Virus record (IMG/VR): IMGVR_UViG_3300036835_000598
Coordinates: 1 to 41,832 of that record
Source of the DNA: a virus
Reading direction: 5' to 3' (one strand)
Length of the DNA: 41,832 nucleotides
Both the position numbers and the translations under genes were made by a program. Under the pieces are notes generated by a model. That model made no database searches, was not told the DNA's origin, and saw only the letters and a program-made list of their open reading frames with translations. This document shows, in pieces, positions 1 through 41,832 of the stretch. Position 1 is the stretch's first letter, and each line of letters begins with the position of its first letter.

Positions 1-15
1 GAGCGTGTCGGCTGA
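1..15 (+). CDS. 3' end of an upstream gene (partial)
   Basis: The first bases read in frame 1 as a short tail ending Glu-Arg-Val-Gly and a TGA stop. In P2-type order the gene before tail protein I would be baseplate protein J, but too little is present to identify it. A second open frame (frame 2) runs to a stop at 77-79, overlapping the next gene, and could be the real end instead. Confidence 0.3.
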   Translation, partial: ERVG

Positions 16-66
16 AATCCCGCGCCATCCCAACGATCGATTCCGCGCGGGTGAGGATACCGCTCA

Positions 67-1641
67 ATGGCCGAAGTGACCGCACTGCGCAACAACGCGC
101 TGCCGTATCCCGTCTACGGTTTGCCGTGGACGGTCGTGCTGCCGATCCTCGACAACGACGGCGATCCGGTCACGGGCGCAGCCGGTCTCGATTCGGAAGT
201 CTCCAAGAACGCCGACACGTTCGCCGACTGCACGAACGAGGCGACGGAGATCGCCGGCGGCATCTATTACCTGTCGCTGACCGCTGCCGAGATGGCCGCG
301 GACATCGTTGCTGGCCGCGTTCAGACCTCCACGACCGACGCCAAGACCACGGTCTTCACGCTCAATCCGCGCAAGCTCGTCAGCCTGCGGTCGGCAACGG
401 CGCAGGCCGGCGCCTCCACCACCATCACCCTGGATTCCGGCGCCGTCGCGATCGACGACTACTACAACGCCTGCCTCATCTACATCAGCAGCGGCACCGG
501 CTCCGGGCAGGCGCGCGTGATTTCCGACTATGTCGGCTCCACCAAGGTGGCGACTGTCAGCCCAGCCTGGGCCACCAACCCCGACAACACCTCTGTGTTC
601 TCGATCTACCTGCCCGAGGGCAGGCAGGTTGGGCAGGTTGACGCGGTCGCCTTCGGCGGCGCGGCGGGCACATTCTCGGGCGGCCGCCCGGAAACCAACA
701 CCACGCATATCGCCGGCAACGCCGTCAACACGGCCAATGCCCAGGTCGGCGTCAACGTGGTGCAGGCCGCCGGCACGGCCTGGGGCTCGGGCGCGATCAC
801 GCGCGGCTCGCTCAATGCCGACACCGGCCTGCAGTCGCTGCGGTCCAATACCGTGCAGGCCGGCGCTTCCGGTTCCGTCACGCTCGACGCCGGCGCCTCG
901 TCCTCAACCGACTTCTACAAGGACGCCTGGGTCGTCATCACCGGCGGCACCGGCGTCGGCCAGGCGCGCCTCATCACAAGCTACGACGGCACGACCAAGG
1001 TCGCCACGGTGGCGCCGAACTGGGCCACCGCGCCGAGCGGGTCCTCGACTTTCGCGGTGCTGCCCGTTGCCGCCGTCGATCTCGCCCTGTGGGGCGGCAC
1101 TGCCCCCAACGCGCTCGCTTCCGGCCGGGTCGACGCCAAGGTCGGCGCCATGGACAACAACGTCATGACCGCGGCGGCCGCCGCGGCCGACCTGTCCCAG
1201 GAGATCCGTTCCGAGATCGACGCCAACTCCACCCAGCTCGCTGCGATCAAGGCCAAGACCGATAATCTGCCGAGCGACCCGGCCGACGAGTCGAGCATCC
1301 AGGCCACGCTGGCGACGATTGCCGGCTACGTCGATACCGAGGTGGCGGCGATCAAGGCCAAGACCGACAATCTGCCGGCGAGCCCGGCGGCGGCCGGCGA
1401 TGCCATGACACTCACGTCGGCCTACGACTTCGCCAAGGGCACGGTCGCCATGGCCGAGGCCTATGCCGCCAACGGCGCGGCGCCGAGCCCGGTGCAGGCG
1501 CTGTTCGCCATCCACCAGCTGCTCATGCAGTTCGGCATCACCGGCACCAACCTGACGGTCAAGAAGCTCGACAACGCCACGACCGCCTTCGTGGCCACGC
1601 TCGACAACGCCTCGACCCCGACCGCCCTCGCGAGGACCTGA
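67..1641 (+). CDS. phage virion protein with two beta-rich repeats and a coiled region
   Basis: This 524-residue protein is probably part of the tail or baseplate surface. Two similar segments, about residues 106-181 and 257-331, share LRS-AGAS, TG-GQAR and STKVATV-type motifs and look like beta-sandwich or receptor-facing repeats. Residues about 370-440 are helical and carry the motif IKAKTDNLP twice (394-402, 429-437), common in phage fibre-like proteins. There is no signal peptide or membrane segment. A GAGG lies 10 bases before the ATG. It precedes tail protein I in the same direction. I do not recognise a named family; a structural role is inferred from position and repeats. Confidence 0.7.
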   Translation: MAEVTALRNNALPYPVYGLPWTVVLPILDNDGDPVTGAAGLDSEVSKNADTFADCTNEATEIAGGIYYLSLTAAEMAADIVAGRVQTSTTDAKTTVFTLNPRKLVSLRSATAQAGASTTITLDSGAVAIDDYYNACLIYISSGTGSGQARVISDYVGSTKVATVSPAWATNPDNTSVFSIYLPEGRQVGQVDAVAFGGAAGTFSGGRPETNTTHIAGNAVNTANAQVGVNVVQAAGTAWGSGAITRGSLNADTGLQSLRSNTVQAGASGSVTLDAGASSSTDFYKDAWVVITGGTGVGQARLITSYDGTTKVATVAPNWATAPSGSSTFAVLPVAAVDLALWGGTAPNALASGRVDAKVGAMDNNVMTAAAAAADLSQEIRSEIDANSTQLAAIKAKTDNLPSDPADESSIQATLATIAGYVDTEVAAIKAKTDNLPASPAAAGDAMTLTSAYDFAKGTVAMAEAYAANGAAPSPVQALFAIHQLLMQFGITGTNLTVKKLDNATTAFVATLDNASTPTALART

Positions 1642-1703
1642 GCCGGCGCCAGCGGCATCTGCAGCTGTCAGGGCTCTGAAGCGCGACCCCGAGCGAGAAA
1701 GCA

Positions 1704-3482
1704 ATGCCCATTTCACGGGTCGTCACCAGGGGCTACGGCAGCTTCGGGTCGGTCGCCAGCGTTGTCTCTCGCGGATATGCTGCGCAGCTGGCGGACGCCC
1801 TGCTCGCCCAGAGCATCGCGGCCGGGACGCCGACGGTCGGCGCGCCCGCCATCGGGCAGGAACACGAACTCGTTGCGCCCGCCATCGCGGCCGGCACTCC
1901 AACGGTTGGAGCCCCGCAGCTCGGGCAGGAGCACCAGCTCGTCGCGGCGGGTATTGCCGCCGGCGTGCCTTCTGTCGGTGCGCCCAAGGTCGGCTTCGGC
2001 GAGCCGGACGCGCTGCGCGCGCTCGGCATCGCCGCGGCCATCCCGACCGTCGGCGCCCCGGCGCTGACATCGCAGCGGCCGTACTTTACGATCCTGCCGC
2101 CGAATGCCACCGGGTTCGAGCGCTCGCTGGAGTATCCGCAGCGCCGGCTGATGGACCTGCCGGTCCCGATCAGGGACGTCTGGCGCTGGGACAAGTGCCC
2201 GGTGGATCTGCTGCCCTGGCTCGCCTGGGCCATGTCGGTGGACATCTGGGACCCGGACTGGCCCGAGACCAAGAAGCGCGCGATCATCCGCGACTCTTTC
2301 GAGCTGCACCGCCGCAAGGGCACGCTGTGGTGCATCGAGCGTTATCTGTCGTTCGCCGGCGCCAAGCTCATCAAGGCGATCGTCCCGCCCAACAAGGCGT
2401 TCCCCGGCACCTCGATGACGCCGACGGAGCGCCAGGCCTGGCTCAACCGTTTCCCGCAGATCCGCGTGTTCCGGTTCCGCGACCGCGGTGTGCAGACCTA
2501 TGGCGCTTTCGCCTCGCGCGGGTCCTTCAAGCTCAACAAGACGTTCCTCGGCGCTGGGCCTGCTCACGTGCCGCCCGAGACCGGCACTGCCACCGTGCCG
2601 ACGTTCTTCCCATACCAGACGGATGCCGCCGCCAGATGGGGCCGGCGCGCCTTCCTCTGGGACAAGGGCGCCCACTTCCTGGCGTCAGGGCTGGAGACGC
2701 CGCTGACGACGGTCCAGCGCTCCACCGTCGAGCACGACGGCGTTGCGGTCGACTACGAGCAGGTGCTCGTTCCGGGATCGGCGGTCCAGTCGCTGTTCCT
2801 GGGCGCCTTCGCCAAGGGCAACCACATCGGCCCAAACGGGCGCAAGGACGGCCGGCTGTTTCCGGTCGCGTCCACCGCTCCGACCCGGATCGTATCGCTG
2901 AGGCGCGAGCACGAGTACACGGCCGAGGCCGACGTGCTCAGGCAGTTCACGCTGCGCCCGTCGCTGCAGCCGATCCTGGCTTTCCCCGAGCACGTCGCCG
3001 AGGCCGGCACGTCCAAGGCCGGCATCCAGGTCTTCGGCGGGCTGCCGGGGCGCTGGCTCGATCCGGAGACCCTGACCCGCAAGCGGGTCAAGAGCTTTCT
3101 GGTCGGCTACATGCCCGAGACGTCGTCGCCGCAGAGGCTTTTCGACCGGCTCTATCTGCACGACCCGGCCCGCCTGCCCAACGGGCGGCCGCCGTCCATC
3201 TACATGGGCAACTTCCGCCTGGGCCAGCCGCCGTTTACGGCGGAACTCAGTGTGCAGGTGACGGGCAGGCGCAGCAACTACGAGTTCGGTCGCTTCGTCT
3301 ACGGTCATCTTACGACCGGCGACCGCGGCCCGCTCAATCTCGTGCGCAAGGCGGTGCAGCGCTCCAAGGCGCACCGCGACAAGATCCTGATCAAGACGCA
3401 GCTGCACCGTCCGGTAACGACTGCGGACGGCATCACCACCGACGCGAGTGCTCGCTCCGGCGATCTCGTTATGGCGGCGTGA
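1704..3482 (+). CDS. I: tail protein I (baseplate wedge), extended form
   Basis: The core, about residues 135-260, matches P2 gpI-type baseplate proteins: YPQRRLMDLPVPIRDVWRWD, the run of Trp residues in LLPWLAWAMSVDIWDPDW, then KRAIIRDSFELHRRKGT. gpI helps form the baseplate wedge. P2 gpI is much shorter; this protein has 592 residues. The N-terminal ~125 residues hold four imperfect repeats built on IAAGTPTVGAP, and a long C-terminal region (about 260-592) has no family I recognise. A GAGAAAG precedes the ATG. The next gene starts 16 bases after the stop, so they are probably co-transcribed. Confidence 0.85.
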   Translation: MPISRVVTRGYGSFGSVASVVSRGYAAQLADALLAQSIAAGTPTVGAPAIGQEHELVAPAIAAGTPTVGAPQLGQEHQLVAAGIAAGVPSVGAPKVGFGEPDALRALGIAAAIPTVGAPALTSQRPYFTILPPNATGFERSLEYPQRRLMDLPVPIRDVWRWDKCPVDLLPWLAWAMSVDIWDPDWPETKKRAIIRDSFELHRRKGTLWCIERYLSFAGAKLIKAIVPPNKAFPGTSMTPTERQAWLNRFPQIRVFRFRDRGVQTYGAFASRGSFKLNKTFLGAGPAHVPPETGTATVPTFFPYQTDAAARWGRRAFLWDKGAHFLASGLETPLTTVQRSTVEHDGVAVDYEQVLVPGSAVQSLFLGAFAKGNHIGPNGRKDGRLFPVASTAPTRIVSLRREHEYTAEADVLRQFTLRPSLQPILAFPEHVAEAGTSKAGIQVFGGLPGRWLDPETLTRKRVKSFLVGYMPETSSPQRLFDRLYLHDPARLPNGRPPSIYMGNFRLGQPPFTAELSVQVTGRRSNYEFGRFVYGHLTTGDRGPLNLVRKAVQRSKAHRDKILIKTQLHRPVTTADGITTDASARSGDLVMAA

Positions 3483-3498
3483 GGAGACCCCGAGACCA

Positions 3499-5817
3499 AT
3501 GGAACGGAACGTCATTTTCCGCGACCGCCAGGAAGTGCAGGCGGTCGATTTCAACAACTTCCAGGACTTCGCACGCGCCAGTCTCGACGACATCGTCAAG
3601 GACGCGGTGCAGGACGAAAAGGGCTGGGTCGACTTCACGGTCAACAAGACCGCCACCGCCGAGGTCACCGTCGGTCCCGGCCGCATCTACAATGCGGGTG
3701 CCGGCTATGTCAGCGACGCCGACGTGGTGTTCGACCTGATCTCCGAGCTGCCGGTTGCCAACAGCAAGTGGGTGGCGATCGTCGCCTGGGGCACCGAAGA
3801 GGAGACCGACACCCAGCCGCGCGACTTCCTGACCGATGCCACGACCGGCGCCACCGAGCCGGCCGCCGTGCCGATGCAGGGCCTGCGCAAGTGCAATGTC
3901 GGCACCGTCGTCGGCGTGGCCGCGCCGCAGCCGGCGAAGCCGACCATCGACTCCTCCAACATCGTTGTCGCCTGGGTTCTGCTCGGCACCACCGATGTGA
4001 TCTCCATCACGCTGGTGGAGGAGAACCGGCTGCCGCAGGTGGCGCGCACGGACGGGCGCGTCTCCGTCATCGAGGCGTGGAAGGCGCTGATCGAGCCGCG
4101 CGTCAACGCGCTGGCTTCCGACCTTGCCGCGGTCATCGCCCAGATCCAGCAGCAGGCCGGCCTCGGGGAGGCGCGCTTCATCCAGTCGTTGGCCGTCGAT
4201 GTCGCCCGCCTCAAGGAGCTGAACGAGCTCTCCGACGATCATACCGACTATGGCGCCGACCGCTTCCTCGACCTGGAGGAGTCGAACACGGACGATGTCA
4301 ACTACCTGGCCAAGGTCGAGGAGGGCGTGCGCTTCTCCGACGCCGCCGCCAACAGCACGTCGATCCAGCTGTTCAATCCGCTGAACCCGGACGTGATCGT
4401 GTCGAACGGGTTCCTGCTGCCCAAGTATACGGAGTCCAAGCGCTTCTCGGTCGGGCCCTTCTTCGAAGAGCTGTCGATCTCCCAGTACCAGTTCCAGACC
4501 TTCGACATGGTGCAGCGGACGGTCAGCCGCGAGCGTATCCGCTACGGCGAGACCATCACCGTCTGCACCAACTCCTCGTGGTGGCAGTCTGGCCGCTACG
4601 ATCCTGCGCAACAGGTGTTCTTCAAGGCCGGCGATACCTGGGAGGTGCTGGAAGGCGACGCGAGCAGGAACCACCAGCAGGTGCGGCTGCGCAAGTTCTT
4701 CAAGGACACCTATACCGAATACTACTGGGACCGCATCACGATCGACCACAACATCAGCGGCCAGCAGATCGCGCAGACCTTCCTCAACGGCCAGGACGGC
4801 TGGCTCACCTCGATCGGACTCAACTTCACCCAGAAAGGCGCCACCGGCAACGTCGATGTGGCGCTGGCGCAGGTGGCCTACGGCCAGCCCGACCTTGCCA
4901 ACCTGATCAACAAGGTCACGCTCAACGTCACCGACATCCTGGTCTCGGGCGACGGCACCATCGAGACCAAGGTGGCATTCCCGGCGACGTTCCTGGAGGC
5001 CGGCAAGCGTTACGCGATCGTGCTGACCACCGGCGGCAACCACTACGTGGCGATGGCGCTGGGTTCGGCGTATGCGCAGGGCACGTTCTTCAACTCCCTG
5101 GACGGCGCCTACGTGCAGGGCACGCCCAACAGGGACATGATGTTCTCCCTGTACTACGCGCAGTTCGATCGCCAGCGCACGGTCGTCGACCTGCAGCCGC
5201 TGTCGCTGTCTGGCGGCATCACGCTGATCGACATCCTGGCGCCGGTGGTCGCTCCCAAGTCGACCGACCTGCAGTATGAGATCCAGGTTGCGGGCACGTG
5301 GACGCCGCTGGCCGAGGTAACGAGCGGCAACACGGTGCTGTTCGGGCTGCCGCCGCTGCTCCCGTTCCGCGGGGTGTTCAACGGCACGACCGACGTGCAG
5401 CCGGGTCTCGACCTGACCGACAGCGTCCTCAACTACAGCCGGCCGCGCACGACCTTCAAGCACATCTCCCAGGCGGATGGCGGCGCGGACGATATCACGC
5501 TGGCGGCTGGGTCGCAGAACTTCAAGGTGATCGCGCTGCTTGAGAACTTCTACGAGACCAATCACGACCTGACGTGCACGATCCGCAAGGACGGTGCCGG
5601 CGGCGAGATCAGCCCGGCCACCACGGCCGACGAGGAGCTCGACCCGCCGGCGGATGCCGGGGATGCCAACCACAAGCGCATCCGGCGCACCTTCACCTGG
5701 ACGCCGACGGAGCTGACCACGCCGATGACCTCGGTGCGCATCACCATGGACGGCGCCACCACGAGCGCGCTCGATACGTTCCACGTCGCCGAGCGCATCT
5801 TCCTGGCGAATACGTAA
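3499..5817 (+). CDS. large baseplate- or fibre-type structural protein
   Basis: This 772-residue protein lies between tail protein I and the tail fibre, where P2 has its fibre gene. The ATG at 3499 is chosen because GAGGAGA lies 10-15 bases before it; an upstream in-frame start inside gene I is less likely. Residues about 40-75 resemble the early beta module of phage fibres (VTVGPGRIYNAG). A mid-region (about residues 425-470) reads QQIAQTFLNGQDGWLTSIGL followed by beta strands, reminiscent of DUF4815-type baseplate proteins; this is recall, not a search. There are no membrane segments. Likely a fibre network or baseplate-anchored receptor-binding structure. Confidence 0.65.
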   Translation: MERNVIFRDRQEVQAVDFNNFQDFARASLDDIVKDAVQDEKGWVDFTVNKTATAEVTVGPGRIYNAGAGYVSDADVVFDLISELPVANSKWVAIVAWGTEEETDTQPRDFLTDATTGATEPAAVPMQGLRKCNVGTVVGVAAPQPAKPTIDSSNIVVAWVLLGTTDVISITLVEENRLPQVARTDGRVSVIEAWKALIEPRVNALASDLAAVIAQIQQQAGLGEARFIQSLAVDVARLKELNELSDDHTDYGADRFLDLEESNTDDVNYLAKVEEGVRFSDAAANSTSIQLFNPLNPDVIVSNGFLLPKYTESKRFSVGPFFEELSISQYQFQTFDMVQRTVSRERIRYGETITVCTNSSWWQSGRYDPAQQVFFKAGDTWEVLEGDASRNHQQVRLRKFFKDTYTEYYWDRITIDHNISGQQIAQTFLNGQDGWLTSIGLNFTQKGATGNVDVALAQVAYGQPDLANLINKVTLNVTDILVSGDGTIETKVAFPATFLEAGKRYAIVLTTGGNHYVAMALGSAYAQGTFFNSLDGAYVQGTPNRDMMFSLYYAQFDRQRTVVDLQPLSLSGGITLIDILAPVVAPKSTDLQYEIQVAGTWTPLAEVTSGNTVLFGLPPLLPFRGVFNGTTDVQPGLDLTDSVLNYSRPRTTFKHISQADGGADDITLAAGSQNFKVIALLENFYETNHDLTCTIRKDGAGGEISPATTADEELDPPADAGDANHKRIRRTFTWTPTELTTPMTSVRITMDGATTSALDTFHVAERIFLANT

Positions 5818-5834
5818 GCCTGACGGGGAACACG

Positions 5835-6029
5835 ATGGCGAAGAAGACAGAAGCGGCAGCTGACGCGGCGCCGGTCGATCCTGCCGGCATCTACGAGGTC
5901 CGGATGGCGCGTTCCGTGAAGCACGGGAACACCTGGCTGCGCCCGAACGCGCACCGCATTCGCGTGTCGGGAGCGGCGCTCATCGCTCTCGGGGACGCGG
6001 TGGCCGAGGCCCGCCGGGTCGACGCCTGA
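5835..6029 (+). CDS. small virion-associated protein, unknown
   Basis: A 64-residue protein beginning MAKKTEAAADAAP. The second half, KHGNTWLRPNAHRIRVSG and ALIALGDAVAEAR, resembles small Mu gp35/HI1506-like proteins near phage structural genes, but the match is weak. GGGGA lies just before the ATG. It fits tightly between two structural genes on the same strand (17 bases after one, 41 before the next), so it is likely a real late gene. Confidence 0.6.
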   Translation: MAKKTEAAADAAPVDPAGIYEVRMARSVKHGNTWLRPNAHRIRVSGAALIALGDAVAEARRVDA

Positions 6030-6070
6030 GCTGATCTGGACTGAGCTGAGGCGACACCGGAACTCTGCCG

Positions 6071-7594
6071 ATGGCATCGCAGTTCGAGGCGAAGTACCGT
6101 TTCACGGGTCGCGTCGACCTGAGCAACGATACGTTCAACCGCGTGTTCCGGGACCTCGACGCGCGGACCACCGCGCTCGAGGCGGCCATCGACAACCTCG
6201 ATGCGGCGCGCGACAAGCTCGTGGAGCTGGGTCTCGACCAGCTCAACAGCCAGATCGATGCCGCGATCGAGGGTCTGCAGAGCCTGATCAACGGGGCGAA
6301 TGCAGATCTCACAGACACGCAGACCGAGATCAACGACCTCAACAGCCAGCTGGCAGCACTCGATGCCGCCTTCGATGCGATCATCGCCGGCGGCTCGCTG
6401 CCGGCGACTGCGGTCACGGTGTCGGCGATCCCCGGCATCGTCTCAGCGCATGTGCAGGGGGCCCTTGCCGAGCTGCAGGGCGACATCAACGCCGCCAACG
6501 CACTGATCGCCGGCCTGCAGAAGGGCGCCATCGTCGTCGCCAACGTGACGGCCCGCAACGCTCTGACGGGGCTTGCCAAGGGCAACATCGTCTTTGTGCA
6601 GGACGATGGCGCCGGCAAGTGGGCCGAGTACCAGATCACGTCCGACGGCAACGGCACCTGGTCGGGGGTCTCCAAGACCAACACGCTCAACCAGGACGCC
6701 TACTTCCCGGTAACCGGCGGGACGCTATCCGCGTTCCTGCACGTCTTCCCGACGCCTGCGACTCCGACCAAGGCGCTGCGCGTCAGCACCTGGGCCGAAG
6801 TCTCCGGCGGTGCCGATGCCAGGGCTGTCTTCGCCTCCAACCTCTACTCGCACTATAACGGCGTCTCGGTCGAGTACCGCACTGCCAACGCGCATGCCAC
6901 CGCCGGCTATGCGGCCATCCGGATGGTACAGGGGACGCTGGAGTTCGCCGGCGCCTCGGGTGCGACGACTGCCGATGCGAGCGTCACTCCGACCTGGAAT
7001 ACGCTCTGGCACGCGGGCAATTTCACGCCCGCCACCAAGGCCAACCTGGCCGGCGATACGTTCACCGGCGACATCTCCATCTCGAAAACGGCTGGCAACC
7101 AGCGGCAGCTGTTCATCAAGTCAGCGACACTGGTGCGCTGGGCGGCCGGGGCTGATGCCTCGGTGGAAGGCGGCTCAAATGCCGGCTCCAACTTTGCGAT
7201 CGGGCGCTTCAGCGACGCCGGCTCGTTCGTCGCCAACTCGCTGACGATCGCCCGCAACAGTGGCAACGCCACCTTTGAGGCCCAGGTGCTGGCGGCCTCG
7301 TTCAACACCACCTCTGACCGGCGCCTGAAGACGGCGATCAAGGACTTCGCGCTTGCGGGCTGCCGCAAGGTGCTGGATCTCGCGCCCGTCACGTTCCGCT
7401 TCAAGCGCAAGAAGCAGACCGAGATCGGGCTCATCGCCCAGGACGTGCTCGACCATATGCCGGAGGTCGTCGTCGCCGACGACGACGGCATGCTGTCGAT
7501 CAATTACGGGTCTGTCGTCGCCGCGCTACTGGGTGTGGTCAAGGACCAGGAGCGCCGCATCGTGGCGCTGGAGGCGGCGCTCGCCGCAAAGTGA
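6071..7594 (+). CDS. tail fibre protein with S74 intramolecular chaperone
   Basis: A 507-residue fibre or spike that would bind the host surface. Residues about 10-125 are heptad-like coiled coil. Residues about 130-155 carry the fibre motif VSAHVQGALAELQ. A beta-rich shaft follows, including LWHAGNF and FTGDISI segments. The last 93 residues form a Peptidase_S74/endosialidase chaperone: SDRRLKTAI with the expected Ser415-Lys420 pair, APVTFRFK, EIGLIAQDV, a SINYGSVVAALL helix and a C-terminal coil. This domain folds the trimer and then cleaves itself off, probably just before Ser415. It is followed 17 bases later by the first of three small Cys-tailed proteins. Confidence 0.88.
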   Translation: MASQFEAKYRFTGRVDLSNDTFNRVFRDLDARTTALEAAIDNLDAARDKLVELGLDQLNSQIDAAIEGLQSLINGANADLTDTQTEINDLNSQLAALDAAFDAIIAGGSLPATAVTVSAIPGIVSAHVQGALAELQGDINAANALIAGLQKGAIVVANVTARNALTGLAKGNIVFVQDDGAGKWAEYQITSDGNGTWSGVSKTNTLNQDAYFPVTGGTLSAFLHVFPTPATPTKALRVSTWAEVSGGADARAVFASNLYSHYNGVSVEYRTANAHATAGYAAIRMVQGTLEFAGASGATTADASVTPTWNTLWHAGNFTPATKANLAGDTFTGDISISKTAGNQRQLFIKSATLVRWAAGADASVEGGSNAGSNFAIGRFSDAGSFVANSLTIARNSGNATFEAQVLAASFNTTSDRRLKTAIKDFALAGCRKVLDLAPVTFRFKRKKQTEIGLIAQDVLDHMPEVVVADDDGMLSINYGSVVAALLGVVKDQERRIVALEAALAAK

Positions 7595-7610
7595 CGCGCT
7601 GCGAGGGCTC

Positions 7611-7835
7611 ATGGCCAAACTGTCCGTTGCCGGGGTCGAGGTCGTGGATGATGCCGCGCTCGTCGACTGGGCCCGCGCCAAGAACAAGCCGCCGCTGATG
7701 ACCGGCATCAACAGCACCACCAGGGAGGAGACCCTTGGCGGCGGAAACTTCTATACCCTCTATCTCGAGGACGACGGCACCGGCAAGCTGCGGCTCGTGC
7801 GTCGCAGGCCGACCGGCTTCAACTGCAGTTACTGA
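7611..7835 (+). CDS. small tail-associated protein, Cys-tail family copy 1 (reduced tail)
   Basis: A 74-residue protein, first of three tandem paralogs. Shared features are an N-terminal V-VDDAALVDWAR, a KNKP motif, N-TTRE, then EDDGTGKLRLVRR. The DW...KNKP element resembles short shaft motifs in tail fibres. Its C-terminus, FNCSY, has only one Cys, while copies 2 and 3 end in repeated Asn/Asp-Cys. A GAGG lies 5 bases before the ATG. It could be an older or inactive copy, or a cap without the modified tail. No named family is recognised. Confidence 0.8.
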   Translation: MAKLSVAGVEVVDDAALVDWARAKNKPPLMTGINSTTREETLGGGNFYTLYLEDDGTGKLRLVRRRPTGFNCSY

Positions 7836-7856
7836 GGGCGGACCGGAGTCGAGGCC

Positions 7857-8099
7857 ATGGACAAATATCTGGTTGGCGAAGTCGGGGTGATCGACGACGC
7901 CGGCCTGATCGACTGGGCCCGTTTCAAGAACAAGCCCAGCCTCGTCGCCGGGGTCAACGGCACGACCAGAAGCGAGGTGATCGGATCGGGCTCTGAAGGC
8001 GCTATCACCTACTATGTGGAGGATGATGGTACGGGGAAGGCGCGTCTGGTCGAGCGCACGACGTTCAGCAACTGCAACTGCAACGACTGCGGCTGCTAA
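7857..8099 (+). CDS. small Cys-tailed protein, copy 2 (candidate modified substrate)
   Basis: An 80-residue paralog with DDAGLIDWARFKNKP, NGTTRSEVIGSGS and EDDGTGKARLVER. It ends NCNCNDCGC, four Cys mostly spaced by Asn or Asp. Such an exposed tail of alternating Asn/Asp and Cys at the extreme C-terminus is unusual for a cytoplasmic or virion protein. It looks like the core of a ribosomally made, enzyme-modified peptide, with the first ~70 residues as folded leader or carrier. The radical SAM/SPASM and 2OG oxygenase genes downstream are the likely modifiers. GGAG lies 8 bases before the ATG. The role is inferred. Confidence 0.85.
   Translation: MDKYLVGEVGVIDDAGLIDWARFKNKPSLVAGVNGTTRSEVIGSGSEGAITYYVEDDGTGKARLVERTTFSNCNCNDCGC
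8070..8096 (+). repeat. AAC/GAC-TGC coding repeat (Cys tail of copy 2)
   Basis: The last nine codons before the stop are built from AAC-TGC units with one GAC and one GGC. This six-base periodicity could change length by replication slippage and so vary the number of Cys residues. Confidence 0.7.
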
Positions 8100-8119
8100 G
8101 AGCTGCTGAGGGTAGGGCC

Positions 8120-8365
8120 GTGGCAAAGTATTCCGTCAACGGCGTCGAGGTGGTCGACGACACGGGCCAGGTCGACTGGACCCGCTTCAAGAACAAACCC
8201 ACGCTGGTCAACGGTGCCAATGGCACCACCAGGAACGAGACGATCGGGTCTGGCAGTATCTCGGCTTTGACCTTCTATCTGGAGGACGATGGCACCGGCA
8301 AGGCGCGCCTTGTCCGGCGCGTCACGCTCGTCAATTGCGACTGCAACTGCGATTGCTTCTGTTGA
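8120..8365 (+). CDS. small Cys-tailed protein, copy 3 (candidate modified substrate)
   Basis: An 81-residue paralog with VEVVDDTGQVDWTRFKNKP, NGTTRNETIGSGS and EDDGTGKARLVRR. It ends NCDCNCDCFC: five Cys in strict alternation. The start is GTG, set by a GAGGGTAGGG tract 2-11 bases before it and by alignment with copies 1 and 2. The stop is 12 bases before the next gene, so all three copies and the following enzymes are probably one operon. The perfect XC alternation suggests either a metal site or thioether crosslinks made by the SPASM enzyme encoded at 9868; neither is proven. Confidence 0.85.
   Translation: MAKYSVNGVEVVDDTGQVDWTRFKNKPTLVNGANGTTRNETIGSGSISALTFYLEDDGTGKARLVRRVTLVNCDCNCDCFC
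8333..8362 (+). repeat. Asn/Asp-Cys coding repeat (Cys tail of copy 3)
   Basis: Ten codons alternate AAT/AAC/GAC/GAT (finally TTC) with TGC/TGT, so every second codon is Cys up to the stop. The mixed use of synonymous codons suggests that selection on the protein, not only recent slippage, keeps the alternation. Confidence 0.7.
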
Positions 8366-8377
8366 GGACCGGTCCGC

Positions 8378-9172
8378 ATGAGGCTCTTGAGGCATGAGGA
8401 CAGCCGATATCCAGCGCGCCACTTCTACCTGGAGGTGACGCCGGCGCGGGCGGTGCTGCGCAGCTTTCACGGAGTCGACGCCGTGACGGGCGGCGCCGTC
8501 GAGGGCGCCACCATCCACCGGGATCTTGCCGGCACGTGGCTCTTGCCGGGGCAGCAGAGTGTGCTGGACCCGGCCGAGCTCTCGGGCGCGGAATGGTGCG
8601 ATCATGCCGCATGGTTCTTTGCTGTCGCATCAAGCGGCGAGCATCGCATGCCGTTCAACCGCTTCCCCCATACTGCCATCTCCAAGACCGATTCCGGCCA
8701 TTACCTGAGCATGCTGCGCGACATGGCGGTTGCGGTATGCTGGGTGCCGTTCGCCTCGAACAGGGATCTGACCCAGGCGGTATGGAAGATCGGCAACCGC
8801 CCGGACTTCGTTGCCTGTGCCAATGTGCCCGTGACCGGCACGCTGGACACCGGCGCGCTGCGCAACTGGTCCATGGCGCCGTTCCTGCCGAAGGTCCGCC
8901 TGAGCGGTCCCCGCAGCATTGCCCGTGACGACTATGCCCAGGTGACCGTCTCGGTGCTGGACGGCGAGACCGGCTCCGTCGTCGACACGCCCTGCACCGT
9001 CTACGTCGAGGCCAAGAGCGGCTATCTGCCCAGGGTACAGGTTCCGGTTGAGGGAACCGCCAGGTTCAAGGCCGGTGCGCTTGGACTGGAGCCGGGCGAC
9101 AGCGTTGAGCTCAGCGCCGGTTTCAAGCACGTGTCCGGCCTCGCCAGGCTTTCGATCCCGGTAACGGCGTGA
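8378..9172 (+). CDS. unknown protein with Ig-like C-terminal domain, in the Cys-tail cassette
   Basis: A 264-residue protein of no family I recognise. Residues 1-150 are mixed and aromatic, with a DHAAWFFAVASSGEH and an HTAISKTDSGHYLSM segment. Residues about 165-264 look like an Ig-like beta sandwich (VRLSGPRSIARDDYAQVTVS, VSVLDGETGSVVDTPCTVYV, GLEPGDSVELSAGF). There is no signal peptide. GAGGACC precedes the ATG by 8-14 bases, and its stop overlaps the next start by four bases (GTGA), so it is translated with the oxygenase. It may be a virion partner of the small proteins, a chaperone, or a substrate-presenting subunit; the sequence does not decide. Confidence 0.7.
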   Translation: MRLLRHEDSRYPARHFYLEVTPARAVLRSFHGVDAVTGGAVEGATIHRDLAGTWLLPGQQSVLDPAELSGAEWCDHAAWFFAVASSGEHRMPFNRFPHTAISKTDSGHYLSMLRDMAVAVCWVPFASNRDLTQAVWKIGNRPDFVACANVPVTGTLDTGALRNWSMAPFLPKVRLSGPRSIARDDYAQVTVSVLDGETGSVVDTPCTVYVEAKSGYLPRVQVPVEGTARFKAGALGLEPGDSVELSAGFKHVSGLARLSIPVTA

Positions 9173-9864
9173 GCGAGGCGAGCAGCGGTGGGATGACTGG
9201 GCGCTATCATGCGCTATGGCCCACCATCGTCGCCATCCACGACGATGTGCTGACGCCGGCCGACCAGGCGCAGGTGCTGTCCGCCTGTGTCGAGGTAGGC
9301 GCGCGGATGCAGATCGGCCCGCGGCCGCAGGACCGCGCCGGCTATTGCCTCTGGGACGTGGCGCCGGCGACGAGACCCTTGTTCGATGCCTTCCGGGCCG
9401 CAAGCCTCGGCTACCTGCGCGAGGCGCTCGGCAACGAGGAGCGGCTCGAACCGCGCCTGCTGGCCTGGGTCAATGTCTACCGGCTCGGCGATCATATCGG
9501 CGCACATATGCACAATTCGGACCTGACGGGCATGTACTTCGCCTCGGTCGGGCCGCCTGGCGCCGAGCACGCTCACCGTGCGGACAGCGGCCATGCGGTG
9601 CTGATCGACCAGCGCGGGCGGCTCGGCTACGGCCGGCGCCAGGGCGGCTGGCACCCCGACCACGAGACGGTGCACTTCGCCGGCGCGCCAGGCCGGATGA
9701 TTCTGCACCCAGGCGGTGTCAGCCACTACGTGGCGCCATACTTCGGGGACGCGCCGATGGTGGTGGTGTCGTGCGACATCGATTTCTGGCCCACCGAGGA
9801 TGCCGCCTCCAGGCCGCGGGACTTCATCGGCCGGGGGCTGTTCCGGGCTCGTTTCCCGGACTGA
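9169..9864 (+). CDS. 2OG-Fe(II) dioxygenase, phage type
   Basis: A 231-residue enzyme of the 2-oxoglutarate/Fe(II) oxygenase superfamily, close to the 'putative 2OG-Fe(II) oxygenase' (TIGR02466/PF13759-like) group common in phages. The core reads WVNVYRLGDHIGAHMHNSD, giving candidate iron ligands His113/His115 and Asp118, then RMILHPGGVSHYVAPYFGD with His186. These enzymes hydroxylate side chains such as Pro, Asp or Asn. The Arg that normally follows the distal His by ~10 residues and holds 2OG is not obvious; that stretch reads APMVVVSCDI. The GTG start overlaps the previous stop (GTGA); an ATG at 9193 is an alternative. Target inferred: the Asn/Asp-Cys tails. Confidence 0.85.
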   Translation: MSEASSGGMTGRYHALWPTIVAIHDDVLTPADQAQVLSACVEVGARMQIGPRPQDRAGYCLWDVAPATRPLFDAFRAASLGYLREALGNEERLEPRLLAWVNVYRLGDHIGAHMHNSDLTGMYFASVGPPGAEHAHRADSGHAVLIDQRGRLGYGRRQGGWHPDHETVHFAGAPGRMILHPGGVSHYVAPYFGDAPMVVVSCDIDFWPTEDAASRPRDFIGRGLFRARFPD

Positions 9865-9867
9865 TTG

Positions 9868-11181
9868 ATGCGAGGCAGCATGGCCCCGTTCCGCCTCCAC
9901 ATGCGCGATCGCGACGGCGGCGCCCACGTGCTCGCCTATGACCCGCACACCTCCGAGCTCAAGCGCGAGGACGGGCCGGGCCATTGGGTTGACGCGGTGC
10001 CGCCGGCGGCGCCCAAGGACTGGCAGGCCGTCACGCGCGTGTCGCCGGAGTCCCCGGGCCGCAAGACCGGGGCCGTCAAGCGCCTCAAGATACAGCTCGG
10101 CCTCGCCTGCAACATGGGCTGCAGCTACTGTTTGCAGAAGGACGAGGTGCAGCACGGCACGGCGACCGGCACCATCGCTTCCAAGCGGTTTCTGGCCGGG
10201 CTCGACCGCTGGCTGACTGGGTCGCCGGAGCGCATCGAGTTCTGGGGCGGCGAGCCGCTGCTTTACTGGCACAAGATCGAGATCCTGGCGCCGGCGCTGC
10301 GTCAGCGCTTCCCCGATGCCAAGTTCGTCGTCATCACCAACGGCACGCTGCTCGACGACTACAAGGCCGACTGCCTGTGGGGCTGGGGCTTTTCGATCGG
10401 CGTCAGCCATGACGGGCCCGGCCAGCACGTGCGCGGGCCCGACCCGTTCGACGATCCGCGCAACGGCGAGGCGCTCATGCGCGCCATCCGCCGCTTCGGC
10501 GAAGCCGGCCGGGGGAGCATCAACGCGGTGCTGAGCCCCGCCAGCTACGATGCGGCCGCTGTGACGCGGTGGTTCTGCGAGCGGCTGGCCCCCGATGGAG
10601 GCTGGGACGTGCCCGTCGCCTTCGAGGGCGTGGTGCACGACTACGCCGTGACGGAGGAGGGGCACAGCTCGGCCGCCTTTACGCCCGAGCAGCTCGCCCA
10701 CCTGACGCGCACGCTATCCATCCACCTGATCAATGGCGAGGTGCCTGGTCTTGCGGATCGCGTATCGCGCCTGATCGGGTCGCTGCTCGATCGCCGCCCC
10801 AGCTCCGCGCTGGGTCAGAAGTGCGGCATGGACCGGCCCGACCAGATCGCCGTGGACCTGCTCGGCAATGTCACGACGTGCCAGAACACGGGTGCTCTCG
10901 GGCGGCATCGGATCGGCCACATTGGTGCGCTCGATAAGGTTGCGCTCAATTCCGCCTGGCACTGGTCTCATCGCGAAGAGTGCAGCAGCTGCCCGGTGCT
11001 GCAGTCGTGCGCGGGGTCCTGCATGTACCAGGACGGGGACCAGTGGGCCAACTCGTGCAACGCCGAGTTCGCGTTCAATGCCGCGATCTTCGCCGCGGCG
11101 CTGTTTCACCTGACCGGGCTGGTGCTCACGCGCATCGAGGGCGCTATGATCCGGCCGAAACTGGCATTGCGCGCTGCCTAG
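9868..11181 (+). CDS. radical SAM/SPASM peptide-modifying enzyme
   Basis: A 437-residue radical S-adenosylmethionine enzyme. The cluster motif CNMGCSYC (Cys81, 85, 88) binds the SAM-cleaving 4Fe-4S cluster, and GGEP (127-130) contacts SAM. The C-terminal SPASM domain is complete: Cys319-X13-Gly-X4-Cys338, then Cys372-X2-Cys375-X5-Cys381-X3-Cys385 and Cys397, enough for two auxiliary clusters. SPASM enzymes mature ribosomal peptides (sactipeptide and ranthipeptide thioethers, PQQ, mycofactocin) or act on sulfatases; no sulfatase is nearby. The first ~70 residues are not a typical RRE fold by eye. It starts 3 bases after the oxygenase stop; ATG 9868 was chosen, with TTG 9865 and ATG 9880 as alternatives. 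Confidence 0.92.
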   Translation: MRGSMAPFRLHMRDRDGGAHVLAYDPHTSELKREDGPGHWVDAVPPAAPKDWQAVTRVSPESPGRKTGAVKRLKIQLGLACNMGCSYCLQKDEVQHGTATGTIASKRFLAGLDRWLTGSPERIEFWGGEPLLYWHKIEILAPALRQRFPDAKFVVITNGTLLDDYKADCLWGWGFSIGVSHDGPGQHVRGPDPFDDPRNGEALMRAIRRFGEAGRGSINAVLSPASYDAAAVTRWFCERLAPDGGWDVPVAFEGVVHDYAVTEEGHSSAAFTPEQLAHLTRTLSIHLINGEVPGLADRVSRLIGSLLDRRPSSALGQKCGMDRPDQIAVDLLGNVTTCQNTGALGRHRIGHIGALDKVALNSAWHWSHREECSSCPVLQSCAGSCMYQDGDQWANSCNAEFAFNAAIFAAALFHLTGLVLTRIEGAMIRPKLALRAA

Positions 11182-11184
11182 CGA

Positions 11185-11928
11185 TCACTCCCGCGTCTGT
11201 TGCTTGACCAGGAACGTGTGGCGCTCGCCGGCGAACGTCAGGGATATGGAGTATTCGGCAACGCCGCCATCGGTTTTCTGCGGCGGGTCGATCACAACAA
11301 CTCCGCCGTGCCATTCGCCCGGCATCAAGGTGTGGTCCTTGATGATCGTTGCCTGCAGCTGGGCCAGCTTCGACTGCGCCTGGTCCTCGATGGACGCCAT
11401 GGAGTCGGCTGTGCGCGCCGCGTTGGCGTTTGCAGCCGCGCTGGCAAGTGCCGGGTTATAGGTGGTCTGGGAGTAGGTGCCGTACCGGTTGCCGTATGAG
11501 TAGCTGCCGGTCGTGGTGCTGTAGCCCGACTGGGCTGCCGAAACCGCTCCGAGCGCGCCGCCGATGGCTGCGAGCGCCATCTGCGTGTTGCGCTGCGTCT
11601 CCACCTCCTTTGTCAGTTCCTCATGCGTGTATACGCGCAAGCTGGCGACGCGCGGCTTGAGGCTCTCCACTGAGATGGACGATACAGTGAACGTCTCGGG
11701 CGCCTTTCCCCTGTTGAGCATGGCGATGACAAAGCGCGGCCGGCCATAGGCTTGCTGCGTTGGCGCGATCGGTCTCAGGAACACTGTGTTCTTCTTGGCC
11801 GATATGAGTGCCGGCACGCCCTCTCTGATCAGGGCCTGCTGGCCTGGTGCCGGCGTCAACGAAAAGCTGTCCCGCGGCGCGGCGCATGCGCAAAGCATGG
11901 CGCAAGCGGCTATTGGCCAGATCCTCAT
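11185..11928 (-). CDS. outer-membrane-type lipoprotein, unknown function
   Basis: A 247-residue secreted protein. Its N-terminus MRIWPIAACAMLCACAAP is a lipoprotein signal, with modification expected at the Cys before AAP. The middle, about residues 120-175, has a glycine/alanine segment and a Tyr/Ser/Thr-rich stretch (GSYSYGNRYGTYSQ), and the C-terminus is beta-rich. The ATG at 11928 has a GGGGGAT ribosome site 6-7 bases upstream; a TTG six bases earlier is less likely. It converges on the radical SAM gene with only three bases between the stops. Phage lipoproteins often block superinfection, but no such family was recognised here. Confidence 0.7.
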   Translation of the reverse strand: MRIWPIAACAMLCACAAPRDSFSLTPAPGQQALIREGVPALISAKKNTVFLRPIAPTQQAYGRPRFVIAMLNRGKAPETFTVSSISVESLKPRVASLRVYTHEELTKEVETQRNTQMALAAIGGALGAVSAAQSGYSTTTGSYSYGNRYGTYSQTTYNPALASAAANANAARTADSMASIEDQAQSKLAQLQATIIKDHTLMPGEWHGGVVVIDPPQKTDGGVAEYSISLTFAGERHTFLVKQQTRE

Positions 11929-12108
11929 TGGCAAATCCCCCTTATCGAAAAAAGATCAGTACGGCCCAGCGCAGCCTGATTCTCCGCAAATACTGTAGCA
12001 GCGCATGACGTGCCGGTCTGTTGCGCACCTACAACAGAACCCCCGCGCGGGCGTCCCGCACCGGCGCCCGCGCGGGATCGGTCCGCCCGCACCCAAATGG
12101 CGGACCGG

Positions 12109-12390
12109 TCAGAGCCCGTGTGCGCGGTCGCCCCTGGCCAGGGCTGCCAGCACGCCTGATCTCGGCCGCCTTTCGGCCGCTTCCGCCTCCTCCTGCGCCC
12201 TGTCCCGGTCCAGCTGCCGCTGGGCGCGCGCCATGATCTCCTCGGTGGAGAGCACCCCGGCCGGCTCGCTGAGGTCGGCCCAGTGCTGGCACAGGCGATA
12301 GAAGCGCTCGCGCCTCGCGGGCGGCAGGCCGAACACCTCGTTCTGGTCGAGGCCGGCGAACAACGCCTCGATTTTCTCGACAACAGTCAT
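12109..12390 (-). CDS. small hypothetical protein
   Basis: A 93-residue, mostly helical and charged protein beginning MTVVEKIEALFAGLDQNEVF, with an R-rich C-terminal half. GGAGAGG lies 8-14 bases before the ATG, which decides this start over a longer frame reaching 12525. It is divergent from the XRE gene at 12581. Cytoplasmic; no family recognised. Confidence 0.6.
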   Translation of the reverse strand: MTVVEKIEALFAGLDQNEVFGLPPARRERFYRLCQHWADLSEPAGVLSTEEIMARAQRQLDRDRAQEEAEAAERRPRSGVLAALARGDRAHGL

Positions 12391-12499
12391 CAGTATTGCC
12401 CCTCTCCTTGGCTGAATGCCCGCACCTCGGCCGGCCGAGCCCCGAGTCGCGTTGACGATCAGACATCGGCATTGTAAGCGCAGCCGCAAGCCGTCAATG

Positions 12500-12519
12500 T
12501 AATAACGGTTTACGTTAAT
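12500..12519. promoter_or_regulatory. palindrome-like motif, copy 1
   Basis: TAATAACGGTTTACGTTAAT has inverted AACG/CGTT arms. Sixteen of its 20 bases match a motif at 13792-13811 before the outer-membrane protein gene. It lies between the divergent genes at 12390 (-) and 12581 (+), a typical place for an operator. The regulator is inferred, possibly the XRE protein. Confidence 0.45.
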
Positions 12520-12544
12520 GCGCAACAGGAAATCGTGTCGGGTG

Positions 12545-12575
12545 TTTGACTCGCGGATAACCCCGCGTAGTCAAA
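12545..12575. promoter_or_regulatory. inverted repeat before the XRE gene
   Basis: Arms TTTGACTCGCGG (12545-12556) and CCGCGTAGTCAAA (12563-12575) are complementary apart from one extra base. They end six bases before the XRE start, which has no ribosome-binding site. The left arm contains TTGACT, a fair -35 hexamer, so this may be an autoregulated promoter giving a leaderless mRNA. Confidence 0.45.
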
Positions 12576-12580
12576 TCGTT

Positions 12581-12889
12581 ATGTTGACACCCGCACAGCT
12601 CCGTGCAGCTCGCGCCATCCTCGGGTGGTCGCAGGAGCAGCTCGCGCAAGCGTCGGGGGTGCCGGCGGTCACGATCCGCTATTTCGAGACGGGCCGCACC
12701 GACCCCAAGCAGACCACGGTCTGGAAGCTGCGGCTGGCGCTGGAAGCAGCGGACGTGGAGTTCATCGGCCCCGACAAGACGGGCTGGGTAGGGGTCAAGA
12801 TCCGCGATGCGGTGCGCGCGCCCGGCGGCGCCCCGGTCCAGGTTGAGCCTCAACCGAAGCGCACCAGGAAGCGCAAGAGGCCGGCTTAG
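12581..12889 (+). CDS. XRE-family helix-turn-helix regulator
   Basis: A 102-residue DNA-binding protein. Residues 1-65 form a Cro/C1-type HTH: MLTPAQLRAARAILGWSQEQ, LAQASGVPAVTIRYFETG, then WKLRLALEAADVEF. The last ~20 residues are basic (QPKRTRKRKRPA), possibly helping DNA binding. The ATG at 12581 is chosen because the family usually begins with MLTPAQ; there is no Shine-Dalgarno, and a strong inverted repeat sits just upstream. It is the only plus-strand gene in this island and the best candidate regulator of its neighbours. It lacks a cleavage or dimer domain, so it is more like a small Cro-type repressor than a CI. Confidence 0.85.
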   Translation: MLTPAQLRAARAILGWSQEQLAQASGVPAVTIRYFETGRTDPKQTTVWKLRLALEAADVEFIGPDKTGWVGVKIRDAVRAPGGAPVQVEPQPKRTRKRKRPA

Positions 12890-12923
12890 AAAAAAAACAA
12901 GGGCGCTGGCAGTGCCAGCGCCC
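12890..12923 (-). terminator. rho-independent terminator for the outer-membrane gene
   Basis: GGGCGCTGGC (12901-12910) and GCCAGCGCCC (12914-12923) form a perfect 10-bp stem with a three-base loop. On the minus strand it is followed by a T-rich run (A-tract at 12890-12900 on the plus strand), ending just after the XRE stop. Confidence 0.85.
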
Positions 12924-12970
12924 CAGGCGGGCCAGTCGAGACGAATCGGTTAGCCCGCAAATCTGCTGGA

Positions 12971-13777
12971 TCAGTTGCCGCCGAACTTGTAGTTTATGCC
13001 CACCCGGAACGTGTTGATCTCCAGGCTGCCAGGGAAGCTGTCCTGGTCGTAGGCGAACGAACAGTTCGGTGATGGCGCACCAGCGCAGGGCGCCTTGGTC
13101 GGATAGGCCGTCCCCTTGAAGTGCGAGTCGACGTCGTCGAAGCGGTAGTAGTGCCAAGCGGCCTGAACCGTCCAGTTCGGACTTATGAGCCACTCGGCTC
13201 CGACGCCTGCGGTCCACCCGACGACGTTCTGGTTGGAAGACGCCAGGACGGTCGTCTCGTGATTGAGAGCCTGCGGCGGGAAGCCGACCACGGTCTCGTC
13301 GGAATTGACGCCAGCAAAGGCGACGCCTCCGGTCCCGTAGACGAGGAAGGTGGGCGTCAGAAGACCGCCGATCCGGCCACGCACGCTCGCCAGCCAGTCG
13401 ACATCAGTTTTGATGCGCCAAGTGTAGTCGGTGCTGCCGTCGTTGCCATCATCGGAAATGAACGTCTTGTCGCCGCTGAGCCCGCTCCAGGATCCGTCAA
13501 CTTCCAGGCCGTAAACCAGCGCTCCTGACTGGATATTGAAGCCGAGCTGCCCGCCGCCGGTCGCACCCTGAAGATTGATGTGGCCGGTCTCGGGATCGAG
13601 CACGTTGAGCGCGTGATCGCCGTTGTTGTCGGTCCAGCTGTAGACCCCGGTTCCCTCGTGCTTGCCCCATCCGTAGCCGGCATGCAGGCCCGCATAGAAC
13701 CCCGTCCACCTGGATGGTCCGTCAGCTGAGGCAGGCCCTGTCAAGAGCGCCGCCACGAGCATTGCCAAGAATACCCG
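12971..13777 (-). CDS. outer-membrane beta-barrel protein, Omp25/Omp31-like
   Basis: A 268-residue protein with a signal peptide (RVFLAMLVAALLTGPASA, cut before DG) and an 8-strand OmpA/Omp25-type barrel: WTGFYAGLHAGYGWG at the start, alternating aromatic strands, VNYKF-type final strand ending INYKFGGN. Such proteins are abundant Rhizobiales outer-membrane components. The GTG at 13777 is chosen because AGGAG lies 7 bases upstream and it begins the signal peptide. A perfect terminator follows. In a phage it may alter the cell surface, for example by masking or replacing a receptor; this is inference. Confidence 0.82.
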   Translation of the reverse strand, partial: RVFLAMLVAALLTGPASADGPSRWTGFYAGLHAGYGWGKHEGTGVYSWTDNNGDHALNVLDPETGHINLQGATGGGQLGFNIQSGALVYGLEVDGSWSGLSGDKTFISDDGNDGSTDYTWRIKTDVDWLASVRGRIGGLLTPTFLVYGTGGVAFAGVNSDETVVGFPPQALNHETTVLASSNQNVVGWTAGVGAEWLISPNWTVQAAWHYYRFDDVDSHFKGTAYPTKAPCAGAPSPNCSFAYDQDSFPGSLEINTFRVGINYKFGGN

Positions 13778-13791
13778 CACGTCCCAGCTCC

Positions 13792-13811
13792 TATTACCGT
13801 TTTCCGTTAAT
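13792..13811. promoter_or_regulatory. palindrome-like motif, copy 2
   Basis: TATTACCGTTTTCCGTTAAT matches 16 of 20 positions of the motif at 12500-12519. It lies 15 bases upstream of the outer-membrane protein start codon, next to its ribosome-binding site, a good position for repression of this gene. Confidence 0.45.
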
Positions 13812-13894
13812 AGAGCACCGCTTCTAGCACATCCATCATCGCGCGAAAACCGCAAGACTGGCGGCTAGCCAGCATTGTTGCGCGGGCGCCACAG

Positions 13895-13922
13895 GCGCTC
13901 TCCGCCGGGCGCTCTCCGCCGG
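13895..13922 (+). repeat. 14-bp tandem repeat
   Basis: GCGCTCTCCGCCGG occurs twice head to tail in the leader upstream of the tail sheath gene. It has no obvious function. Confidence 0.7.
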
Positions 13923-13989
13923 GCGCGCGCACCACCCCCATCCACCCCCCCACCTCCAGTTTTTTGTCCCCGAGTAGGAGCCACGCCAA

Positions 13990-16020
13990 ATGGCCGCTGC
14001 ATCGCGTTACCTGCATGGCATCGAAGTCATTGAGATCAACAACGGTACCCGCCCGATCCAGACGGTCAAGTCGTCGATCATCGGCATCGTTGGCACCGCG
14101 CCCAATGCCGATATCGACGTCTTCCCCACCAACGAACCGGTCCTGCTGATCGGCGACCAGAGCAAGGCCGCGCTGCTGGGTGCCACCGGCACCCTGCGCC
14201 AGGCGCTCGCCGACATGTACTCGATCATCGGCGCGACCGTCGTGGTCGTGCGCGTCGAGGAAGGCGCCACCGACGCGCAGACGCTCTCCAACGTGATCGG
14301 CGATCCGGTCACCAAGACCGGCGTGTGGGCGCTGCTCACCGCCAACCAGAAACTGTCGGTCAAGCCGCGCCTGCTGTGCGCTCCGGGCTTCACCGGCTCG
14401 CGCCCGAACAACGGCATCCAGTCGCTGACCGTCAACAGCGGCGGGCAGGCCTACGATCCGGGCCGGCCGCCCAAGCTCTACATGACGGGCGGCGGTGGCG
14501 GCTTCGGCTTCGATGCGGTCGCCTCCATCCTCAACGGCACGGTCAACGCCGGCGTCGTCACCAACCCCGGCCACGGCTACACCTCGGCGCCCGAGGTAGT
14601 GGCTGCCAGCGCGACCCCGGTCGTGACCGCCGTGGTCGGTGCGGCCAATGTCGGCGACGGCGTGCTGACGATCGCCGACCCGTCCTACGCGCCCGGCATC
14701 AAGCCAGGTGCCTACACACTCACCTGCACCGCGGCCGCGCTCAACGCCGGCACCTTCGAGGTCAAGGACCCAGACGGCACCGTGCTGTCGCCGGCGACCG
14801 TCGCTGTGCCCTACACCGGCGTCGTCAAGTTCACGATCGCCGACGGCACCAACGACTTCCAGGTCGGCGACAAGTTCACGCTCAACGTGGTGTTCAACCC
14901 CACGTTCGTGCGCCGCTTCGCCGAGGCCACCAATGTCGGCCAGGGCGCCATGACGCTCGCCACCCCGGCCTGGGGTCCAGGCGTGCAGCTCGGCGACTAT
15001 ACCGTCACCTGCAAGACTGCGTCGCCGGGCGGGGGCACGTTCGAGGTCAAGGACCCCGGCGGCACCGTGCTGGCCGATGCCACGGTCGGTGTGGCCTACA
15101 CCACCCAGATCAACTTCACGATCGCCGATGGCACTCCGGACTTCGAGGTGGGCGACAAGTTCACCGTGCGCGTCACGTCCGAGGGTGTCGGCTACGGCGC
15201 GGCCCTGACCGCGGTGCCAGGCCTGTCGGCCAACCCGGTCGGCAAGGCGCTGGAGGCGGCCGCGCTGCGCCTGCGCGGCATTGCCTTCATCGACGGCCCC
15301 AACACCACCGACCAGGATGCGGTGAACTTCGCCAAGGATTACGGGTCCGACCGCGTCATCATCCTCGATCCCTACCCGCTGGTGTGGTCGAGCGAGATCA
15401 ACGACTACGTGGCGCGGCCCGGCTCGCCGCTTGCCGTCGCGCTGCAGGCCAAGGTCGATAACGAGAACGGCTTCTGGTACCCGTTCTCCAACGTCGTCCT
15501 GCCGATGGTCGGCGGCATGTCGCGCCCCATCACCTGGGAGCCCGACAACCCCGACACGGAAGCCAACTACCTCAACGAGAACCGCGTCACCACGGTCGTG
15601 CGCATGGCCACGACCACCAGCGGCGGCTTCCGCTTCTCCGGCGTGCGCTCGACGGCGTCCGATCCGCTCTGGGTCTTCTACAACGTGCGCCGCACGGCGG
15701 ACATGATCTATGAGTCGATCATCGACGCCTTCGTGTGGCTGCTCGACAAGCCGATCTCGCCAGCCCTGCTCGAGGAGGCCGTGCGCGACGTGCGCGCCTA
15801 CCTGCGCCTGCTGGCCCAGCGCGGCGCCACGCTCGGCGGCGATGCCTGGCTCGACCGGCACCTCAACACCAAGGAGGAGCTGGCCTCGGGCCACCTCACC
15901 ATCTCCTTCGACTTCGAGCCGCCGGCGCCGATCGAGCGCCTGACCTTCAACGCGCAGCGCAACGTCGCCTACTACGACGTGCTGCTCGAGGAGGTCATTC
16001 GTGAGCTGAGCGTCGGCTGA
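13990..16020 (+). CDS. tail sheath protein with inserted domains
   Basis: The contractile sheath subunit (P2 FI equivalent) that shortens to drive the tube into the cell. Residues 1-140 and about 405-676 are sheath core: YLHGIEVIEINNGTRPI, IIGIVGTAP, a RGIAFIDGP strand, RVIILDPYPLVW and the C-terminal ISPALLEEAVRDVRAYL and LTFNAQRNVAYYD segments. About 260 residues are inserted at 143-405: a Gly-rich segment (SGGQAYDP, PGHGYTSAPEV), then two Ig-like repeats at 222-300 and 317-395 sharing GTFEVKDP-GTVL and FTIADGT-DF-VGDKFT. At 676 residues it is far longer than P2 FI (~396). AGGAG precedes the ATG; it starts a late operon. Confidence 0.93.
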   Translation: MAAASRYLHGIEVIEINNGTRPIQTVKSSIIGIVGTAPNADIDVFPTNEPVLLIGDQSKAALLGATGTLRQALADMYSIIGATVVVVRVEEGATDAQTLSNVIGDPVTKTGVWALLTANQKLSVKPRLLCAPGFTGSRPNNGIQSLTVNSGGQAYDPGRPPKLYMTGGGGGFGFDAVASILNGTVNAGVVTNPGHGYTSAPEVVAASATPVVTAVVGAANVGDGVLTIADPSYAPGIKPGAYTLTCTAAALNAGTFEVKDPDGTVLSPATVAVPYTGVVKFTIADGTNDFQVGDKFTLNVVFNPTFVRRFAEATNVGQGAMTLATPAWGPGVQLGDYTVTCKTASPGGGTFEVKDPGGTVLADATVGVAYTTQINFTIADGTPDFEVGDKFTVRVTSEGVGYGAALTAVPGLSANPVGKALEAAALRLRGIAFIDGPNTTDQDAVNFAKDYGSDRVIILDPYPLVWSSEINDYVARPGSPLAVALQAKVDNENGFWYPFSNVVLPMVGGMSRPITWEPDNPDTEANYLNENRVTTVVRMATTTSGGFRFSGVRSTASDPLWVFYNVRRTADMIYESIIDAFVWLLDKPISPALLEEAVRDVRAYLRLLAQRGATLGGDAWLDRHLNTKEELASGHLTISFDFEPPAPIERLTFNAQRNVAYYDVLLEEVIRELSVG

Positions 16021-16036
16021 CGCGCCGATCCCGGAA

Positions 16037-16062
16037 CGCCGCTCAGCTCCGGCTGAGCGGCG
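16037..16062 (+). terminator. perfect hairpin after tail sheath
   Basis: CGCCGCTCAGC and GCTGAGCGGCG form an 11-bp perfect stem with a TCCG loop. There is no T-run, so it may slow or trim transcripts between sheath and tube rather than stop them. Confidence 0.6.
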
Positions 16063-16154
16063 GTTGTCGAGCCGCCCCCAAGTCAACCGCCCTTTAGTCC
16101 AGCGCCCGCCGGCCATCCGTCGGCGGAGCGCCATTCGTTTGTGGAGTTTCCCGC

Positions 16155-16688
16155 ATGGCGCAGATGAACAACATTCTTCGCTACTTCTCGGTCTGGTTCA
16201 ATCGCGTCGCCTACATGGGCGAGGTGTGCGAGCTCAAGGTTCCCGACGTCAAGCTGAAGATGGACGAGTTCCGCGGCGGCGGCATGGACATGCCGCTCGA
16301 GGTCGATCTCGGCATGGAGAAGATGGAAGTGGAGTTCAAGCTCTACTCCTGGGACCCCGGCGCCTTCACCCGCTTCGGCCAGCTGGCCCTGCAGCAGCGC
16401 ACCCCGCTGGTGTTCCGCGGCCACTTCCAGGGCCAGGACTCCAACCCGCAGATCGGCCGCGTTCTGATCAATATGGATGCACGCCTCAAAGAGCGCGTGG
16501 CCGACAACTGGAAGCCAGGCACCCGGTCGGAGATCAACGTCAAGTGCGCGGTGGACTTCTACGAGGAGTACCACAATGACCGGCTGATCTACCGGTTCGA
16601 CCCGCTCAACTTCCACCGCATCGTCGATGGCGTCGACCAGCTGACGGACGCGCGCATCAGCCTGGGTCTCACGACCGCCGTCCAGTGA
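16155..16688 (+). CDS. major tail tube protein
   Basis: A 177-residue subunit of the inner tail tube (P2 FII equivalent). Typical segments are VCELKVPDVKLKMDEFRGGG, then DMPLEVDLGMEKMEVEFKLY, TPLVFRG and the C-terminal KCAVDFYEEYHNDRLIYRFD followed by GVDQLTDARISLGL. Length fits the family (P2 FII is about 172 residues). It lies directly after the sheath, as in P2, and is bracketed by two perfect hairpins. Confidence 0.93.
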   Translation: MAQMNNILRYFSVWFNRVAYMGEVCELKVPDVKLKMDEFRGGGMDMPLEVDLGMEKMEVEFKLYSWDPGAFTRFGQLALQQRTPLVFRGHFQGQDSNPQIGRVLINMDARLKERVADNWKPGTRSEINVKCAVDFYEEYHNDRLIYRFDPLNFHRIVDGVDQLTDARISLGLTTAVQ

Positions 16689-16693
16689 CCTGA

Positions 16694-16724
16694 CGCAACT
16701 GCCGGAGAATTCCCGGCAGTTGCG
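16694..16724 (+). terminator. perfect hairpin after tail tube
   Basis: CGCAACTGCCGG and CCGGCAGTTGCG form a 12-bp stem around a seven-base loop that includes GAATTC. A T-run is missing, so it may be an attenuator or an mRNA-stabilising structure. Confidence 0.65.
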
Positions 16725-16771
16725 GACGGCACCTTCTTGCCTGCCCCCAACCAAAAAAGGAAGCCGCCACC

Positions 16772-17416
16772 ATGGACCGTTCGATCGATTCCGCCTCGCC
16801 TCGCCGACCACCGGTCACCCCGCAGGAGCGGGGCTCCGGCTATGTCATGTCGCCCCGCGAGATCGCCGAGCGCGCCCGCAATACGCCGGCGCGTCCCGAC
16901 CTCGCTCATGGCCGTCAGCCCGCAGCGTCGCTCGAGATCCCCGGCAACATGCCGTTCTCCGAGCAGCGCCGGCTGGAGGAGGAGCGGGGCATCGCCTCCA
17001 ACAGGCTCGACCCCCGCGACTATCAGCCGGGGCCGGTCGGCCAGGACGGCCAGCAGGGCAGCATGGCTTCGGCTGCGTCAGTGCCGGCCATGGCAGCCGC
17101 CACCGGCTCGCCGCAGCAGCGTGTCGAGGTGATCGAGCTGGAGATCCCCGTTGAGTGCAGCGACGGCTCGATCCGCACCAGCGTGACGCTGCGCCGGCCC
17201 AAGTGGGGCGCGTTCGAGGAGTATCTCGCCCATCCCCTGGTCACGTCCAAGAAGCTGTCGGCCAACTCGGCGATGGTGGCTGCCTGCGCCGGCGTGCCGC
17301 TCGACTTCATGCTCGAGCTCGACTTCTTCGACGGTATGAAGCTCACCAATGCGGTCATGGATTTTTTCCCCCAGGTCCTGAGGGACAAGCTGTCGGCTCT
17401 TTCGTCTCAATCGTGA
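16772..17416 (+). CDS. E: tail assembly chaperone E, zero-frame product
   Basis: A 214-residue protein matching the P2 gpE/41-type tail assembly chaperone in its last ~95 residues: VIELEIPVECSDGSI, VTLRRPKWGAFEEYLA, then LDFMLELDFFDGMKL. The N-terminal ~115 residues are a Pro/Gln-rich extension not usual in gpE. It lies between tube and tape measure. The gene contains a slippery heptamer at 17362-17368; about 199 residues precede the slip and 15 follow it in this frame. Confidence 0.87.
   Translation: MDRSIDSASPRRPPVTPQERGSGYVMSPREIAERARNTPARPDLAHGRQPAASLEIPGNMPFSEQRRLEEERGIASNRLDPRDYQPGPVGQDGQQGSMASAASVPAMAAATGSPQQRVEVIELEIPVECSDGSIRTSVTLRRPKWGAFEEYLAHPLVTSKKLSANSAMVAACAGVPLDFMLELDFFDGMKLTNAVMDFFPQVLRDKLSALSSQS
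17362..17368 (+). promoter_or_regulatory. -1 programmed frameshift site (TTTTTTC)
   Basis: TTTTTTC fits the X XXY YYZ rule in the E reading frame: GAT-TTT-TTC, codons 197-199. Slipping back one base continues into the frame ending at 17574. P2 E/E+E' and lambda G/GT use the same kind of -1 slip to make a small share of fused chaperone. Confidence 0.85.
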
Positions 17417-17574
17417 GCGATCTGGGGTCCAAGTACCTCAGGTGGACGCGCCGCGATATCGAGGACATGAGCTGGGAGGTGATTGTCCTCTATCACAGCG
17501 AGGTGCTGCGGCGCGCGAAGGCGGAAACCGATGCCTACGAGGAAGAGCGGCGAAAGGCGGAAGCCAGGCGATGA
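17368..17574 (+). CDS. E': E' extension made by -1 frameshift
   Basis: After the slip, translation reads PPGPEGQAVGSFV and then a helical, charged tail to YEEERRKAEARR, adding 68 residues to E (about 267 in total). In P2 and lambda relatives, the fused form bridges tape measure and tail tube during assembly. A GTG at 17413, overlapping the E stop, could start the tail independently, but the exact heptamer and conserved location favour frameshifting. Confidence 0.83.
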   Translation, partial: PPGPEGQAVGSFVSIVSDLGSKYLRWTRRDIEDMSWEVIVLYHSEVLRRAKAETDAYEEERRKAEARR

Positions 17575-17591
17575 CCGGGCCGGCACCCAGA

Positions 17592-17632
17592 AGCGGGGTC
17601 TCTGATCGTTGGATCAGGGGCCCCGCTTTTTG
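17592..17632 (+). terminator. rho-independent terminator after E/E'
   Basis: A 16-bp stem (17592-17607 with 17612-17627, including wobble pairs) and a four-base loop are followed by TTTTT. It would end the sheath-tube-E operon before a minus-strand island. The following TTTTTGCGTTTCAGGC recurs at about 30832-30847. Confidence 0.88.
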
Positions 17633-17656
17633 CGTTTCAGGCGCGGGCTGACGTAT

Positions 17657-17971
17657 TCAGCTCTTGCCGATGGCCGCCAGCAGGCGTTTCTCGCTCGCCT
17701 GGGTCTGCTCGGCAACGGCTGCCAACAAGCGCTTCTCGCCCACCTGGATCTGTTCGGCGATCTGCTCGGCAATGGCGCGAGGCAGCGCAGACAGCGTCCG
17801 GGTGTGATCAGCCAGCGTCGTCTCGATCCGTTCCAGTCGCAGGGTATGCTCGTCCTGTACCGCGGAGACGCGTCCGAGCTTGGCAACCACCCAGCGCAGT
17901 GTTTCGGTGGTATCGTTCTGGGCGCGCTCGAGTGTGGTGACGCGCCGGTCGAGATCTTCAATGGTCGTCAT
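17657..17971 (-). CDS. coiled-coil protein, unknown
   Basis: A 104-residue, almost wholly helical protein with heptads from MTTIEDLDRRVTTLERAQND through LRLERIETTLADHTRTLSAL. The C-terminus contains two near-repeats of EKRLLAAVAEQTQASEKRLL. There is no signal or membrane segment. GAGAGG precedes the ATG. It may oligomerise, but no partner can be named. Confidence 0.6.
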   Translation of the reverse strand: MTTIEDLDRRVTTLERAQNDTTETLRWVVAKLGRVSAVQDEHTLRLERIETTLADHTRTLSALPRAIAEQIAEQIQVGEKRLLAAVAEQTQASEKRLLAAIGKS

Positions 17972-18058
17972 TTACCCATCCTCTCAGGGTTGATTGGAAA
18001 AGGCAAGGTGGCGGGGATTTGCCAGCATCGGATGCAAGGTCTCCATTTCTTGTGGATT

Positions 18059-18370
18059 TCACCGCTTGCCCATGCGTTCGATGAAGAACGCCCGCCCATG
18101 CGGCAACGGCTCGTAGAAGATGAGTCCATCGTCGTCGTCCTGGACCCTCAGTCGTCCGGCGATAACAAGGTCCATCAACGCTGACTGAAAGCGCTTCCCT
18201 GCGGTGTCTTTCAGGTACCGTGTTGAGAAGAAGGCGGCCGGCACGCTGCTCAGCACGGCGATGCGGTAGGTGGCGAGCCGCTGCGTGATCCGCGCCTTGG
18301 GAACGCCGGCCTCCATCAGCAGTGCAGCGAGCGATGAGTTTGTGGTAGACGAATCGTCAGCCTGGGCCAT
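18059..18370 (-). CDS. small hypothetical protein, winged-helix-like
   Basis: A 103-residue protein beginning MAQADDSSTT. Its middle, TNSSLAALLMEAGVPKARIT, and the later SALMDLVIAGRLRVQDDDD could form a helix-turn-helix or wing, but this is weak. The ATG at 18370 has GGAGG six bases upstream, better than the one at 18382. It is followed by the coiled-coil gene on the same strand, and its promoter region carries an inverted repeat. Confidence 0.6.
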   Translation of the reverse strand: MAQADDSSTTNSSLAALLMEAGVPKARITQRLATYRIAVLSSVPAAFFSTRYLKDTAGKRFQSALMDLVIAGRLRVQDDDDGLIFYEPLPHGRAFFIERMGKR

Positions 18371-18431
18371 TGGTGCCTCCATTGGCTTGGGTTAGGGCCG
18401 CGGCCGGTGGTGCTAACACCGTCCGCGGTCC

Positions 18432-18444
18432 GCCTAATTTAGGC
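18432..18444. promoter_or_regulatory. inverted repeat, possible operator
   Basis: GCCTAA-T-TTAGGC is a near-perfect dyad with a single central base. It lies in the 114-bp gap upstream of the minus-strand gene ending at 18370. Confidence 0.35.
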
Positions 18445-18484
18445 CGACGCCGTCACTCCTTCAAGAAACTGATTTGTGCGCTGA

Positions 18485-18925
18485 TCACTTCCAAGGTCGC
18501 CATTGGCCGCACCAATGGAAAAAGCCGACCTTCGGGAAGGTGCTGCGCCTCCATCTATCGATGGCTGGCGGATTGAGGCGGCAGCGCAGGTCTCCCAGCA
18601 GCTCTCTATGAGCAAAGTGGCATGTGCCGCAAATCTTTGGGCTTTCCACCGCTTCGGATGCTTTGCGCTCCAGACGACGCTGGCGTCGTTCCTCACGCTG
18701 CCTCGCCTGCTCCGGCGTCTCGCCGCGCGCCAGCATGAATGAGACAAGCGCCGCATAGAGCAGAATGCCGATGCCGGTGATCAGAAGCCCGGGCGAATCG
18801 CTTGCGGCGCCAGACACTGCACAGCCAGTACCTATTGGCAGTCCTACGACCACGATGGCCCGCGCGAGGCCTGGCCTGCGATTGATCCGCTCCGCGGACG
18901 CTGCCTGATCAGTCGGCACTGTCAT
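18485..18925 (-). CDS. membrane protein with C-terminal Cys-cluster
   Basis: A 146-residue protein with two membrane segments (AIVVVGLPIGTGCAVSGA and LLITGIGILLYAALVSFMLA) and a charged linker. Its C-terminal ~40 residues have four Cys, CGTC then LRC and WCGQW, with conserved-looking FPKV, similar to small metal-binding C-ends of phage proteins of unknown role. The start at 18925 has only a poorly spaced ribosome site. It is divergent from the tape measure gene. Confidence 0.6.
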   Translation of the reverse strand: MTVPTDQAASAERINRRPGLARAIVVVGLPIGTGCAVSGAASDSPGLLITGIGILLYAALVSFMLARGETPEQARQREERRQRRLERKASEAVESPKICGTCHFAHRELLGDLRCRLNPPAIDRWRRSTFPKVGFFHWCGQWRPWK

Positions 18926-18927
18926 CA

Positions 18928-18944
18928 CCTCAAACCTTTTGAGG
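18928..18944. promoter_or_regulatory. inverted repeat, possible operator
   Basis: CCTCAAA-CCT-TTTGAGG is a perfect 7-bp dyad between the divergent membrane-protein and tape-measure genes, directly upstream of the minus-strand start. It could be an operator or an mRNA hairpin controlling that start. Confidence 0.45.
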
Positions 18945-19031
18945 CACAGCCTCAGCTGCTTCGAGTAGCATGCCCCCCTCGCCCTGACACCGTGAACACA
19001 GAGCGAACAAGAAAGCTCCAGGGACTGATCA

Positions 19032-22000
19032 ATGGCCGGCCCCGGCAATTTCGACGTGAGCGTTCAGCTGCGCCTGCTGGACAATCTCACCAACCAGGTG
19101 CAGCGGCCGATCTCGGCCATGAACCAGCTGCGCACCTCGATCGGGCAGGCGTCGGGGGAGGCGCAGCGCCAGCAGGGCGTCATGGCGCGCCTGGCGCAGT
19201 CCTACGATCACCTGGCCCAGCGCGCGGAGCGCGCCGCCGAGCGCATGCGCGTCGCGCGCGGCCGCGCGCTGCGGGCGGCCGTCGGCCTGTTCACGCTGGC
19301 CGGGCCGCTCGCCGACGCGGCGAGCTTCCAGCTGGGCTCCCTGCGGCTGCTGCAGATCGACGAATGGGACAAGCGCTTCCAGGCCATGACGGGGCGCAGC
19401 GCCTATACGCGCGCCGGCGGGCGCCCACAGCTGACGCCCGAGGGCATGGAGGAGATGAACAAGCTCCTGCGCGAACAGACGCAGGAGTTCGTGAACCTGT
19501 CGCGGGTCACCAACCAGTCGGCGCAGGACTTGCAGGAGGCCTACACCACCATCGTCGGCCGGAGCGGCTCGGAGCTCAACCGCAGCCAGATCCTGGAGGC
19601 ATTGCGCGCGATCGGTATCGCCGCCACCGCGTCCGGTGCCGACGTGCAGTCGCTGACGCGGTCCTTCATCGTCTCGTTCCAAAACCTTGGCGTGCTGTCG
19701 AGCTCCGCGGAGCGCTACTTCGACATCATGCACATGGGCGGCAAGATCGGCGGCTTCGAGCTCAAGGACAGCGCCCAGCACTTCCCGCGGCTGGCCTCCG
19801 CCATGAGCCAGCTCATGGGTTCGCGCCGCACCATCCTGCGCCAGAGCCTGATCGACAAGGGCCTGACGGGGAGCGAACTCGACCAGCAATGGGCGCGGCT
19901 CAACAACGAGTTCGGCCTCGACCTGACCGCGGCCCTGATGGGCTACCTGCAGATCGCGCACCGCGCCAACCCGGATGCCGAGACGACGGCCTATGCCCTC
20001 GACTATATGATCCAGAAGACGGGTCTGCAGGAGTTCGAGCTGCATGCCCGCAAGTACACCGATTTTTCCAGGCTGGCGCAGCTGCCGGACTGGCAGTTGT
20101 ACCAGCTCGGCGACGTCGGCCGCTACGTCGATCGGCGCACGAACATGCTGACGCGCGGGACGGGGCGGGGCTCCGAGCGGCAGAACCGGACCTTCAACTG
20201 GAGCCGCTACCTGCAGGACATGGAGGAGCGCGGCGTCGATCCGGTGCTTGCCTCACTGCGCTTCATGCGCATGGTCCAGAAGCTCAATCCTGGCGACCAG
20301 TCGATCCTCACCAAGTACTTCAACGCCCATCAGGAGCTGCGCGCCATCCGCCCGCTGCTCGAGGAATACAATCGGCTGATGGATGTCGACGAGGAGCGCC
20401 GCAAGCGCGGCGAGAACGTCTACGTCGAGCAGTCCTTTGTCGAGCAGTGGAACCACCGGCTCCGCAATGCGCGCGGCATCATCGGGCAGGACGCCGCGGC
20501 GGCCGCCGAGATGCTGACGTACCGGTTCATGCGCCTGACGCATGAGGCGCGCAACTTCCTGCTCCTGTTCACCGAAGGCGGCGCGCTCGGCCCGGTGTCC
20601 AAGTTCTTCGGGCTCATCACCGCCGGCCTGGTGAACATCACCGAGCTGGCCCAGGCCAATCGTGGGCCCTTCGACCTTATCGCCAAGACCTTCTTCGGAA
20701 TCGTGACCGGTCTCGGCGCGCTCGCCATCGTCCGCTTCCTGTGGGCCGGCATCGCCACCGCGTTCTGGCACGCCGGCATGGGGGCCGTCACGCTGCTGCG
20801 CGTGATGCCCGGCTTGTCGACTCTGCTCGGCATCGGCGGCGCCTTCGGCGGCATCTTCGGCTTCCTCGCCAAGCTCGGCCTGATCGGCGGCGCCGGCTTC
20901 CTGGGCTACCAGTATTGGGGCGACATCAAGGGCTATATCGAGCCGGTGCTCGCGGCCATCCGCAGCTTCTTCGAGCGGCTCACGGTGCTGTTCCCCGGCC
21001 TCAACAACCTGTTCACGGGATTCAGCGCGTGGACCGGCGATATTGGGACACTGTTCGGGCTCCTTGGGCGCATCGGCGGCGATCTCCTTGAGACGCTGAT
21101 GTTCCTGTTCGGCGCCGGCGGCGATCCTGCCGCGTTCGAGCGCTTCAAGAACGGCATGGGCGAGCTCGTCGGCTACCTGATGCAGGCGGTGCCGGCGCTG
21201 CGCGGCCTGGTCGGATGGTGGGACGACTTCAAGAACCGGCTGATGTTCCGCGGCACCTGGGGCGAGGGCCTCGGCGCCTGGGCCAAGACGCTTCTCGCCG
21301 CCTTCAGCGCGTTCTCGGCGTGGGCCGTCGGTACGCACGGCGCCACCGGCTTCCTGCTCATCCTGATGGTGCTGCGTTCCGCCCTGTTCATCGTCGGCAT
21401 GCTGGTCGGTGCCCTGCAGGTGGCCGCGACGCTGCTCAACATCCTGATGGTTCCCTTGTTCCAGGGCCTGATCGACCGCTTCGGCGCGTCGCTGGTGTTC
21501 GGCTTCTGGGGCGGCATCGGCGTGCTCGCGCTCATGTTCTATGCGCTGGGCATGAAGGGCGTGAAAGCGCTGTTCAGCGGCTTCTTCAGCGGCGTTGATG
21601 CGGAAACCTCGTCCGCGCGGGCCCGCTTCGGACAAGCCTGGGATCGCCTCATGCGCGTGATCTTCGGCGATGCCGACGAGGACAGCATTCTACGGCTCGG
21701 AACCCGAGCGCAGGAATGGGGCCGCTACATCGGCGGCTACCTGGCGACGGGGCTCGAAAAGCTCGCAGATGCGATCGACTATCTGTCGGCGACGCTGGAA
21801 GGCTTCCGCGAGCGCCATCCGGTCCTGGCTCCATTTCTTGAAAGGCTGGGGGCCGGTTTTCTCGCGTTCTCCGCCGCGATTGCCGCCCTCGGCGGGGGTC
21901 TCTGGATCATCCGCGGCCTCATCGGCCTGCTCTGGCGACTGAGCGGAATCCCGATTGCCTGGACCATCCTGCGCGGCGGATGGCGGCTCATGTTCGGTAC

Positions 22001-22565
22001 CGTCGCCGGTGCCGGAGCCATGGCTGGACTCAGACAGTTCATGACCGGCATGGCAACCGGCGGCCTTACGGGATTTCTGAGGCCCGGAGTCACCGCCCTG
22101 GCCGGCCTGATGACGATGGGGCCCACGCTCATGGGCCTCGGTCCGATCGGCTGGGCGACCCTGCTCGTTATCGTGCTCGCTCTGGTCATCACGCACCTTG
22201 AAGAGATCAAGTCCCTGTTCGCTGGCGCCAATGAGTGGATCTCCAACAGCGCCCTTGGCAAGCTCTTGGGCTTCAGCACCGAAGCGCCACCGCCAGTCGC
22301 TCCCGGTACGGAGAGCCTGCTTGGCGCTCCGCAGACCCTCATGTCCGGCGGTGAGATGTGGCGCCGGATACAGGGCCTGGCTGCGCAGGAGTCTGCCGAT
22401 CAGATCCGCGAGGGCGGCCGCAACGTCGCCAGTGCGCTGAACGAGGCGGCGGCTGCGCTTGCGACCGCGGCGGCGAAGCTCGCCGGCGTCGCCGGCAAGC
22501 CCGGCGCGGTCGCCGGTGCGATCGACGGCGGTCTGCATGACGGCGCCATCGAAAGCGCCCGGTAA
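19032..22565 (+). CDS. T: tail tape measure protein
   Basis: A 1177-residue protein that sets tail length and is threaded in the tube. The first ~100 residues are coiled (TNQVQRPISAMNQL, YDHLAQRAERAAERMRVARG), typical of tape measures. The middle has several hydrophobic segments, about residues 540-640, 755-820, 950-1000 and 1020-1060, including FLAKLGLIGGAGFLGYQYWG. The C-terminus is Ala-rich. AGGGA lies before the ATG. It follows the E/E' locus after the minus-strand island and precedes U, as in P2 order. Confidence 0.92.
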   Translation: MAGPGNFDVSVQLRLLDNLTNQVQRPISAMNQLRTSIGQASGEAQRQQGVMARLAQSYDHLAQRAERAAERMRVARGRALRAAVGLFTLAGPLADAASFQLGSLRLLQIDEWDKRFQAMTGRSAYTRAGGRPQLTPEGMEEMNKLLREQTQEFVNLSRVTNQSAQDLQEAYTTIVGRSGSELNRSQILEALRAIGIAATASGADVQSLTRSFIVSFQNLGVLSSSAERYFDIMHMGGKIGGFELKDSAQHFPRLASAMSQLMGSRRTILRQSLIDKGLTGSELDQQWARLNNEFGLDLTAALMGYLQIAHRANPDAETTAYALDYMIQKTGLQEFELHARKYTDFSRLAQLPDWQLYQLGDVGRYVDRRTNMLTRGTGRGSERQNRTFNWSRYLQDMEERGVDPVLASLRFMRMVQKLNPGDQSILTKYFNAHQELRAIRPLLEEYNRLMDVDEERRKRGENVYVEQSFVEQWNHRLRNARGIIGQDAAAAAEMLTYRFMRLTHEARNFLLLFTEGGALGPVSKFFGLITAGLVNITELAQANRGPFDLIAKTFFGIVTGLGALAIVRFLWAGIATAFWHAGMGAVTLLRVMPGLSTLLGIGGAFGGIFGFLAKLGLIGGAGFLGYQYWGDIKGYIEPVLAAIRSFFERLTVLFPGLNNLFTGFSAWTGDIGTLFGLLGRIGGDLLETLMFLFGAGGDPAAFERFKNGMGELVGYLMQAVPALRGLVGWWDDFKNRLMFRGTWGEGLGAWAKTLLAAFSAFSAWAVGTHGATGFLLILMVLRSALFIVGMLVGALQVAATLLNILMVPLFQGLIDRFGASLVFGFWGGIGVLALMFYALGMKGVKALFSGFFSGVDAETSSARARFGQAWDRLMRVIFGDADEDSILRLGTRAQEWGRYIGGYLATGLEKLADAIDYLSATLEGFRERHPVLAPFLERLGAGFLAFSAAIAALGGGLWIIRGLIGLLWRLSGIPIAWTILRGGWRLMFGTVAGAGAMAGLRQFMTGMATGGLTGFLRPGVTALAGLMTMGPTLMGLGPIGWATLLVIVLALVITHLEEIKSLFAGANEWISNSALGKLLGFSTEAPPPVAPGTESLLGAPQTLMSGGEMWRRIQGLAAQESADQIREGGRNVASALNEAAAALATAAAKLAGVAGKPGAVAGAIDGGLHDGAIESAR

Positions 22566-22594
22566 CGCACCGGGCGACATAGAGCGGAAACGGT

Positions 22595-23266
22595 ATGGCC
22601 AACATCCTGGTGGCGCTCGGCGCCGATGAGGATTTCGTCTCCGGCGCGGAGTCGCGCTTCGACGCGCTGCCGTCGATCGCCGACTTCAACCGCGGCATGG
22701 AAATAGACGACCTGCCTGGTCTCGTTGCGGAACGGCTCGGCGACCAGTTCGCCCAATCGCTTCTCAGCGCCGCCCAGCAGTTCGTCTTCGGCGTCGCAGA
22801 CCTGCCGCAGACCGGGCTCGACCGCGACTTCGAGTTCCGGTGGGACGGCGCCAAGCGGCTCGGCCGGCGCGTCGCGCACCAGTACCTGGGCCCCGGCGTC
22901 GAGCGCGTTACCTTGAAGGGCACCATCTACCCGCCGCAGTTCGGGAGCTTCGAGGCCTTCGAGCTGATGCGCACCGCGGCCATCGCCGGCAAGCCGCTGA
23001 CATTCGTCACTGGCTACGGCCGCTATGCCGGCATCTGGTGCATCCACGACGTGAAGGACACGCAGACCCACTATCTGCCGAACGGCTACCCGCGCAAGGT
23101 CGAGTTCACGATCGACCTCGTGCACTACGGCCAGGATTCCATGAGCTTCGGTTCGCCCGGCGCGGCGCTCGGTACCGACGACACGGTCATCAGCAACGCG
23201 CTCGGCGGCGGAGTGAGCCAGGACCCCGGCAACCGCATCGACGCCGGCGTCGTGATTCCGGAGTGA
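22595..23266 (+). CDS. U: tail protein U (tail terminator-associated)
   Basis: A 223-residue protein matching P2 gpU in its C-terminal two thirds: HQYLGPGVERVTLKGTIYPP, then FVTGYGRYAGIWCIHDVKDT and YPRKVEFTIDLVHYGQD. gpU is needed at the tail end to stop tube growth and join the tail. The first ~75 residues are an added acidic part. Only 29 bases follow the tape measure gene and four precede X. Confidence 0.87.
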   Translation: MANILVALGADEDFVSGAESRFDALPSIADFNRGMEIDDLPGLVAERLGDQFAQSLLSAAQQFVFGVADLPQTGLDRDFEFRWDGAKRLGRRVAHQYLGPGVERVTLKGTIYPPQFGSFEAFELMRTAAIAGKPLTFVTGYGRYAGIWCIHDVKDTQTHYLPNGYPRKVEFTIDLVHYGQDSMSFGSPGAALGTDDTVISNALGGGVSQDPGNRIDAGVVIPE

Positions 23267-23270
23267 GACC

Positions 23271-23504
23271 ATGGCATCGGGAAAGCTCTACGTCACTCTT
23301 GCCGACGACATGATCGATCTCATCGCCTGGCGCTACTACGGCTACTCCAATGGATCGGTGGAGGCGATGCTCGCCGCCAATCGCCATGACGAGGCGCATG
23401 CGCTCTCCTCCGAGCCAGAGGTCCTGAGCGCAGCGCAACTGGTGCTGCTCCCCGTCCTTCCGAAGCTGTCGAGCCAGCCCAGGATGATCCAGCTCTGGGA
23501 TTAA
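23271..23504 (+). CDS. X: tail protein X
   Basis: A 77-residue protein of the P2 gpX (Phage_tail_X, LysM-like) family: YVTLADDMIDLIAWRYYG, then VEAMLAANR and LVLLPVL. It probably binds at the baseplate hub or tail tip with D. GGAGTGAG lies at the end of U just before the ATG. Confidence 0.87.
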   Translation: MASGKLYVTLADDMIDLIAWRYYGYSNGSVEAMLAANRHDEAHALSSEPEVLSAAQLVLLPVLPKLSSQPRMIQLWD

Positions 23505-23645
23505 CGTCTTTGAACGTTGCAACGGCAGCACAGCGTGCGACATAATCCATCTCTGCAAGACGGGATCGGAGATCTCCCGGCTTGTCTTGCGCGATTTTTG
23601 TCTGCATAGTTACTGCACTTCCCACAGCGCCGCTCCCCCAAAACC
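23505..23645. other. 141-bp gap between X and D
   Basis: X and D are usually adjacent, but here 141 bases carry no plus-strand gene, and D has no ribosome-binding site. On the minus strand, a frame beginning at 23607 (MQTKIAQDKPGDLRSRLAEM) looks protein-like for about 36 residues and then becomes the shadow of X. It may be a remnant or regulatory insertion. Confidence 0.4.
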
Positions 23646-24707
23646 ATGCAACCCGTGGCCGTCATCGGCGGGCTCTCGCCTGCCGCGTCCGAGCGTATTG
23701 TCGAGCTGTGGCTGAGGGACCGCGACGGCGGCCGCTCCGACGAGCTCGATGTCACCCTCGACGACCGCGACTTTGCGGTGCCGATCCCGGAGGAGTCCGC
23801 GATCCTCACACCGTCGATCGGCTATGCCGAGACCGGCCTGGTCGCGAAGGGCAGCTACAAGGTCGACAGCATGCGGGTCACCGGCCCGCCCTATCACGTG
23901 CGGTTGATCGCCAAGGCCGTCGATGTCCAGAGCGCCTTCAAGGAAATCGACTACCACAGCTACACCAACAAGACGCTGCGCGAGATTGTCGACGACGTAG
24001 CGGGCCGTCACTCCCTGAGCGCGATGGTAAGCCCGGCGCTGGCCGGCCATGTCATCGACTTCGAGGCCCAGAGCGAGGAGAGCGCGCTGCATTTTCTGAC
24101 GCGGCTCGCCAATCGCTACGATGCCACCTTCAAGGTGGCCGACGGGCGCGTGCTGTTCGTCGAGAAGGGCACGCTGCAGAGCGCGACCGGTCAGCAGATG
24201 GGCGCGATCGTCGTCACCTTTGGCAACCTCATCGACTACAGCTGCGAGGTCCTCGGCCGGCCGCGGCACAAGCAAGGCCGCTCCCGCTGGTGGGACCGCG
24301 ATCATGCGCGCGAGCAGCGCAGTGATGCCCAGGCCGGCGGCCGCGCTGGCAGCTCGCAGACGCGCTATCAGTCCTCGACCAGCCGCGAGGCGCGCCGCCG
24401 CGCCGGCGCCAGGGCCAACAGCTCGCGCCGCTCGCGCGCCCAGATGTCGGTGACGATCATCGGCAACCCAAACATCACAACGGAGGCGCCGGTCGTTGTG
24501 ATGGCCGTGCGCTCGGGCCTCAACGGCGTATGGCGCGCCAAGCGCATCACGCACAACCTTTCCGGCAGCAACGTCTTCACCACCAAGATCGAGTGCGAGA
24601 AGCCGAATTCCGACCGCTCGGCCGGCTCGGTCGGCGTCGCACAGAAGGGACCGATCGCGCCGGGACCCGGCGTCACCGGCGGTCGCCCGGATGCCCCAGC
24701 CCCTTGA
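23646..24707 (+). CDS. D: late control protein D / tail hub protein
   Basis: A 353-residue protein of the P2 gpD family, which forms the hub under the baseplate spike. Supporting segments are AETGLVAKGSYKVDSMRVTG, then YHSYTNKTLREIVDDVAGRH and IDFEAQSEESALHFLTRLAN. After about residue 215 it has an unusually basic stretch (RHKQGRSRWW, REARRRAGARANSSRRSRAQ) before the conserved MSVTIIGNP and NLSGSNVFTTKIECE end. The ATG has no clear ribosome site. A 15-bp repeat starts at its stop codon. Confidence 0.88.
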   Translation: MQPVAVIGGLSPAASERIVELWLRDRDGGRSDELDVTLDDRDFAVPIPEESAILTPSIGYAETGLVAKGSYKVDSMRVTGPPYHVRLIAKAVDVQSAFKEIDYHSYTNKTLREIVDDVAGRHSLSAMVSPALAGHVIDFEAQSEESALHFLTRLANRYDATFKVADGRVLFVEKGTLQSATGQQMGAIVVTFGNLIDYSCEVLGRPRHKQGRSRWWDRDHAREQRSDAQAGGRAGSSQTRYQSSTSREARRRAGARANSSRRSRAQMSVTIIGNPNITTEAPVVVMAVRSGLNGVWRAKRITHNLSGSNVFTTKIECEKPNSDRSAGSVGVAQKGPIAPGPGVTGGRPDAPAP

Positions 24708-24742
24708 TCCAGGGTGCCATGATCCAGGGTGCCATGATCCAG
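24705..24742 (+). repeat. 15-bp tandem repeat over the D stop codon
   Basis: TGATCCAGGGTGCCA occurs twice and again in part (24735-24742). The first copy begins with the TGA stop of D. The repeat contains ATG codons for a tiny reading frame. Confidence 0.8.
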
Positions 24743-24784
24743 TTCAACCCAGAAAACCAGCCGCCATTGGAGCAACCCCGATGA
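24719..24784 (+). CDS. possible 21-codon leader peptide
   Basis: MIQGAMIQFNPENQPPLEQPR runs to a TGA that overlaps the next ATG (ATGA at 24781-24784). It may couple translation of the AT-hook gene to that of D. The ribosome site (CAGGG) is weak and the frame is partly made of the tandem repeat, so it may be chance. Confidence 0.25.
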   Translation: MIQGAMIQFNPENQPPLEQPR

Positions 24785-25305
24785 AAAAATCCGACACAGG
24801 CACCGGCCAGGCGCGCCGCAAGCGCAAGCCTGCAGCCCGCAACACGCCAGGCCGGCGCCGCGCCGCCAAAGAGACCGCATCGGCGAGGCTCGGCGCCGGC
24901 GCAAAGCCCGGCGTCGCCGCGGCGCTGCGCTCGGCGGGCAACTGGGTGCGCACCGCCATCGCCGTCGCCCTGCCCAAGCGTTCCACTTCCAGAGAGGACA
25001 CCAGCATGACTGACGTGATCGTTCCGGTCCGCAAGCGCGGCCGCCCGAAGGGCTCCAAGGACAAGCAGCCGCGCAAGCGCCGCACGCGTGCGGAGATCGC
25101 CGCAGCCCGCGCCGCGGCCGTTTTCGAGCCGGAGCCGGCGCGCGTCGTGGCGCTGGAGAGCCGGCGGCCGCGTCGGCGCAAGGCCGGCGCGCAGGAGAAC
25201 GGCGCCGGCGGCAGCCTCACCGAGGCCACGCAGAAGGCCGCGCGCGGTCGCAGGCGCAGCGCGGCTGCGGACAGCGGCCAGGCCGATCTGGGCGCGCAGC
25301 CATGA
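24781..25305 (+). CDS. basic AT-hook-like DNA-binding protein
   Basis: A 174-residue, very Lys/Arg/Ala-rich protein. KRGRPKGSKDKQPRKRRT is an AT-hook-like motif (GRP core) that would bind the minor groove. An internal ATG at 25006 has a strong AGAGAGGA and would give a 99-residue form starting MTDVIVPVRKRGRPKG. The N-terminal ~75 residues are disordered and basic. GGAG lies before the first ATG. In P2, the ogr activator follows D; this protein is not Ogr-like (no Cys2-Cys2), but its position could fit a late regulator. Confidence 0.65.
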   Translation: MKKSDTGTGQARRKRKPAARNTPGRRRAAKETASARLGAGAKPGVAAALRSAGNWVRTAIAVALPKRSTSREDTSMTDVIVPVRKRGRPKGSKDKQPRKRRTRAEIAAARAAAVFEPEPARVVALESRRPRRRKAGAQENGAGGSLTEATQKAARGRRRSAAADSGQADLGAQP

Positions 25306-25607
25306 GCGACCAGCCTCAGTTCGACGAGCAGGCGCAGAAGGACGTGGCGCGCGCGCTCATGATATGCGCAGCGATCCTGCTGCTCGTATCGTTCTACCTC
25401 GCCATCGGCGGGCTCATGCATCTCGTGCTGATGGGCTCGGCCGATATCGCCTGGACGCATGTCGGCTCCATCGTCTGCTTCCTCGCCTGGCCGGCCATGC
25501 TGGTATCCATCGCCTGCGTTGGCATGCTCGTCGGCCGGGCGATCGCCGGCGCGCTCGAACTCGGGCGGCGCGCGGTCAACCTCATCGTCGGCAAGCGCAA
25601 GGCCTGA
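25302..25607 (+). CDS. small membrane protein, holin candidate
   Basis: A 101-residue protein with two hydrophobic segments, about residues 19-47 (ALMICAAILLLVSFYLAIGG) and 52-85 (THVGSIVCFLAWPAMLVSIA), and a basic end (VGKRKA). Its ATG overlaps the previous stop (ATGA). Size and place fit a holin near the endolysin, but the segments could equally be a general membrane protein. Confidence 0.6.
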   Translation: MSDQPQFDEQAQKDVARALMICAAILLLVSFYLAIGGLMHLVLMGSADIAWTHVGSIVCFLAWPAMLVSIACVGMLVGRAIAGALELGRRAVNLIVGKRKA

Positions 25608-25633
25608 TCTCAAGCGCTGGCGCTGCCCCTCCC

Positions 25634-25675
25634 GGCGTGGCCCTGGCGTGGCCCTGGCGTGGTCTGGCGTGGCCA
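25634..25675 (+). repeat. GGCGTGGCCCT tandem repeat
   Basis: Two exact 11-bp copies are followed by one 10-bp variant and a partial copy. GGCGTGGCC occurs again at 25732-25740. The repeat fills part of the 193-bp gap between the membrane and next gene. Confidence 0.75.
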
Positions 25676-25732
25676 CCACAGAGTGGCCCGCAAGTGACGC
25701 CCGCCGATATTTCCTTTCGTCGTCGAAGACTG

Positions 25733-25766
25733 GCGTGGCCGGAGCGCTTTGCGAAGCCGGCCACGC
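25733..25766 (+). terminator. hairpin in the same gap
   Basis: GCGTGGCCGG and CCGGCCACGC form a 10-bp perfect stem with a 14-base loop, but no T-run follows. Function may be transcript pausing. Confidence 0.45.
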
Positions 25767-25800
25767 AGTCTAGCGTGGTGAGATCCCCGGAGAAACGAGA

Positions 25801-26097
25801 ATGGCTGCCGCAACGCAGATTACTGCGCCGCCCGGCGTGTGGACGCAGCACGATCCGACCGGCCCCAAGGCCGTGCGCATCCAGAACCTGTCGACTTCGG
25901 TGCCCGTGCGCATAGCCGTCCAGGTGGCTGAGCCGATCGACGCGGACGGCTATGCGGTGATGGGCCCGGACGCCCTCACCGACATGTATGCCGAGGAATA
26001 CAACGTCGGCGCCGGCGAGAGCGTCTGGCTGAGGCCGCACGACCATTCCGGCCTGTCGGCAACCGTGTCGCTCATGCCCGTGTCCGACGTGCCGTGA
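25801..26097 (+). CDS. small hypothetical protein, probable virion part
   Basis: A 98-residue beta-rich protein (MAAATQITAPPGVWTQHDPT, RIQNLSTSVPVRIAVQVAEP, GESVWLRPHDHSGLSATVSL). It has no signal or membrane segment. GGAG lies 8 bases before the ATG. It precedes the endolysin in the same direction; its structure would suit a small decoration protein, but no family is recognised. Confidence 0.6.
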   Translation: MAAATQITAPPGVWTQHDPTGPKAVRIQNLSTSVPVRIAVQVAEPIDADGYAVMGPDALTDMYAEEYNVGAGESVWLRPHDHSGLSATVSLMPVSDVP

Positions 26098-26119
26098 CGG
26101 CCGGACCCAAGGTCATTCC

Positions 26120-27670
26120 ATGCCGATCACCAAGGACCAGCTGAAGAAGGTCGCTCCGCGCCCCAGCCAGGCCGCCAAGGCCAGGATCTGGGACGCCTAC
26201 GTGGACGCGATCGTCTCTCCTGCCGGCCACGCTGCCATGGCCGAGTTCGGCATCGAGACCGGCCGCGACGTCTGCCACTTCATCGCCAATATCGCCGAGG
26301 AGACCGGCGGCTTTACCATCGTTGCGGAGAGCGGCGCCTATACCGCTCCGCGCATCATGGAGGTCTTCGGCGTCGGCAGGCACTCGGCCAAGGTGACCGA
26401 GGCCGAGGCGCGCGTGTTCGCCGCGATGGCGATGCCGAAGCGCGAGATGGAGCTGTTCGAGCGCGTCTACGGGCTCGGCAATCCGAAGAAGGCCGCCGAG
26501 CTCGGCAACACCAGGATCGGGGACGGCTGGCGCTTCAAGGGCCGCTCCAATCTGCAGACGACGGGCAAGTCCGCGTACGCGGCCGTCGGCAGGCACATCG
26601 GCGTCGACCTGGTCGCCAAGCCGGAGCTGCTCGAGGACCCGGTCAACGGCCTGCGCGCCGCCGGCTGGGAGTGGCGCGAGAAGGGATGCGGCACCTATGC
26701 GCGCCAGGATAATGCGCGCATGGTGCGCCGCCTGATCAACGGCGGCTACAACGGCATCGACGTGGTCGAGGCCTATCTCGCCAAGGCCAAGAAGCAATGG
26801 TGGGAGATCCCCACCGTCATCGATCCCGCGCTGGCGCCGCCGGCGGCCGTCGAGGTGCCGGTCGCTGCCGTGCCTGCCGGCAAGACGGCGCCCGCTGCAC
26901 AGACATCCGCTCAGGCAGCCGCTATCGCCATGTCGGTAGCGGTTCCCGGCGCGTCGGTCGCTGTTGCGGCGGCCGTTCCAGCTGCGCCAGTTGCACCGGC
27001 GCCAGTTCCGGGCGCGCCAGCCCCGGCGCCGGTCTCGCCGGCTGCCACCTATATCGCCGAGCATCTGCGGCCCGGCGATGTCGGTGCGGCCGTCAAGGGC
27101 TTGCAGACCGAGCTGTCGCGGCTGGGCTACTGGACCGGCGACATCGACGGCGACTTCGGGCCGCGCACCGTCGAGGCGCTGCTGGCCTTCAAGGCCGACC
27201 CGCGCCATAACCCGCCGCTGCCGCTCGACACCGAGGTCGACCCCGCGGTCTGGGCGGCGCTGATCGTGGCCAAGCCCCGTGACATGGGGCCAAGGGCGCT
27301 GATCACGCCGGCGGAGGCCGTTCAGCGCTCGGAGGCCGCGAGCATGTTCGCCAGCATCGGCTCGTGGGGCAGGGCGATCTACCGCACCGTGCTGGCGTTC
27401 TTCGGCATCGACGTGACCAGCCAGGCAGCCGGTATCGACCTCCTCGACGTCGTGACGACCAATGCCGGCAAGCTCGCTGCGTTCCTGGCCAAGCTGGACC
27501 TCCCCGCGGGCCTCGCGAGCCCGCATGTGCTGCTTCTGATCGGCCTCGCGATTATTGCCTCGGCCGGCTGGGTCATCGCGCGTCGCGCGAGCTTCGGTCT
27601 CAAAGCCAAGGTCAAGGATATCCGCGCCGGCGCCGTGCTCGGCACCGCCATCCCTGCACAGTCCGCATAA
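26120..27670 (+). CDS. GH19 endolysin with peptidoglycan-binding and membrane domains
   Basis: A 516-residue lysis enzyme. Residues about 1-215 are a glycoside hydrolase 19 lysozyme-type domain: HFIANIAEETGGF (candidate catalytic Glu61), a second Glu70, WRFKGRSNLQTTGK and RRLINGGYNG. A 90-residue Ala/Pro linker follows. Residues about 310-382 are a PG_binding_1 domain (AAVKGLQTELSRLGYWTGDI, DGDFGPRTVEALLAF). Near the C-terminus, residues 468-488 (HVLLLIGLAIIASAGWVIA) form a membrane segment. GH19 phage endolysins usually lack such a C-terminal anchor. No N-terminal signal is seen; release is probably via a holin. Confidence 0.9.
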   Translation: MPITKDQLKKVAPRPSQAAKARIWDAYVDAIVSPAGHAAMAEFGIETGRDVCHFIANIAEETGGFTIVAESGAYTAPRIMEVFGVGRHSAKVTEAEARVFAAMAMPKREMELFERVYGLGNPKKAAELGNTRIGDGWRFKGRSNLQTTGKSAYAAVGRHIGVDLVAKPELLEDPVNGLRAAGWEWREKGCGTYARQDNARMVRRLINGGYNGIDVVEAYLAKAKKQWWEIPTVIDPALAPPAAVEVPVAAVPAGKTAPAAQTSAQAAAIAMSVAVPGASVAVAAAVPAAPVAPAPVPGAPAPAPVSPAATYIAEHLRPGDVGAAVKGLQTELSRLGYWTGDIDGDFGPRTVEALLAFKADPRHNPPLPLDTEVDPAVWAALIVAKPRDMGPRALITPAEAVQRSEAASMFASIGSWGRAIYRTVLAFFGIDVTSQAAGIDLLDVVTTNAGKLAAFLAKLDLPAGLASPHVLLLIGLAIIASAGWVIARRASFGLKAKVKDIRAGAVLGTAIPAQSA

Positions 27671-27682
27671 GGGGATACCCCC

Positions 27683-28189
27683 ATGCTGTTCTTGAGGACC
27701 TGGGCCATCAGGCTCATCCATGCCATCCGCCACATGCTCGGCCTCAGCGCGTCCGCAAAGCTGACGCGCGAGTTCGCTTCCTTCCCGGACCGCCGGCCTG
27801 GTCGCAGGGATGACGACCGGGCCGATGCAGCCATGATCGCCGTGAACGTCTCCGCGTCGCCGTGGTCGCGACTGCTGTTCTGGGTCACCGTCATTGCGCT
27901 CGTTCTCGCGGTCGCAGCCGTGCCGCTCGCGCGCTGGGATGCCGCCAGGAAGCGCGATCAGTGGTGGATCTCCGAGCTCAAGACCAAGCGGCTCGCGGTC
28001 CAGACCCTCATCAAGGACGCCAACATCGACGTCGACGCGGCCGACGCCGCGGCGATCGCCGCGCTCGATGCCGAGATTGCCGATGCCATGATGACCAACA
28101 ACATCAGGAAGACCCTCGATGCGCCGATCTCCGACGCTTGCACTCGGTGCCGCATTCCTATTGTGCGTGTGCGCCGGGTGCAGCAGTAA
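27683..28189 (+). CDS. Rz: inner-membrane spanin (Rz-like)
   Basis: A 168-residue protein with one membrane segment (about residues 63-83, RLLFWVTVIALVLAVAAVPL) and a helical, periplasm-facing rest (KRDQWWISELKTKRLAVQTL). Its end contains the start of an overlapping lipoprotein gene in another frame, the usual Rz/Rz1 arrangement. The first ~60 residues would be cytoplasmic, longer than normal; an ATG at 27833 gives a classical short N-terminus. AAGGGG supports 27683. With Rz1 it would fuse inner and outer membranes in the last step of lysis. Confidence 0.8.
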   Translation: MLFLRTWAIRLIHAIRHMLGLSASAKLTREFASFPDRRPGRRDDDRADAAMIAVNVSASPWSRLLFWVTVIALVLAVAAVPLARWDAARKRDQWWISELKTKRLAVQTLIKDANIDVDAADAAAIAALDAEIADAMMTNNIRKTLDAPISDACTRCRIPIVRVRRVQQ

Positions 28190-28442
28190 GCCCAGCGTGG
28201 TGGTTCACCCTGTCTCGCTGCGCAACGTACCCGCGAAGCTGACGGCCGATACGGGCGTCCTCGACTGCGACGGCGCGTCGGCCGACAGGAGCGACGACAC
28301 CGTCGGCGTGGCCGATCTCCTCGCCAGCAACAGCTGCTGGCGCGACCAGGCTTTCGAGCATCACGCGCGGTTCCGGGCGCTCGTCAAGGCCGTCCGCGCC
28401 CGCCAGGCCGCCGCTGCGAAGCTGGCCAAGTCGGCCAAATGA
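28119..28442 (+). CDS. Rz1: outer-membrane spanin lipoprotein (Rz1-like)
   Basis: A 107-residue lipoprotein beginning MRRSPTLALGAAFLLCVCAG, with a Cys at position 21 as the likely lipid site. It starts inside the Rz-like gene, +1 frame, and runs 253 bases past its stop. Rz1 proteins are often shorter and Pro-rich; this one is not Pro-rich, but overlap and lipobox fit. GGAAG precedes the ATG. Confidence 0.77.
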   Translation: MRRSPTLALGAAFLLCVCAGCSSKPSVVVHPVSLRNVPAKLTADTGVLDCDGASADRSDDTVGVADLLASNSCWRDQAFEHHARFRALVKAVRARQAAAAKLAKSAK

Positions 28443-28556
28443 TTTTCGGCGGCCGGCGATCGCGATGATCCCGGGCGCCGCCCGCACGTTTGTTTCACCT
28501 CATTTGCAACGGGACGATTTGGAGCGCTGCTCCATTGGGGAGAAGAAGGATGCTGC

Positions 28557-28952
28557 ATGGCGCGCATACGCAAGCGGCCGCCGCCACCGGCCACGGACGG
28601 GTTCAGCCTGCCGAACGGAAGCGGCGGAATCATCGGCGAGATCAGGGAACGCCTGGCGACAATCGAGCTGAGCTTGCGCTACCAGGCGCAGGACCTGAGC
28701 GCATGGCAAAGCCGAATGGAGCAGCGCCTGGCCGCGCTCGAGGGCGTCGACGGGGAGACGCTGGCGAAGCTGGGGCCGGTGCTGGAGTCGTTCCACCGCT
28801 GGCAGGTGTTCAAGCAGTGGGTGCGAAAGGTGCTGCAGACCGTCGCCGTGCCGGTGCTCGTGTACCTCGCGGCAAGCGGAAGCCTCAGCTTCGAGAGTCT
28901 CGGCGTCGTCAAGGAACTGCTCGGCATCTTCAGACTGCTTGGGCACGGCTGA
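28557..28952 (+). CDS. coiled-coil membrane protein, unknown
   Basis: A 131-residue protein with a basic start (MARIRKRPPPPATDG), a heptad-like middle (REIRERLATIELS-type, SRMEQRLAALEGVDG) and one hydrophobic segment around residues 95-112 (VLQTVAVPVLVYLAASGSL). GGAGAAGAAGGA precedes the ATG. It could be a holin helper or an exclusion protein; nothing decides. Confidence 0.6.
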   Translation: MARIRKRPPPPATDGFSLPNGSGGIIGEIRERLATIELSLRYQAQDLSAWQSRMEQRLAALEGVDGETLAKLGPVLESFHRWQVFKQWVRKVLQTVAVPVLVYLAASGSLSFESLGVVKELLGIFRLLGHG

Positions 28953-29095
28953 TGGCCTGGCGCAGCAGGACGCTGGGCGACGGCTGGCTCGGCCGCATCC
29001 TGTTGCCGAACGACATGCCGGCAGTCGCATTCCGTGCGGCGTGCATCGCCGCGCTGGTGATCGCCGTGATCCGCGAGATCGCGATCGTGCCCTGA
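28952..29095 (+). CDS. 47-residue membrane protein
   Basis: A small protein, MAWRSRTLGDGWLGRILL onward, with one hydrophobic segment near the C-terminus (FRAACIAALVIAVI). Its ATG overlaps the previous stop (TGATG), supporting translation. Possibly a holin, antiholin or partner of the preceding protein. Confidence 0.5.
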   Translation: MAWRSRTLGDGWLGRILLPNDMPAVAFRAACIAALVIAVIREIAIVP

Positions 29096-29133
29096 AGGGG
29101 CAGGCCCCACGTTTTCGAAATCTGGTGACGATC

Positions 29134-29364
29134 ATGGCGCACGAATTGGCGTGCGAATTGACGCACGAGGAGCGCAGGCAGCTCGCGCTCGCGTTCATCG
29201 AGCGTGAGACCGCAGCCGGCAACCTCCACATCGGCTACCGGGAGATTGCCGCGCACCTGACCGAGGAGACGGGCAGGGCGCATACGCCCGGCATGGTGGC
29301 CGGCCTGCTGTCGCGCTACGGCAAGCGCAAGCATCGCGCCGGCGAAACCGAACTCACAACCTGA
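29134..29364 (+). CDS. small helical protein, HTH-like
   Basis: A 76-residue protein (MAHELACELTHEERRQLALA) with GYREIAAHLTEETGRAHTPG, which resembles a helix-turn-helix. GGTGA precedes the ATG at 29134. It is the last plus-strand gene before a terminator, so it belongs to the lysis-region transcript. Confidence 0.6.
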   Translation: MAHELACELTHEERRQLALAFIERETAAGNLHIGYREIAAHLTEETGRAHTPGMVAGLLSRYGKRKHRAGETELTT

Positions 29365-29395
29365 ATTCTCCGCTCTCCCCAGACGGAGAACACTT

Positions 29396-29434
29396 GGCCT
29401 CACGCCCTCCCGTTTTCGGGCGTGGGGCCTTTTC
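29396..29434. terminator. terminator between convergent transcripts
   Basis: GGCCTCACGCCC and GGGCGTGGGGCC pair with one wobble over a ten-base loop, followed by TTTTCC. It lies between the plus-strand end at 29364 and the minus-strand gene at 29453. Confidence 0.8.
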
Positions 29435-29452
29435 CATTTGTGGGCCTGTCGC

Positions 29453-29716
29453 TCAGCTGTCGCTCAGCAGTTCGTGGGCGGCTGCCTGCATCTCGCCGAT
29501 GAAGCTGTTGGCCTTGCGCCACCATGCCTTGGAGCGCGGCTGCGGCAGGACGTTGCTGCCGTCCTTCAGGTCCCGAAGCCAGCAGGCGGAGATCATGACG
29601 GACGGTTCGTTGTTCGGCGTCAGCATGCGCACGTCGGCGGTGTCTTCGATGATCTCGACAATGTGTCCCACGCCGGATGGCGTGACGACCCGGTCTCCAA
29701 CCATCCACTTCCGCAT
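29453..29716 (-). CDS. small SH3/KOW-like hypothetical protein
   Basis: An 87-residue protein beginning MRKWMVGDRVVTPSGVGHIV, with EIIEDTADVRMLTP and a helical C-terminus. The first half resembles a small SH3-like barrel of the CarD/KOW kind, but this is a visual guess. GGGAGGG precedes the ATG. Confidence 0.55.
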   Translation of the reverse strand: MRKWMVGDRVVTPSGVGHIVEIIEDTADVRMLTPNNEPSVMISACWLRDLKDGSNVLPQPRSKAWWRKANSFIGEMQAAAHELLSDS

Positions 29717-29743
29717 CTCAGGCTGCCCTCCCGCTCCATCCGC

Positions 29744-30049
29744 TTAGAGCAGCGGCGCGTCCGGATCCTCGCGGTGCCGGACGAAATATTCGTCGAAATG
29801 GTAGCGCTCGATCTGGCGTTTGCGCTGTCGCTTGCGGCGCGCGTTGCTTGCCGCGCAGCGCTCGTCCTCCTCGCGGTCGAGCGCGTCGGCGCTGGCCTGG
29901 GCCGACGCTTCGCTCTTGTGGCTCTCGATCGGCCAGATGCCGGCGTCGTCGGACTTGAAGACGATCCATGGCCTGGCCGGCGAGCCGGTGTCCATCTCGA
30001 TGACGCGGACGACGATCCCGTCACCTCGGCCGACGACCTTGATGCCCAT
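29744..30049 (-). CDS. hypothetical basic protein
   Basis: A 101-residue protein (MGIKVVGRGDGIVVRVIEMD) with a charged middle and RKRQRKRQIERYHFDEYFV. GGAG seven bases upstream fixes the start at 30049. It overlaps the end of the dCTP deaminase gene by 29 bases, so they are probably co-transcribed. Confidence 0.55.
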   Translation of the reverse strand: MGIKVVGRGDGIVVRVIEMDTGSPARPWIVFKSDDAGIWPIESHKSEASAQASADALDREEDERCAASNARRKRQRKRQIERYHFDEYFVRHREDPDAPLL

Positions 30050-30668
30050 CCGGGACTCCAATGATGTGCGGTTGAGCCACCGTGACGACCTGCGGCTTTC
30101 TCATTCCGAGCTCGAGCCCGCGCGGGCTGGCGCCGCCAGCGTGGCGCAACGTCACCGGTGATCGCGGCTGATCCTTGAGGATCGCCTGCACCGGTACGCG
30201 AGGCTGCTCGTTGTAGCGCCCCTTGTAGGGCAGGATCGTCGGCTTATCGAGCACCTCGAACTGGATCTCGACGATCGGGGTCCCGGACTTGATCTCGATG
30301 CGCTTGCCGCTGAAGTTGAACAGCTCCAGCGTGAGGTGCCCGGACCATCCCGGCTTGAGCGAGCCGAGGCCGACGATCATGCCGAGCCGCGACCAGGTCG
30401 ATTTGTCGATCAGGCGGCCGCTGAGGTCGGTCGGGATATCGAGCCATTCGAGCGTGACGCCCAGCGCGTAGCCGAGCGGCTCGACGACGACCGGCTGATC
30501 GCAGCGCACGACGTAGCCCGAGGCGTCGAGCCCGAAGCTCATCCCGTGCGCCAAGCCGTTCTCGTGGAACGGCTTAACCAGGGGGCGCTTGAAATGACGG
30601 GCTCTGATCGATTGCGCTGAGAGGATCACCAGCTTCACCCTTCTTTGTTTTTCGTCGGACAGGCTCAT
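30021..30668 (-). CDS. dcd: dCTP deaminase (Dcd-type)
   Basis: A 215-residue enzyme converting dCTP to dUTP (or dUMP in bifunctional types). Key stretch: DKSTWSRLGMIVGLGSLKPG then GHLTLELFN, giving Ser90, Arg94 and Glu115, equivalent to the E. coli Dcd Ser/Arg/Glu active site. YKGRYNEQ matches the tail of the nucleotide-binding fold. The last ~45 residues are an extension. Start MSLSDEK at 30668 with AGG upstream. A dUTPase gene lies upstream on the same strand, so this phage shapes the dUTP/dTTP pool. Confidence 0.87.
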   Translation of the reverse strand: MSLSDEKQRRVKLVILSAQSIRARHFKRPLVKPFHENGLAHGMSFGLDASGYVVRCDQPVVVEPLGYALGVTLEWLDIPTDLSGRLIDKSTWSRLGMIVGLGSLKPGWSGHLTLELFNFSGKRIEIKSGTPIVEIQFEVLDKPTILPYKGRYNEQPRVPVQAILKDQPRSPVTLRHAGGASPRGLELGMRKPQVVTVAQPHIIGVPDGHQGRRPR

Positions 30669-30819
30669 CTGGGACCTATGGGCCCATTTCGAGTCTACGG
30701 AGCGCCTGGCGGGCGGCACTGCCGGGCGTGGCGCGCGGCATTGACCCGTTGGGATCTCGCCGGCGCGTCAAACTGGACCCCGTCTCTGCTGGCCCCTCAT
30801 TCTCCCCGAGCGACGCCGG

Positions 30820-30853
30820 CAGGGGCGGGGCTTTTTTGCGTTTCAGGCCCCGC
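30820..30853 (+). terminator. plus-strand terminator without a plus-strand gene
   Basis: GCGGGGC and GCCCCGC flank TTTTTTGCGTTTCAG (30832-30846). A G-rich run preceding TTTTTTGCGTTTC is terminator-like in plus direction. Genes here are all minus strand. The sequence resembles the real terminator at 17592-17632. Confidence 0.4.
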
Positions 30854-30864
30854 TGCAGCGCCGG

Positions 30865-31305
30865 CTAGCTTCCGGTCGATCCGAACCCGGCCTCTCCGCG
30901 CTCGGTGGCGCTCAGCTCTGCCACCTCCTCGCTCGGCATGTAGAGGACAGGCGCAACGACGAGCTGTGCGATGCGATCTCCGCGCTTGATCTCGACCGGT
31001 GCCGGCCCGTTGTTGATAAGGGCGATCTTCAGTTCTCCGCGGTATGAGCTGTCGATCGTGCCTGGACTGTTCGCGATCATGAGTCCGGTCTTGCTTGCAA
31101 GCCCGCTGCGCGGCCGCACCTGGCCCTCGCAACCGGGCGGGAGCTCCATCGAGAAGCCGGTCGGGACGATCGTCGGGAGCCGCCCGGGCAGGACGACGAT
31201 TGGCTCATCGATGGCGGCACACAGGTCCATGCCGGCGTCGCCTGGCCTCGCATATCTCGGCAATGGCAGGTCCTTCGCGTGCGGCAGGCGCTTGAACTTC
31301 AGCAT
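30865..31305 (-). CDS. dut: dUTPase
   Basis: A 146-residue trimeric-type dUTP pyrophosphatase with all five motifs: I AGMDLCAA (24-31), II RPRSGLA (64-70), III GTIDSSYRGEL (82-92, catalytic Asp85), IV GDRIAQLV (109-116) and V RGEAGFGSTGS (136-146). It keeps uracil out of DNA and supplies dUMP for dTMP synthesis. GGAG lies 7 bases before the ATG. Confidence 0.95.
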   Translation of the reverse strand: MLKFKRLPHAKDLPLPRYARPGDAGMDLCAAIDEPIVVLPGRLPTIVPTGFSMELPPGCEGQVRPRSGLASKTGLMIANSPGTIDSSYRGELKIALINNGPAPVEIKRGDRIAQLVVAPVLYMPSEEVAELSATERGEAGFGSTGS

Positions 31306-31328
31306 GACCGTCTCCCCTGTGCAGAAAC

Positions 31329-31640
31329 CTACTGGTTTGCCCGCAGCGCGGCCGCGCGGGTCTTGCGCACAACCCTGGCGTCGAGCTTCATGATCTCCTC
31401 GGCGCCGTGCTCTGGAACCGGCTCGTCCTCGGAGCGAGGCGGTGTGTATGGATAGGCCTGGTCGCTGATTGCGCGCAGCTTCTCGATCAGCGCCTCGTAC
31501 TCAGCGATCCGTCCCTTGATGAATTTGCGGCGTGCGCCTGGCAGCTTCTTGAGATCGCGGATAGCGAGCGCCGCAGCCTCCATGGCGAGAGCGATATCGT
31601 CCCCGGTCAGGGTATTGGGGCGCACGCTGGCGTTGCTCAC
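31329..31640 (-). CDS. hypothetical helical protein
   Basis: A 103-residue protein with helical DIALAMEAAALAIRDLKKLP and FIKGRIAEYEALIEKLRAIS. The GTG start overlaps the previous stop (GTGA). It precedes dut in the same operon. Unknown. Confidence 0.6.
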   Translation of the reverse strand: MSNASVRPNTLTGDDIALAMEAAALAIRDLKKLPGARRKFIKGRIAEYEALIEKLRAISDQAYPYTPPRSEDEPVPEHGAEEIMKLDARVVRKTRAAALRANQ

Positions 31641-32416
31641 GGCTGCGGGCTCCCCGGCGCGGCGAGCGGCGGTGCGGCAGCTCCATTCCGAGCCTGGCTG
31701 TTCTCCGGCTGCCTGGTCCAGACGTAGTCATCCCAGCCGCCGTTTTTCACGCGCGAGGCGAGGCATGTTCCGACCATGATGCCGACGCCTTCGGGGATGC
31801 TGTTGCACTTGCCCGTCGAGATGCTGTAGGTGGCATCGTCGCCGCAGTTCCAGCTCGACTCTCCCTTGCCCGGGAACGGGATGCCGTCGGGCACGTCGAT
31901 CTGGACACGCTTCATGCTCCTGGCGAACCAGCGCGGCCGCTTCCACGTGCACTGGAGCAGTTTGGCAGCTGCGGGGTAGGAGCGCTCCGGCATCGGCACC
32001 AGGATGTCGCGCTCATCGATCACCGTCTGCTCGTATCGGGCCGGGCCCAGCAGAAACTCGACCACGTCGAAATGGCCGTCGCGCCAGCGCGGCACGTCGC
32101 TCGACCAATGGTGCGGATTGCGCCACAGCGACCAGGATACCGTGCCGCCGTGGACAGCGAGACTGACCTCGCGCCTTGGCTCCAGCTCCCCGCGTACCTT
32201 GAGCTGCAGCCACTTCGGCACGTTGGCGTGGATCGCCAGATAGAAGCCCGGCACGCCGATCGAGCCGCCCCAGCCCATCTCGTCGTTGTAGCCGAACCAG
32301 ATGCCCGTAAGCCACGTGCGCCAGCAGAGCTCGAACCTGATGCATCCGGTTGTGGCTGTGCTGTAGTTGAGCCAGGCCATGATCAGGCCGCGCTCGCGAT
32401 GGTGATGGAAGTACAT
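31637..32416 (-). CDS. hypothetical protein, conserved phage type
   Basis: A 259-residue protein (MYFHHHRERGLIMAW...) rich in Trp and Tyr, with beta-rich segments (WLQLKVRGELEPRREVSLAV) and a Pro/Ala-rich end. GGAGAGG supports ATG 32416. It lacks signal or membrane segments. I do not recognise it. Confidence 0.6.
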   Translation of the reverse strand: MYFHHHRERGLIMAWLNYSTATTGCIRFELCWRTWLTGIWFGYNDEMGWGGSIGVPGFYLAIHANVPKWLQLKVRGELEPRREVSLAVHGGTVSWSLWRNPHHWSSDVPRWRDGHFDVVEFLLGPARYEQTVIDERDILVPMPERSYPAAAKLLQCTWKRPRWFARSMKRVQIDVPDGIPFPGKGESSWNCGDDATYSISTGKCNSIPEGVGIMVGTCLASRVKNGGWDDYVWTRQPENSQARNGAAAPPLAAPGSPQP

Positions 32417-32460
32417 GGGGGGAAACCTCTCCGGCTTGCTCTCAGGCACAGCTTTCGGGC

Positions 32461-32486
32461 GCTGCTCTCATGCGCTGCTCTCATGC
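32461..32486. repeat. 13-bp tandem repeat over a stop codon
   Basis: GCTGCTCTCATGC occurs twice head to tail and includes the stop of the minus-strand gene at 32481. Confidence 0.75.
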
Positions 32487-32780
32487 GCTTCCGGCGACCG
32501 GCGCGAGACCGGCGATCTCGTTGACGTAGCGAAACAGGCAGCCCTCCGAGAGGTCGCCCATCACGTTGAGCGCCTCGCTGCGCGAGAGCCCGGCGTCCCG
32601 CAGTGTTCCCGCGGTATGCGAGGTGAAGGCCATGGCGATCTCCAGGGGCTCGGCGCCGTGCTCGTCGATCAGGTCGGCGACCACACGGTCGAGGTGCTGG
32701 ATCAGGCCTTCGAACCACGCAGGCATGGCGTACTTGTCGATCTCGGGAGTCGGCCGCTTGGCTGATTGCTCGTGACGCAT
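32481..32780 (-). CDS. small hypothetical protein
   Basis: A 99-residue protein (MRHEQSAKRPTPEIDKYAMP) with a helical middle (ALNVMGDLSEGCLFRYVNEI). ATG 32780 is used because it lies four bases after the upstream stop; ATG 32795 would overlap. Unknown function. Confidence 0.55.
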   Translation of the reverse strand: MRHEQSAKRPTPEIDKYAMPAWFEGLIQHLDRVVADLIDEHGAEPLEIAMAFTSHTAGTLRDAGLSRSEALNVMGDLSEGCLFRYVNEIAGLAPVAGSA

Positions 32781-32784
32781 GTGC

Positions 32785-33030
32785 TCACTTTCCATCTCGT
32801 TCGAAGATCGCCTGGCGCAGGTAGACCGCGGCGTCCAGGATCTCCTGGTAGGCGTCGATGAGGGCGTCGCGCCCGTTGTGGGCCTGCAGCGGCACGCCAT
32901 AGCGCTGCCGGCCGAGGTGATCGCGCGCGGCCATGTCCTGCATCACCAGGTGCCAAACCGCCGGGTTATCGTTGACCTTGGGCGCCGGCTGCTCACTCAC
33001 CAGCGAATTGCCATGCTCGACGGCGCTCAT
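32785..33030 (-). CDS. small conserved phage protein, MazG-like helix
   Basis: An 81-residue protein. HLGRQRYGVPLQAHNGRDAL then IDAYQEILDAAVYLRQAI is a stretch common in short phage proteins, sometimes annotated near all-alpha NTP pyrophosphohydrolases; the full E/E/E/D metal set is not clear here. Its ATG overlaps the upstream stop (ATGA) and GGAG is 8 bases upstream. Confidence 0.6.
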   Translation of the reverse strand: MSAVEHGNSLVSEQPAPKVNDNPAVWHLVMQDMAARDHLGRQRYGVPLQAHNGRDALIDAYQEILDAAVYLRQAIFERDGK

Positions 33031-33917
33031 GCGCTGATCTCCTCGATCTTGGCTTGCTCCACTGGTCCACTCGTGCATGTTGGGCGCTGGCGCGCCTGAC
33101 GTCGCGGCTTGCGTCGGTCAACTTCGACGACGAGGCTCGGATCGAAGCCGTTACTCTCCTCGTGGGAGACGTAGCCGCGCGCGTTCACGACCACCTGGGC
33201 CCGGCCGAGCTGGTAGCGCGACTGATGGTGCACGTGCCCGTGCACCCACAGGTCCGCTTTGGACACCAGGCGGTCGAGGCGCGAGGCGAAGGCCGGCGTC
33301 AGCCGGTCGAGCTTGTAGATTTTCGCCACGCTCTTTTCGCTGACGGCGTGGTGCGTGACGACGACGTGGGCGTCGATGCGCTTTGCCCGCTTCAGGTCCG
33401 CGCAAATCTCCATCATGCGCTTGAGCCATGCGTGCGCGCTTTCGAACCTCTGGAGGCAGTCGCCGGGGCGCAGCGTGCGGGCGCCGACGCGGATCAGGCG
33501 GTGGTCGTTCATCAGCGTGGCTGCGGCGCCCATCGAGGCGTCGCGCTCGCCTACCCCGAAATATTCGTAGTCCGTCCACAGCGTCGCGCCGCTGATGCGG
33601 ACGCACTCGCCGTTGGCGGCGACGACGATCCCCTCCTCGTCGAGCAGGTGGATGTTGGCGTGGGTGTCGGCCGCCGCCCGGCCGGCGGCCAGTTCCTCGT
33701 CGATGTCGTGGCAGTAGTACTCATGGTTGCCCGGCACATAGATCACGGGCTTGGCGTTGAGGCCTTGCTCCGCGATCCAGCGCACGCCGTCGGCCAGCCC
33801 CTCACAGATATCGCCGGCGATGATCACGGCGTCATGCTCCGGCCGCGGCTCCGGCAGCCTGAACGGGAAGCGCCGGTTCACGTCGAGATGCAGGTCCGAG
33901 AAAATCCAGAACTTCAT
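33027..33917 (-). CDS. calcineurin-like metallophosphoesterase
   Basis: A 296-residue enzyme with the two-metal phosphoesterase motifs: FSDLHLD (Asp8, His10), AGDI (Asp35), GNHEYY (Asn/His), VVTHH and WVHGHVHH. It may act on nucleic acids, nucleotides or phosphoproteins. Starts and stops overlap neighbours by four bases (ATGA), so it belongs to one operon. The C-terminal ~40 residues are basic. Confidence 0.88.
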   Translation of the reverse strand: MKFWIFSDLHLDVNRRFPFRLPEPRPEHDAVIIAGDICEGLADGVRWIAEQGLNAKPVIYVPGNHEYYCHDIDEELAAGRAAADTHANIHLLDEEGIVVAANGECVRISGATLWTDYEYFGVGERDASMGAAATLMNDHRLIRVGARTLRPGDCLQRFESAHAWLKRMMEICADLKRAKRIDAHVVVTHHAVSEKSVAKIYKLDRLTPAFASRLDRLVSKADLWVHGHVHHQSRYQLGRAQVVVNARGYVSHEESNGFDPSLVVEVDRRKPRRQARQRPTCTSGPVEQAKIEEISA

Positions 33918-34351
33918 AGCGCGGCTCCCGCTCCCTGCTCGGCCGGAAAGCGCGGTCCGATGGCGGCGTCTCTTGCGCCGCTTCCCATGCCGTCCGCGCG
34001 CATTTCGATGAACAGGCGGACGTGCAGCTTGAGCTCCGGGTGCCAGTGCTCGATGAGATCGCTGCGCGTCGACACCGTATAGGTATCGACCTTGAGGTCC
34101 TTCGGGATGATGCCGAGGTCGCGCGTCACCTTGACCACCCAGGACATCAGGTGGATCGGAACGTCCTCCGCGACCGGCGTACCGATGATGGCTTCAAGCC
34201 AGACGCGGTCGATGCGCTCATGCGCGGCCGGCGAGATCCATGTGGAGACGTGGGCGGCCTTCTGCCGGCACAGCGTGAGCCACGGCTCGTACCCGCCTCC
34301 CTGGACGCGGATCGGCATCGGCAGCTCGAACCAAGTTGTAATGGGCCACAT
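33914..34351 (-). CDS. hypothetical protein
   Basis: A 145-residue protein (MWPITTWFELPMPIRVQGGG), mixed alpha/beta, with WLEAIIGTP and LSWVVKVTRDLG-type segments. AGGGA precedes the ATG. Its stop overlaps the phosphoesterase start. Not recognised. Confidence 0.6.
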   Translation of the reverse strand: MWPITTWFELPMPIRVQGGGYEPWLTLCRQKAAHVSTWISPAAHERIDRVWLEAIIGTPVAEDVPIHLMSWVVKVTRDLGIIPKDLKVDTYTVSTRSDLIEHWHPELKLHVRLFIEMRADGMGSGARDAAIGPRFPAEQGAGAAL

Positions 34352-34368
34352 TTCTCGATCCCTTGCAG

Positions 34369-34399
34369 GAACGGGGCGGAGTGAGCCTCCGCCCCGTTC
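34369..34399. terminator. perfect hairpin after the porin
   Basis: GAACGGGGCGGAG and CTCCGCCCCGTTC form a 13-bp perfect stem with a five-base loop. It lies just beyond the porin stop on the minus strand; a clear T-run is missing. Confidence 0.65.
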
Positions 34400-34428
34400 T
34401 CCCCCAACCGACGGCTTCCCAAAACCGA

Positions 34429-35619
34429 TCAGAACCTGATGCGCGCGCCCGCCATGAAGGTGTTCACGTCGCTCGACACGAGATCGTCGAGGTCGTAGCG
34501 GCGCCAGGCCATGTAGATGTCCATTGCTGCGGGATCGAGTGCCTGCACGACGCCGAGCCCGAACATGCTGGGGTCCGGAGCGCCTGGGCCGTCGATGTCC
34601 ATGACCGCGTATTCGGCGTAGACGGTGGTCGCGCCGAGCCCGATGACGTTCTTCTGCCAGCCGCCCTGCAGGTGCGCGACGGTGTAGTCGAGGCTCCCGA
34701 AGAACTCGCCGTCGACGTGGCCGACGCCGACGTTGGCGAATAGCCCGGTGCCTGTGTTGAGCACCGAGAGCGAGCCAGAGGCCACGCGCTGTCGGCCGAA
34801 CAGGTCGCCCGGCAGCGTGGACGTGAGGCCGATGTTGCCGTTCTGCTCGCTCAGACCGGCGCCGCCGGCGATGCGGAAGCCGCCGAACTCGCCGGCGTAG
34901 CGCAGGGCGATGTCCCAGGCACCGCCGTCATCGCCGCCCGCCAAACTCGTCAGTGAGTCGCCGTGCGACCACGATGCCGAGCCGGTGAAGCCCAAGAACA
35001 TCGGGCTGTCGTAGCGCACGACGTTGCGGCGCAGATCGTTGAACGGCAGGTCGATGCCGAAGGCATAGGCGCTGGAGATCGGCTGCAGGCTCAGCATCCG
35101 GCTGGCGACTTCGACGTTGGCCACCGAGATCTGGGCGATGCCGTCGGTCGCCATCGATGTGAGGCCGAGGCTCAGCTTGCCGACGGGTCCTTCGACCCAC
35201 CAGAACGAGTGCCGTACCGAAACCGGGTCGTCGCCGAGGACTGGGATTGGCTGGTCGTTGACGCCGAATTCCAGCTTGTAGCCGGCCTTCCACTGCGAAG
35301 CGATCTGCGCCTCGCCGAGGAAGCCGAAGCGCGTGCCGCTGGTGCCGTTGTCGACCACCCGCGTGTCGCTGTCACCGAGGCCGTCGGTCCACAGGATTGC
35401 CTTGTTGACCTGGCCGTAGACGGAGACGGTGACGCGGCGGTTGCCCTTGCGCACGGTTGTGACTTCGAGCTCGGCGATGCGCTCTTCGAGATCGGCGCAG
35501 CACGAACCGCCGACATCGGCGGCGATCGCGGGAGCCGGAACCCCCGCCAGCCCGCAAAAGTATAGTGAGGCGAGACACGCGGCCTTCGCCAGGCGTGTTC
35601 TCGTGTTGCGAGACTTCAT
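34429..35619 (-). CDS. Rhizobiales-type porin
   Basis: A 396-residue outer-membrane porin. A signal sequence (LAKAACLASLYFCGLAGVPA, ending AIAA) is followed by CCADLEERIAELE and RKGNRRVTVSVYGQVNKAIL, a start typical of Rhizobiales porins, then beta strands with a terminal Phe (MAGARIRF). It would form a trimeric pore. The ATG at 35619 has AAGG ten bases before it. Its presence in phage DNA may change phage or drug entry; inference. Confidence 0.87.
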   Translation of the reverse strand: MKSRNTRTRLAKAACLASLYFCGLAGVPAPAIAADVGGSCCADLEERIAELEVTTVRKGNRRVTVSVYGQVNKAILWTDGLGDSDTRVVDNGTSGTRFGFLGEAQIASQWKAGYKLEFGVNDQPIPVLGDDPVSVRHSFWWVEGPVGKLSLGLTSMATDGIAQISVANVEVASRMLSLQPISSAYAFGIDLPFNDLRRNVVRYDSPMFLGFTGSASWSHGDSLTSLAGGDDGGAWDIALRYAGEFGGFRIAGGAGLSEQNGNIGLTSTLPGDLFGRQRVASGSLSVLNTGTGLFANVGVGHVDGEFFGSLDYTVAHLQGGWQKNVIGLGATTVYAEYAVMDIDGPGAPDPSMFGLGVVQALDPAAMDIYMAWRRYDLDDLVSSDVNTFMAGARIRF

Positions 35620-35654
35620 TTTGACTGACCTTGCTGACTGTTGCTCTTTGTGCA

Positions 35655-35679
35655 GCCGCTCCAGGGATGCTGGAGCGGC
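35655..35679. terminator. perfect hairpin between two outer-membrane genes
   Basis: GCCGCTCCAG and CTGGAGCGGC form a 10-bp stem with a GGATG loop, lying between the barrel gene stop at 35697 and the porin start. Confidence 0.65.
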
Positions 35680-35696
35680 CGGGGGTCGGGCCTGCG

Positions 35697-36479
35697 TCAG
35701 AAGTGGTAGGAGAGCCTGGTCATCACCCGATGCAGGTCGGTGTCGACGTTTGCGATCGACGCCTCATTGGTTGACCACTGCAACGTCCCGCCGTCGAGCC
35801 GCGTGAAGTTATATTCGAGGTTGATCGTCCAATGCTCGGCGATGAATGCCTCGGTGCCGATGCCGACGGTCCAGCCGCCGCGATCGCCGAACGCCTTGGA
35901 GATCGGCTCGTCCGGGCTGAACAGCTCCTTGAAGGACGTTGCCGTCTTCCCGCTGGTCCACGTGTAGCCGCCGAGCGCGTAGCCCATCCACTTTGGTGTG
36001 AACAGGTAGCCGACGCGGCCGGCGAGGGTGATCATGTGGTCGATGTCCGTATCGCCCACGATGCCGCCAGCAGGTGTGGGGATCGAGAACTGCTGGTTCT
36101 TGTTGGTCCAAGAAATCTCACCGAACCCGCCGAAGACCCACTTATCGCCGGTCTGGACGTCGCAGCCGCCGCCGAGCCCGTAGGTCGCGGCGTCGAGCGC
36201 GGTCGACACGTCGAAGGTGATGCCGAAGTCCGAGCCGCCATCGTCGTTATCGACCGTGCGCTGCTTCTGCACCATGTAGCCGAGTTCGCCGTAGACACGG
36301 CAGCCGTTCCACGGCCGCGCGGACGTGGCCGTCGCGCTGGGCAGGTAGTCGTCGGCCTTGACGTGGCCCTGCTTGTCGAGGTTGCCGGCCATGGCCGGCT
36401 GGCCGCCGAGCGCAAGCGCGATTGCGGCGGCGGAGGTGTAGATCACGAGGCACGAGCGCCACTTACTGAGAGACTTCAT
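35697..36479 (-). CDS. second OmpA/Omp25-like outer-membrane protein
   Basis: A 260-residue protein with a signal peptide (CLVIYTSAAAIALALGGQPA, ending MAG) and barrel strands such as RVYGELGYMVQKQRTV and WTVGIGTEAFIAEHWTINLE; the C-terminus ends LSYHF. ATG 36479 (MKSLSKWRS) is chosen because the earlier frame start lacks a signal peptide. Same strand as the porin that follows. Barrel type is clear; role in the phage is not. Confidence 0.82.
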   Translation of the reverse strand: MKSLSKWRSCLVIYTSAAAIALALGGQPAMAGNLDKQGHVKADDYLPSATATSARPWNGCRVYGELGYMVQKQRTVDNDDGGSDFGITFDVSTALDAATYGLGGGCDVQTGDKWVFGGFGEISWTNKNQQFSIPTPAGGIVGDTDIDHMITLAGRVGYLFTPKWMGYALGGYTWTSGKTATSFKELFSPDEPISKAFGDRGGWTVGIGTEAFIAEHWTINLEYNFTRLDGGTLQWSTNEASIANVDTDLHRVMTRLSYHF

Positions 36480-36578
36480 CTTCGGGTTGCCTTCTGGCTG
36501 TTGCGTCCAAGAAATCCCAACACGCCGCCATCGGGCGTGCCTTCGACGCGACGGCCGCTCATCCCGGATTACAAACAC

Positions 36579-36794
36579 TCACGCGACTTGATCGGTGGCG
36601 GGCGTCGTGTCCTGCAATTGTCGCGAGCTAAACTGCGTCGTCCGCTTCACCAACATAAAAGTCTCGGTATCCGAGACGACTGGTGGGCAGCGTGTCGCTG
36701 TAGCCACAGCCGGGCAGATCGTCCTGGTTGCTGTGAGAGATGCCCCCAAAAAGCAAAGGGGCAGCGAGAAAGGCCAGAGGGCGTGGGGGTTCAT
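36579..36794 (-). CDS. doubtful 71-residue protein
   Basis: A frame starting MNPHALWPFSLPLCFLGASL with a hydrophobic N-terminus. There is no ribosome site, and the inverted repeat at 36661 lies inside it. Probably not a gene. Confidence 0.2.
   Translation of the reverse strand: MNPHALWPFSLPLCFLGASLTATRTICPAVATATRCPPVVSDTETFMLVKRTTQFSSRQLQDTTPATDQVA
36661..36677. promoter_or_regulatory. inverted repeat, operator-like
   Basis: GTCTCGG-TAT-CCGAGAC is a perfect 7-bp dyad in a gene-poor region 182 bases upstream of the outer-membrane gene at 36479. Confidence 0.45.
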
Positions 36795-36884
36795 CGCTGC
36801 CCGTGAGGACGGTCTTCGGTAGGGGCCGAAGATGCGTGCCTCGCCTACCTGCATAAATTGAGTCGTCTCACGTTGCTAGACAAA

Positions 36885-37310
36885 TCATTCGCGGAAGATG
36901 CCGGGGAGCGATGCGTCCGCTTGGCCGTTGAGCTGGCCGGTAGGCTTGCCGTTCAGCCAAAAGCGGCCGCCGCGTTCCTCGATGAGACCCCTCTTGATCG
37001 CGAGATCCAGACCGCGCCTCAACGTACCCTCGTATTTGATCTCGCCCCCAGGCATTTTGCAGTTGAGATTGATCCAAGTTCTGATCTCCTTCGCCGTCGG
37101 TGGCCAGCCGATTGCCTGAAGGGCCTGCACTATGAAGGGAGGAAAGTCCTCCCGCTTGTGGCAGTGTTCACCGCGCTTCTTCGGAGGCAGGCCGTTCGAC
37201 GGCTTCTTCGCGCTTGTCGTACGCAGCTCGCCGAGGATGCCGGCGAGCCGCCTGCCGAGCTGCTCGTGCTGATGCATGATGTCGTTCAATTGCTGCGTCA
37301 AGTCAGTCAA
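36885..37310 (-). CDS. hypothetical protein, winged-helix-like C-terminus
   Basis: A 141-residue protein with a helical start (MTDLTQQLNDIMHQHEQLGR), a basic middle (SAKKPSNGLPPKKRGE), then TAKEIRTWINLNCK, YEGTLRRGLDLAIKRGLIEE and RGGRFWLNGK, a wHTH-like pattern. The TTG start has GGAG six bases upstream. Possibly DNA-binding; not recognised. Confidence 0.6.
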   Translation of the reverse strand: MTDLTQQLNDIMHQHEQLGRRLAGILGELRTTSAKKPSNGLPPKKRGEHCHKREDFPPFIVQALQAIGWPPTAKEIRTWINLNCKMPGGEIKYEGTLRRGLDLAIKRGLIEERGGRFWLNGKPTGQLNGQADASLPGIFRE

Positions 37311-37358
37311 GGCCGTCTCCCTGTTGTTAGTTTGCCTGTCCTAACGCAGCACCGAAGA

Positions 37359-38507
37359 TCACTCCGCGGTCAGCTGCGGCCGGTCGACCTGAGCGATGTC
37401 GAGGCCGGCTTTCTCGCCGGTGATGCGCAGCACGTCCTTGTCGATCTTGCCGAGCTCCTTGCCGGCGGCGTTGTAGTGGTTGACCGTTGTCGACAGCGAG
37501 CTGCCGAGCCGAACAAAGAAATCCTCGTAGGCCTTGAGATGGCGGCCGAGGTTCTCGACGTTCTTGGCGATCGCCTGCGCCTCCCGCTCGATCCTGAAGG
37601 CCCGGAAGGCCTGCAGCACCGTCTGCAGATAGGCGGCGAACGTCGTCGGGGAGACGATGATCACCTTCTTCACATTGAAGGCATAGTCGATCAGTGACCG
37701 CGTGTTGACCCGCACGGCACCAACCTCGTTCACCAAGAGGTCGTAGTAGATCGCCTCGGCCGGGATGAACATGAACGCGAAATCCATCGTCCCCTCGTTG
37801 GGGCGGATGTACTTCGCCGTCTCATCGATCCGGTTCTTGAGGTCGGTCTTGAACGCGGCCTCGTAGACCGCGCGCTGCTCGGGATCGGGCTCGTCGATGA
37901 TGCGCTGGTAGTTCTCGAGCGGGAACTTCGCATCGACGGGGATGATCCCTTCCGGCGCCTTGATTGCCGCGTCGACCGCCTCGCCGTTCTGGAACCGGTA
38001 CTGCAGCTCGTAGTCGGTCGGAGCGAGGATGTTCTGCAGGATGAGGGAGAGCGCCGCCTCGCCGAGACTGCCGCGCTGCTTCTGGCTGGTGAGCACGCGC
38101 TTCAGGTCGCTGATCTGGTCGGCGATCGCGAACACCTTGCTGGTGGCCTCCTGGGTCTGGCCGACGCGCGTGGCCACTTCGGTGAGCTGCTCCTTGACCG
38201 CATCGCGCACGTTGGTGACCAGCTGTTGCGAAGCGCCGAATTGCTCACGCATCTGCTTGAACAGCTGCTCGCTGTTGGTGCCGAGCGTGGTGTTGACCGA
38301 CGTGGAAAGGCCGGTGACCTGGGCGGTGATGGTCTGGGACAGCCCGGCGAACTGGCCGCTCACGCTCTGCATGAACGCCTGCAGCTCGCCCTGAAGTGCG
38401 GCGACCTTCTCGTTCGAGGCTCCCCCGCCCGGCGACCTGAAAAAGAAAAGCCCGATGACAATAATGACTGCCGCGGCAACGATCGCCGCAGCGATGAGAG
38501 CATCCAT
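37359..38507 (-). CDS. rmuC: RmuC-type recombination protein
   Basis: A 382-residue protein. One membrane segment (residues 4-23, ALIAAAIVAAAVIIVIGLFF) anchors it to the inner membrane; about 35-130 is coiled coil; the rest is the RmuC nuclease-like domain with GSLGEAALSLILQNIL, VDAKFPLENYQRII, FAFMFIPAEAIYYDLL and VSPTTFAAYLQTVL. RmuC limits DNA inversions in E. coli and is PD-(D/E)XK-like. It is an unusual phage gene. GAGGA precedes the ATG. Confidence 0.9.
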   Translation of the reverse strand: MDALIAAAIVAAAVIIVIGLFFFRSPGGGASNEKVAALQGELQAFMQSVSGQFAGLSQTITAQVTGLSTSVNTTLGTNSEQLFKQMREQFGASQQLVTNVRDAVKEQLTEVATRVGQTQEATSKVFAIADQISDLKRVLTSQKQRGSLGEAALSLILQNILAPTDYELQYRFQNGEAVDAAIKAPEGIIPVDAKFPLENYQRIIDEPDPEQRAVYEAAFKTDLKNRIDETAKYIRPNEGTMDFAFMFIPAEAIYYDLLVNEVGAVRVNTRSLIDYAFNVKKVIIVSPTTFAAYLQTVLQAFRAFRIEREAQAIAKNVENLGRHLKAYEDFFVRLGSSLSTTVNHYNAAGKELGKIDKDVLRITGEKAGLDIAQVDRPQLTAE

Positions 38508-38578
38508 CGCGTAATCCTCAACTTTGAGCTGGAGTGGAGCCTATCTATATGAGACGCTCCGGGTCCGGCGCAAGCGGT

Positions 38579-38941
38579 TCACAGCCGCTCCGGGTAGCCG
38601 ATCTCCGCGGACTTTGCCTCGAACACCTCGACAGCGGCCTCGGCGATCGTGAAGCCGAGCGACTGGCACAGCAGGTCCAGATAGACGAAGGTGTCGCCGA
38701 GCTCGCGGCGCAGCTTGGTGGCCAGCTGCTCAATCGTCTCCTTGTTGCCGGGGATGCCGTCGCGAACCCGGTTGAGCTTCTTGACGATGTTGGCTGCCTC
38801 GCCGAGCTCGCCCAGCACCGCCGTCATCCAGTCCGGCGTCGACCAGCCGTCGAGCCGGTGGTTGAAGCCTTGCGGGCTCTCGCAGCGCTTGCGGTTGGCG
38901 TCGCTGAAGCGCTCGAATGTCAGTGGTGTCGACGTGGTCAT
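38579..38941 (-). CDS. MazG-like nucleotide pyrophosphohydrolase
   Basis: A 120-residue all-alpha enzyme with GELGEAANIVKKLNRVRDG, then KLRRELGDTFVYLDLL, giving the paired E-X2-E and E-X2-D metal motifs of MazG/dUTPase-2 type proteins. It would hydrolyse NTPs or dNTPs, for example unusual or stress nucleotides. AAGGAAAGG precedes ATG 38941; an earlier frame to 39073 is unlikely. Confidence 0.85.
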   Translation of the reverse strand: MTTSTPLTFERFSDANRKRCESPQGFNHRLDGWSTPDWMTAVLGELGEAANIVKKLNRVRDGIPGNKETIEQLATKLRRELGDTFVYLDLLCQSLGFTIAEAAVEVFEAKSAEIGYPERL

Positions 38942-38978
38942 TGTATGCCTTTCCTTATTTGTGAACCTGTGACCCGCC

Positions 38979-39296
38979 TTATTGTGGCCTGCGCACCAGC
39001 GTGCAGCCGTCGAGCCTTTCGATCTCGGCAATGCCGGTTCTGGTGATCGCCACCCGGTGCCTGCCGTCATCAACGATCAGGCTCCGGCGCCGGCTGTCGG
39101 TGATCGCCTGGATGAACTTGGCTGCCCCCACGGCCTCGCGCAGGCGCCTGAGGTCAATGCCGCGCGGGTGCTCGCTGGCCAGCAGGCGCAGGATCTGCGC
39201 AGTCTTGACGGCAACCTTTTCCGCGGCAGCGTTCGCAGCCTTCTTGGCGCTGGTGGCCGCGCTGGTGGCCGCGGTGGCGGCATGGCCGGCTGTCAT
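38979..39296 (-). CDS. small winged-helix-like hypothetical protein
   Basis: A 105-residue protein with an Ala-rich N-terminal helix (GHAATAATSAATSAKKAANA) and KTAQILRLLASEHPRGIDLR then AITRTGIAEIERLDG, suggestive of a wHTH. GGGGA precedes the ATG. Role unknown. Confidence 0.55.
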   Translation of the reverse strand: MTAGHAATAATSAATSAKKAANAAAEKVAVKTAQILRLLASEHPRGIDLRRLREAVGAAKFIQAITDSRRRSLIVDDGRHRVAITRTGIAEIERLDGCTLVRRPQ

Positions 39297-39326
39297 GGCT
39301 CCATCCCCTCCGTGTTGGGTCTGCGC

Positions 39327-40241
39327 TTACTTCGGCTTTCGCCGCAGCGGCCAGCCGAGCCCGGCGGTCGCCTCGACGTACTTCGAATCGACCCATAGCG
39401 GCGGTTCGTCGAAGCCGGGCGGCGGCCGTACCGCGGTGATGAGATCGCGGAACAGGACCTCAGGCCGCGAAATGTCGAGCTTCTGCTTCGGTGCCAGCAC
39501 GATGGCGCGCTTCATGTCCTTCATCAGGTCTTCGAGCAGCGACGGGGAGGCGCCTTCCGTCAGCTCGCCGAGCAGCTCCAGGTCCGAGGCCCGCAGCTCG
39601 AAGGGATGGGCATAGCGCGCCATGATCTGCGCCCGCTCGGCGGCCTCAGGCAGCGCCACGTCCATCTGCATGTTGAACCGCCGCCAAACGGCAGCATCCA
39701 GACTATCTGCCCTGTTCGTTGCGGCGATCGTGATGCACTTGAGCTGCTCCATGCGCCGCAGCATGACGTTGACCATGGCGACGCGCTCCTGGTCCCCGCG
39801 CTTGCCGGACTGGCGCGCCGCGGCGATCGAGTCGAACTCGTCGAACAGCACGGCGATGGAGTCGCCGAGCACGTCCAGGCAGTCGAACACGGCGCCGAGG
39901 TTGCGCGCCGAGGAACCGATCCAGCAGTCGATGATGGTCTCCGGCTCGACGCAGGCGAGTCTCAGTCCCAGGCGCGCCGAAACGTGATGTGCAAGGGTCG
40001 TCTTTCCGCAGCCCGGAGGACCGTAGAGCAGCACGCTGCGGCGGGCCTCGACGCCGACCTCGGCGAGCTCGCTCTCGTAGCGCAGCTCGTTGAGCCAGCG
40101 GTGCACCGCCCGACGCACCGACGGGGCAAGGATGGGCTGCTCGGCCTCGCCGATGTCGAGGATCTTGGCGTGCTCCTTGAGCTGCTTCTCGGCCTGGGCC
40201 GCATTCTGCGGCTTGCGCGGCGCCTCGTCGTCGTAACGCAT
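39327..40241 (-). CDS. AAA+ ATPase
   Basis: A 304-residue AAA+ ATPase of the FtsH/SpoVK-like group. Walker A is GPPGCGKT (74-81), Walker B VLFDEFDS (Asp134, Glu135), sensor 1 ATNR (Asn176) and Arg fingers Arg187/188 in VWRRF. The N-terminal ~60 residues are helical and probably select the substrate. No protease or membrane domain is fused, so it probably remodels a partner. It is downstream of the GapR/Rmf-like gene with an 11-base gap. Confidence 0.88.
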   Translation of the reverse strand: MRYDDEAPRKPQNAAQAEKQLKEHAKILDIGEAEQPILAPSVRRAVHRWLNELRYESELAEVGVEARRSVLLYGPPGCGKTTLAHHVSARLGLRLACVEPETIIDCWIGSSARNLGAVFDCLDVLGDSIAVLFDEFDSIAAARQSGKRGDQERVAMVNVMLRRMEQLKCITIAATNRADSLDAAVWRRFNMQMDVALPEAAERAQIMARYAHPFELRASDLELLGELTEGASPSLLEDLMKDMKRAIVLAPKQKLDISRPEVLFRDLITAVRPPPGFDEPPLWVDSKYVEATAGLGWPLRRKPK

Positions 40242-40252
40242 GGCTCATGCTC

Positions 40253-41032
40253 TCATGGATTGGTCCCGACGCCGGCGCCATCGCTGGGCGGGCTCGGCGG
40301 CGGCAGATTGGTGTCGCTGCCGGGGATGGTGCCGTCGGTACCAGTGCCGTCGGTACCAGTGCCGGTGTTGGCGTCGGTGCCGGTGCCGGTCTCGGTGCCG
40401 GTGTCCGGCTTGCCGTTCTTCTCCTTTTGGGCGTTGAGCCAATCCACCGGGATCTCGATGCCGTCGACCGACCCGGTGACCATGCACCAGCCTTCCTCCC
40501 AGGACGCGCGCAGGTCCTGATCCTTGTAGGGATAGGGGTTCTGGACGATGCTCTTGCCGGCCCTCGCCGCATCGCCGCCCTTCTCGCGCGCCTGCTCCAG
40601 CGTGTCCTTCGGCATATCCGGCTGCTGCTCGGCAGGCGACTCGTCCGGCAGGTCGAGCGGCTTGTTGACAAGTTCGCGGGCTGCCTGATCCGTCGCCGCC
40701 TGATCGGGCGATGGATGCTTGAACTGGTACTGTTCCTCCAGGAGCCGCAGCGCGCCGGGACCGAGCGGCACGCCGCCCAGCATGCCGAGCACGGCCTTGA
40801 GGATCTGCACCGAGGCCTCGAAGCTCTGGCGCTCGTCCTCGGTCTTCTTGCGCAGGCGCATGACGTGCTTCAGCGCGTCTGCCGGCGCGCCGGCAGCCTT
40901 GAGCGCCTTCCACTTGGCCTTGATCTTCTCCGAGACGCCGCTCTTTTCTTCTTCGAGCGCCTCGATGGCCTCGACCATCATCTTGATGTCGATGCGACCG
41001 GAGTTGTGCCCAATTCCAGGATCGTCCGTCAT
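40253..41032 (-). CDS. GapR (DUF2312)-like and Rmf-like fusion protein
   Basis: A 259-residue protein. Residues about 13-85 (MVEAIEALEEEKSGVSEKIK, ALKHVMRLRKKTEDERQSFE) have the helical pattern of GapR/DUF2312, the alphaproteobacterial protein that grips overtwisted DNA. Residues 145-183 (LEQAREKGGDAARAGKSIVQ, NPYPYKDQDLRASWEEGW) resemble the ribosome modulation factor/CrpP fold. A low-complexity Thr/Gly/Asp tail ends it. ATG 41032 has AGGAGT upstream. Combination not known to me; likely touches DNA topology or ribosomes, which is inference. Confidence 0.68.
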   Translation of the reverse strand: MTDDPGIGHNSGRIDIKMMVEAIEALEEEKSGVSEKIKAKWKALKAAGAPADALKHVMRLRKKTEDERQSFEASVQILKAVLGMLGGVPLGPGALRLLEEQYQFKHPSPDQAATDQAARELVNKPLDLPDESPAEQQPDMPKDTLEQAREKGGDAARAGKSIVQNPYPYKDQDLRASWEEGWCMVTGSVDGIEIPVDWLNAQKEKNGKPDTGTETGTGTDANTGTGTDGTGTDGTIPGSDTNLPPPSPPSDGAGVGTNP

Positions 41033-41085
41033 TCGAGCCCAACTCCTTTTGGTGGTCTGTCTGCGTGTTGAAAGCGAGCGGCCGA

Positions 41086-41448
41086 TTACTTCGAGGCCGC
41101 GCCGACACAAGCGTTCTGCTTGCGATCCCAGTAGTTGCCGACGCCGCACGTGCCAGGTGCTGCAGCGGGTGTCGTGGGTTTGGCCGGCTGCGCGGCAGCG
41201 GCCTTGGTCTTGCTGGCCTTGTGCTTGACGGCCCTGTTCTTGGCGGCTTTGGCCTTTTTCTGCGCCAGCCTGGTGGGACCTGCCGGCGGCGGCGTCTTCG
41301 GCTCCAGCGTGGGCGTGGGGGCTACCGGTGCCGGCGCCTGCGTTTGTGCCGGCACCGGTGCCGGCGCCGCCGGGACCGTCGTCTGGGCCATCGCGCCGGA
41401 GATTGCCGCCGTGCCGGCGAGCATTACGGCGAGGAAGATGTTGCGCAT
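41086..41448 (-). CDS. secreted Pro/Ala/Lys-rich protein with C-terminal Cys pair
   Basis: A 120-residue protein with signal peptide MRNIFLAVMLAGTAAISGAM, ending MAQ, a Pro/Ala-rich then Lys-rich low-complexity stretch, and a C-terminal PGTCGVGNYWDRKQNACVG motif with two Cys. GGAG lies nine bases upstream. Probably periplasmic or surface-associated. Confidence 0.65.
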   Translation of the reverse strand: MRNIFLAVMLAGTAAISGAMAQTTVPAAPAPVPAQTQAPAPVAPTPTLEPKTPPPAGPTRLAQKKAKAAKNRAVKHKASKTKAAAAQPAKPTTPAAAPGTCGVGNYWDRKQNACVGAASK

Positions 41449-41591
41449 GGGCGTCGTCTCCGAAAATTTGGGATGCGACCCGCTTAGCCTGCGTCGGCAT
41501 CTCGTGTCACGAGACAACGGCACACGCAGTCTCGCCACGGTGGAAATGTTGCCCGAGGGTGACTGTTGCCTGATCAACGCCGGGCTCCGCG

Positions 41592-41798
41592 TCAGCTGCC
41601 GATCTTCAGCTTGCCGTTGAGCGAGCACGCCATGCGGTGGCCGGTCGCCGGATCGATCCCGCGTTTCTTCAGCTCCTCTGCCGCCTCGATGAAATGCGCG
41701 CCGCGGGGCGGGAGCCAGTTCTTGATGCGTTCTGAGCACTCCGGGCACAGGCCCTGGGCGATCGCGGCGCGCTGCTGGTCGAGATCGGGCGGCGTCAT
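41592..41798 (-). CDS. small Cys-containing protein
   Basis: A 68-residue protein (MTPPDLDQQRAAIAQGLCPE) with CPEC and one later Cys. There is no clear ribosome site, but the start overlaps an upstream stop (ATGA), suggesting coupling. Unknown. Confidence 0.5.
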   Translation of the reverse strand: MTPPDLDQQRAAIAQGLCPECSERIKNWLPPRGAHFIEAAEELKKRGIDPATGHRMACSLNGKLKIGS

Positions 41799-41832
41799 CG
41801 CGGTGTCATTGGCGGTGTCATTGGCGGTGTCA
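41795..41832 (-). CDS. possible 3' end of an upstream gene (partial, runs off window)
   Basis: A frame entering from beyond the window ends MTPPMTPR with TGA at 41795-41797, overlapping the next ATG. It is made of a 12-bp tandem repeat, so coding status is uncertain. Confidence 0.3.
   Translation of the reverse strand, partial: TPPMTPPMTPR
41802..41832. repeat. 12-bp tandem repeat at the window edge
   Basis: GGTGTCATTGGC is repeated twice plus a partial third copy; it continues beyond the window. Confidence 0.75.

Follow-up and report, generated by a model that had tools for sequence, protein, structure and literature searches.

Cysteine-tailed phage fibres are encoded beside a radical SAM/SPASM enzyme: a plausible maturation of fibre tips

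Introduction

The choice of host by a phage depends on the tips of its tail fibres, and the usual picture of these is that of plain folded protein. Specialised C-terminal tips are found in T4 gp37-type fibres, with their HxH motifs, and fibres with an S74 domain mature by removal of that domain by itself, but these fibres have neither a radical SAM enzyme nor Cys repeats. To our knowledge no virion protein modified by a radical SAM enzyme is known so far, and we found no published account of a system such as the one described here in the open-access literature.

Several described enzymes and maturation domains resemble parts of the locus. In the PapB/freyrasin system a radical SAM/SPASM enzyme, of a family that makes Cys-Asp/Glu thioethers (-2 Da each), likewise adjoins a Cys-rich substrate with Asp or Asn, but freyrasin is a leader-core peptide with CX3D motifs, whereas the phage substrate would be a fibre tail made of xC repeats. 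PapB tolerates Cys-Xn-Asp with n = 0-6 (PMC9413430). CteB of the SCIFF (thermocellin) system shares a SPASM domain with only three Cys for Aux I, which may leave an open site in the phage enzyme too, but is only 17% identical in sequence, contains an RRE and has as its substrate a small six-Cys peptide rather than xC repeats. The anaerobic sulfatase maturase anSMEcpe is similar in fold, in SPASM layout and in having its target Cys in a large protein, whereas in the phage system neither the sulfatase target motif nor an additional Cys ligand of Aux I is present; the Aux I site is open in CteB and fully ligated in anSME (PMC6231123). Hedgehog and bacterial intein-like Hint proteins have in common with a variant of the phage locus an N-terminal Cys nucleophile, a block-B His and the lack of a C-extein, but the segment released in the phages would be a Cys-tailed fibre encoded next to a radical SAM enzyme. 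Here we explore this locus in a myovirus-like contig from IMG/VR (IMGVR_UViG_3300036835_000598; hereafter the window, 41,832 nucleotides) and in its relatives, following up a sequence-only reading that had proposed a RiPP-like phage system.

Materials and methods

Since the small Cys-tailed proteins of the window diverge too fast for direct searches, the association between tail and enzyme was tested via the enzyme and the tail pattern. The collection scan for enzyme relatives listed 80 of 419, and the tail-pattern scan listed at least 120 matches. The forward test used full-length enzyme relatives with at least 4.5 kb of upstream sequence and scored a Cys tail, or a tail preceding a Hint domain, on the same strand. 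The reverse test was blind to the enzyme and used NCNCNCxC at most 12 aa from the C-terminus, provided that 2.5 kb or more of downstream sequence was available. An additional pattern scan over 385 genomes was set aside, as its pattern was too strict and missed a genome that holds three copies of the enzyme.

Results

All open reading frames of the run were confirmed on the + strand at the positions given by the sequence-only reading. A tail fibre with a C-terminal Peptidase_S74 intramolecular chaperone (6071..7594; PF13884, 1.3e-12; PHROG tail-fibre families) provides the context and is followed by three tandem paralogs, an Ig-like protein, a 2OG oxygenase and the radical SAM enzyme. Paralog 1 (7611..7835, 74 aa) is 58-66% identical to the other two, shares their N-terminal VVDD..DW.R.KNKP domain and has a degenerate tail, FNCSY, with a single Cys. 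As had been noticed, paralogs 2 (7857..8099, 80 aa) and 3 (8120..8365, 81 aa) are Cys-tailed and end in NCNCNDCGC and NCDCNCDCFC, respectively; the codons of these putatively modified segments lie at 8070..8096 and 8333..8362, the latter also being backed by the tail statistics given below. A PHROG search returned no family match for the 80-81 aa proteins, and neither tblastn of paralog 3 in named phages nor a single-sequence viral scan identified relatives. Their probable association with the fibre is suggested by their position and by the common N-terminal motif.

The enzyme gene (+ strand, 9865..11181) encodes 438 aa when read from TTG 9865, although ATG 9868 or 9880 is more likely the start. 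The protein matches PF04055 (4e-9, above cut-off) and phrog_1802 (1.6e-54), a catalogued but uncharacterised phage family to which PHROGs assigns no substrate or function. It contains both the CX3CX2C radical SAM cluster motif (C82, C86 and C89; 10108..10131) and the seven-Cys SPASM motif CX13GX4C ... CX2CX5CX3CX11C (C320, C339, C373, C376, C382, C386 and C398; 10822..11058), so that the SPASM domain is indeed complete; all ten cluster Cys (3+7), and the SPASM pattern as such, are invariant in alignments of 66-68 relatives. As far as clusters can be deduced from these alignments, Aux I is offered three conserved Cys and no invariant extra one. A structural model (pLDDT 92) ranks CteB (5wgg) as top match in the PDB, followed by anSME, ChlB, TigE and SkfB, with the epimerase EpeE also present. 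Its N-terminal ~45 residues form beta strands, and the model shows no evident RRE-type domain of the classical kind. The most widespread NCBIfam similarity is to the PapB model, which matches 65/66 relatives. Since the scores of the window enzyme are far under the curated cut-offs for PapB (NF047865, 59 bits against 340), SCIFF/CteB (TIGR03974, 30.7 against 425), anaerobic sulfatase maturase (TIGR03942, 32.5 against 349) and the Nif11 models, assignment to a family gives no guide to its chemistry. A 45% identical enzyme is encoded in a chromosomal YcaO RiPP-type cluster, where a small DCGC-containing ORF adjoins.

Tail and enzyme recur as a pair in more than 100 phage and prophage loci, and the pairing is thus not due to chance. 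In the forward test 115/117 enzymes, among the relatives listed, are accompanied on their own strand by a Cys tail or pre-Hint tail, against 7/117 on the opposite strand and 0/11 for distant radical SAM enzymes. Collapsing the enzymes at 90, 70 and 55% identity left 79/82, 34/36 and 19/20. In the reverse test the enzyme is found at most 4 kb downstream of the tail in 43/44 viral loci, or for 24/25 non-redundant proteins, among the matches listed; among these same matches the controls gave 0/13 for a family with N-terminal NCNCNCHC and 0/32 for chance out-of-frame matches. The two situations named beforehand as fatal for the proposal are hence almost absent: a tail without the enzyme occurs once (1/44 loci among the matches listed, a 33-aa ORF), and an enzyme without a tail twice (2/117 among the relatives listed, one in a non-phage YcaO cluster and one beside a fibre ORF whose tail is missing, perhaps through a frameshift). 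The small NCNCNCHC proteins (13 loci among the matches listed) were set aside as a separate family with N-terminal Cys and no enzyme.

Most tails are the C-termini of tail fibres: the tail of most relatives forms one protein with a tail fibre of 200-700 aa, the tailed relatives match PHROG tail-fibre families, and the fibre cluster is present in 160 loci. The placement of the tails in the virion, which had been proposed from the window, is thereby made likely. The repeat has a strict period of two residues, and the residue preceding each Cys is N in 67%, A in 12% and D in 10% of the cases (137 unique tails). Only the columns N-C-x-C-x-C are near-invariant, and the xC repeat is kept across differing protein architectures.

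Tails that are not terminal directly precede a Hint (hedgehog/intein-like) self-cleaving domain, as in two cultured Achromobacter phages. In phage JWF the match to PF05203 (3e-12) starts at the very Cys that closes the tail. In this variant, which has no C-extein, the N-terminal Cys is present in 15/15 cases and block B reads TxxH or SxxH in 11/15, the other four having AG[AG]H in the same column. Upon scanning seven fibres, PF05203 exceeded its cut-off in JWF alone, and PF14623 did so narrowly in L030. The sequence-only reading did not contain the Hint variant, and the open-access papers that discuss JWF mention neither the enzyme nor the Hint domain. An apparent mutual exclusion of Hint domain and 2OG oxygenase (1/11 against 103/137) disappeared after collapsing lineages at 70% identity (p = 0.6). 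The module is carried by Achromobacter phages JWF and 2-1 and by Limnohabitans, Thalassobacter and Rhodoplanes prophages, and is spread over phages of Alpha-, Beta- and Gammaproteobacteria and some Verrucomicrobiota.

The protein at 8378..9172 (264 aa; AlphaFold pLDDT 96.3) had been called Ig-like, which is correct for its C-terminal domain, an Ig fold with counterparts in the PDB; at full length Foldseek returned uncharacterised phage proteins only. A match to Pre-toxin TG (PF14449, under cut-off) was dismissed, since the best-aligned PDB matches are Ig-type domains. The Ig-like protein is present in 117/148 full loci, usually right behind the tailed gene, is replaced by an alternative protein of 232-240 aa in 16, and 15 loci have neither. 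The 2OG-Fe(II) oxygenase (9169..9864, 231 aa) overlaps the preceding gene by 4 bases, matches PF13759 (2e-7, above cut-off) and phrog_81 (1.8e-11), and has H113 and H186 invariant in 57 relatives. An early phmmer count that made it rare (1/82) was overturned by a profile search, which identified it in 104/148 loci and about half of the independent lineages. It is common but optional.

Discussion

We consider it rather probable that these phages encode a maturation of their own fibre tips, which would probably proceed by Cys thioether cross-linking. The substrate would be the C-terminal (Asn/Asp/Ala-Cys)n tail of the tail fibre or, in the window, of the small fibre-associated proteins. If it works as CteB and PapB do, the radical SAM/SPASM enzyme that the phage itself encodes would link the Cys sulfurs to carbons of neighbouring residues, which would result in a rigid and chemically resistant tip. 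In one branch the Hint domain would cut itself off, leaving the tail C-terminal; the Ig-like protein, or the alternative 232-240 aa protein that takes its place, probably serves the fibre as a partner or in assembly, and the optional 2OG oxygenase probably hydroxylates residues of tail or fibre. This builds on the gene content, on the finding that tail and enzyme nearly always accompany each other, on the setting among fibres and on the intact cluster ligands, Hint nucleophile and block-B His. There is strong support for the inference that the enzyme acts on the tail. Thioether formation would by analogy be the most likely chemistry, and we infer that the modified tail is present in virions and has a role in adsorption or stability. 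The sequence-only proposal is partly borne out. The term RiPP in its strict leader-core sense hardly seems to apply: the candidate substrates are components of a structure and start with an N-terminal domain of the fibre type, and in the window run we recognised neither leader-core cleavage nor a gene for a protease or an exporter.

The same tail might undergo another radical chemistry, either epimerisation or some other editing of every second residue, with alternating D/L residues of the polytheonamide type as an example, or conversion of Cys to an aldehyde as by anSME, with a beta-helical or reactive tip as result. We regard this as unlikely, albeit worth serious attention: the period of strictly two residues with Asn at 67% of the non-Cys positions would suit it, EpeE and anSME are among the structural matches, and the JWF enzyme is annotated as 'anaerobic sulfatase-maturating enzyme'. 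The preferred PapB-type link has a difficulty of its own in that Ala, the second commonest tail residue, is a poor partner. Epimerisation alone, however, does not need conserved Cys at alternate positions, an anSME-like reaction is at odds with three rather than four Aux I Cys and with tails in which no sulfatase CxPxR motif was seen, and PapB-like matches are the most widespread. An improbable alternative is that the Cys tails of the fibre trimer bind iron, zinc or an Fe-S cluster and that the enzyme helps to load or build the site. The period of two at a fibre C-terminus would allow for this, and alternating Cys on one strand face presumably resemble, in geometry, the HxH needles of the T4 gp37 iron sites and PAAR tips; but binding as such needs no radical SAM/SPASM enzyme in nearly every locus, and the Cys-rich NCNCNCHC control proteins do without one.

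Both remaining explanations deny the tail its proposed place and are very improbable. Enzyme, oxygenase and tailed fibre could form a co-transferred cassette, with the enzyme acting elsewhere on the fibre, on the Ig-like protein or on a host molecule. Such cassettes move as blocks and the Ig-like protein is nearly as constant (117/148), but the Cys tail persists where Ig-like protein and oxygenase were replaced or lost (16 loci with the alternative protein, 15 with neither), and tails recur on differing architectures that keep the xC repeat alone. Slightly more remote still is a diffusible RiPP-like peptide that would arise by cleavage of the small proteins and be released as a bacteriocin or signal, without any part in the virion. 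The tandem 80-81 aa tailed proteins do look like RiPP precursors and the YcaO cluster has a homologous enzyme; the window run, however, has no recognised protease or exporter, the small proteins share a DW.R.KNKP-type segment and sit behind tail fibres, and most relatives have the tail fused to a 200-700 aa fibre.

The reading that we favour, with some reserve, is thus a new kind of virion maturation, in which a dedicated radical SAM enzyme covalently rebuilds the distal, C-terminal tips of fibres that are exposed by Hint self-cleavage in some phages and further altered by a 2OG oxygenase in others. Culturable phages and bacterial strains carry the module, which makes the proposal directly testable. 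If true, expressing such fibres in the absence of the enzyme may yield incomplete products, and the phages would supply radical SAM enzymes whose target, a simple (Asn-Cys)n tail, is part of a large protein. With a widespread, dedicated tip-altering enzyme, host recognition and virion stability would then have a chemical side as well.

Methods

Relatives of the radical SAM/SPASM enzyme were collected from viral contigs (419 found, 80 loci of them fetched) and genome contigs (79 loci). For the test from enzyme to tail, we took the 117 full-length members whose upstream sequence spans 4.5 kb or more, and scored those having a same-strand protein within 5.6 kb with a Cys-repeat tail, either terminal or directly before a Hint (hedgehog/intein-like self-cleaving) domain. 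In the reverse direction, viral contigs were searched, blind to the enzyme, with a DNA pattern encoding NCNCNCxC, which gave at least 120 stretches.

Results and discussion

The cassette in the window

The IMG/VR record carries genes for a P2-I-type tail protein, tail sheath, tape measure and endolysin, and therefore represents a contractile-tailed phage. An S74 tail fibre (6071-7594) precedes three small paralogs, of which the first (7611-7835) ends FNCSY only, the second (7857-8099) NCNCNDCGC and the third (8120-8365) NCDCNCDCFC. They share the N-terminal segment VVDD..DW.R.KNKP and matched none of the family models searched. An Ig-like protein (8378-9172), a 2OG-Fe(II) oxygenase (9169-9864, a four-base overlap with the preceding gene) and the enzyme (9865-11181), last gene of the run, follow. 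The gene set described in the sequence-only reading was thus recovered, all of it on the + strand. The gene likely to come next is encoded on the opposite strand; a convergent - strand ORF at 11185-11934, starting MPMRIWPIAACAMLCACAAPRDSF and encoding a lipoprotein-like protein, bounds the cassette.

Tail and enzyme co-occur

A Cys-repeat or pre-Hint tail was found upstream of the enzyme in 115 of the 117 members, as compared to 7/117 for opposite-strand ORFs and 0/11 for distant radical SAM enzymes under the same test. Collapsing by identity left 79/82 (90%), 34/36 (70%) and 19/20 (55%). The other two members are L215, from a YcaO cluster that is not of phage origin, and L225, which has a fibre ORF without tail. 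From the tail, the matches listed include 68 loci with NCNCNCxC within 12 residues of the C-terminus; in 43/44 of those with at least 2.5 kb downstream, the enzyme follows on the same strand at a distance of no more than 4 kb, and the one left over is a 33-residue ORF. Among the matches listed, non-redundant proteins gave 24/25, and with the stricter enzyme score of that analysis 43/45 tail proteins had the enzyme. Two controls built into the tail scan gave 0/13 (an N-terminal NCNCNCHC family) and 0/32 (out-of-frame chance matches). Hence the co-occurrence that the earlier reading had proposed to check holds in both directions, and the Cys tail is very probably the substrate of the enzyme.

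Small viral proteins starting like MKCKNCNCNCHCSLKEHGDMYGVCNC (L091, L092, L094, L099, L110, L125 and others) form a separate Cys-rich family without enzyme. The genome of Thalassobacter stenotrophicus CECT 5294 alone has three full cassettes (L213, L214, L230), as well as a fourth match to the enzyme, which is partial.

Tailed proteins

Most loci have the tail at the end of a tail fibre of 200-700 residues; the tailed proteins mainly hit tail-fibre families of PHROG, and a single fibre cluster spans 160 loci. Only N-C-x-C-x-C is near-invariant across 74 tailed proteins, and Asn (67%), Ala (12%) or Asp (10%) precedes Cys over 137 unique tails. Judged by sequence, architectures vary while the repeat stays. 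The small tandem form of the window has close counterparts, the best being a Rhodoplanes tepidamans prophage (L204) with an S74 fibre, an Ig-like protein, three tandem Cys-tailed proteins and the enzyme. Directly after its radical SAM gene, 10086-11381 encodes a protein with a FWSGGVDSTAMIVSLLRAGA (PP-loop-like) motif that gave no match in a Pfam search. In some fibre-like proteins (L190 291-1286, L186 734-1135, L130, L258 8530-8985) Asn-Cys units (NCNNGNCNNCANCSNGNC...) cover a large part, beyond the tail.

The Hint variant

About a dozen loci from metagenomes or prophages, together with Achromobacter phages JWF and 2-1, have an internal tail that runs into a Hint domain, which starts with a Cys at or just past the tail end (JWF: NCNCDCNCNCS-CFPAGT). 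The JWF fibre (L002 5847-7298), whose sole annotation is 'Hom_end-associated Hint family protein', matches PF05203 from residue 308 (3e-12); further such fibres are found at L003 (5736-7178) and in L030, L031, L033, L054, L114, L132, L180, L190, L227, L244, L254, L255 and L268. Like hedgehog-type self-cleaving domains, they have the nucleophile Cys (15/15) and a block-B TxxH/SxxH motif (11/15), and no C-extein was found in the 15 fibres. Predicted self-cleavage would expose the tail as C-terminus, and with Hint lying directly after the tail this would independently support that a C-terminal tail matters.

The enzyme and its accessory proteins

The window enzyme hits phrog_1802, which is catalogued as a radical SAM family with no assigned function. 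Close genome-contig relatives are mostly from Alpha-, Beta- and Gammaproteobacteria, and in some cases from Verrucomicrobia. JWF and 2-1 were the only ones of 50,697 named phage records to give near-full-length matches. The SPASM domain is complete, as previously read: its seven Cys and the radical SAM Cys are invariant in alignments of 66-68 diverse members. The structure model is confident (pLDDT 92), with CteB, anSMEcpe, ChlB, TigE and SkfB as closest solved structures. PapB is the NCBIfam model matching most members (65/66), the window enzyme scoring far below its cut-off. With ligands assigned by motif, auxiliary cluster I can draw on three conserved Cys, as in CteB, which has an open site, whereas anSME is fully ligated (PMC6231123). 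Cys thioether cross-links might be the product, at a little short of an even chance.

The Ig-like protein occurs in 117/148 full loci and is replaced in 16/148 by a different protein of 232-240 residues, the two never together. Its earlier designation applies to the C-terminal half, modelled as an Ig fold; the whole fold matches uncharacterised phage proteins only. The 2OG oxygenase, present in 104/148 loci, 0/11 distant-enzyme control loci and roughly half of the independent lineages, is less firmly linked than the tail, because such oxygenases are widespread in phages.

Relation to RiPP clusters

In L215, a Gammaproteobacterial MAG, a cluster (5252-10317) combines an enzyme of 45% identity with a YcaO cyclodehydratase (PF02624, 1.5e-40); it also encodes an ATP-grasp-like protein, for which the match is weak, and has a small ORF in which GDCGC occurs. 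The enzyme therefore has relatives in peptide-modifying clusters, and this one is possibly a new RiPP cluster. The RiPP-like label of the sequence-only reading fits the way the phage system is proposed to work, but the putative substrate is a structural protein, and neither leader removal nor export was found for the phage system.

That radical SAM/SPASM enzymes mature Cys-rich segments is established; new are the phage fibre tip as putative substrate and the Hint-exposed form, of which we found no description in the open-access literature. Modified tails are likely displayed on virions; they may stiffen the fibre tip, make it resistant to proteases and redox conditions, or contact the receptor.
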